64,000 bases of DNA from Branchiostoma lanceolatum (Eukaryota; Chordata; Leptocardii; Amphioxiformes; Branchiostomatidae), in contig NC_089732.1 in the NCBI RefSeq assembly GCF_035083965.1, forward strand, positions 15,321,424 through 15,385,423, given 5' to 3'. The notes below the pieces were generated by a model. It was not told the DNA's origin. It searched no databases and saw only the letters and a program-made list of their open reading frames with translations. Below are positions 1-64,000 of the stretch, one piece after another; position 1 is the stretch's first letter; every line of letters begins with the position of its first letter. Made by a program: the position numbers and the translations under genes.

Positions 1-1500
1 GAGTATTTCTAATAGAATATAGGAGGAGATTAGATACATTGACAATGTAAGAGAACATTGTAATTTACTTGTATTAAGAACTCTAGTACATTCCTTACCC
101 AATTAAACTTTCTTGCTGGGTACCTTTCCTAAGATACATAATAAATGTTAAAGAAGGTGAAATGGCTTAAAGAGAATTTTGTATACTAGATAAGGAGGGA
201 GTGGTTATTCGTTAAAGTTTTAAATCTAGCAGTGTTCTGGTGATAAGGCTTTTATAATGTCCATTAACTGATTAGATATGGGACCAGTTACCTTATAGTA
301 TAGTAGTAATTGTAGTTGCTTGTGTTAAAAAGGGAGAAATCTAAGAGTTATTTTTGATAACATTTTAATAGAGTGAACCATGTACATTGCATTACTAGTA
401 ACACAAAGATCAATCAAGCTAAAGATGAACACAGACATGCATTCCAGACAGTCATTAACTGATTTGATATACTTAGTGTTTACTGTTACTGTTAACCTTT
501 ACTGTTTCTATTGTTAACTGTTACTGTTTGTTTTATTACTGTTACTGTTTGTTTTATTACCTTTACAGTTGATATTGTTTACTGTTACTGTTTAGCTTTT
601 TTGACTGTTGCTGTGCTATACATTAAAGCTGAAAGTGACAAGACAAGGCTCAAACTGAACTGGGCTTTGGCCTGTGAAAATGAGTTCTAAGTAATTGACC
701 AATTGTCAGGCATCTATTGATGCAAGTATTTTGAATAAACTAACAAGGTCAAGACTCAAATTCATCTGAGCGGTACATTTCAATTACTGATTCATAGATC
801 AATAAATGGTGATGGCTAATCCTTGGAAATATTTTACGAGAAGCTAACAAATCAATTATTAAAGACTAATTATTATCAATTGCAGATTTTCTTCCTTAAG
901 CCCTGCTCAAGTTATAGATTATATCGTCCAGGTCTTTTTGGGGGAAATGTTTCAATAAACATCACCCGGTTCTCTTAAAAAATCTTAGTCCAATACTTGT
1001 AGAAACCGGTAAGAGTTGGTACTGACTGTGTAATCAAATCAGCTAATTTGAGGTAGAACGTCGATAAGCTGACAAAAAGTGATATTTTTCGAGTAATAAG
1101 GTTAGGAGTTCAAAGGTGAAGTCACGTCCACAATGCACTGCGCATTTCTGTGACCTGTTTGACGCTTGGGTCTTTGTTGTCCGCTTTCTTCCTATTTTCA
1201 TCTACTTAGTACATAATTCCACCAGGGTACAGAATTTAACCACCCTGAAAAGATACGTCCAAACAGATCTCCAACCCGACTAGCCTGGGTGCCATGCTAT
1301 TTCTACCGGGGCTCCTACACTCGCTTCTTCGTAATAATTCTTTGTATGCTAAGAATGCATTTAGTGTACCAAACATGCCGGTATACACTTTCAGCACTGG
1401 AACCAAGTGCTGAAAAAGGAGAGCGTGGTTTTCGTAGTTTTGCAAAACAAGGTAAAGCAGTTGAACCTCAGACTGAGGACGAAGAATGACGCTTTCTTAA
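1..1500. other. AT-rich non-coding stretch without a recognisable gene
   Basis: No ORF here resembles a known protein and no convincing exon was found. The only structure is a degenerate TTACTG-rich tandem stretch near 476-600 and a short AGCCTGGGTGCCA match near 1283, which equals the arm of the fold-back element at 26229-26333. Confidence 0.5.
476..600. repeat. Degenerate TTACTGTT tandem repeat
   Basis: The words TTACTGTTACTG and TTTACTGTT recur about ten times with small spacers. It is a simple-sequence tract with no coding potential. Confidence 0.7.
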
Positions 1501-1507
1501 ATGTAAC

Positions 1508-3050
1508 AAGAGTTCTACGACCTTATACCTTCGCCAAATGATTTTGACCTATATGACTGAGTGTTTTTCACCAATCATCAATCATACCAGTTGATCACCT
1601 TCACCCAAACCTCCTTGTTATGACTATGAGCTTAACAAAGAAGGTTATGCTAACATTTATCATCAATTATGCAAATAAGCTCCCATCTTATTAGCATAAG
1701 TTGATTCAATGGTGTTCACATTCACACAACTTCCTAATGCCACAAGTATGAAATTGCCGTCATTTACTAGTATGGAATTATAGTAGTTTCTCATTAATTA
1801 TGCAAATTAGGCCCACATTTGCATATTTCCTATCTATCAACATTCCTCTCTTCCTTAGTTACAAATGTCACATATTTGAATAGTCATATCATGGAACACA
1901 GCAGATTTTTAAAATCGCCTCATTAATTATGCGAGTTAGAATTTGATTTGCATAATTATCATCCAATCATACAAAGCATCACGTAAGCTATCTACATACC
2001 AAAAATCATGACCATCCATCAAGACCATCTCGAGTTATAGTTTTTTCTCATTAATTATGTAAATGAGGTTCTAATTTGTAACGCTGATATCTATTAATAT
2101 TTCTCTCTTCCTCAGTTACATATGTCACATGTTTGAGAGTCCTATCATGGAAATCGATGGATGTATAAACTTTCCTCATTAATTATGCAAATTAGATACT
2201 GATTTGCATAATAAGTGTCTAATCATGTACATCAGCACTCAAGCTATGTACTTACAAAAATGTATGACCTTCCACCAAGCCCTTCTTGAGTAATTCCCTT
2301 TCAAAGTCTGAAGCAAAACCTGCCCCTGCAGTTCAAAAAAAGTTGCTAGGGGGCGCAAACCTAAACCACTTACTCTCTATTCAACGAGCTATCTACCACT
2401 CAAAAATCAGTTCCATAGCATGTCCGGAACACGAGTTATCAAAACAGGAAGTTCCGCTGCAGTACCGTAACAAGCCGCTAAGGGGCCCAAAATCTGATCA
2501 TTTTCAGGTTTTATCAAGACCTACCAACATACCAAATACCAAGGCAATCCATCCAAGAATTCTCGACTTATCGTGTTCACTAACAGACACACAGACATGC
2601 TCAGTAAAATATAACCTTCTCAGCAAAGGTAATAACTTTCAGACTACATCCTGTAATCCATATTACACCACTTTCTGCTGCTTATACCTTACCAATGCCT
2701 ACAGCTGGCTGACAGCCAATTTGTCCGAGTGACTGACGTTTCCTGCCTTCACTGTGACATGACCCCTCAGGACCTCTACCCCTATCCATGACGCCTTGAA
2801 ACAACACAGCCAACACGTACACATACTTCAGCATACAATTTAACACATTTTTACACTTTTCTCGTTAATGATGCAAAACACTTCGCCCAAAATCTAATCA
2901 TCTTGAGATTTCCCACATACACACCGACACACCAACTACGAAAACAAACCATCCAGGCGTTCTCGACTTATTCTGTTCCCTAACAGACACACAGACAAGC
3001 ATCAACGAATAACCTTCTTGACGAAACTTCGTCGACGAAGGTAATAATCT
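1508..3050. repeat. Interspersed repeat family with ATTAATTATGCAAAT words, two overlapping copies
   Basis: The block starts near GTTCTACGACCTTATA and has many ATTAATTATGCAAATTAG-type words. It then has a segment with CAGTTC, GCTAGGGGGC, TACCACTCAAAAATCA and ACACACAGACA, and ends with the small palindrome CCTTCTCAGCAAAGG. The same order of words recurs near 14690-15020, 23370-25410, 44880-45250, 55390-55640 (reverse) and 57560-58345. The predicted 148-residue ORF at 2286-2732 lies inside this repeat and is judged non-coding. The class of the element is unknown. Confidence 0.7.
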
Positions 3051-3195
3051 AAAATGTTTTAAAAAGCTATTTCACTTCTCCAGTTGTTTAGGACGCAACT
3101 ACAAATTGTTTTGTCGTTGTCGTTGCCGTTTCTTGATTTACACAAACAACTTTGAGAAAACTGTGGTTTATTTGTTTGGATACAAATTCCCTGTT

Positions 3196-4133
3196 TTAAC
3201 CCTAATAGTATCCAGACTGGGGGGGGGGGGGGCTAAAAGTGCCCGCGCCAACTTCGACATCGTATTACTGCCGAACGATGTGTGCTAGGACAACCAAACT
3301 TGGTGACTTTTCCTAAAATTTTGTTGGCAACAATTTTATAATAATGATTTAAGTTTATCATTTTTACATGTTGCCATGGCAACGGGTTTCTGATTGGCAT
3401 TTTATGCAATAATCACTAATATTTTGAAAACAATGATATTTCTCGGGTTTTCTTGCACAACTACACTAGTTTTCCTTCATGTATAACATAACATGTAATT
3501 AGATGTAACTTTTCTGATTCGATATTCATAATTTATGCTCATTTGATGACGTAATCAGCCAAAATCCAAGATGGCGGACTATATCACTATTTCAGGTATC
3601 AGCAGGCTTTTTCGCCCTTAAAATCGTCCATACCTGACATTTTCTTTATCAGAAACATTTACATTAACGTTTTTATTCTATTTTCAGCGTCCTTTGGGGT
3701 CATAAGTGGAAAAAAAGGATTTTTAAAAATTTCAAAATGGCCGATCCAAGATGGCGGATCCCAAGGGATCGCTAACAACACATGACGCCATTCTATGACG
3801 TCATTTTGACGTCAACGTACCTACCATTGACGTTGTATGTCTTTGCATACCTTAACATGAATAATACAAACCGTTTTGTTTGATTCCTTTAGATATTACG
3901 GGAATTCCCTATTTAGCCAATAAAATCACATCGATGACGTCATAATTACGTCATATTACGTCATAACGTCACCAAAATTACAGGAATTATAAAACTTGAC
4001 GTGAATATCACTCCCTACAAATTTAGTGATGATACACCATACCGTTCGGAAATTATGAGGGGGGGTGACGAATCACCCCCCCCCCCCCCCCAGTCCCAGA
4101 TATACCAAAAAAGCTCAGTCTGGATAGGGTTAA
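3196..4133. mobile_element. piggyBac-like non-autonomous element with TTAA target duplication
   Basis: The left end reads TTAA-CCCTA and the right end TAGGG-TTAA, with the inverted word TCCAGACTG next to both ends and a poly-G/poly-C run inside each end (about 3221-3232 and 4074-4091). TTAA duplication with CCCT termini is the hallmark of piggyBac. No transposase is encoded in the ~930 bp interior. The interior is rich in CRE-like TGACGTCA and TTACGTCA words at 3796-3815 and 3934-3973. Confidence 0.7.
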
Positions 4134-4559
4134 ACTCAACACACAAACAAACCTACCAATTACTATCAATTTTCAAAATAAGAAACGACTGCAATTTTGT
4201 AGACAGCAGGTGAAAAACATGATTGCATAGTGTCAGATGAAATATTGTCCTGCGGTTTGTTTCTTTAGGTTGACCCCTAAGGGGCGGTGCCGGAATCGCA
4301 GGGGTCAAAATCGACGTTGTCTCCGCTGGCAATCTCCGCAATTACCGTCTGAGGGAAAACTGAGCGGACGTATCGTCCTGTGATTAACTGCTGAGGTGAT
4401 ACAGACAGGACGTTTTAGTCTATAATTACTTCAATTACTGTGTCTGAGGAATACAAGCTCTAACACAAATCTACAACTTTAAATACGGTATATTATCACC
4501 CGGTCCAGAACACGGGTATCGAACGTTTGCGCGGTTTATTAATTTTTTATTGTTAAAAT

Positions 4560-5205
4560 GACATCCATTAGTGAATTGCACTGATGCAATTCACTACTCT
4601 CTACCTGGAGTCATATAGTAATACATAATTACACATAACATTGGTACACATACACATAACATTACATAGTATATACGTATCTACACAATTTCAATTTTCT
4701 ACCAGTTCAGAATGTTTGAGTCCGTTTTTAGTCTGTCTTTGATGAGTAGTTTGAAGGAGGATGGAGCAGATGGTCTGATGTGTTGTGGAAGAGTGTTGTA
4801 GGATTTTGCGCACCGGTACAGGAAGGACTTTGTTGTAGATGTTGTTTTTGGTTCGGATAGTTTGAAGTCATTGCGTTTTGCGGATCTTGTGCTGTACGTG
4901 TGTTGATGAGATACGAGATGTAGTTTGTTGTAAAGAGTGGAAGGTTGGTTGAAAAAGAGAATTTTGTGGAAAGTGCACATGTTGCTGATGTAAAGTCTCT
5001 CCGAAACAGTCTGCCACGATAACACACAATTCATTTCCCGGATCGATATGCGGTTAGATTCCGGAATGAGTTTTCCCGCCTTATTTTGCATAACTTGAAG
5101 TGAATTGATTTTTTTCTGTGAAGTAGAATTACACACCGCTGTGCAGGAAACAAGTTCAAAAGTTGTGTTAGCAAAGGGCAATTTTAGTCTAGGATACAAA
5201 ATGGC
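4560..5205 (-). mobile_element. 3' part of a non-LTR retrotransposon (LINE)
   Basis: Holds the end of a reverse-transcriptase ORF (4699-5199) and its 3' UTR towards lower coordinates. It is truncated at the 5' end, which is usual for LINE copies. It abuts the stray satellite half-monomer at 5211. Confidence 0.7.
4699..5199 (-). pseudogene. LINE reverse transcriptase, C-terminal fragment
   Basis: The 166-residue reading frame has the pattern found after the catalytic part of CR1/L2/jockey-type reverse transcriptases: LQVMQNKAGKLI, then LSWQTVSERLY, then a KSFLYRCAKSYNTLPQHIR block and a terminal FKLLIKDRLK. The catalytic YXDD region is absent, so this is a 5'-truncated, dead copy. Subfamily cannot be told by eye. 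The frame is open, so the insertion may be fairly young. Confidence 0.7.
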
Positions 5206-5210
5206 GCTTG

Positions 5211-5291
5211 CTCCGGTCTAAAATTCAATCTCTTTATCAGAATGTTCAAACTTTACATTCAAACGATAGGGCCCTTGGTGGGTATTTGAGG
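5211..5291 (+). repeat. Left half of a satellite monomer interrupted by the RAG1-like element
   Basis: From GCTCCGGTCTAAAATTC to TATTTGAGG this matches, almost base for base, the second half of the ~178 bp monomers at 11855-14480. The rest of the same monomer resumes at 11855 with GAGGAAATGAAACC, after 6.56 kb of inserted DNA. The two pieces joined give an ordinary monomer. Confidence 0.9.
5288..5291. other. Left target-site duplication GAGG
   Basis: The uninterrupted monomers read TATTTGAGGAAATG. Here the left flank ends TTGAGG and the right flank begins GAGGAAATG, so GAGG is present on both sides. One more base to the left does not match (T versus G). Confidence 0.8.
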
Positions 5292-5323
5292 CACGGATGG
5301 TCTGGGTATACCAGATTGCATTT

Positions 5324-5350
5324 CTTAGTGTGCGCCTGCGCAAGATTAGC
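5324..5350 (+). repeat. Left subterminal inverted repeat of the RAG1-like element
   Basis: The core GTGTGCGCCTGCGCAAGATT matches the reverse complement of 11806-11832, with 23 of 27 positions identical over the whole block. It begins 32 bp inside the left end. Between end and motif lies a near-palindrome TCTGGGTATACCAGA (5301-5315) that has no partner at the right end. Likely a transposase-binding site, by analogy. Confidence 0.8.
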
Positions 5351-6069
5351 CTCGCGAGATCTCCCCGCGTGATACTGCGAGATCTTGTTACCCAGCCCCT
5401 AGCAACAGCTGATTACTCCTTGTAACCATGGTCTTTGGGGAGGATGAAACCATTCATCAACCCTAAAGTAGCTGTCTTACAAAAATTTAAGCCCTGCCCT
5501 CTGGAAGGCCAGTGACCCCATGAGTCACCTTTGGGGATATCACTCCTAAAATCCCAGACACACTTGCCCATGTGTGCCGGCTGACCTCTGATTTTGCGTC
5601 TTTTCAACTGCTCTTTTCACCCTTTCTGTCACTTGAAACATGGTAATCTTTCTACTCTTTGTCTAAGGCATACTTTTATCTACCCTATGATATAATTACT
5701 TCTACCATTGTATTTTTTCCCTTTCTTCTATGTGTTGATGAAAATGTCAGTTCAGACACGTGGGTGTGCATGACTGACCTGTCCAGTATCTAGGTCACAG
5801 CCAATTTCTTGTTTGTTACCTCCTTATACTACGTCTAACTGCATTTAGAGACAAGTATTATGCATTAAGTAACCAAAAAAACACCAAGAGATGAACATTT
5901 CTTTGTCATAATACATATATTGAGACATATATTCTGGTCACAGTGTACATGAAGGGACTCCCCCCCCCACCCCCTTCACCCTATCCACAATAGAAACCTT
6001 CCTTGCACATTTCGGACCTAGTTTTACTATCATAGAAAGTATTGGCCTGTACTTTTTCAACCCTTCATC
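5351..6069 (+). promoter_or_regulatory. 5' leader and presumed promoter of the RAG1-like gene
   Basis: No coding exon was recognised between the left repeat and the ATG at 6070. The region must hold the promoter if the element is autonomous. I see no clear TATA box. A poly-C run lies at about 5961-5975. Confidence 0.4.
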
Positions 6070-9000
6070 ATGTCTGCCAACTTTGGTCTTGAACATGTAA
6101 AGAGTTTATCAAAACTCTGCCGATTCTGTGGCGAGTCTGTTTTGACCAAGACGGACAAAAAAAACCACTTAAAACCACGAGCTTGCATTGACTATGTGAA
6201 GAAAATTCAGGAGGTTTGGAATGTTAATGTTGAAAATGACAAGAGCTACAAACACCCCCCCTTTTTCTGCCATCGGTGCAAGTTAATATTGCACAAGCCA
6301 CCCTCTACGCAGGCACCAAAGCGTGAGTCTTGGTACCCGCACTGGTGGGGTGATGAGTGTGTCACCTGTAAAAAAGTTGCGTCACTTGCTCGAGGTGGTA
6401 GAACTGTGAAGAAAAGGTCCCCAGGTAGACCAAAGATGAAGACACCTAAGGCTACAGATGATAAGGTTGAACAAGAGCAGAGTACAGGTACTGCCAAATT
6501 GTCAGAGGAACTATTTCAGACATTGCTTGACAAGCTGGATGACTATCCATATGATGAGGCTAGGTTTGAACCCATCTGTAACCTTTCTGCTTACACATGT
6601 GGTATCTGCCAGTCATTTTTGTATCTTCCTATTGAGACCCCCTGTGCTCACATTTTCTGTTTTGAGTGTATACAAAAATCATTTGAGATAGGAAAAACAA
6701 ATACTATTGGCTGTGCTATCTGCAAAGCACAAGTAATGCAAACAGACCTGAAACCCGTCCATAGAACCTGGGGGAGTTGCTACACTCAGTTGACATTTAG
6801 CTGCAAAAACTGTTCATCTCAGTTAAGGTTGGAACAACTTAAGCACCACCTTGACTGCAACTCGAAAGCAGAAGTCACAGTGGGCCCCTCTTCCACTCCT
6901 GCATCACATACTTCCCTGCAGCCTGTCCGAGTCATTCTTGTAGTACCCCCAGTGGCATCTAATCCTCCTACTGTTACAACTAGTAGTGTAGTGACATCTT
7001 CGAACCCTACGCTAAGCAACACATCTACTTGTACATCATCTGCTCCTTCTACATCATCTACTCCTTCTACATCATCTGCTCCTTCTACATCTTCACCTTC
7101 TTCAAGCCAAATTGTGCCTGGGGCTGCCCCACCCTCCAGCACAGGTTATGGCAAAGTCACCATTGACATAAATGAAGAAGGTCCGCTAACAGCAGAGCAA
7201 GAAGATACTTTTACAGCATTATACCGTCGCAAGGCAGAGACGAGCACAGACAAGGGCAGTGTTCTAGTTAAAACTGGAGGACAGGTATGGAACCTATTTT
7301 GTATTCTACATGATACTACGAGAAAAAGAAAGGTGAACTTTTATGACACGTACATTACTTACTTTCTATTGGAATGATACTTGAACTGCATGTTACAAAG
7401 TTGGTCTAAATAGAATTACATATACTTTCACAAGTTAGCACTCAAATATAACAATCTAAAAATAATGTTTGGCTGCAATGTCTGACAACAAAAATGACTA
7501 CTATGGTTTCCATTCCATTGCGGCTTTCAGTCGGTGATATTTGTTCCTTTTTTAATTGTCTAGCCCCTGAAACTAGTACATGTACCAAAGCCCCGGAAAA
7601 CTGCTAGTGAGGCAGCACCATCCACCATAAGAAAACACGCCAAGTTCATGCAGGGTGTAAGGGACCAGGTCAGTCGTGGGGACCCTGCTGCACTGATGAA
7701 GGAAGAACTCAAGATCCATTCTCGGCATGAGCTGCAGAAGATGCTGCAGGAGCTGAAGCTGGACCAGGTCCGCATTCCAACTGGGCACCTGCTGGCAGCA
7801 AAGGTGGACATTGGGATGAATTGGAATCAGTGCAGGAAACTTCGAAGGTACATCAACAACACAAATCTTTGCCTGAACACAAACATTTTCTTTATCACTG
7901 TCTTAAAGGACATATATGTGATTAACTCAGTTTAAACACAGTGTTCTGTTGTGTTATGTTACAGGTGGCTTAAAGGATATGGCGTGAGTATGGAGAGTGA
8001 AAAAGCATCCAGGGCTGTTGCTACACAGCTTCTCTCCAAGATTCCCACAATTGCAGAAAAATTACCTTTTTCTGTGAAGGGGGCCAAAGACAGCACGGTG
8101 GAGCTTCTGCCTTGCGCCTATGTAATCTCTTTACAGGATGCTATCTTCGACAACCTGAAAAGAAACCAGACAGCAGGGTAAGAAACTGACTTTGGCCTTC
8201 AAAGTTCAAACATGTTTTCATGCCAACATTTGAATTACATTTTTGACAGTGAAACTTACAAGACATATTCACTCTTTACAGCACCCTAACCTGGCACGCG
8301 GGGAAAATCCCAGAAAAGGAAATCTGGGTCAAGGTTGGGGGAGATCATGGAGGAGGGTCGTTCAAAATGGCATTCCAGATTCTCAACAAGGAGCGGCCCA
8401 ACTCCAAGAGCAACACCACTGTCTTTTGCATCTTCAATGCAAAAGACAGTAGGGAGAACCTCAACCTTGCCACCAGCAGGTTTGCCACAGAGATCAAGGA
8501 TCTCCAGCAGTTAAAATGGACGTACGTTAACATCTGTTATACACATATGACTTAGGAGCATGCCAAAAAGATAACTTTCAGACACTTGTTATTTACACAA
8601 TGTGAGTATGGACGAAAAGATCTCCCTTTCTTTGGTATAAGCATGTTACCATCGCCCCATGATAATGTTGAATCAAATTTGTGTTGCAGGTGCCAAGACG
8701 GGAATGAATTCTCCCTCCGCCTCTTCCCAGCTGGGGACTATGCATACCTGTGCCTGTGGTATGGCTTATCTGGTGCTTGTGGTAAGGAAATTAAATAAGT
8801 TGAATAATGTTGAACAATAAATGACCTGTTTGACTTACACTACATGTAGGTTAAAACCATAGTATTTTTGTATTAACTAGTCTCTCTGACTGAGGTTGTG
8901 CTATCTTTCTACCACAGGAACTCATCCTTGTTTGTGGTGTGATATCACCCTAGATGAAATTAAAGACACCGACAATTGTAGATTAATAATCCCCCCAAGA

Positions 9001-10618
9001 AACCTGGAAAGCCTGGCTGAAAACCACAAGAAGTTCCTCCTTGAGGGCAAAGGAAACCTTAAGCTGGCCAAGAAGTACCACAATGCCATCGCGCCAGTTA
9101 TGTTTGAAGTGCCCATAGACCAGGTAAGTTTGTACACACACACAGAATTACATCTTTTTTTAAATTATCCTATTCCCTGGCATATCTCAAATAGTCTAAG
9201 CCTCCATGTCTGTGTTTACAGGTTGTGGTACCTGGTCTACATATCAGCCTGGGCATCTACCTCAAGCTGTTCAAGCTGATGGAGAGTGAGCTGCACGATA
9301 TTGATCTGAAGCTGCAGACATACCTCTCCACAGTCTTGGATGAAGGTGAGGTCACCAAGGAGGAACTGTTGGCAGACGAGCACCTTGGGAAGTTCAAGGC
9401 GTACGTGGCTGCCATCGATGAAGCTCGAGGCCTGGATGAGAAAGCTGACGCCCTTGAGGAGAAGCTGGAGCAGGAGGAGAATCAGCTGGGGTGGCAGGCA
9501 TTTACTGACCTTGTGGAGCCTAGCGCTGATACTGACATGGCAGACGCTGAGTTCGAGAAAGCCTGCAGTGCCATCAAAGACCTATGCGTGGAGAAAGATA
9601 AGCTGGTAAGCATGTGCACACTATAAATTAGTATAATAATAAGAAGTCAGATATACAAATTTTAGACTTATACTTGTATACTATCATTGCACTTAATTTT
9701 AATCTATTTCATTACTCATGCAGAGGAAAGGGGCAGCCGAGCTACGACAAAAAGCGTCAGTGAAGGTAGGGCAGGGTCCAATAACATCTGAGCTAGACCC
9801 TGCGCTTCAGGAGTTGCACGTGCAAAGACAAGCCTACCACAGCGGCTCGTTCATAGGCAACCATGTCAACACTATGCTTCAGGCAAGTACTTGATAACAA
9901 TTTTCAGTGTTTTGTTTCTACAACAAACCATCATTTACGAATTTCGAATCTATTCTGATGACAGTTCATTTACATACACAGGACGAATCCATCAAAAAGC
10001 TGACAGCAGTCATCACCTCCGTTGTGACAGACATAATGGAGAGGTATGATGACCTGCCTCTTACCCTGGTTCCAAAGGCAAGAGAAACAGCTCAAAAGTA
10101 CCGTCAACTTTTTGAGCTGTTTGCTTCTTGCCACAAGAAGTATTCCCATGCTGGACAAATGGATGACAGTGCAATTGATGAGCTAGGTAAGAGATTCCTT
10201 AATTCTCTTATTAAATTGGTGTGGTACTATTATTGTAATGGATGAAGTGATGTGTTGATATTATCTTTAATAATTAAGTCTTTCTATCTAACCTATTCCA
10301 GGCACAGCCATCACAGCATTTATGACGTACTACAGGGAGAAAGTACCAAATGGGTCGGTACCCATCAAGATGCACATGCTTGAGCATCATGTAGTACCTT
10401 GTGTTCGAAAATGGAGGTTCGGCTTGGGCTTCCTTGGTGAGCAGGGTTTGGAGCAGGTCCATGCCTTGTTCAACAACATTGGAAGGACAACATCCGGCAT
10501 AGCCGATCCAGTGGCCAAGCTTAACTCGACCCTGAAGAACCATCTCATCGGTGTGAGCCCCGACCATACTGGTGGTGTTCCCGACCCTGTGCCGAGAAAA
10601 AAGAGAAAAGAGAATTAG
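6070..10618 (+). CDS. RAG1-like transposase, 1,104 aa, ten exons, intact
   Basis: Exons: 6070-7284, 7564-7847, 7965-8177, 8282-8521, 8690-8781, 8918-9123, 9222-9605, 9724-9882, 9982-10186, 10302-10618. All phases agree and the sum is 3,315 nt with one stop. Introns are GT-AG except the eighth, which starts CAG|GCAAGT. N-terminal zinc pairs are C17/C20, C67/C70 and C97/C100. A C3HC4 RING is C177, C180, C192, H194, C197, C200, C215, C218, followed by C245/C248/H260/C263, as in the RAG1 N-terminus. A Ser/Thr-rich linker lies at about 300-345. Core: D592 (GGDHGGGSF), D667 (PAGDYAYL), C686/C689 (CLWC), a charged coil-like insert at about 790-840, H1024/H1029, E1046 and E1050 (GEQGLE), and the C-terminal basic motif PRKKRK. 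These match the RAG1 catalytic triad and zinc ligands in order and spacing. It probably cuts and pastes its own element; activity is inferred. Confidence 0.9.
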
Positions 10619-10786
10619 TCCTATCATGTTCAGCAATCATGACATAATATATACTATTAGAACTAGGAGTATCAATCACAACATTCAGATGTACAAACAT
10701 GTTCTGAAGTGATGATAAGTGGAATTTTGTATCTAGAGCATATTAGCCACTTGCCTGACTAGGGGGTGCTACAGCATGTTATTGTT

Positions 10787-10792
10787 AATAAA
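10787..10792 (+). terminator. AATAAA polyadenylation signal, RAG1-like gene
   Basis: First AATAAA after the stop at 10618, 169 bp downstream. A second AATAAA lies at 11086-11091. Either could end the transcript inside the element. Confidence 0.6.
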
Positions 10793-11085
10793 CTTTGTAG
10801 GATATTTGTAAACATTGTACGTTATCAACTTTTGTTCCTGAGAACAGTGTTACTGTTACAGTGTTAGATAATACCCTGTTGTTATCAAGTTACCATATTT
10901 AGTTACTTCTAAAGCTGATTGGCTCAAAGTCCTGTTGTACTGGGAATGTCCAGTCAAACGATAATACCCTTGACAATACCAAATTGAATGATTTTCTACT
11001 ATGCTTAAACCTTTACATACTTGTATATACTATAGATAGTAAAATTGTGAGGTGTGCTCTTTATTGTGTTATGATTGATGACTCA

Positions 11086-11091
11086 AATAAA
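11086..11091 (+). terminator. Second possible AATAAA polyadenylation signal
   Basis: Lies within the element, 468 bp after the stop codon. It is in AT-rich DNA, so it is weaker evidence than the first signal. Confidence 0.35.
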
Positions 11092-11805
11092 CTATGCTGT
11101 TAGAATTGTAAAAATTGTAAATTAAACATGGGATTTTCAAGAGAGAAGTAAGACCTTTGATTTTGGTTAGCATGATAATTTGTGGCATGGATGTAAGTGA
11201 AAGGGGGAGGGGGGCAGTAAATACTATATCGGTGTTGCGACACACCCTGAAACCATTTTACGTCTTCCATTCGACAATAACAGATGTTTAAACGTAAATT
11301 CACTGAAATATCCCCATATACGCCTACTTTACCCGGTTATATTCGATGATGATTGCGATGTAGAATATGCAAATTAGGTAACATGGCGGAAAAATCCTGA
11401 AAATTACCTTTTTTTCGTCGACCTCCAGCCCGTCAGAAAAAAATACACTGGTGCTAAATGGCTCCTTGGTGGACGTACGATCGATCCAGCTGAGTATTTC
11501 CGGTGGTTTTACCGATGAAGTAAGCGAGGAAACTGTGAAAATCCTTTCCTGAAGTTGTTGCATGCTGCTTCACCGACTCTGCACTTCAAATGAGTCAATT
11601 ATGGTTAAATTCCGTCAAAAACGCGAGAAATCAGATCAAAACAGAAGCCCACAAAGATGGCTGCCGGATCATTCCAGAAAGAAGGTACCTCGTGACCCGA
11701 AAGGCGGTCTTTGATTGGTTAAAACTGGTTTGGGCAGTTTTTCACCTGCAGTATGCCCACGCGACCGCATGGTGGCGCATGGAAACTCAGCCACATTACA
11801 TCATC
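11092..11805. other. Right arm of the RAG1-like element, no second gene seen
   Basis: I looked on both strands for a RAG2-like kelch protein, which in amphioxus ProtoRAG lies tail-to-tail with the RAG1-like gene. Only short unconvincing ORFs were found (for example 11324-11563 minus, 11590-11832 plus). Their residues match no family that I recognise. Confidence 0.6.
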
Positions 11806-11832
11806 GCAAATCTTGCGCATGCGTACACTTAG
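11806..11832 (-). repeat. Right subterminal inverted repeat of the RAG1-like element
   Basis: Reverse complement has the core GTGTACGCATGCGCAAGATT, the partner of 5324-5350. It ends 22 bp before the right end, against 32 bp on the left, so the two spacers differ by about one helical turn. Confidence 0.8.
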
Positions 11833-11854
11833 CTGCTACCGCGAGTTCGGCGTG

Positions 11855-11858
11855 GAGG
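11855..11858. other. Right target-site duplication GAGG
   Basis: Partner of 5288-5291. The satellite monomer resumes here with GAGGAAATGAAACC. Confidence 0.8.
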
Positions 11859-14480
11859 AAATGAAACCACTTTACTTTCTCATTCATGGTTACGAAGTAA
11901 TAGCTGACCAAAGTTACGACCCCCACCCCATACTTAAAGCATTATAGGGTAAAGGCTCCGGTCTAAAATTCAATCTCTTTATCAGCATGTTCAAACTTTA
12001 CATTCAAACGATAGGGCCCTTGGTGGGTATTTGAGGAAATGAAACCACTTTACCTTCTCATTCATGGTTACGAAGTAATAGCTGACCAAAGTTACGCCCC
12101 CCCCACCCCATACTTAAAGCATTATAGGGTAATGGCTCCGGTCTAGAATTCAATCCCTTTATCAGCATGTTCAAACTTTACATTCAAACGATAGGGCCCT
12201 TGGTGGGTATTTGAGGAAATGAAACCACTTTACCTTCTCATTCATGGTTACGAAGTAATAGCTGACCAAAGTAACGTCCCTCACCCCATACTTAAAGCAT
12301 TATAGGGTAATGGCTCCGGTCTAAAATTCAATCTCTTTATCAGAATGTTCAAACTTTACATTCAAACGATAGGGTCCTTGGTGGGTATTTGAGGAAATGA
12401 AACCACTTTACTTTCTCATTCATGGTTACGAAGTAATAGCTGACCAAAGTTACGCCCCCCACCCCATACTTAAAGCATTATAGGGTAATGGCTCCGGTCT
12501 AAAATTCAATCCCTTTATCAGCATGTTCAAACTTTACATTCAAACGATAGGGCCCTTGGTGGGTATTTGAGGAAATGAAACCACTTTACCTTCTCATTCA
12601 TGGTTACGAAGTAATAGCTGACCAAAGTAACGTCCCTCACCCCATACTTAAAGCATTATAGGGTAATGGCTCCGGTCTAAAATTCAATCTCTTTATCAGA
12701 ATGTTCAAACTTTACATTCAAACGATAGGGTCCTTGGTGGGTATTTGAGGAAATGAAACCACTTTACTTTCTCATTCATGGTTACGAAGTAATAGCTGAC
12801 CAAAGTTACGCCCCCCCCCCCACCCCATACTTAAAGCATTATAGGGTAATGGCTCCGGTCTAAAATTCAATCCCTTTATCAGCATGTTCAAACTTTACAT
12901 TCAAACGATAGGGCCCTTGGTGGGTATTTGAGGAAATGAAACCACTTTACCTTCTCATTCATGGTTACGAAGTAATAGCTGACCAAAGTAACGTCCCTCA
13001 CCCCATACTTAAAGCATTATAGGGTAATGGCTCCGGTCTAAAATTCAATCTCTTTATCAGAATGTTCAAACTTTACATTCAAACGATAGGGTCCTTGGTG
13101 GGTATTTGAGGAAATGAAACCACTTTACTTTCTCATTCATGGTTACGAAGTAATAGCTGACCAAAGTTACGCCACCCCCCCCACCTCATACTTAAAGCAT
13201 TATAGGGTAATGGCTCCGGTCTAAAATTCAATCTCTTTATCAGCATGTTCAAACTTTACATTCAAACGATAGGGCCCTTGGTGGGTATTTGAGGAAATGA
13301 AACCACTTTACTTTCTCATTCATGGTTACGAAGTAATAGCTGACCAAAGTTACGACCCCCACTCCATACTTAAAGCATTATAGGGTAAAGGCTCCGGTCT
13401 AAAATTCAATCTCTTTATCAGAATGTTCAAACTTTACATTCAAACGATAGTGACCTTTGTGGGTATTTGAGGAAATGAAACCACTTTACTTTCTCATTCA
13501 TGATTACGAAGTAATAGCTGACCAAAGTTACGCCCCCCAAACCCCATACTTAAAGCATTATAAGGTAATGGCTCCGGTCTAAAATTCAATCTCTTTATCA
13601 GAATGTTCAAACTTTACATTCAATCGATAGGGCCCTTGGTGGGTATTTGAGGAAATGAAACCACTATACTTTCTCATTCATGGTTACGAAGTAATAGCTG
13701 ACCAAAGTTACGCCCCCAAACCCCATACATAAAGCATTATAAGGTAATGGCCCCGGTCTAAAATTCAATCTCTTTATCAGAATGTTCAAACTTTACATTC
13801 AAACGATAGGGCCCTTGGTGGGTATTTGAGGAAATGAAACCACTTTACTCTCTCATTCATGGTTACGAAGTAATAGCTGACCCAAGTTACGAACTTACGA
13901 CCCCACCCCACCTCATACATAAAGCATTATAGGGTAATGGCTCCGGTCTTAAATTCAATCTCTTTATCAGAATGTTCAAACTTTACATTCAAACGATAGG
14001 GCCCTTGGTGGGTGATTGAGGAAATGAAACCACTTTACTTTCTCATTCATGGTTACGAAGTAATAGCTGACCAAAGTTCCTACCCCCACCCCATACTTAA
14101 AGCATTATAGGGTAATGGCTCCGGTCTAAAATTCAATCTCTTTATCAGAATGTTCAAACTTTACATTCAAACGATAGGGCCCTTGGTGGGTATTTGAGGA
14201 AATGAAACCACTTTACTTTCTCATTCATGGTTACGAAGTAATAGCTGACCAAAGTTACGCCCCCCACCCCATACTTAAAGCATTATAGGGTAATGGCTCC
14301 GGTCTAAAATTCAATCTCTTTATCAGAATGTTCAAACTTTACATTCAAACGATAGGGCCCTTGGTGGGTATTTGAGGAAATGAAACCACTTTACCTTCTC
14401 ATTCATGGTTACGAAGTAATAGCTGACCGAACTTACGACCCCCCCCCCCCCCCCCACCACCCCATACTTACAGCATTATA
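11855..14480 (+). repeat. Satellite array, ~178 bp monomer, about 14.7 copies
   Basis: Monomers run from GAGGAAATGAAACCACTTTA to GGGTATTTGAGG. GAGG starts fall at 11855, 12033, 12213, 12391, 12569, 12747, 12930, 13108 and onward, so the period is 178-183 bp. Length differences come mostly from a poly-C run in each unit. Between 12213 and about 13190 two variants alternate (AACGTCCCTCACC with AGAATG and GGGTCC, then TTACGCCCCC with AGCATG and GGGCCC). This gives a 356 bp higher-order unit repeated three times. No ORF spans the array and there are no unique spacers, so it is not a CRISPR. Confidence 0.95.
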
Positions 14481-15850
14481 GAGCATCCCCCGTTAGTAGT
14501 CTTATCTAATTATAAGGCTCTACTAGCCTCCGCGGGTTGCTGGGAAAATTGTTGAAATTGGCCAAATAGAGTCAATTGTATGAAGGGAGTCGGCTACGGC
14601 GAGAGGCTCCAATATTGCAACTGCGGCTGCGAATGTTACCCTCTATGGCCAAAGTCCCCCGGCAATGCAGTCCTTAGTGGCATATTGTTTAGTCAACGAT
14701 GTTGACATTCACTTAACACTGTCAAGCTATCTACACACCCAAAATTATGACCATATGTCAACCCCTTCTTGAGTTATTTCCTTTCAAATTCTGAAAGAAA
14801 ACCTGCTCCTACAGTTCTAGGGGACCGAAACCTACACGACTTGATATCCTTCCAAAGAGCTGTATCTACCACTCAAGAATCACGACCATAGCATGTACAG
14901 AACACGAAATATCAAAACAGGATCAAAACCTTATTAAGTCACTAGGGGCCAAAATCTAATTATTTGGAGGTCTCATCAATTCCTGCCCACTACCAAATAT
15001 GTATCACGAATAAACACTGCATGCACATCTTTAGAAGAGGGAGTGAGGGACCAACCAATTCTGGGTAGAGAGAGACCATCCATTTTACATACGGATGAGG
15101 GTGTGGGGAGGGAGGACTATCCATTTAAGGTTAGGGTGTGGTGTGGTGAAGAAGAAACAATGTGAAATAGAAACTGTACTGTACAGCCGTCTGTCTAGGA
15201 GGGGCCATCTCTTTCACATGGGGTTGAGGGTGTTGAAAGGGCGAGACAATCCATTCTACAGGGGGCTAAGCGATCTGGGAAAGAATGGACAGACTACAGA
15301 AGCTAGCAGCGAGGGACCATACATTCATTGGAGAGAGAGGGAAATCCATTTCACATCAGAGTGAGGATATGGGGGAGGGAACATCCATCCATGCCAGTTG
15401 GAAGTTGGGAAGGGAAAAATTCTATCCATTTTCTTTCAAAATCAAATGTAAAACAAACCATAAACCTGGTTTTAAACTTTATTTGATTGCAATTGTTGAC
15501 AACAGAAGAATGCAAAGTGTACAATGTGTTAGAAAAAGGCACAAATTGCACTACAACTGAAACAACTGAGGAAGAAAACGTTTGATCTCAAAGCTAATGT
15601 ATTTTGCTTTCAAATACAATTGAGGTGGCCAGTCTTATACTAGAAAAGCCACAAAAAATACACGAATTATAAAGACCAATTAAGAACGAAAGACATTTTT
15701 GTAAAGAATGTAACACAAGAAGCAAATCCATGTGTAACATCTTACATTTAAAGGCTTTAGATCTAATGCTAGATGCCATCGCAGTACAGTACATCATTTG
15801 ACTACCGATACAGTACGCCGCATAGACCCAAACTGTCATTAACGAGAACT
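14481..15850. other. Non-coding, with an old repeat copy at about 14690-15020
   Basis: The part near 14690-15020 has the family words TGACCATATGTCA, CTAGGGG and ACTCAAGAATCA seen at 1508-3050. 15030-15420 is a G-rich loose tandem of GAGGGACCATCCATT-like words. No protein match was seen in the 86-91 residue ORFs. Confidence 0.5.
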
Positions 15851-15952
15851 TCATCTACAGATTGCTGGGGGCATGACAGGAAGTTAACTTGATTTGTGAT
15901 TGTCATTTCGGTTCTAGGTTCAGCCTAGAAATGTACCATCCCCTCTGTCTAC

Positions 15953-16235
15953 CTGAAGCATTATCAGCCGAGAGAATCATGATCTCTTGACGGATGGCAA
16001 GGTGTTGAGTCCATTTTGATGACACCCTGAGTTTTGTTGCTGGTGAGGGGTCGAGACATATCGAGAGCAACGACTACTTCTGCACACAGCGCTCCAGCCT
16101 GTTTCTGTGGTAAACAGACCCGAATATATGACTAATTCAATCTCTGTGGCTATGCCGATGGCCGGGATTACATTCGAAGAAACCGCAAACTTCAATGCTC
16201 CCGAGATCAGGGATTTCCCTGGTTCTGTTAGCTCA
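15953..16235 (-). pseudogene. Unidentified exon, inverted copy 1a
   Basis: On the minus strand this ends ...QEIMILSADNASG followed by a splice donor GTAGAC. The opposite-strand block 16418-16691 is homologous along its length and ends QEIVIIPANNASG with donor GTACAC. The frame holding that conserved end does not stay open through the whole block: the other open frame, containing GKSLISGALKFAVSSN, is shifted relative to it. That suggests an indel. Function unknown; I do not recognise the domain. Confidence 0.45.
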
Positions 16236-16417
16236 TAACTAGTTAGGATCTCCAACCACCTGCCTTCCTTTCTGGCCCTGTGCCGTTGTCTTAGCTCGGG
16301 ACTCCAAGATACGACACAAGGCGAATTATGTAATGGTCTAGGTCCCCGCAACAACCGACCACTACATAAACAGAAAGGACAACAGATAGTAGAAAAACCC
16401 AAGCAGTCATAAACTAA

Positions 16418-16691
16418 CAGAACCAGGAAAGTCCCCGTTCTCTGAAACAATGAACTTCACAGCCACCCCGAGTATAATCCCAGCCACCGACCCAGTCACA
16501 GAAACCAAAAGAGCCACACACCGAGCCTATACACCACAGAAACGGGCTGAAGCCCTGTGTGAAAAAGTAGCCACCACTCACAAAATGCCCAACCCCTTCC
16601 AGCAATATCACTCAGGATGTCAACAAAACACACGTCAAGCACCCTACCATCAACCAAGAGATTGTGATCATCCCTGCCAACAACGCCTCAG
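16418..16691 (+). pseudogene. Unidentified exon, inverted copy 1b
   Basis: Homologous to the minus-strand block 15953-16235 but pointing the other way, so the two lie head to head about 180 bp apart. Shared marks are CAGAACCAGG at the start, ACCACAGAAACGGGCTGAA in the middle and GATAATGCTTCAGGT/AACAACGCCTCAGGT at the end. The longest ORF from the ATG at 16450 uses a different frame from the conserved QEIVIIPANNASG end, so it is unlikely to be the real product. Confidence 0.45.
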
Positions 16692-16819
16692 GTACACAAA
16701 GGGAACCGTACGTTCAGTTAAAGCTATAAATGCGACATCACAAAATAAGTAACTTCCTATCACCCCAAGACAAGTCAGTCCCTGCCCAACTCTGCAATGA
16801 TGTAAACACTTAACAATTT

Positions 16820-16961
16820 CAGGTCCTCTGGCAGGGCGTACACACGAGCACCGGTCGTTCTGGATGTCACCGTGGAGATGGCGTACGATGAAGTTGATCT
16901 TGGTTTGATGGCATCAATAAGATCCTGGACTCTGCTGAGATTACGTCTGAGCTTCTTGTAA
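16820..16961 (-). pseudogene. Unidentified exon, TGARVY type, copy 1
   Basis: After an acceptor CTTTCTTGCAG the minus strand reads YKKLRRNLSRVQDLIDAIKP and later ISTVTSRTTGARVY. The paralogous block at 21550-21737 reads QDRIDAIKPGSATP, with 13 more residues in the middle, and then ISTVTSRKTGARVYG. Conservation of the frame across copies supports a once-coding exon. The protein family is not recognised. Confidence 0.5.
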
Positions 16962-17582
16962 CTGCAAGAAAGTGAAATTACAATCAATTAAGATGAGGGA
17001 GACTAATGTTTTTTTTTTGCTTGCAATATTTTGAAAAAAGGCAGAAGGTTGCCTTATTGTCTGTCAGGAATTGGAAAAGGTGACAGAAGTCATGCAGAAG
17101 AAGTTTAAATGCCTGTGACACAAATATGTCACCTAAATTGGTCAAACTGTTGGTTACTGATCTCAAGTGATCAAAGGTGATGATACTATAGCAAAGTTGA
17201 ACTGTTTAACGTCATTGACAATGGCTTAAACTTGGTAGTCTGGTAAGGTTGGGGTAAGTTGTACAGGATCTACTCACAGGTGCTAATCCAGCAGTCTCCT
17301 TGTTTATTCCTCCAATCCCTTCAGTTTGGAATTCTGCAGCAGGGCCAGGGCACATACACTGCTTCACACCTTAACTGTTCATCCAGTCCTAAGTTGGAAA
17401 AGAAAAATACATTTGATTATAAGTCAGGACATTTTCAAGCAAACATTTCGTTAACCGGGAAATGTCAGTGGTTCATAAGTAGAGTTCATAAGTCGAGAGT
17501 ACTGCCCTGCGAAACCAAAGACAATTGAATATCATGAAGGTTACAAGCGTGTTCAATTCTCAACCTTGCTGTCAGTCTCACC

Positions 17583-17753
17583 CAAAGAAAAGAACAGCAG
17601 CTCTTGTAGATAAGCCGGTAGATTAGCTTGACACCTCCTTGCTGGCTTTGTGATGTACTGGATGTTGTCACATAGCATCTTCAGTGATGGTGGTGATTGG
17701 CACTTTCCTTACTCAGCCCCGGATCGGAGTAGCACACGTCCATCCAGACATTT
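17583..17753 (-). pseudogene. Unidentified exon, TTSSTSQSQ type, broken copy
   Basis: Related to the intact exon at 18728-18888: shares TTSSTSQSQ, YRLIYKSCCSFL and the acceptor ATATCGCAG. Small indels shift the frame between the MSG start and the TTSSTS part, so this copy looks dead. Confidence 0.5.
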
Positions 17754-18399
17754 CTGCGATATCAGCAGAAAAAAAGACATGCATCAGCTGACAGAAAAAA
17801 AAACACATGATATTTACATCCTCCATTCTTACAACAGTCTTGTAAACTTGCCAACACAAAGGAATAAATCATTCATTGACAAATTTAAGACTTGTTCTTT
17901 AATTAAAATCTGGATTGTGATGACAAGTACCAAACCCGAGTCTGCTTTCACACAATACAGATCAATACAGTACAATACCTTGTTATATCTGTGGAAGCTG
18001 CATATGTCCATCACATCAGCTCATTCTATTCACGTGTCTCTTCTAGTCCTAAGTTGTAAAGAGAAAAAGATAGAATGCATTAGGACCTTTGATCAGAATG
18101 TCAGGAAGTTTGTGAGTACTTTGTTTGTAATTTCCCATGAAACACATTAAAATGAAAACGTAAAACGCTGCGAAATCAAAGACACTTGAACGTACTCGAG
18201 GAAACGCCAGTTAGCTTCTAGTCCTTAGCTTTTACTAGTATATCTTTGTTGTTATAAGTGTATGGAAGATCATCCAATCAAGTACAACCGAAGGGCATTG
18301 GATTACCCCCACAAACACAGTTAACGTCAGTGACAATGGCCTGAACTTGTCAAAAATAGCTGGTTCAGGCTAGAGTAAGTTGTACAGGATCTACTCACA

Positions 18400-18530
18400 G
18401 ATGCTGATCCCGCAGTCTCCTTATTTATTCCTCCAATCCCTTCAGTTTGGAATTCTGCAGCAGGGCCAGGGTATTTGCACGTACGTATCAGCTGCCCCAC
18501 ACCCAAACTGTTCATCCAGTCCGAAGTTGG
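18400..18530 (-). pseudogene. Unidentified exon relic, PGPAAEFQTEGIGG type
   Basis: Minus strand reads DWMNSLGVGQL, then PGPAAEFQTEGIGGINKETAG, then a donor-like CTGTGAGTAG. A copy at about 17272-17393 has the same words with a stop and keeps the acceptor CCAACTTAG. Here the acceptor has become CCAACTTCG. At least one copy is therefore broken. Confidence 0.4.
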
Positions 18531-18727
18531 AAAAGAAAAATACAATGTATTAAGAAATTTGATTATAAGTCAGGATGTTTTCAAGCACACATTTCGTTTA
18601 CCGGTAAATGTCCGTGATTCATAAGTAGAGTTCATAAGTAGAGAGTAAAGCGCTGCGAAATGGAAGACAATTGAATATCCTAAAAATTACAAGCGTGTTT
18701 AATTCTTGACATTGCTGTCCGTCTCAC

Positions 18728-18888
18728 CTTAAGAAAAGAACAGCAGCTCTTGTAGATAAGCTGGTAGATACGCTTGACAGCTCCTTGGCTTTGTGATGTA
18801 CTGGATGTTGTCACGTACCATCCTCCAGTGATGGTGGCACTTGGCATCTCCCGTACCCAGCCCCGGAGTTGCACACGTCCGGACATTT
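18728..18888 (-). CDS. Unidentified internal exon, 161 nt, intact copy
   Basis: Flanked by acceptor GATATCGCAG and donor AAG|GTGAGACGG. The open frame starts MSGRVQLRGWVREM, continues TITGGWYVTTSSTSQSQ, then KRIYQLIYKSCCSFLK. Three diverged copies in tandem (17583-17753, this one, about 21900-22060) share the TTSSTS and IYRLI parts. I do not recognise the family. It could be an exon of a minus-strand gene whose other exons are the 16820-16961 type. It could also be a relic. Confidence 0.4.
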
Positions 18889-19599
18889 CTGCGATATCAG
18901 CAGAAAAAAGACATGCATCAGCTGACAAAGTCCAACCATGATATTCACATCCTGCCATTCAATTCACAATCAGACAAGCAAGTATAAAAAATAAAGACTT
19001 TTCCAGTTAGCATTGTTCAGATTCAGCAATTGAAAGACTGGTAAACTTAAACTTGCCAACACAAAGGAATAAATTATTCATGAACATTGACAAAGACTTG
19101 TCCTTTAATTAGAATCTGGGTTGTGAGTCTGCTTTCACACTATACAGTACAATACCTTGTCATATGTTTGATTTCAAGCAGCATTTGTCCCTCAGCTCAG
19201 TATTCACGTGTCCGTTCTAGTCCTATGTTGTAAAGAGAAAAAGGTAAAAGGCATTAGGACATTTGATCCGAATGTTTGTGATTTCTTGATCCGTTCACCT
19301 AATTTTCCATGGTACACATCAAGATTTAAACGTAAGACGCTGCGAAATCAAAGATGCTTGAAAGTACTAGAGGAAACACTAGCTAGGTTCTAGTCCAAGC
19401 TTAGATATCTTTGATATTTCAAGTGTATGGAAGATCATCCAGTCAAGTACTACCAAAGGGCAGTAGATTGCCCAACACAATGACAGTCAGCTGAAAAAAG
19501 TAGGATAAGGAGGCTCCAATTGCAATTTAAAGGATTAAACTGCAGAATAACTCCTACCCAACCGAACACTAATAAAAAATTGCCCCTGACTACTCGTAA

Positions 19600-19740
19600 G
19601 CGGCCAGTCTCACCTTCAGAACAAACACTGCATGTCTTCAAAGATGGTCTCGGTGACGTCTTGGTACTGGTCCGGGAGTTGTCTTCTTCAGGTTCGTCGC
19701 GAAGCCCCGGTTGTGGTGACACTTGATAACTGGTGATGTG
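19600..19740 (-). pseudogene. Unidentified exon relic near 19.6 kb, paralogue of about 22390-22500
   Basis: Both copies read on the minus strand from a TTATCAAG acceptor through CTTCGCGAC to GAGACCATCTT and TGTTTGTTC, then a donor. The 22.4 kb copy translates ETIFENMRCLFVK at its end, while the 19.6 kb copy is frame-shifted relative to it. Part of the 15.9-22.5 kb duplicated cluster. Confidence 0.35.
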
Positions 19741-19974
19741 GGGAGAGGGAACATTCATTTAGTGCCAGTTTGGGACCCAATAACTAATCCTAACTAAGCA
19801 GAAAATGCTTACTATGCTAAAATGTATGTAATAGATGTTGATATTGTCAGCACATGGTAGAGCGGTAGCTTGAAACCTTTTTGGACTAATCAAATCTTTA
19901 AGAAAGTTATTTTGCAGGTTAAGGCTAAGTCATCTGTCAGATAGTTGTTAATGTGTTAGTGTGTTTGTGTTGTG

Positions 19975-20287
19975 TGTTATTGCGCGCCATAGGACTGTAG
20001 GTTTTGAACCACGCACACCTGGAAGACCGTTGAAGTGCGGTGGGTTCTTTAACGTGCTCGAGGTGTGGCTCTCCTCAAACACGGGACCTCCATTTAACGT
20101 CCTATCCGAGGGACGTCCCCAACCGAAGCTAGGTACTCATTTACACCTGAGCGAAGTGAGGAAAGTCGTGTTAAGTACCTTTCCTAAGGACACAACGTCA
20201 AAGGGACAGATCAGGGTACCCCGGATTCGAACTCAGTACCTCTGGGTTCTGGGGCCAAACACCCTGCCACTGTGTCACCGCGACGCC

Positions 20288-20290
<3 letters not shown>
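19975..20290 (-). mobile_element. tRNA-derived SINE
   Basis: Read on the minus strand it starts with a tRNA-like head: GTGGCAGGGTGTTTGG resembles a box A and GAGTTCGAATCCG is a good box B (20223-20233 on the plus strand). The tail includes CCGTGTTTGAGGAGAGCCAC and ACTTTACACGGC-like words, shared with the copy at 35388-35640. It is a retroposon, not a working tRNA gene. Confidence 0.75.

Positions 20291-20350
<60 letters not shown>
20290..20350. repeat. (TG)n microsatellite
   Basis: About 30 uninterrupted TG units at the head of the SINE. Confidence 0.95.
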
Positions 20351-20351
<1 letters not shown>

Positions 20352-20673
20352 ATTAGTTTGTGTGTATGTGTGCGTTCCAACGTCAGCCTAAGCCTTAATA
20401 TAAGTAGCCGAAATTTCAATAGGACTTTATAGGAGGCTACAAAAGCTCAACCCTCCATACCATAAATGGGCAATATCAACATCTACTAAATATAAAAAAT
20501 GCAAATAGATGAGACAAAAATAAAAAATGCAAATAGATGAGACAAAAATAAAAGATCACTTAACAAGAAATTCATCTACAGACTGCTGGGGGCATGACAG
20601 GAAGTTAACTTGATTTGTGATTGTCATTTCAGTTCTAGGTTCAGCCTAGAAATGTACCATCCCCTCTGTCTAC

Positions 20674-20957
20674 CTGAAGCATTATCAGCCGAGAGAATCA
20701 TGATCTCTTGACGGATGGCAAGGTGTTGAGTCCATTTTGATGACACCCTGAGTTTTGTTGCTGGTGAGGGGTCGAGACATCTCGAGAGCAACGACTACTT
20801 CTGCACACAGCGCTCCAGCCTGTTTCTGTGGTAAACAGACCCGAATATATGACTAATTCAATCTCTGTGGCTATGCCGATGGCCGGGATTACATTCGAAG
20901 AAACCGCAAAGTTCAATGCTCCCGAGATCAGGGATTTCCCTGGTTCTGTTGGCTCAT
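20674..20957 (-). pseudogene. Unidentified exon, inverted copy 2a
   Basis: Near-identical to 15953-16235, about 4.7 kb away, including the donor CAG|GTAGAC. It pairs head to head with 21139-21413, so the whole inverted pair has been duplicated. Confidence 0.5.
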
Positions 20958-21138
20958 AACTACCCACGCTCTCCAACCACCTGCCTTCCTTTCTGGCCCT
21001 GTGTCATTGTCTTAGGTCGGGACACCAAGATATGACACAAGGCAAATTATGTCGTGGTCTAGGTCCCCGCAACCACCGACCACGACATAAACAGAAAGGA
21101 CAACAGATGGGAGAAGAACCCAAGCAGGCATAAGCCAA

Positions 21139-21413
21139 CAGAACCAGGAAAGTCCCCGGTCCCTGAAACAATGAACTTCACAGCCACCCCGAGTATAATC
21201 TCAGCCACCGACACAGTCACAGAAACCAAAAGAGCCACACACCGAGCATGCACACCACAGAAACGGGCTGAAGCCCTGTGTGAAAAAGCAGCCATCACTC
21301 ACAAAATGCCCCGACCCCTTCCAGCAATATCACTCAGGATGTCAACAAAACACACGTCAAGCACCCTACCATCAACCAAGAGATTGTGATCATCCCTGCC
21401 GACAATGTCTCAG
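21139..21413 (+). pseudogene. Unidentified exon, inverted copy 2b
   Basis: Near-identical to 16418-16691. The conserved end reads QEIVIIPADNVSG followed by GTACAC. The frame that carries this end differs from the frame of the ATG at 21171. Confidence 0.5.
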
Positions 21414-21549
21414 GTACACATAGGAAACCGTACGTTCAGTTAAAGCTATAAATGGAACATCACAAATCTGTAACGTCCTACCACGCCAATGACATTAGTC
21501 AGTCCCAGCCTAATTCTATGAAAACATGTAATACTTAACTATGCCATGT

Positions 21550-21737
21550 CCTCTTGCAGGGCCGTACACACGAGCACCGGTCTTCCTGGACGTCACCGTA
21601 GAGATGGCGCACTCGTCGGACAACCTCCCACCCAGGATAGTCCCACCACGAACCATCGGTGTAGCTGATCCGGGCTTGATGGCATCAATGCGGTCCTGGA
21701 AGCTGCTGAGAGATGTCAGCTTCCCTTTCTTTTGTAA
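21550..21737 (-). pseudogene. Unidentified exon, TGARVY type, copy 2
   Basis: After acceptor CTTTCTTGCAG the frame reads LQKKGKLTSLSSFQDRIDAI, then TILGGRLSDECAIST and TSRKTGARVYGPARG. It is open throughout and longer than the 16820-16961 copy by 13 residues in the middle. No recognised function. Confidence 0.5.
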
Positions 21738-22869
21738 CTGCAAGAAAGTGAAATAATCAATTAGGATGATGCAGAGTAACATAAGCAAGCTAAGTTGAAG
21801 CAAGCAAGACGAGTAACAACTTTTTGAGCTGCGAAACAAAAGACGATTGAATATCCTAAAGTTAGCGAGTTCAATTCTCGACCTTGCTGTCCGGCGTTTC
21901 AACTTTAACAAAAGAACACAACCGTTACGGTTCTCGTGGATAAGCCGGTAGATTCGCTTGACGCATCCTTGGCTTCGTGATGTACTGGATGTTGTCACAT
22001 GGCGCCTTTAGTGATGGTGTAGCCCCGGAGTAGCCCGTCTAGACATGTCTGAGACCCTGGCGGAAGAAACAGACATGCATAAGCTGAAAAAAACCCCAAG
22101 ACTTTACTAGCATTAAAGCATTGTTCATATCCAGAATTTGAAACTGTCGGTAAACGTTTAACTTGCCAACACAAAGGACTAAATCACCAGACATAATTCT
22201 CTGTGACATTGCATATTAACGAAAGAATCAGACATGCATAAGCTGACCATGATTTTCAAATCCTAACCGTTTCATTCAATTCACAATCAGACTACCAAGT
22301 AAACGAACAAGACTTCTCTAGCGTTAAAGCATTCTTCACATCCAGAAATCAAAACAGCCTGTAACTTGTTAACACAAAGGAATACATCACCTTTACGAAC
22401 AAACACCGCATGTTCTCGAAGATGGTCTCGGGGACACGTCTTGGATCACAGGCCCTGGAAGCCTTCTTTTCGGGCTTGTCGCGAAGCTCCCGTTGCGGTC
22501 AGACGCTTGATAACCGGTGACGTTGAATCCCAGCTCGTTGCCGTGTTCAACATGTCGACTCACGGCGCTGACGGCAGCAGAAGCCTAAGGTCTTCCCTCG
22601 GTGATAGCTAGTCCCAGCAGTGACGCCCTGACCTCCCGCTTGGCCACGTAAAGGCCCGCTGCACACAGCACGCGGAAAAATACTGCTCTGTGATTCGTCA
22701 AAGTAGAGAATTCCGGGTTTCCATTGGTAACAAGAGTGCACTTTTTCCCTATTGGTTGATGAGAATGATCTCATCCTGGAGTCTGTCCCTCATTGGTTAT
22801 CCACACTGATGAAATCAATTAAAGCAACGCGACCAACAAGCGCAAGACGTCTGATAGCGATTTAGAACG

Positions 22870-23045
22870 GCACTGCAGCTGGCTGTCCAAAAAAGGTTAC
22901 AGAGTTTCCATCACTGTAGCAGTATGTGACTGAGTACTATCGCGAACTCAAAATCACCGCGAACACTCCATTTTCTCCTCACCGTGAAGTTAAATCACCA
23001 CAAACCTACATGCATTTAGTACTGTGTATTGTTAACAGAAAAACT
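22870..23045. repeat. Partial MITE of the GCATTTA-ACTGTA family
   Basis: Contains TGTGACTGAGTACTATCGCGA, AACACTCCATTTTCTCC and GTTAAATCACCACAAAC, the interior words of the family at 45970-46174, and ends GCATTTAGTACTGT. The left end is damaged. Confidence 0.55.
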
Positions 23046-23279
23046 ATTTCGTTTCCAGGAATTTCCCGAGGAATCAATGACTTATAATCAGTGAGCTTTA
23101 ACAACTATCTTCAGGAAAACCAGATCGAAAAGCCCTCTTCATTCTGGTTTAAAAATGCCGGAATCTGACGTCACCAATTGTGAACTAACAATTCATTAAT
23201 TAAATCATCGGTCGAGTAGCCGTTAGACGGTCAGTACGGTGCAAGTCGCAAATATTAAATGGCTGGACAGCCCTGAACT

Positions 23280-23355
23280 AGAAGAACTTTATTGCGCGAC
23301 AATTGCAACCAGTACGATGTACGCCAACTTACATACAAGGCAGTTGAACTATTAA
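23280..23355 (-). mobile_element. Short LINE 3' end
   Basis: AACTTTATTGCGCGACAATT and the following GTACGATGTA words are close to the LINE 3' end at 49700-49760 (AACTTTATTGCTCAACAATC). Strand is set by the reversed AATAAAGTT. Confidence 0.5.
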
Positions 23356-23369
23356 CTATGACGGATTTA

Positions 23370-25410
23370 TGTTAAGAGAGTTCCACGACCTCATATCTTC
23401 GCCAAATGATCTTAACCTGACTGACGTATCATGAGTGGTTTTCATTGATTATAAATCATATCAGGGGATCATCTTCTCCACCCAAATAACAGAAGCTGTC
23501 CCAAGTATGACCTTTATTAATTAACAAAGAAGGCTATTCTAGCATTTATCATCAATTATAGAAATGATGTTCTCATTGGCATAATTTATCTTCAAAGATT
23601 TTCACATTTACATAACTTCCAACTGCCGCAAGTATGAAATTGCTGTCATTTACCAGTATAGAATTATAGCAGTTTCTCATTAATTATGCAAATTAGGTCC
23701 TCATTAGCAGAGTCTATCTATCAACACCCCTCTCTTCCTCAGTTATAAATGTCACATATTAGAATAGTCCCATCATTGAACGCAGCACGCTTAAGAAATT
23801 CCATCATTAAATAATCTGATTTGAATAATTATCGTTTAATCAAACAAAGCATCACTTTAGTGAACCCATCTTGAGTTATAGTATTTTCCATTGATTAGGC
23901 AAATGAGGTCTTCATCTGCATAGTTAATATCTATCAGCATTTCTCTCTTCCTCAGTTACATGTCACATGTTTGAGAGTCCTATCATATATTGGGTTTGCG
24001 GATTCGATGGGGTGGTCTACTAGGTGGGCTAGTGGGGTGGGCTACCTCAGCATTGTACCCTTTCTGGGCCTCAAGGCTATGCATGGGGGTTTGGCCTCTT
24101 ATGGAATTGCCTTGAGGAAAAGATGGGTCACTCTGTGGGTGGGCCGGAAGGAATGCAACTGATCATATTGCTTTGGGGATGCTACAGTGGGGGGTGGAGG
24201 TGAGCAATGAGCGTACATTTACATCGTGCAGGAGTTTGTTATCCCCAGCTTTAGATTTTTAAACATGGAGGACCATGTTCCCTGTTCCTTAACTGCTAAG
24301 CCAAGCCAACAGAACAGTAGCATTGTGAAAGAAATGAGCAACAAAAGCAACACTAAACATTGTACAAACACACACACAACATTCCAACCCACACTCATGT
24401 ACTGACACACATAATCACAAATACATTTTACATTTGTATACAAGCACATGCATTTAGGTACATACGTTAAGGAGGTAACGTTACCATTAATTAGTAATCT
24501 CCATGTTTTTACAAATGTCTAAATGTGAGACATATGTTTTGAATTTTGTCAAACAAAGGCTCTCTCATTCCCTAGCTGCCCTATCCAACTTCCAGCTTAT
24601 TTCCCCTTGTACCTCTTCCCTTACATCCTATTGTATACTGAGTACTTAGAAGTTTGTTTATGATAAATGGCTTTTCTACCAGTCTTGGTGGAGTTCATTG
24701 CTGACATCTACCCCCCCCCCCCCCACCTGCCATATGATCAGCTGTTGCCTTCCCTCTAGCCCACCCACAGCTTGACCCAGTTTCTCTTCAAGGAAATTCC
24801 ATAAGAGGCCAAACCCCCATGCATAGCCTTGAGGCCCAGAAAGGGTACAATGCTGAGGTAGCCCACCCCACTAGCCCACCTAGTAGACCACCCCATCGAA
24901 TCCGCAAACCCATCATATATTTGCAGCGGACTTATAAACTTTCCTCATTATTTATACAAATTAGATACTGATTTACATAATAAGTATTTAATCATGTAGA
25001 TCATCATTCAAGCTATGTACGTACCAAATATTATGACCCCTCGTCACCCCCTTCTTGAGTCATTCTCTTTCATCCTGGTCCTGCAGTTCCAAAAAAGCTA
25101 GGGGGCCCAAACCTATGACACTCTGCCCGAAGAGCTATCTACCACTAAAAATAAATTAAGACCATGGCATGTCCAGAACACGAGATATCAAACCAGAAAG
25201 CTTCGCTGCAGTACATAACGAAGCTGCTAGGGGCCCCAAAATCTAATAGTTTCCAGGTCTCATCAAGACCTACCAACATACCAAATATCAAGACAATCCA
25301 CACAGGCCTTCTCAAGTCATATGCTGTTCGTCCACACACACACACACATACACACATACATGTACAAACACTAGCAACAATATATCCTTCTCGGCAAAGG
25401 TAATTTCACA
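23370..25410. repeat. Copy of the ATTAATTATGCAAAT repeat family, split by a younger insertion
   Basis: Left part 23370-23990 (GAGTTCCACGACCTCATATC, ATTAATTATGCAAATTAGG) and right part 24913-25410 (CACACACACACATACAC and CCTTCTCGGCAAAGG) flank the element at 23991-24912. Confidence 0.75.
23991..24912. mobile_element. 922 bp DNA transposon derivative with ~120 bp or longer inverted repeats and 8 bp duplication
   Basis: Starts TGGGTTTGCGGATTCG and ends with its reverse complement. The first ~120 bases of each arm are practically identical and similarity goes on, weaker, to about 200 bp. The flanks are TCATATAT on both sides (23983-23990 and 24913-24920). An 8 bp duplication is typical of hAT, P or Merlin elements, but the terminal sequence fits no consensus I know. 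No transposase is encoded; the 63 and 76 residue ORFs are chance. Confidence 0.85.
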
Positions 25411-25439
25411 CCATTCACACAATATCCTTCTTTCAATTA

Positions 25440-25665
25440 AAAACAACAACATGTACAAAGAAGCGAGAAGAAGTTGACTCAACTGGATTAGCTTAGCTTA
25501 TCACTTTCGTCTACCATGTAACGTCATGTTTAACTATGCACTGTATTTATTTCACTGTGTATGTCACTTACATGTTAGTTAGGTTTATGTTAAACGACCT
25601 GTATTTAGCCCCTCGGGGCACGAATATACAATAAAGGTCTTCATTCATTATCATTCATTTATCCA
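25440..25665 (+). mobile_element. LINE 3' UTR fragment
   Basis: Ends AATAAAGGTCTTCATTCATT followed by a second ATCATTCATT, the signal-plus-short-tandem tail of CR1/L2-type LINEs. GTATTTAGCCCCTCGGGGCA lies just before. It lies ~225 bp upstream of the DIMT1 start codon. Confidence 0.6.
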
Positions 25666-25669
25666 ATCT

Positions 25670-25889
25670 CTCAAGCTACCCCCAACTCCGTACCGCTCTA
25701 ATATGCGGAGAAGCCTTACATGTGGGACTGTGTCTAAAGCTTTCCAAACCTTACGTCCTGTTCGATTTTACGTCATTTTATCACTACCGCAAAACGGCCA
25801 AAGGTGAAAGGTCGAGGTATTAGCAGACGAACGTGTCCGGAGTTGTTCTGGTCATAAATATAGTAAAAAAAGGGTATATTTCATTCACA
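25670..25889 (+). promoter_or_regulatory. DIMT1 promoter and 5' UTR
   Basis: Unique-looking DNA between the LINE tail and the DIMT1 ATG. No TATA box is evident, as usual for a housekeeping gene. Confidence 0.4.
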
Positions 25890-38179
<12,290 letters not shown>

Positions 38180-38180
<1 letters not shown>

Positions 38181-38750
38181 TTTCGTTTGTTTCCTTTGAG
38201 ATATTGCCTAAAATTGTACTAAATAACATTGGTAAATTGTGAAAAAATGAAACACACAACAATGTTTTTCCTGATGTGCAGACAAAACTGGCGATAATTA
38301 CTTCACTTTCATCTGTAGGAAGAACAAAGAATGGTGGAACGCAACAGTGAAAATAGTTGGAATGAAAGTATATGCGCTTTACCTAGAGACGCCAGTGAAC
38401 TATGGTAACGTAAGTAAGTACATTGGTAACGTAAGTCAATTATCTCATATATCACCTACATGACTTATTCAATGGTACAAATTTGTTTTCTTCTAAGTTG
38501 TGTCTAAGCGGAAGTAATATGTGGGTAACGTTTCGTAGTTCCGTTGGCTTCCTTTTGAGAAATTACCTAAAATTGTACCACTTAAGATAAAAAAATTGGA
38601 TACAAATGAAAGACACAAACTTTTTGGTCTGGTGTGCAGACAAAACTAGCGATATCTACTTCACTTTCATCCTTATAAAGGACAAAGAACTGTAAAACAT
38701 ATTAGTGAAAATAATTGGAACAAAACTATGTGTTCTTACTGCGGTTAACA
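38180..38750. repeat. Diverged direct duplication in the left arm of the transposon
   Basis: 38180-38400 and 38515-38750 share GGGTAAC, TTGAGATATTGCCTAAAATTG (TTGAGAAATTACCTAAAATTG), GTGCAGACAAAACT.GCGAT and CTTCACTTTCATC in the same order, so the arm arose by a ~335 bp tandem duplication. Confidence 0.8.
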
Positions 38751-38926
38751 TATTAGTAAGTATAGTAACGTAAGTCAACACCAAGGTAACCGTATGAAGC
38801 ATCTCTATTTATGTGGCTATATGTATCCTATAGCCACGGCAATGACTAATCTATGTTTGCTAATGACGCTAGACATGCTGTGTACGTCTATTTTGTATCA
38901 CTTTCCCTAATGGTAACGTAAGTCAA
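38404..38926. repeat. Left cluster of the GGTAACGTAAGTCAA motif
   Basis: Copies at 38404-38415 (shortened), 38425-38439, 38764-38778 and 38912-38926, all in forward orientation. Degenerate GGTAAC words occur at 38523 and 38785. Probably transposase-binding sites, by analogy with CACTA and hAT subterminal repeats. Confidence 0.85.
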
Positions 38927-39064
38927 CATGGTGACATTGCAATTCACTGACCACGATACATCGTGCATACATGACGGTGGACAGGAAGCTAGTGTAGAAA
39001 TGCAACTCCCACAAGTTCTGACAACTGTCAGTCAAATATATTCAACAATCGAATAGCTTCTGGA

Positions 39065-41371
39065 TCACTTTTGGCTCACTTTCGATGCATAGCACTCCTC
39101 TATGTGTGTAAGTGTAGCCTCAGAAAATGTGAACATTCTTTGGGACTTTCCCGTCGCTTGTGGCTTTTCAACCACACACAGCACATCGGCGGGCTTGATC
39201 CACAGGTCGTCTTTCCTTCGTGGCCATTTAAACTTCTGTCCCGCTTGTTGCATGAATCGGACACAGTACTCTCCATCGTCTTCATCCTCAACAACTCCGA
39301 CGTACCAATTGGAATCGTAGACTGCTGCCACATAGTCATCGATACGGATAGTCGCAGATGCCTCTGCCGCGGTAGGACCTGTATTCGTAGAGATCTTGTG
39401 CTTTTCCCACTTGCAAGTTGTACTTGTTCGAAACCCATTTGTGTCAAAACATCGCTCACAGTAGCATGTCGTGGACCTCGACTCAATCTCACCCAATCTT
39501 CCAACCACAGCGTGGAAAGACATAGTGCCAGGTATCGCCTTTACTTGTCCATACTTCTCTGCAAGGTAAGCCTGACTTTCCTGACATTCGGCTTTGTGGA
39601 CAAACATATACTTAATGACACTTTTCTCCTGTTGCGATGCCCACTTGTAGAAATCATGCGCGTCTTGGATCGTCGTTTCTTGGTGGTTTACTGCTTGGTC
39701 GGCCATTCTCTTCGCAGTGCCCCCCACACCGTCGCATGGCCCTTTGCCGTGACCGGCTTCGAAATAGTTCCAACACGCAGGTACTCCAAAGAGAGATTCG
39801 TGGTCAGAAAGGATACTGAACATTGTCTTGTTTCGGTACTGGGAGCTAGGACTATCTGTCCAGTAATGAATGTAGCTTATAGCAGGATGTTTCTGCTTGA
39901 CTTCGGGCACAACCCTCTTTAATATAGCAAACACAGTTGCCGCATTGTGCCCCAATTCGTCAGAGACTACACAGATGGATTCATGTTGTAGTTCTCCGTT
40001 TTCACTTTTGTAATAAATAATGGTTGGGTGTAATGTGACCATATCACAGTTCCAGTACGCCGATTGGATCTCGTCATTACTCTTGACTTTGTAGTTTTCG
40101 GCAAAGTCCATCTGAATCACAATGTGATTTTGATCCAGGTTTTCTTTGAGAGTTTTTAACTGACTGTACTGCTCGTTTGCACGAGCAACGTGCTGTCGGA
40201 AATGTGGCACCTCTTCTTTGAACTTAGCACAGAACGCTGTTGTCTCCACTTCTGACGTCACAATTTTCATTTTCTTTTTTCCATCAACTTCCACTCTTTT
40301 CCATTCATCGTATTTAATGTTCCCATCTGGTGGCAGATTCGACAGAAGTGATTCAACCTTGTCTGCATCCGGAAAAGCCTGGAGGAAGTTATCTGGGTTT
40401 GTCGTCTTTACACAGTTGTGTTGCTTTAGTGTCTTTAGTTTTAACGCGAAGTTCTGGTGCCTTGTGCAGAGACAGGTGTTCCTAGATAGGAAACACGCTA
40501 GTTTCATATTTTGCGGTCTCATCTTGGCAAAATGACTTAGTGAGATTTTGATACCCGTTTCAGCTTCAAACTTATCTCTTAGAGTAGACAGATAATTTGA
40601 TAGTATTCTGACTTGCAACTTCTCCTTCCCAACTTTTTTGCAATCATTTTTCCCTGGCATCATCCTCGAGTTGTCATCTCTTTCCAGGAACTCTTGAACT
40701 TGTCGCCGTAGTCGTGCCCGCGCAAGGGAACGTCTGGTTTTCCTGTGTTTGGTGTTTCGAGCGTTTCTGGCAAACCCAAGTTCATTGGAAAGTGTATTCA
40801 TCAGCCTATATTTCTTCATCACCTTCCCAGCCACCATCCTTCTGATGACTCTTTTCCCCTCTGTCTTCTTTTTCTCGTACCGCTCTCTCAATCCGGATGT
40901 GAAAACATTTGAGAACAAGATTTTCTTCCGTAACGAGCTCGGTACTCTCCGTGGTGTTAGCCCTGCCTGGCGTATCTCAGCATCGGTTTTGCTGCGTGGT
41001 GTTAACCGCGTTGGTACTTTCATCTCTTTCATCTTCAGTCGCTCCAGCCGTTTCTCCAACTTCCGTTTTGCTTTTAACGTTTTGTCCAACTTATACTGCA
41101 TTTGTTTGATTTTACTGCTGGGGCCACTTTTCTTCTGAGCGAAGTCCATTTTGATCTTCAGTTTTGGCAGACGTTCACGTTTTGCTTTCTGTCTCCTCAT
41201 CTTCTCTCTTCCCTTTGCCCTTCTTTTCTCTAAATCTTCCTTACTTGCCAAAACCGCCGGTGTGTAATATTTCATTACCCGATCTACTTCTTTTTTCCTG
41301 TATGCGGCACCGTCCTTGGCTTTCTTCCTTTCTCTATACGCCTTTTGGATTTCTGCCCTTGTCTTCCCCAT
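39065..41371 (-). CDS. DDE transposase, 768 aa, single intact exon
   Basis: The N-terminus (MGKTRAEIQKAYRERKKAK) and residues to about 135 are very basic and coil-like, plausibly the DNA-binding part. The catalytic core has D422 in IQMDFAENY, D506 in YWTDSPSSQYRN and E538 in NYFEAGHGKGPCDGVGG, i.e. a D-83-D-31-E spacing. Conserved blocks SICVVSDELGH and GHGKGPCDG are familiar from many uncharacterised repeated proteins of cnidarians, fish and lancelets. I cannot name the superfamily from memory. A Tudor/SH3-like C-terminal segment (IRIDDYVAAVYDSNWYVGVV...DLWIKPADVLCVV) lies at about 690-750. No stop or frameshift interrupts the frame, so the copy may be young and active. The 283-residue plus-strand ORF is its shadow. 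Confidence 0.85.
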   Translation of the reverse strand: MGKTRAEIQKAYRERKKAKDGAAYRKKEVDRVMKYYTPAVLASKEDLEKRRAKGREKMRRQKAKRERLPKLKIKMDFAQKKSGPSSKIKQMQYKLDKTLKAKRKLEKRLERLKMKEMKVPTRLTPRSKTDAEIRQAGLTPRRVPSSLRKKILFSNVFTSGLRERYEKKKTEGKRVIRRMVAGKVMKKYRLMNTLSNELGFARNARNTKHRKTRRSLARARLRRQVQEFLERDDNSRMMPGKNDCKKVGKEKLQVRILSNYLSTLRDKFEAETGIKISLSHFAKMRPQNMKLACFLSRNTCLCTRHQNFALKLKTLKQHNCVKTTNPDNFLQAFPDADKVESLLSNLPPDGNIKYDEWKRVEVDGKKKMKIVTSEVETTAFCAKFKEEVPHFRQHVARANEQYSQLKTLKENLDQNHIVIQMDFAENYKVKSNDEIQSAYWNCDMVTLHPTIIYYKSENGELQHESICVVSDELGHNAATVFAILKRVVPEVKQKHPAISYIHYWTDSPSSQYRNKTMFSILSDHESLFGVPACWNYFEAGHGKGPCDGVGGTAKRMADQAVNHQETTIQDAHDFYKWASQQEKSVIKYMFVHKAECQESQAYLAEKYGQVKAIPGTMSFHAVVGRLGEIESRSTTCYCERCFDTNGFRTSTTCKWEKHKISTNTGPTAAEASATIRIDDYVAAVYDSNWYVGVVEDEDDGEYCVRFMQQAGQKFKWPRRKDDLWIKPADVLCVVEKPQATGKSQRMFTFSEATLTHIEECYASKVSQK

Positions 41372-41505
41372 GATCTACATAGAATGCAAAATTCACAATG
41401 CATGTCCATTAAACTATGCACAACAGCAATGGCGTATAGTTCAGGGTAGTGAGTTCAAGTTGTCATACCAGCTAGTGAGTTTATTACTCCATGGTATAAA
41501 TGTTT

Positions 41506-42399
41506 ACTTACGTTACCATTTGCGAAAGAATCTATGCAGATATCTACATATAGCCTACTGTGCTCACTGAACTATCATGCTGTCCCTACAAAAACACAAA
41601 TAGGAATGATGAACATTGTCTCGTTTATTAAAAATAGGCCCATCACAAACAGTAACGCTAAAGTTGACTTACGTTACCAATGCCATGTGTTTCTAATCAT
41701 ACGGATTTCTTCATAAGCAAGCGGGTTTTGACCAATCTTTTAACCTTATGACTCAACTCCTCTTTTATGACAGCGACTTAGGGTTATTCCTGTGGTACTT
41801 AGATGGACAATATTACAAACTCACCGGTCTGTAAATAGTAGATGGCTCTCAGTAAATGATGAAATAAGTTTGACGACGCTCTTCAAGGTCTGGACGGCGC
41901 CATTACTGGAACTCAGAGAGACACTGACCTCTGGCATGGCCTCTGACATTCCCTTCTCATCGCCCTGATATGTAATCCTGATTATCCTATTAAACGCGGT
42001 ATGTTCGCTTACCCGTTATGTACTAGTAACGTAAGTCAAAGGGTAACGTAAGTCAATTTTGACAATTAACTGGCAAAAAAAGCTACACAGTCAGGTTGCA
42101 GAACCGAATCGCGGGTGATAGGTACTTACCTGGTTGTGCCCTTTCTTATGAATGGCGCACTAAGACTGCTGTTTCTAATTGGAGCAGTAATAATGGTAAC
42201 GTAAGCTTGATTACAAAAACTGGCAAAACGCACCGAGCTGTAATATAGCTGTAATATATCATTAGATAGTTATCCATTTACCCTATCGAGTCTTATGTAG
42301 TATACTACATATATTGGCCGATGGAAACATATGAAGAATTCAGGGAAATCACGCTTTAGTGACTAATTTCTGTTCACCTGTCTTTGTAACGTAAGTCAA
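41506..42399. repeat. Right cluster of the GGTAACGTAAGTCAA motif
   Basis: Copies at 41506-41517 and 41664-41678 (reverse), then 42025-42039, 42042-42056, 42195-42209 and 42385-42399 (forward). The two reverse copies lie just upstream of the transposase ATG at 41371 and could also act in its promoter. Confidence 0.85.
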
Positions 42400-44330
42400 A
42401 GTTTAAAACTTGCGACAGGCATAAAAAGGGGCATTGCGTGAGATAGAGACATCTTGGATAAACTTTGCCGCTTGTTTCGTGCTAGCCTTGATGACAGGTA
42501 CAAATCGACGGCAAACTCTGATTCAAGAAACGCGTTTTTCACTATGTAAATACAGTGCTAAGTGTGTTTTTTGGATTTGCGACAGGGTGTTTTTACGGTC
42601 TCAGACCAAAACCTTGCGCTGTACGATCAAAAAACAGCTTACCAGGAGAGTAAAAAGGCTACTGGTTATATTTCTAGTATCTACTGGTGACATTAAACCA
42701 CCAAAGTCAACGTTAAAGCGTAATTTAGTAATTTGCTATGCCGATATTCTCCTGCGACATCAATTGCACACGTTTATGAAGAATGGGTGTATAGCATGTT
42801 GATAGTAAGGTCCCTATTAAAAAAGATGATTTGGGGAATCATAGCTATTTTCAGGTTTGGGAGAATTATAGATCGACGCCCTCATCTTCAAAGTAGTGTA
42901 CAGCCCTTTAAATCAGCTGTTGTTTGCCTAATGGTAGCCTGTGTTGCACAAGCTGGGCCAATTAGCTACTCTCCAAGCAGAGGTTAGGCTTTGGCTTGCT
43001 ATAATGCGTCTGTTATTGCCTTTTGTTATGATTAACAACTACCTGCATAGAGGTAAATGGAAACAGGTTTTAAAGAAATTGTTATTACTGGTAATAGAGG
43101 GTATCAAACACCTTACCTTTGTAGAAAAAAACAAAACTAGATATTTTCAATCTAAGAAATATTTTATTCATTCTTCATACAGGTCACAGCTTCTACATTG
43201 ATAGATACATTTGTTTGTTGTAGTTTCTGTCTGATGATATTTTCAAACCCGCTTGCTTTGAACAATATCTAAAATTTCTAAAATCAGACATACATGTACA
43301 TGATTGTAGTTCATTGATAGCACAGTCAATACAAAACGTATATTTGTATACATTGGCAGTGATGAGAAAACTGTGTTTATATTACTGAGAGAAGTACAAT
43401 ATGCATGACTAAGAACTTGTTCAACACATGTAAGTGTACATTTATCCAATTCCAACCTCTCATACATGTACATATGGAGAGTATCTAACATCTGTTCAGT
43501 CATTCCAAAACCATCTTTAAGTGATTTTATAGCTTAACTTTTCAATCAAAAAGAGCCAGATATCCTTCTCAGTGAGTCCTCTACATATTTTGTTGGTTCC
43601 GGTTAAAGATAACATACGTAGCTAGATTTTCTGTGCCTGGATTGGATTATGACAATTTTTATGTTGATATCCCATAGTTTAGGCCGCTTCATCGAGGTAG
43701 CAGGGGTAATATACTGTATATAAATACATCTGTAGCCTCATTTCTAACTTCTAAGAAACTAGTATCTTTCAGAAACCAATGATACCTTTTAAGCAATTGT
43801 AACAGTTTTTTTATAGTTTCTCGGAAGTTAAGAGTTTAAACATACAAAAATTCACATATACTTAATCAGGTTCTTCCTCCATCATTCCATAACTTTCATT
43901 CAAAAAAGTTATATGTCACATCGTAAATCTACACTTTAATTGTAGTCTTAGATAAATGTTCACTAGCTTTACCTATAAATAAGCTAATAACTTACACAAT
44001 AATTTGTAAAAACAATCTTGGCATGCTATGATCATGAAGTGAAGACGTTTATCATAAAGATACTGAGTTTCTAATATGCAACATATATGTCAAGCTAACA
44101 GTATACAATCAAGTTCATCGGATATAAATTTGGTACAAATCTGTATACAATGGAGATTATCAATGCATGATTTGGCACTTATACAATACATGCACACATT
44201 GTACATATGCATGTACAGTAATTGTAACGATTATATCTACACTACAGTAAGTTATACATTATATTATATTATATTATAACTTATATTGACAATGCCACAC
44301 CTATCCTCACTATTAGGCATACAATGATTG
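42400..44330. other. AT-rich DNA without recognised gene
   Basis: ORFs at 42434-42802 and nearby match nothing known and have no splice context. No DIMT1 exon was found here. Confidence 0.4.
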
Positions 44331-44336
44331 TTTATT
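44331..44336 (-). terminator. Possible polyadenylation signal of the C1q gene
   Basis: TTTATT on the plus strand (AATAAA on minus), 267 bp beyond the stop codon at 44603. A plausible 3' UTR length, but AT-rich DNA gives such words by chance. Confidence 0.45.
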
Positions 44337-44602
44337 AGTAATATCTACTCTAAAGTGTCAATGATAATTCATAATTCAATAAGTTCTATACTCAGATATC
44401 TGCGAATGCTAATTCAGTTACATGTACATGTACAACAGTCGTTGGTCAACTTCCTTCCTTTTCCCTCCATTTTTGACAAACATAATATACACACTAGAGT
44501 TGAACGTCATAATATAAATGTAAACCAATGACATTATCACAGTAATAAGTACAGTGATACCATGACTCTTTGATACACCCCCCTCCCAACACCGTTGCAA
44601 TT

Positions 44603-47600
44603 CTAACTGAACTTAGCGTAAACGAGATATCCGCTGAACGTGATGCGGTTGTCATGGAAACTGAGGATGGCGTGGTGCGTTCCTCCATCCATCTGTAGCC
44701 AGACGTTGTCGTTGGTCGAGAGGCGAAGCATGATGCTCTGACTCTGCATGATGTTCCTGTCATCGTCCTCTGTGTACAAGGTCACCTTGGGAAGGAGGGA
44801 GGGGGGCAAAGACGGGTTAGTTTTTTGAGTTTGTTCATCAGAACTTATAGCTTTAACTGATGAAATGTAGTGTGTAAAAAAACGCCCCTGCAGTTTCAGA
44901 GCTAGCTGCAAGGGGGTTAAAGCCTACACCACTTTTTTTCGTACATTACAAGCTCAGTCTGCCACCAAAAAATCAAGACCATAGCATGTCCAGGTCAAAA
45001 GATACAAAAAACAGTTCTGTTGCAGTACCAAGGTCACATACCAGGGGGCCCAAAATCAACCTTGACTTTCGTGTTCCCATCACATACCCACATACCAAAT
45101 TAACCAAAATAATGATCATTATATTTATAATCCATCCGGAGGTTCTTGAGTTTTGCTGACTACAATCTTGCGGAAACACAGACAGACACACAGACACACA
45201 TACACACACACACACAGACACACCCAAACTATATATATATCTCCATTTTTAATGGAGATAAACATTGATTCCTATAGTGAAAAGCCTGATAACTCTTCCA
45301 ATTTCCAGGGCAAAATATTTTGTGCAATATGGTATTCCTTCAAATCATTAGTATCTCTGACATTGATGTAATTATTTCCATGATGATCTTCTCTTATTTG
45401 TCTCTTTGAATTTCCTCTCTCACTCATTTATGCTCAAGGTTAATTCAGCTCTGTTCATCATTAGTACACTACAGTACTAGTATCTCATCTGCATGACTGG
45501 GGTACATGTATGCCGGTGGTCCAAATGTAAAATTAAAATCACGGCCTCCAGGGTACCGTAAATGCAGAAATGTTTGCTGGAATTTAATTTCGCAGTAGGG
45601 AGAAAATGGAGTGTTCGCGGTGGTTTTGAGTTTGCGTTTGAAACAACTGTAGCATTTCAGTCACACAATGGAACGGTTTTCCTGATGGTTTAAGTTGTTG
45701 CAGTTAAGAGTTTGCCGTGAAACTGCGAACATGAAACCACGGTGAATATTTCTGCATTTACAGTATTTGAAAGGGTTACTATAAAAGAAGAAGAAAGGTT
45801 CTGCACAGGTCTGTTTGGGGAAGGAAGGGAGGGATTCCCTGATGGGGCAGGGTGATTAGACCTCAGTCTCTACCCTGGTGGTCTGACTTCTGGAATTTCC
45901 CCTCACAAATTCAATTTTTACAGTGCTACTCAGGGTTTCCAGGGGTGGGTGGTCATTGAAATGAATTTGTACCGTAATTCTTAAAGTTTTTGCAGCGGCT
46001 TTATGTTCGTAGTTTTTGTGGTGATCGCTAAAATCATGTTAAACTTAAAACTGGTGTTTCCATTTCTGTACAGTATATGTGACAGTCACTATAGTAACTG
46101 TGAACTGCTGCAAACACTCCATTTTCTCCCTACCGTAAGATTAAATCTCCACACAGCTAAAGGCATTTACAGTACCATCAGTCAGAACAAGTGTGAATTA
46201 AGGCATGTGTCTGAAATGTTCCGTTCTGGACAGGTGGCTAGGGTCAGAACTAAAGGTCAATCTTCAAGTCGTTAAAAGTTTAAGGAGGATGTTTATAAAA
46301 AAATGTACTCAATTCAGCTGTCCAAAGAGATGTTACTTAATGGTAATAACAGGTGGATAACACCTGGATATTAATGCTAGAGGTGATTTGTCATCAAGAG
46401 TTTTTGTAACATCTATAATTAGTGCTGACTGGCACAAATAGTTCAATATCATCAGCATTAGATTTCTAAAAGCTTCTCTATATATACTGTGACTCTATAT
46501 ATACAGTATTTTCTCGATTAAAGTACGCATTTTAAAAACTTTTCAAAATCCCAAAACTAAAAAGTGTCTCGGATCATCGTCAAAGCGGGGATACGTGTAC
46601 TTTATTTGAGGTCACTGTCCGGACAAATTGGAACAGAACCTCAAACCAGCCGGAACACATGTAGATGTTTCTATCTTTGTGTAAAGCTTCCAAGATAGAG
46701 ATTATTTGAATCCGAATATTAACTAATGACCAAAGTGTAATATACTCTTTATAGTGTGTTTTCTTCCAGTAGACATGGAGGAAAAGTGCAGTTTACATAT
46801 TCAGTTTACTGCATTCAGACCTATATGTAAATGTTCATATAGTACTATGTGTGATTCTTTAAAAAAGAACGGAAGCCAAAGGTTTACGTTAGCTAAGATG
46901 TGAGGCTGTCCGTGCTTGTTTTAACAGACAATGTCAATACAACATGATTACCCAGGTGCAGTCGGAGTTTTCCCAACACCTGGCCAGTTTAGCGACTGTT
47001 TAACTGTAGTACAATACAACATGTGTGTGTGTAGAGCATGCGTTATCTATATCAAAGCAGGCTTTGAGGTACATGTGTACCTATTTGTAGCAAAAAGATC
47101 TGCTATCCAGGTGTGCACACCATCGACAGGTAAGACTGTTTGAACATGTGCGTTGTGGAACTTAACCGTTCTTAACACCCTCAGCCCACCTGCAAGGCTT
47201 TATCGTACCTTTACCTGTTGTTTTAAGGCTGAACACCGGTACCCCTGTGGTTATGTGGTTACAACCTTGCTTCAGTCAAGTCAAATCTGTCCATGGATCA
47301 GCCCATTTACTTTTTGGGGTGGTGAAGGTTTTTTTTCTCGAGGGCCACCTGGATGGTAGTGACCTTGCAGATTGTTTGAAGCCTACTAAATCTTTAATAC
47401 TTTGTCAAGACTTAGTCTATTATGGTGCACTTAAGGGGTTTAGACCTGTGTCTGTTTATTTTTCAGAGACTGTATAAAGTATCTCTGTCTGACTTAGTTC
47501 CGGTCTTTGATTTTCGTACGTAGGTGTAAACTTCATTGAGCTTTTGAATATAATCTTAAGGTTTCCAAACATGAAGAGTTTTTTCTGTATCTGCATCTTT

Positions 47601-50600
47601 TTACAGTACAAATAGATATTAATTGAGTACAAATATTTTTGCTGTTGTTACAGTTTATAATACTGTGTGCCTTGGCATTCCCCTTAGGCTAATTTGTTGT
47701 AAATGTACATATCGGTAGCTGAACAGTTGACTTCTAGTATGTGTGTAGCGTCCTTCTTGGCTATGAAAATGTATCCTTTCAAAAGAATTCAAATGATTTC
47801 ATGTTTATGTACAACTGAATTGACATACCACGGCATCTTTTACTCTCCCTCCAGCAAAAAAAGTCTTAAAATGTCTCAGTAAAATTCTTTAAACGTCAAC
47901 TACATGTTTCACTACATTTTCCTTTGGAAAAAGTGGTAAAAGACAGAAGATGAGAGAGGGTCTGCGTGGGGGGTTCCCGGCAACACTTTACTCTGAATTC
48001 AGAAGAACCCTCTCCTCTACGTATCACGCTCAAAACATTTGCAAGGAAGGCAGTTATGCAATGTATTGTTGCCTTGATACAAATTACAGTGCAAATTACA
48101 TACAAATTACAAATTACTTGATACAAATTACGACAGCTTACCCTACGATTTACAGGAAATCAAAACAGGCTGCCTACTCCTTAAGGAAAAGAGCGTAATG
48201 CTGCATGAAGACACTTATGAGAATGAGAAGAGGTCGTCTCACCTGTTCTCTTCCGTTCTGTACCAGTGCGATGTTAGTGATGCTACCTACGCCTTACGGA
48301 AAAGAGCATGCAGACCCTGATGAGAAGGAGTAAAGTTTTCCTCACCTGTTCCCTCCCGTTCTGTACCAGTGCGATGTTAGTGAACTTCCCATCGTAAGAC
48401 TGTATGGTGAAGGTGAAGAAGTACACCCCGGCCACCCTCGTCACGAACGTCCCGTTCCCGGGGTGGAAGTCCGCACCCTCGTTCACGAAGATCTTGTCGA
48501 AGCCGATTCGCTGTGGCGGGATGCTACCGTACATCTTGGTTTGGCGAGCGGCGGAGAAGGCGGACTGGGGCTGCGCGGAGAACGCCCCAGGGGGAGGGGG
48601 GTAACCACCAGGGGGTCTGATGCCGAGCTGCCCTCCTAGCATCTCTTGCAGTTGGCCTGGATGGAAAAAATGTCACAGTTAGATTTCATACTGTAAATGC
48701 ATTTAAGTTCGGGTGGTTTTTAATTTCGCGAAAATGGGGTGTTCAAGTTTTAAGTGGCTTTAAGTTTACAGCAGCGCTACAGGCACACACTGCTACAGTC
48801 TGTATTGGAAGAAAATGTTTGCGGTGGTTTTAGGTTCCCAGTGAACCGGTTGCCGCGAAAACCGCAAACATAAAACCACCGCTAATATTTCTGCATTTAC
48901 AGTAAATAGGAGGCCAGAAGAAATTACTTTTTTTTCCTGTTCTTATTCAAATATATCCCTGTTGTCTAACCTTTGAGGGATGATCGATAAGTTCTCGGCC
49001 TCACCCATGCAGATTATAAGGTATAAGCCTTTTATGAATGTCTCCTTAATACATTATAATTATGCACCTTGTATAGAACTTATTGATCATCCCTCAGAGT
49101 ATTGTGTACAAATTTTGTGGCCAATGGCTAACTTCAACAGGGAGAAGGTTAATAGAAAAAGAGTGAGAGCATTGGTAGAAAGTTGTGGTTGGTGGGAAAA
49201 AAGTTCTGCCACAGAAGTATGCATCTATATCTCACAGGAGAAATAAACAAGGCCCAGACTGGGATTAAACTGGATTTTGTGGTCCAGAGGGAGAGCCAAA
49301 CTGACGGGTTGTTGATAGACAGATATCTTTTTCCCACCAGGAAAAAATTGGCAAGTGGACAAGAAGTTGAGTAGGAACTGCTCCACACACGATTATTTAG
49401 TTAGGCTAATTGTATTATGAAGCTAATAGTTTCCCATTTATTTCGCTTTACTGAATGAGGAGAGTTTTGTGGAAAAAAAAGTGCAATGTGCGTGCAATCA
49501 AGTCTTTAGACAAGAAAAATCTAAGAATACTGAAAACAACATCATCACTAAATACTAAAGTGCATTGTGTCAATGACAAGTCATCCAAGCCAAAGCAGCG
49601 CTGTCTCCAAGTGCCGTCCCTCCATCCTGCGACAGAAATTTGCTTGTTGGGACAGAGAAAAATTTCATCCCGTCCGAAAAATCTGAACTTTTAATATAAT
49701 GAATGAATGAACTTTATTGCTCAACAATCGCACATGGTACAATGTATGGCATCAAATGAACAATACTAAAGGCTAATCTATCCTACAATTCTAAGTACAA
49801 AAATATCATCGAAACCAGTATATGGGTTACAATAAAGTCATGTATGGGTAATCCTGTCTCGCTTTTGGAATGATTTATGGAGGAATTGACCTATGTATAG
49901 ATGGAAATAGGAGTCGGACATGACAACAGTACATGGAAAATATCGCTCTGTGTACTAGATAGGGTGAAGTTTGTCTTAGTAGTAATTGTCTGTAACATTG
50001 CATCTCTCTCTTTACTATAAGTTGGACAATTCATCGCAAAATGAAATTCATTTTCAATATTTTCCTTACATGTAGGACACAATGGCTGGTGTGTTATGAT
50101 GTCGGCCCTTTTCAATTTCTAAACATATCATACTTAAAATCTAACAAGGAAAATGGACAACATCGATTTTCAAACTCCATTCAGCATAATGATTGGGCAC
50201 CATTTCCAAGGAAGGAAGTTTGTCATTAGCAACATGCTGAACCAGTTGAGAACTCCTAAGAACTTTCCTGTATACATTGGGCCAGGAGTGGCTTTGATTT
50301 TGCCCTCTGCCTGGTTGGCAGGTTCAGGAGTTCACAGGAAGGGGTCCTGTGTTCCTGTCAACAGTGGTTAACATGGCTTTGTTGAAGCTGCCACGGGTAC
50401 AGCAAAGATTCAGGAAGTTTCAAAACTTTACATGGCTGAGGGGAAAGAAAGGCAGTGTAACCCTGTTGACAAGGCCAGTTGGTTGTATCACATCAAGATT
50501 GTTGGGAATTTTGTTGGGCATTGTGTGCAGCAAGACAGTGGATATACTGCATGCACAATCATTGTCAGATCATACCGGTATTCTGTATGTGTCTTCAGAC

Positions 50601-53600
50601 CCTTCTAGTGCCTATACTGTAGGTAGTGGCATACAGGGCAGCAAGTTTCCTTACTGTTTCATAAGCAGGGTATATTTTTACAGGGAGGGATTGCTATATA
50701 GCCCTTCCCCTTTAACGTCCTGGAGGCAGGACCCCCATTTTATGTCCCAGGAAGTCTTCCAAAAGATGGGTGCAGCCCCAACCAAGATGTCCCAAACCCA
50801 GGATTGAATCAGGGTCTCCCAGTTAGCAACTAATTGGAACCAGGTGCTCAACTGTGCGGCTGCTAGTAGTTGAGCTTACACATATATAGGGACATCCCTC
50901 TTATTCTGCGCACTTGTAGATTAAAATTTAATGAACATGAAACAAAAGTTTAATGACATTCAGTTCTGTACCAAAACCATAACCGTACTTACTCCATTTA
51001 AAAGTGCTCTAAGCCTGTAGTCTTAAGTACTGTTTATATTGCATTAACAGACACACATAATTCTCCAGGTTCCCTGGGACCAGACTACATTCCAGCAGGG
51101 TCTGTGGGTTTCTGGGCTGTGGCCAGGGTTACACAGGAGGCAGTAAGGCCACACCAATTTAATTTCTTGGTTAACAGATTTTTATTTAAGAAAAAAAAAA
51201 TTAGAAAAGAAAATCATGAAATTCTGTTTTCATGATTTTTTTTCCAAATTTTTTTTGGGGGAAAATCCTAAAAAATCTGTTTACCAAGAAATCAAATTGG
51301 TGTGGCCTAAGAGCCATTAATAAATCTTTCTTGTCAACAAGCTGTTCAACCAATGCAAATGGTGTGCTTGACTCTAATGCAAGGAAGTGAATTGAAGGAT
51401 ATTATGTTGTTACATCTGAAAATGAGCAATGATATGGTGGCTAAGCTTTGGTTTTGTCACTGTTCAAGTGTTTCTTGTTCCAGTGTCTCTAAGCAGAGGC
51501 ATGTTTAATTTTTATGGCCCTAAGATAATTTCATGAGTACTGTTCATATGCATCAAATTTCCACCATATTCAAAAGGGTTGTATTATTATTTTGCTCCAA
51601 ATAAAATTTGTCAAATTCAACTTCTATAGTCTCCTTTTATGTCATTCAAGTTATTTGTATGATTCTAAACATTCAGCTGTCAAACTTTTTCAACCTTTCA
51701 AAATCTTCATTTATTCATTCATTCATTCAATCATTCACTTCTTCATTTCTGGTAACCATGGAAACACTACCATCTGAAGTTTTGCTGCATATCCCAATTG
51801 AAGATGTTGTTTGTTCAACTGGAGAGAGTCCTTGTAAAAGTTGTGTGCCTTTTCTCATTCAGCTTCCCCTCTCAGTCCACATTAGTCAAGCTTGTCCGGA
51901 ATGTACAATATAAATACCTGTACCCAGGGAATGTGTCTGGGGGAACCAATATATACAGGGTGTCACAGTTTCACAGCATACACATTTCAAATCGTGCATC
52001 GTTAAAAACAGAATGAAACTGGGTAGAGGCTTGTTTTTGACGTCTTTTTAGGTGTTTTTGTCAGGCTTTCTATTTTGCCTTTAGCTTGCAATTGGCGATA
52101 AAGAAAATGTGAAAAAATAGAAAGTCCGACAAAAATGCCTAAAAAGACCTCAAAAACATGCCTGAGCCGCACTTCTGCTTGGAGATTGTAATCATGGCAT
52201 TCTCCAGTATCCGTCCTTCCCTCCTAGGGCGGAATTTAGTTTTTGAAGAATTTCCATTTTTCCAGTCCTTTTGACGAACAAAAATTGAAACTTTGTAACA
52301 TTTTCATACGATCTTGAATAATGCACTGGAAAGTGCCAAAAGATTAAGATACAACTTTCCCCTCAGAATGCTTTTCATTGAGGGTTAGTTTAGTATTCTC
52401 GAGCCCTCACCTTTGTAACCTGTATATGAATGAAAATAAAATTTAATGTTCTTTTGAAAGTTTTGCTTATCATAAGAATATACAAAATAATGTATAAAAA
52501 GACTGTATTGAAGACAAAGGGAATATGACTTTTGGGCAGGGTAATACCGTTTGTTTTTAGCTCTGCACAGAAGAAGTTTGATGCCAACAAACAGCATATT
52601 TCATGGCTGCCCTGTTTCTGCTTAGTGGCTGCTGAAAGATCCTGTACAGACTGGTCAGAAATGTTTATGTGGAAAGTGGTGGGAAAACTGATGCTGTCCC
52701 TTAGAAAACAGCTTAATATAAATTCTGGCTTAACAGTAAACATAAAGTGGAATGTCTGGGCAGTTATGAAGTGAAATAGATCTAAGAGTAGGTAATGTTC
52801 TGGGAGGAACTTTGATAGTAAAGAAAATGGAAAATGCATGGAAAATGGAGTGTTCGCTGTGGTTTTAAGTTTGTGGCACCGCTATAGTCACATACTGCTA
52901 AAGTATTGGACAAAAATGTCTGCGGTTGTTTTAAGTTTTAAGAACATAATGCCACCGGGAACATTTCTGCATTTACAGTATTGTCATCTTGGAGCAAACG
53001 AAGAAAAGATGGAAAGAAAGCTAGGACCCATATAGCTTTGTGTCAAATTCTACACTGTACAGCTGGTCTATTAACTCTAGTTTGTTAGTACTATTAAGAT
53101 AAGGGAGATTATGCAGAAGCCACCTAACTGGGTCAAGTACATCAGGGAATTTTCCCACTGCCTATACATGTAGCTGTTTACATCTAAACCTTTGGTGGTA
53201 AAACAGGAAGGTTTAAGTTAGAGGTGAAATGTATTAAACTGATAGAACAGTTTGACAAGCAGATTATTTTTTTTACTCTTCTCTTTTAGTTGGGCAAAAT
53301 CCTAATCAGTACTGATAGTATGATTATGTATGAGTGATACTCTCATTTTGTACAGATTTCTGAATATTGTGACAATTTGACGATTTACCACACATTTTTT
53401 CCCAATAGAGGGCTAAAACTTGTTAAAGTATGTTGTTAGACATCCAGGTGACAAGATACACAATACAAAAGTTACTCAAGCAATTGGACAAGTTTTGTAA
53501 ACGGTCAGGCCTTTCTAAATAGCAACCGCTATCTTTCATCAGTAGCTCAGAGCCAGCCACTGATAAAAGATACATGACTGTGGATTAATCATGCCATCTG

Positions 53601-56600
53601 AAAAATCTGACTATTTACTGTATTTTCTCGAATAAAGTACACACTTTTTTGATATTTCAAAATTCAAAAGACATCACAAGTCATTGCCAAAGTCAGGGCG
53701 AGTACTTTATTTGAGGTTATTGCCAGGAAAAAAATTAAGAGGACCTCAAACCCCTGCATGACATTATGTAGAAGTCCTTTAGAATTATTATGTAGAATTA
53801 CCTGGAGAAAGGAGAAGGAACACCATGAATTTGAAATGTTGCTGTTCAAAGTGTGTTCAAGATCAGTGGAGAAGGGATGCATACTTTATTTGAGGTTTTT
53901 GACTTTACGTTTCAGTTCTGCAAGTTTGTCTGGAACAGGGGTCAATAAGGGGTGCGTACCTTAATTGAGAAAATATGGTACAAAACTTATCCAGTTGGTT
54001 GAGTAACTTTTGTATTTGAAGGCTTAATAGTACATTAATTTTGCACAGTTGTGACTGGTACATTGTACATCTTGGTGTTCTATGGAGTCAAGTTTGACAG
54101 CAGAGAGACCAGTGGATAGATAGATGGGGCCTGTCTTGTTATGTAACCACACCCCTGTCTCAGCTGTCATCACCTGTCACTACAGGACCACATTGTTATG
54201 ACATCACTCCCTCCTCACTCCCTCACAGCTGGGACTACTGTACATTATCTTGTCTGTCTGGTGGACTTCCAACTTACACCTTCTAAAGCCTTGAGAAACT
54301 ACTGGTAGATTGTTGTATCGGGTTTTTATGCAGAGGCTTCTAGAAACAGTGAAGTATATACTGTGCACATGACTTTTGGATAGCTTTTCAGGTCATTGTA
54401 CACTGTACAGTGTAGTTTCTTCCAAATAGGTTCAACATTTTGATAACGTTTTGTACGACCATTCTGTACTGTAGTCGTATCTGTGTGGTCTGCGTATGCT
54501 GCTACTTTGCCATATCGGGTTCAAATTCTGTGGAGCCACCAAGCAGGTTTCGTACACAGGTCTGGACATGACTGGGAAACGAGCCGCATTGTTCTATCGA
54601 ATGGGTACCTAGTGACCCTATGTGTGAGGGAGCTTATCGTGTAGAACCTAGGTTGCACGTAAAATAACACAGCGCACTTATCAACACAATTCAGGGTGAC
54701 CCGGTGCGCTTGGCTATACATGCAAGCCGTTGTGAAGCCGCATTGCACTATTAGCTAACAAAAAAGTGCCATGCTTTATCCTCAGTCTAAGGTTGCCCAC
54801 TCTACCATTTACTGTCTATTGTATACATGTTCAAGACATTAGTGATATGATATATATATTTCACTCAAGCCATCTTAGTCTGTAATTTGCTTTTCAAAAG
54901 CACTTTTTCAGAGAGGATGGTGTAAAACAACAATGACTGTCTTGGGCACTACTCTGGTATGATCTAAAAAAGCTGGGAGGGACACCTTTCATATCAGTTC
55001 ATCCCTGTGGTTTTTGGTCATCCCTGACAAATGATTGACAACTTTGAGTCTTTTCCTCCCTCCTAATCTTTAACCTTACATGTTTGTAAAATCTGATACC
55101 AGGGCAGCCTTTGTTAGTAGCCTGAGAGTTGACAGAAGTCCACATGTCAGCCTGAACATTATACTATAAACTGTTACTTTCACAAAGGCCAGTTTATTTC
55201 CTCAGTATCAGAGTTACAGGAAGGTCACTGACCCTTGAGGTGACATGAGACAGCTGTGAGCTAAGACTACATGTTTATATCATTGTGCTACATTGTATAC
55301 TAGTCAAGTCAAGTTTAAGTCAAGTCAATGCCTTTGTTTTTTCTTAAGATGCAAAGTGACTTTAAGACTTCTCAGTGCCTTCGTCAAGAACGTTGCATTT
55401 GTGTGTGTGTGTGTGTGTCTGTCTGTCTGTCTGTATGCCTGTTTGTAAAATGCATAACTTTAGAAGTTGTGGATGGATCTTTATGAAATTTGGTATGTTG
55501 GTATTGGCAAAATGAAGAAAGTATCAGATGGGCCCCCTAGCAGCTTTTCATAGTACTGCAACAGAACCTTTGGTTTTGATATCTTGTTTTTTGGACATGC
55601 TATAGTCTTGATACTTGTAGTAAAACTAGGTGAAAAAATACCAAAATTTATTGTATTATGTAAGACAAGCTGAAGTAAACATCAATGAAGGATAGTTTAA
55701 GAGTAAAATTGGTAGTGTTTCCAAGGAGAAAGTCAAGGTGAGCCAGACATCTGTGACTTGTGTACAGCTTACAGACCCTGATCATGCCAAATCATCTGTT
55801 TTCGGCAGTGTTCAGTTGCTAAATAATGTATACAGATTCATGTACCTTCTCTCTACATGTGCGTTCTTTCCTTATCCAACAACAGTTTCTGTAAGTGTAA
55901 GCAAAGGAGAACCAAGACAACTTCTCTCAGTCTAAATTTCTTTGTATCATGGTGTTTATTCCACTGATCTTTTAAAACACAATTTTATCTATTTGTTGCT
56001 AATATTTCTGTCTGGTATTTCTGTAGTTGTGGTACAATGTATATACATTCTTTTACCTACATGTACACTTAGTCTAATAATAACATTTAAAATTGCAATA
56101 TGCCATTGTGTTCAACACTTGGGGAAATTCAGAGATTAGTTTCTAGATATGAGTCAGTATCTAATGCCTCTCTAGTTATACAGATAAGTACATATACGAA
56201 TTATCTTCCTTAAAGTTTGTTGAAATCTTTTATATAACTATTCAAGCCCTTTAGTCAGCCTATGAGATCATCCCAATATGAGGTCATTGAACTTTTTCTT
56301 ACCCATTACAAGGAAACTAAATTGTAAAAGGAAAGAAGACAAATGAGGCTATCTTACCAAGCGTAACAATGACTCATCCTAAGAAAGTAATGTCTTCCAT
56401 AGTGATGATTAAGATATGGTCATGTACTTAATACAATAAGTCACAGTGACTCATGCTTAGGCTCTGTTTCTTTAAATTTTGATAGGTACTGTAATTCTTA
56501 GAATTTTTTGCAGAGACCGCTCAACGCAAATTTAAAACCAGTGTTTCTATTAAGTAAAAGCACAGTATGTGACTACAGACAGTGCTATTGTATCGTGAAT

Positions 56601-59600
56601 ACTCTGTGTATTTTTTCTAACTCAAAATGAAATCAAAGCAAACTTAAAAGCATTTTACTGTATGTGTATGTGTGTACTATGACTTTGTGCTTAGATGTTA
56701 GAGTTTTGCATTATATGAAGTTAAGAAGGAAGGTAAGGTTTCCATGGTAGTTTTGGAGTTACCGAATCTGATATTGGATTTGGAGAGGGAAAGAATGAAA
56801 ACTCCATGCCTTACCTTACACTCGTGCTATAGTTGAAAAATCATCTGAGTTTAAATAAAGAATTAGATGAAGATTAGGATGGAATAGGGACAGTTTACTA
56901 CAGCTTTATCCCATGAGATAGATGGGAGAAACCTTAAATATGTAAAATGGCCCTTCTGACAACTATATAGAAACACTACAGTGTTGAAATTGAGAACAGC
57001 TTCAGAATTGTAACCCATTCTGTCAATGTGTTAACCTTAGGTTGTCTTTCGGCTGTTTCCAATCAAGCTGACATATTTGTTACTCTGTTGGAGTATGCAT
57101 GGTCACAGGGTGGGTAACCTTGGAGTCCACACACCCCCACTAAATATGATATTGGGGTACTCAGTTAATTCCTATAAGTTTTAGAGGAGGCTGTAGGGGG
57201 TACAAAGGGCATTTGTGCTGTTTCAAGTTTGCAGTGATGTTATTTTAATAGAAAATTTGTATTGCTTGCAGTGTGATGATTTTGCAGTGGTCACATAGAA
57301 TTACTGAAAATATTTCAAAATTTACTGTTACATATGTACAGTTACAGTAAAAATAGATGGATTGGGTTTGCTCTGTTTTTTCATACCAGCTTTCTGCATT
57401 TTCACAAAAGCGTGTATACGGAATGTAAAGTATTGAAGACAATTTTGCTTGCATGGAGAAAACCAACAGAGTTTAGGGCCTTAAACATAGTATTTTACAT
57501 TAAATATTATCATATTGATATGTTTGTGGCACACGCAAATGTTAGATGACTAGAGTACAGCCTAAACAAGAGTTCCGCGACCTCATATCTCCATGAACAA
57601 TTCTATTTATGCAAATGACATACACATCTATATAATATATGCTTAATCATAAACACCTTTATCTTACTTACACATGTTGCAATATTGACAGTCCTACAAT
57701 TTTCCAATTTGATGAATTCCTGTGTTTTTGCATTAATTATGCAAATGAGGAATTTATTTGCATAATTGGTACCTGTTGATGCTCAACTTTCCATAAACTA
57801 CATATGTTACATGTATTTGAGTCTTATAATGGAAAACACTGCAAATATAGATTTTCCTCATTAGCTATGTAAATTAAGTCCCAATTAGCATAATTTGCAC
57901 TTCATTATGTAAATCTCTGTCTAAGCTACCTGCATACTAAATATCACGGATATCCGTCGTTCCTTTGTTCAGTTATTCTCCTTAGAAGGTTTTCAGGATG
58001 ACGCCCCTGCAGTTCCAGAGCAAGCTGCTAGGGGGCCCAAACCTACACTACTTTTTCATTACGTCACAAGCTATCTGCCACCCAAAAATCAAGACCACAG
58101 CACGTCCAGGTCAAAAGATACAAAAATTGAAGTTCTGCTGCAGTACCAAGGTCACATACCAGGGGGCCCAAAATTGACCCTGACCTTCGGCTTCACAACA
58201 CCCGCCCACATACCAAATATCATTGTAATCCATTGAGAGGTTCTTGAGTTATGCTGACTACAAGAGTCCGGAAACACAACACAAACACACACACACACAG
58301 ACACGCCAAAAACAATATCTCCATTTTTCATGGAGATAACAAGTACTATAGTGGTGATCATTGTGACTGAGGAGAATTGTTACCTTTTTTGGAGATGAAA
58401 GGAGAAAGTTAGACCAGGGTCATGTCTAAGCCAGTTTCAGCTCCTGTTGTCAAAGCCAGTTCATACTCACCATCTGATTTGTGTTTTCCTCATGTAACAA
58501 GCTCATCCTTGGATTAATCTATGGCCGCAAAAATAGCGACAGATTTTTGGCACCACTTGCTGTAAACCTGTTCCTCATGTTGAAGTTATTGGTTAAATTG
58601 CAATGTTTTTTTCTTCCTTTTTTCTACGTTCCGTTTAGCTTTACAAAACATGCACCTGCTACTTGGTTTCAATTTGTTCAAGGTATGCCCTGGAGGGGGG
58701 CAATTACCTTCCATTTGGAAATGTTGATATGACAAGTGTCAGGCCTTGTGTTTCTTCCTGTCAGAAAGAAATGGCTTTATAGTTGTCAGCTTAGGCCACA
58801 CCAATTTAATTTCTTGGTTAACAGATTTTTTTTTTTTAATTCTAGCACAAGGACATCATTAAAACAGAAAGCTATGGTGAAAATTTCACCTGACCATCTT
58901 CACTCCCTGAAACTGTGTGCACCAAAGTACAAACTTTCCTCTGAGATTCTGTTTTCATGTTGATTTTCCAATCTAGCATTTTTTTTTAAAATTCTGTTAA
59001 CCAAGAAATCAAATTGGTGTGGCCTTAGTGTTCAGTATGCAAGTTGGTTGTGGGATTGAAAGTGCACAGTACAAAACAGCATATCATGATTTAGCTGCAG
59101 ATTAATGTAAATGCATTTAAGTTCGCATGGTTTTAATTTCGCGTTAGGGAGAAAATGGAGTGTGCATAGTGGTTTTAAGTTCGCATTTGAGACAATAGTA
59201 GACAAGGGGGTATAGGAGGATTTAAAAAAAGTTGTGGTGACTTAAAAGTCGCTAAAAAACTGCAAACATAAAACCACCACAAATATTTCTGTACTATTAT
59301 ACTTGCAGCTAAGAAATGTATAACTTGTTAGTACTTATAAGATATTTATCACAATGTTTTTGCTGTTGCTACATGTTAAATCATTTTCGCAGTCTTTGTT
59401 ATTTATTCTATAATTCTTTATTGTTGCAGTCTTTATTGTTATTATCTCTGTATATCATATAAAGGTTGCAGCATAATGTGTGGTACATGATGATGTGTAC
59501 TACTGGTTTGCTATATTAAACCAGCTGTATACATCTGTGCGGAGGTACTAAGGGAGTATGGGAATGTTTCGGAATGTTTCCGAAGTTGTGTTTTAAGAGC

Positions 59601-62600
59601 GCCAAAGGCTGGCCACATTTCTGTCTTATGTACTACGGAGAGACTAACAACACTCATTGCATTCGTCTAAAAACAGTTAAATCTAAAGGGCTATGTAATG
59701 AGATAAAGGATACTTAGACCTAATAGTAATACTTAAAATCAATGCAGAAAACGTTTATATCTGCACGTAAAAATCTTTAGGAACATACACAATTAAGGTG
59801 GATACTGCAGACAGTAGCATGTAGTCACAGAAAAACACTTAACCTACATGTACAAGTCTGAGGTTGGATTGACAGATAAGGATAAACTTTTGAACTAAAG
59901 TTGTTGCAACAATTTGAAGTGTTTAAATATCTTTTAGTTGGTAAAATATAATCAAACCATTTTAAAGTTCCCCCAACAATTTTCACGTTAGAATCAACAA
60001 AATATAGTTAAACTTTTTTAAGTAGCCTCAACAATTTAAAGTGTTTAAACACATTAAAGTTGACATGATAAAGTCATCATAGTCAACTCAATTAAGTGGA
60101 GATAGTGAATCATAACCATGGAAACCACTTGTCAATCACTGCAGTACAGACTCTATTTTCAAACCATCTGGTCATGCAGACAGTCCAATCCATATCTCTA
60201 TGATGTGTTTATAGGTGGTGATATCAAACCTCTAGGGATAGCCAGAAGGCAACAAGGCCGCATCTGGTTAGGGAACTGAGACTTCCACATTGTATACAGA
60301 CACATATCTGTACCCAGGGGCTGTTGATATGATATTTGATAGGAAACTATGAGTCCTAATCTAATCAGAGAAGCTGATAGTGATAAGCCACCACCTGACT
60401 TTTGGTATCAAAATGCAGCTGACTCTACTGTAATTCACTTTATCTTCATGGTAGCAAAATTAGCACGGTGTAAGGAAAATTATCATTTTAACTGAACTTA
60501 AACTTCACCGTGGCGGCAAGTGATTTACAGAATGGATGTGTGAAGAAATCATAAATGATAACAGGTTTTGTCACGGTGATGATAGGTTCATGGTACAGAG
60601 GTGACCGTGAAAACAGTGAACATAAAGAAACAGTAGTCTTGTTGTTGTTTCACTGTAGGTTTAGAAGGAAGGAAAATACTAGAGATTTTTATTTTCAAAG
60701 GAGCTAGAATTTGTAGCTGCATGTGAGATGTGTATATGACAAAGTACAGGCTTGAACAGACTTGAAGTTCAATACCAAGTGGTCACTTTTTCACATTAAA
60801 AGATAACTGTTATTTTTCAACTTTGTTAACGAAAGCGTCTATTTGTTGACTGTTTACAGTGGTTGTCTATGTCATTATGTACAGAAAGTAGTCATTTCCT
60901 TCCTTGTGCCGAGTGAACCATACTTGTTCAAACCTCTTTCGGCATGTCGGCAATCGCAGAAATTACATCCCTTTAGATCAAAGGAGGGGGGGACTCGGGT
61001 AATGTGTGCGATAAGCCGGCTGCTAGTGGAGTGGTGGAGATAGGAAACTCCCCTGTCAACAGTAGTTATAGCACAACTGTGATCAGTGTGTCCATACACC
61101 CACAGGTCGCACCGAAACATTCCTGCGGATTTCCCTGTTTGTACTACATGCGCGCGCAGAGGGGTAAGGTAGGGGGAACAAAGAGAGGGCTAAGCCGCAA
61201 CTCAGACTGTAGGAAAATAAGTACCGCTTTTGATGTACCCCTCGTCCTCCCTGGTGTACAAGCACTCTAGTCATGCTTTACAAGCTACTCCAGACAATTA
61301 GGCTCTTAACCCCTTTGGGAAGCCAATAGTTAGTCAGGAGGATAGCGGTGGAATGTTGGAATTCTGGACAGAAAAATGTGGAAGAGAAGTAGCAGGTTAA
61401 GTGCAGTGGTTATACTAGGTCAATGGCTAGTTTTCAACAAACAAAACCAAGAGATTTCTTACTTAAAGATAGAGGAATCTGAAGATGATCTTCAAGAAGC
61501 CCTCGTAGAAGGATTTTAAGAGTTATGGTTATATGTTGTCCTTCTGTTGTAAAGAAGACAAAGTTTCAAAAGCCAGTGAACGTAACTATGTGAGTGCAAA
61601 TGAGGAAAAGACAACGTTCTGTGCAAAGTTCTAAATGCTCGTGAAAACTATTAAAAAGTCCTTTAAAGCCCAAAAAAATTCATTCAACTCTCAATCAAGT
61701 TGAGAAATAGAATGGAAAAAGAGATTCTGAACCTGTCTCAGGATAGGCATATGGACTCATCAGCAAAAAAAAAAAAATGATATTATGGTACTTTCAGACA
61801 AAAGTTTCTTTGGTCCATCCAATGTTCTCAGGACATAGAAGAAGTCTTTGCATTTCAGGGAAGAACCAATATATCCTGAGAACAATGTGTGCTGCACAGA
61901 AACAGGTGAAACATGTGTATTTACAAGAGCGACCCCTTGTTTCTCCAGAGACCCTGGAAAATGTAAGTCCCCACTGGGAGATAACACTTTTCATGGCTAG
62001 CTCCAAAAGCAGATGATTGCTTCGAAACAGGGTCCAAGGCAGTACGGAATGAATGTGTATTCTTTCAAGGACCAAATTCTCAAGAAAACCCACTTTAACC
62101 CTTGTAATTGGTCCCAGTCCAAACAGGATACAAGATATACATCGTGTAGAGCAGGCGATAACCTTTTGCTGAAGAAGTTATCACGGAACAGGTCAGTTGT
62201 TCTGTGTGTCTTACCAAGTGCTAAAAGATGTTAGCTTTTCAAACAGGAAAAGCAGAAACGCAACTTTGAAGTTTTTGAAATAACAAGAGAAGATGATTAT
62301 CTGAGTGGGCTAATTGCACTACAGGTCTGAATGTGTTGTTTTTCTTTGCTAGCACAACAGAAAGGCGTTTTCTTCCTTAAGTGGAGGTGCATGTATGTTT
62401 TGTCGAGTATGTTTTGTTTGCTGGAGAGAGTGCAAACACTGAGCGTAGACATATCAGAGGGAGGCAGGAGTTTGTTAATTACCTGTGAGGAGTTGTGAAA
62501 CCTCGTTAAGCCTGGTCTGCAGGGTGGTGACAACCTCGTTAAGATGGTCGACTGTCTGGCGTGCGTCTCTCAGCTGCGTCAGCTCAAACTCGCTCATCAG

Positions 62601-63077
62601 CACGATCCCCTCCAACTCTCGGTTCTTTCCCTTCAGACGCTCCAGCTCTAGAGTCTGGTTCAGGAGCTGGAGTTCGAGGTTTTTCACTTTCACGTTGTGT
62701 TCGAGCGAACGGATCTCCATCCTCGCCGTGGCGTTCACGACGTCCTTGTGCATGTTCGCGCTCCATAGTTCTCGGTCTTCCCGGTACCGACTGAACTGGT
62801 GCCGGAGACGGTTTGTCTTGTCCGACGTCTTCTTGACGTCTCTCTTCATCTCGGTGAGGATCTGGGCTGACTGCGAACTCTGGCAGGACGAGTCTCTCTC
62901 GTTTTTCGGCACCACGAAGGTGTAACTGCAGGCGCCGGTCTGAGCCTGTGTGTTACAGACCTGCGTGCACTGTTGACCCCTCAATACATCCACTCTGTTC
63001 TGTGCCCCAGCACTGTTCTGTCCAACCAACAATAAAATATTGCTGAAAAGCACCGCAACCTTGCACACAGCCAGCAT
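44603..63077 (-). CDS. Secreted coiled-coil/C1q-domain protein, 362 aa, three exons
   Basis: Exons, 5' to 3' on minus: 63077-62483, 48656-48346, 44785-44603. Phases agree (1, then 0), total 1,089 nt. Residues 1-25 are a signal peptide (MLAVCKVAVLFSNILLLVGQ). C37, C41, C50 and C65 frame CSYTFVVP, which with the coiled coil (about 70-198, LELQLLNQTLELERL) recalls the N-terminus of angiopoietins. A short Gly/Pro linker (IRPPGGYPPPPG) leads to a C1q domain (about 230-362) with FDKIFVNEG, GVYFFTFTIQSY, ALVQNGREQ, VWLQMDGG and the end TFSGYLVYAKFS. Such proteins form secreted trimers that bind surfaces or receptors; C1q-domain genes are many in lancelets. No collagen repeat and no fibrinogen domain were seen. 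I chose the second ATG (63077) because it starts the signal peptide directly; 63107 is also possible. Confidence 0.85.
44880..45250. repeat. Repeat family copy ending in CA-rich microsatellite and ATCTCCAT hairpin
   Basis: Contains CCCTGCAGTTTCAGAGC, ACCATAGCATGTCCAGGTCA, GTACCAAGGTCACATACCAG, then ACACACACACAGACACAC and the small palindrome TATCTCCATTTTTAATGGAGATA shortened here to its arms TATCTCCATT/AATGGAGATA. Closest to 57560-58345. Confidence 0.75.
45554..45765. mobile_element. TA-flanked MITE, CTGTAAATGC family, copy 1
   Basis: TA-CCGTAAATGCAGAAATG at the left and GAATATTTCTGCATTTACAG-TA at the right. The interior has GGAGAAAATGGAGTGTTCGC and GTGGTTTT. In the second C1q intron. Confidence 0.8.
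45970..46174. mobile_element. TA-flanked MITE, CTGTAAATGC family, copy 2
   Basis: TA-CCGTAATTCTTAAAG ... GGCATTTACAG-TA, with the reversed interior word AACACTCCATTTTCTCC. Confidence 0.75.
46502..46665. mobile_element. Truncated MITE of the TATTTTCTCGA.TAAAGTAC family
   Basis: The left end TACAGTATTTTCTCGATTAA and the inner GTGTACTTTATTTGAGGT match 53616-53980; the right end was not found. Confidence 0.55.
48220..48345 (-). repeat. Partial tandem duplication of the C1q exon 2 end with splice donor
   Basis: 48240-48285 repeats the exon end on the minus strand: ACTAACATCGCACTGGTACA, then the codons for NGREQ and a GTGAG donor, with only synonymous-looking changes (GGAAGAGAACAG versus GGGAGGGAACAG). 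The intronic part (GAAAAGAGC...TGAGAA) is repeated too. Period about 107 bp. Confidence 0.75.
48689..48904. mobile_element. TA-flanked MITE, CTGTAAATGC family, copy 3
   Basis: TA-CTGTAAATGCATTTAAG ... TATTTCTGCATTTACAG-TA. Lies ~30 bp upstream of C1q exon 2 in transcript sense, inside the 13.8 kb intron. Confidence 0.85.
48971..49099. mobile_element. Mariner-like MITE, 129 bp
   Basis: 25 bp inverted ends with two mismatches: CTTTGAGGGATGATCGATAA at left, and the partner at 49075-49099 (reverse complement CTCTGAGGGATGATCAATAA). TA lies near both ends. Termini with GAGGGATGATC and AAGTTCT resemble mariner ends. No ORF of note. Confidence 0.75.
49697..50115 (-). mobile_element. LINE 3' end with reverse-transcriptase zinc tail
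   Basis: The minus strand encodes CPTCKENIENEFHFAMNCP (ORF 49891-50115), the C-terminal zinc knuckle of LINE ORFs. The 3' end closes AATAAAGTTCATTCATTCAT. It is 5' truncated and lies in the C1q intron. Confidence 0.75.
50700..50875 (-). mobile_element. Possible tRNA-like SINE fragment
   Basis: Minus strand has CCTGATTCAATCCTGGG (box B-like) preceded by an AGTTGAGCACCTGG word (box A-like). Divergent. Confidence 0.35.
51147..51307. mobile_element. PIF/Harbinger-like MITE, copy 2
   Basis: GGCCACACCAATTTAATTTC and its inverse, 161 bp, flanked by TAA on both sides (51144-51146, 51308-51310). Almost the whole element can fold into one hairpin. Confidence 0.85.
51710..51750. repeat. (TTCA)n microsatellite
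   Basis: Tandem ATTCATTCATTCATTCAATC. May be a worn LINE tail. Confidence 0.6.
52032..52158. repeat. Hairpin repeat with ~45 bp arms
   Basis: 52032-52076 (TGTTTTTGACGTCTTTTTAG...) pairs with 52114-52158 (CTAAAAAGACCTCAAAAACA at its end) around a 37 bp loop. Probably a fold-back MITE. A small-RNA hairpin cannot be excluded. Confidence 0.7.
52815..52980. mobile_element. MITE, CTGTAAATGC family, worn copy
   Basis: Interior GGAAAATGGAGTGTTCGC and right end ACATTTCTGCATTTACAG-TA; the left end is damaged. Confidence 0.65.
53616..53980. mobile_element. TA-flanked MITE, TATTTTCTCGAATAAAGTAC family
   Basis: Left TA-CTGTATTTTCTCGAATAA; right end reversed reads TA-CCATATTTTCTCAATTAAGG. Three ACTTTATTTGAGGTT words lie inside. 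Confidence 0.75.
54700..54830. repeat. Interspersed repeat, sister of 27725-27860
   Basis: Shares ATGCAAGC, GAAGCCGCATTGC, TATCCTCAGTCTAAGGTTG and CTACCATTTACTG with the 27.7 kb copy. Confidence 0.45.
55390..55640. repeat. Repeat family copy, reversed, with (TG)n(TCTG)n
   Basis: Reverse complement of the family at 57560-58345: GGGCCCCCTAGCAGCTT, AGTACTGCAACAGAACC and GGACATGCTATAGTCTTGAT. It begins with a TG/TCTG microsatellite at 55399-55434. Confidence 0.75.
56487..56662. mobile_element. TA-flanked MITE, CTGTAAATGC family, diverged copy
   Basis: TA-CTGTAATTCTTAGAATT ... GCATTTTACTG-TA with interior words like the 45970-46174 copy. Confidence 0.6.
57560..58345. repeat. Repeat family copy, most complete example
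   Basis: Starts AGAGTTCCGCGACCTCATAT, has ATTAATTATGCAAATGAGG words, then CCCTGCAGTTCCAGAGC, ACCAGGGGGCCCAAAAT, a CA microsatellite, and closes with TATCTCCATT...CATGGAGATAAC. Inner TATCTCCATGAA words occur at both ends in opposite sense. No ORF. Confidence 0.75.
58794..59024. mobile_element. PIF/Harbinger-like MITE, copy 3
   Basis: GGCCACACCAATTTAATTTC with its inverse, flanked by TTA both sides. The interior (GCACAAGGACATCATTAAAA, CACTCCCTGAAACTGTGTGC) is nearly identical to copy 1 at 34917-35143. Confidence 0.85.
59103..59315. mobile_element. MITE, CTGTAAATGC family, worn copy
   Basis: TGTAAATGCATTTAAGTTCG, GGGAGAAAATGGAGTGTGCA, and ACCACCACAAATATTTCTGT at the right. Confidence 0.7.
60426..60635. 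mobile_element. TA-flanked MITE, TACTGTAATTCACTTTAT type
   Basis: TA-CTGTAATTCACTTTATC ... AACATAAAGAAACAG-TA, reverse copy of 31190-31381. Confidence 0.75.
60640..62470. other. First-intron DNA of the C1q gene without recognised feature
   Basis: Several 63-99 residue ORFs, none with a known pattern or sensible splice context. A poly-A run lies at about 61767-61779. Confidence 0.4.
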
Positions 63078-64000
63078 GGTGTCCGGTCCAAGCAATGCCA
63101 CTGCCACAGAGAAATAACCTCAAGATTTAGCGGTTCAATCTCTTCTTCTGAGAGGTTGTGAGTGGCCACCCGATGAGAGGTTATAGACCTAGTGTTGGCC
63201 TGCCCTGGTTGCCTGTGGAAGACCCTCTGTGTTGTTGTCCAGCCCCTTGTCCTGCCAGAACTAATTCCCTGGCACCATGTGGGGAGCTTGTCCTGGAATT
63301 GTGAACAAACAATTAGTAGTGGTTGAGTAGGCAGCAGGTTAGTCACTCTCAGCCTGCCAGTGTGGGCCTTGTTGACTCACTGTTTGATACAGGCTGGGAG
63401 AAATCAATTGTCTGGTTCTCATACCAGGAAAAAAAAATTCTGTGATGCTAGAGTGACTCATCTCGGATTGATTTTACTATTCTGAATTTTTCTTTATCAT
63501 ATGTTTCATTAAAGAGTTGGCCAATAAGAACTCACCCAATACACATTATTATGATAATTACATATCGTTCTGGAGTTGGTTTTTGTAGGAGATGAGAAAA
63601 ATCCCAACTAAAGGAGCAATAAAAAGCATAAAATAGCTAGGCTTGAATATGGTAGAGCCAATTTTCCAAGATGTTTATACAGGTAGGTTATCTTCTTATT
63701 GTGATATTTACTTAGCAGATATGTATTGACCAATTAAACTAAAAAAATAAATTATCAATAAACTTAAATGATAAGAACTAAATGAGCTCTCATTTATGGA
63801 GGTTTTTTTCAACGCAAATAAAGTCTGGCTGGTTTTCTGACGTCCCCTTTCTATTGCTGTACTCTGCTTCTGAGTCAGTCACTCAGTGTCCCTCTAATGT
63901 ATAATGCCGGTGGACGTAGATTGCTACTTCCCTCACATCCTCTTGTTTGTTATTGATCTCAATCAGTTCCTTCCTCCTCTCTTCTGCTTACGTATGCATG
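63078..64000 (-). promoter_or_regulatory. Upstream region of the C1q gene
   Basis: Must contain the 5' UTR and promoter, possibly with an upstream non-coding exon. I see no clear TATA box or second gene. The 121-residue minus ORF 62981-63346 overlaps the first exon in another frame and is a shadow. Confidence 0.4.

Follow-up and report, generated by a model that had tools for sequence, protein, structure and literature searches.

The window, that is, the whole stretch of 64,000 nucleotides of Branchiostoma lanceolatum DNA analysed here (contig NC_089732.1), very probably harbors a full-length and apparently autonomous Chapaev element, a cut-and-paste DNA transposon of the CMC clade. According to the passages of PMC4079192 that deal with this group, the hallmarks of Chapaev are a target site duplication of 3-4 bp, 5′-CAC/GTG-3′ termini and, in the transposase, the C(2)C, LH and H(4)H motifs. 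All of these are present here: the duplication is GAGG (4 bp), the ends are CAC...GTG, and the encoded protein carries C686-x2-C689, LH at 756 and H1024-x4-H1029. In addition, the core of this protein is recognised by the Pfam family PF06918 (DUF1280), which corresponds to Chapaev transposases in the relevant part of PMC3985635. The protein, taken to be a DDE transposase encoded by the only gene of the element, resembles RAG1 in its N-terminal part, which includes a RING finger. The copy is an example of an already described type of Chapaev and not a new RAG1 gene. The coordinates of its features are collected in Table 1.

Table 1. Features of the Chapaev element and of the satellite DNA around it; coordinates are those of the window.
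Feature	Coordinates	Strand	Remarks
Left fragment of the interrupted satellite unit	5210..5291	+	82 nt; 96.3% and 98.8% identical to two units
Left target site duplication GAGG	5288..5291	.	identical to 11855-11858
Whole Chapaev element, 6,563 bp	5292..11854	+	CAC...GTG ends; boundaries fixed by satellite stop and restart
Left subterminal inverted-repeat block, 27 nt	5324..5350	+	32 nt from end
Transposase exon 1	6070..7284	+	aa 1-405; contains RAG1-type N-terminal region and RING
RAG1 importin-binding region (PF12560, RAG1_imp_bd)	6094..6498	+	aa 9-143; E 5e-7, 30.0 bits vs cut-off 23.3
C3HC4 RING finger (PF00097)	6598..6723	+	aa 177-218; E 1.3e-5, 25.4 bits vs cut-off 21
Transposase exon 2	7564..7847	+	
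Transposase exon 3	7965..8177	+	
DUF1280 (PF06918, Chapaev transposase) match	8104..8504	+	aa 547-645, exons 3 and 4; contains D592
Transposase exon 4	8282..8521	+	
Transposase exon 5	8690..8781	+	contains D667 (putative catalytic residue)
Transposase exon 6	8918..9123	+	C686-x2-C689 motif at 8929-8940
Transposase exon 7	9222..9605	+	LH at aa 756-757
Transposase exon 8	9724..9882	+	GC donor
Transposase exon 9	9982..10186	+	
Transposase exon 10	10302..10618	+	H1024-x4-H1029, candidate catalytic Glu E1046/E1050, stop TAG
Right subterminal inverted-repeat block, 27 nt	11806..11832	-	22 nt from end
Right target site duplication GAGG	11855..11858	.	identical to 5288-5291
178-bp satellite array	11855..14449	+	14.4 copies; 361-bp higher-order double unit, 7.2 copies

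An insertion in satellite DNA

The boundaries of the element can be read from the satellite DNA in which it lies. Specifically, the satellite halts at 5291 after TATTTGAGG, with 50 nt in perfect agreement with one satellite copy and 0 nt beyond, and it resumes at 11855 with GAGGAAATG, with 0 matching nt before; Tandem Repeats Finder likewise puts the start of the array at 11855. When the two flanks are joined and one GAGG is kept, the restored site aligns to intact satellite over 204 nt, with no gap and 8 mismatches, and the uninterrupted junction TATTTGAGGAAATG occurs in 13 copies in the window, at 12028-14369. Among the duplication lengths from 2 to 8 nt that were tested, 4 (GAGG) is the only one that matches. 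The element itself begins with CACG and finishes with CGTG, these ends being defined from one insertion, a single copy. An insertion accompanied by a 4-bp duplication represents direct evidence of a transposon. The preliminary description of this DNA had reported the gene and had missed the larger element, with its target duplication, inside which the gene sits. Further copies of the gene or of the flanks in the window were found neither by tblastn at E 1 nor by blastn at 1e-3, and Rfam, searched at gathering thresholds, gave 0 matches in the window.

Other sequences of the window were noted along the way. Two stretches of the minus strand (4699-5217 and 28222-28818), with no Pfam match, look by eye like the C-terminal tails of non-LTR reverse transcriptases, and a 769-codon frame with a basic N-terminus at 39068-41374 (minus strand), for which Pfam gives nothing up to E 1, resembles by eye the transposase of another DNA transposon. 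A frame with a C1q domain (PF00386, E 6.7e-15) at 48286-48672 on the minus strand belongs to a gene of the host or of host-like kind and is in keeping with an animal. A frame at 62478-63119, also on the minus strand, suggests by eye a secreted coiled-coil protein; its matches are weak, the best of them (ANG-1-like, E 0.0011) staying under the curated cut-off. Finally, one 62-bp unit is found in tandem both at 31512-31640 and at 32288-32450, about 650 bp apart.

Gene structure and protein domains

The ten exons, whose ends are predicted from the DNA sequence within 6070-10618, join in frame into 3,315 nt, that is, 1,104 codons followed by one terminal stop. Splicing of these predicted exons thereby bears out the preliminary description, which had proposed a ten-exon, in-frame gene of 1,104 aa without internal stops. 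GT-AG borders characterize eight of the nine introns, and the remaining one, after exon 8, is of the GC-AG type (donor at 9883). The coding frame of the spliced sequence contains the terminal stop only, against 26 to 74 stops in the remaining five frames and at least 40 in each of 300 base shuffles (mean 57); the open frame is therefore not a product of chance. The GC content at codon position 3 is 0.51, compared with 0.32 in the introns.

Searched as a whole up to E 10, the protein matches 10 Pfam families, namely DUF1280, RAG1_imp_bd and eight overlapping RING models, among which zf-C3HC4 is the best. Curated cut-offs are reached by three of the ten (DUF1280, RAG1_imp_bd and zf-C3HC4). In a PDB search with the whole protein, the best RAG1 chains, 6oem and 9jpu, match residues 34-270 at E 3.8e-10, and many RING ligases match as well; in all of the best 60 of 99 PDB matches, the strongest stretch falls within residues 34-280. 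The RAG1 match at the N-terminus covers in succession the importin-binding region, the RING and the zinc finger that follows it. A single-sequence structure prediction of residues 1-290 had a mean pLDDT of 34.8.

The core tells a different story as far as the family is concerned. DUF1280 matches the whole protein at E 7.4e-11, with 42.5 bits against a cut-off of 25, and the core alone (residues 406-1104) at E 3.8e-11 (aa 546-645), where it is the sole family listed up to E 10; the match spans model positions 121-217 of 220 only. The RAG1 core family PF12940 is absent among the Pfam matches up to E 10 of both the whole protein and the core alone, a negative result to be read with the fact that the HMMER filters discard most matches above about E 0.1. 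Against the PDB, again up to E 10, the core returns a single match, to a formin, whose E value of 2.5 is at chance level. Since these searches gave RAG1 matches at the N-terminus and none in the core, the likeness to RAG1 that is visible in the sequence is confined to the N-terminus.

The core residues D592, D667, C686, C689, H1024, H1029, E1046 and E1050, of which the D and E residues are the putative catalytic ones, were all located in the spliced translation at the positions that the preliminary description had assigned to them. C686-x2-C689 is the only C-x2-C of the core and follows D667 at +19. The other two motifs are weak if taken alone: the protein has four LH, of which three lie in the core, and two H-x4-H, one being H1024-x4-H1029. 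The ordered pattern D-x18-C2C...LH...H4H...E appeared in 3 of 20,000 core shuffles, and in 15 of 20,000 when LH was left out, the pattern having been picked after the protein was seen and the spacing of 18 having been taken from RAG1 numbering. D708 and C727 of RAG1 are presumably spaced as D667 and C686 are here, and the order D, D, C2C, H4H, E is one that we take to be the same in vertebrate RAG1. Likewise, the context of RAG1 E962 favors E1050 over E1046 as the third residue. Relatives of the core were also sought outside animals, with 1 pattern match in viral contigs and 12 in bacterial and archaeal genome contigs, 0 being confirmed in either set, as is expected for an animal transposon.

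These results allow the label of RAG1-like gene, under which the locus had been described, to be qualified. The C3HC4 RING had been correctly recognised, as Pfam places zf-C3HC4 at 177-218, and the attribution of the core to the wider RAG1/Transib/Chapaev clan is upheld by the profile search, which gives DUF1280 (Chapaev). What holds of the label is a RAG1-type N-terminus with a RING; what does not is the core, which is DUF1280 and has no RAG1-core match in Pfam or the PDB. With a DUF1280 core and a RAG1 likeness that is N-terminal, the clan had been right and the family wrong.

Relatives and rival readings

Kapitonov and Jurka reportedly described, in 2007, Chapaev elements that have both a Chapa and a RING domain. 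In the passages of Kapitonov and Koonin 2015 (PMC4411706) devoted to these elements, the Chapa domain is common to the RAG1 N-terminus and to Chapaev of the lancelet and of the starlet sea anemone, and two subgroups of Chapaev have a RING after it, just as RAG1 does. The conclusion drawn there is that the fusion of Chapa, RING and core goes back to a common ancestor. We infer that the PF12560 match found here is this Chapa domain. The present copy closely fits the description of Chapa-RING Chapaevs in that part of PMC4411706, sharing with them the RAG1-type N-terminus, the RING, the DUF1280 core, the CAC...GTG ends and the 4-bp duplication. As the N-terminal region and the RING are, on that account, common to Chapaev, their presence is not diagnostic of RAG1 or RAGL. 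The term RING finger refers to retrotransposons in the passages covered of PMC3630058.

Vertebrate RAG1 resembles this transposase in the importin-binding region, the RING and the following finger, but the core found here is not recognised as RAG1, the gene lies within a transposon with a 4-bp duplication and the element is without a RAG2-sized open frame. ProtoRAG, RAGL and TransibSU elements are similar in their CAC termini, in an N-terminal zinc-finger region and in belonging, by their DDE core, to the same wide clade, but differ from the present element in the duplication, which is of 4 bp here, and in the RAG2L-sized frame that is missing here. In the sections of PMC7204232 on these features, RAGL duplications are of 5 bp, almost always in deuterostomes and invariably in the protostome set, and RAGL elements have convergent RAG1L and RAG2L genes. 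N-RAG-TP of Aplysia, as portrayed in part of PMC8355894, also carries a RAG1-N-terminal-like sequence in a mobile element; there, however, the N-terminal-like part makes up all of it, whereas a full transposase core is present here.

These comparisons bear on the reading of the gene as the RAG1-like gene of a transposon of RAGL/ProtoRAG type minus its RAG2-like partner. The importin-binding match (E 5e-7), the full-length RAG1 chain 6oem matching residues 34-270 (E 3.8e-10), the CAC termini and the C2C/H(3-4)H motifs, the latter two common to the wider clade, would all agree with it. Nevertheless, PF12940 is not among the Pfam matches up to E 10, the lone PDB match of the core is a formin and the duplication is of 4 bp instead of 5. 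Moreover, the longest open frame in the element beyond the exon frames of the gene itself is of 120 aa, a RAG2 with smaller exons being possible, and all 22 open frames of at least 50 aa that extend into the non-coding flanks, when scanned against Pfam, gave a best E of 0.029 and 0 matches at the curated cut-off. Membership of RAG1 or ProtoRAG was rejected on the core, the duplication length and the lack of a RAG2-sized frame, and we hold this reading to be extremely improbable. Another candidate is Chapaev3 or another CMC element (EnSpm/CACTA, Mirage), as these groups have the C(2)C and H(3-4)H motifs in common, and EnSpm also has CAC...GTG ends, in the literature passages that describe them. 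Chapaev3, however, makes 3-bp TWA duplications according to PMC4079192, in its part on that group, and GAGG in place of TWA speaks against this identity and marks the element as Chapaev in the narrower sense. In addition, Pfam recognises DUF1280 here and neither DUF1258 nor Transposase_21, the families linked to Mirage and CACTA in the corresponding part of PMC3985635. Chapaev3 was rejected, and an assignment to it or to these other groups is highly improbable.

Selection as a host gene, which the preliminary description had raised, did not find support. That the locus is a host gene domesticated from a Chapaev transposase, and kept intact through selection, agrees with the integrity of the ten-exon frame of 1,104 codons; against it, complete CAC...GTG ends and the exact duplication of 4 bp (GAGG) within a satellite array give the locus the look of an undecayed insertion. 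Domestication was accordingly set aside as the main reading and appears very unlikely, and the locus is best regarded as a Chapaev transposon.

Proposed transposition and possible asymmetry of the ends

A possible course of transposition for this Chapaev element can be outlined. The transposase would bind the element ends through the subterminal block and would pair both ends; cleavage at CAC/GTG would then be carried out by an RNase H-like D592-D667-E site, in which E is most likely E1050, and the cut ends would be joined to the target at positions 4 bp apart. The Cys/His pairs would bind zinc, and the RING, by analogy with RAG1, may serve as an E3 ligase or as a dimerisation module.

The terminal repeats are poor except for CACG and the 27-nt block, whose two copies are 85% complementary to each other. 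The end alignment scores 38, whereas the highest score among 1000 base shuffles is 36, a narrow margin obtained on a single copy. The distance between block and element end is 32 nt on the left and 22 nt on the right; the alignment accounts for this offset, close to one helical turn, by a 9-nt gap plus smaller gaps. A functional asymmetry of the ends, that is, a CAC cleavage point and a shared 27-nt recognition block set at unequal spacing, is very unlikely to lie behind these data, and the spacing can equally be explained by about 10 bp inserted in one of the ends. If it were true, the 32/22 asymmetry would be the Chapaev counterpart of the 12/23 spacing in RAG signal sequences, and this in a transposase that also has the N-terminus and RING of RAG1. 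Should the 32/22 spacing be conserved in other copies, an asymmetry of paired ends would be older than the RAG lineage or would have arisen in parallel with it.

The architecture of this transposase is relevant to how RAG1 arose, as the preliminary description had stated; the idea itself had already been published in 2015, in the passages of PMC4411706 on Chapaev, and the present copy adds a test object to that concept, not a new concept. In particular, an intact-looking Chapaev that combines a RAG1-type N-terminus and a RING, and of which both ends and the empty site are readable, represents a usable test object for the question of whether the N-terminus and RING acted in a transposase before RAG1, be it in targeting, in ubiquitin ligation or in dimerisation.
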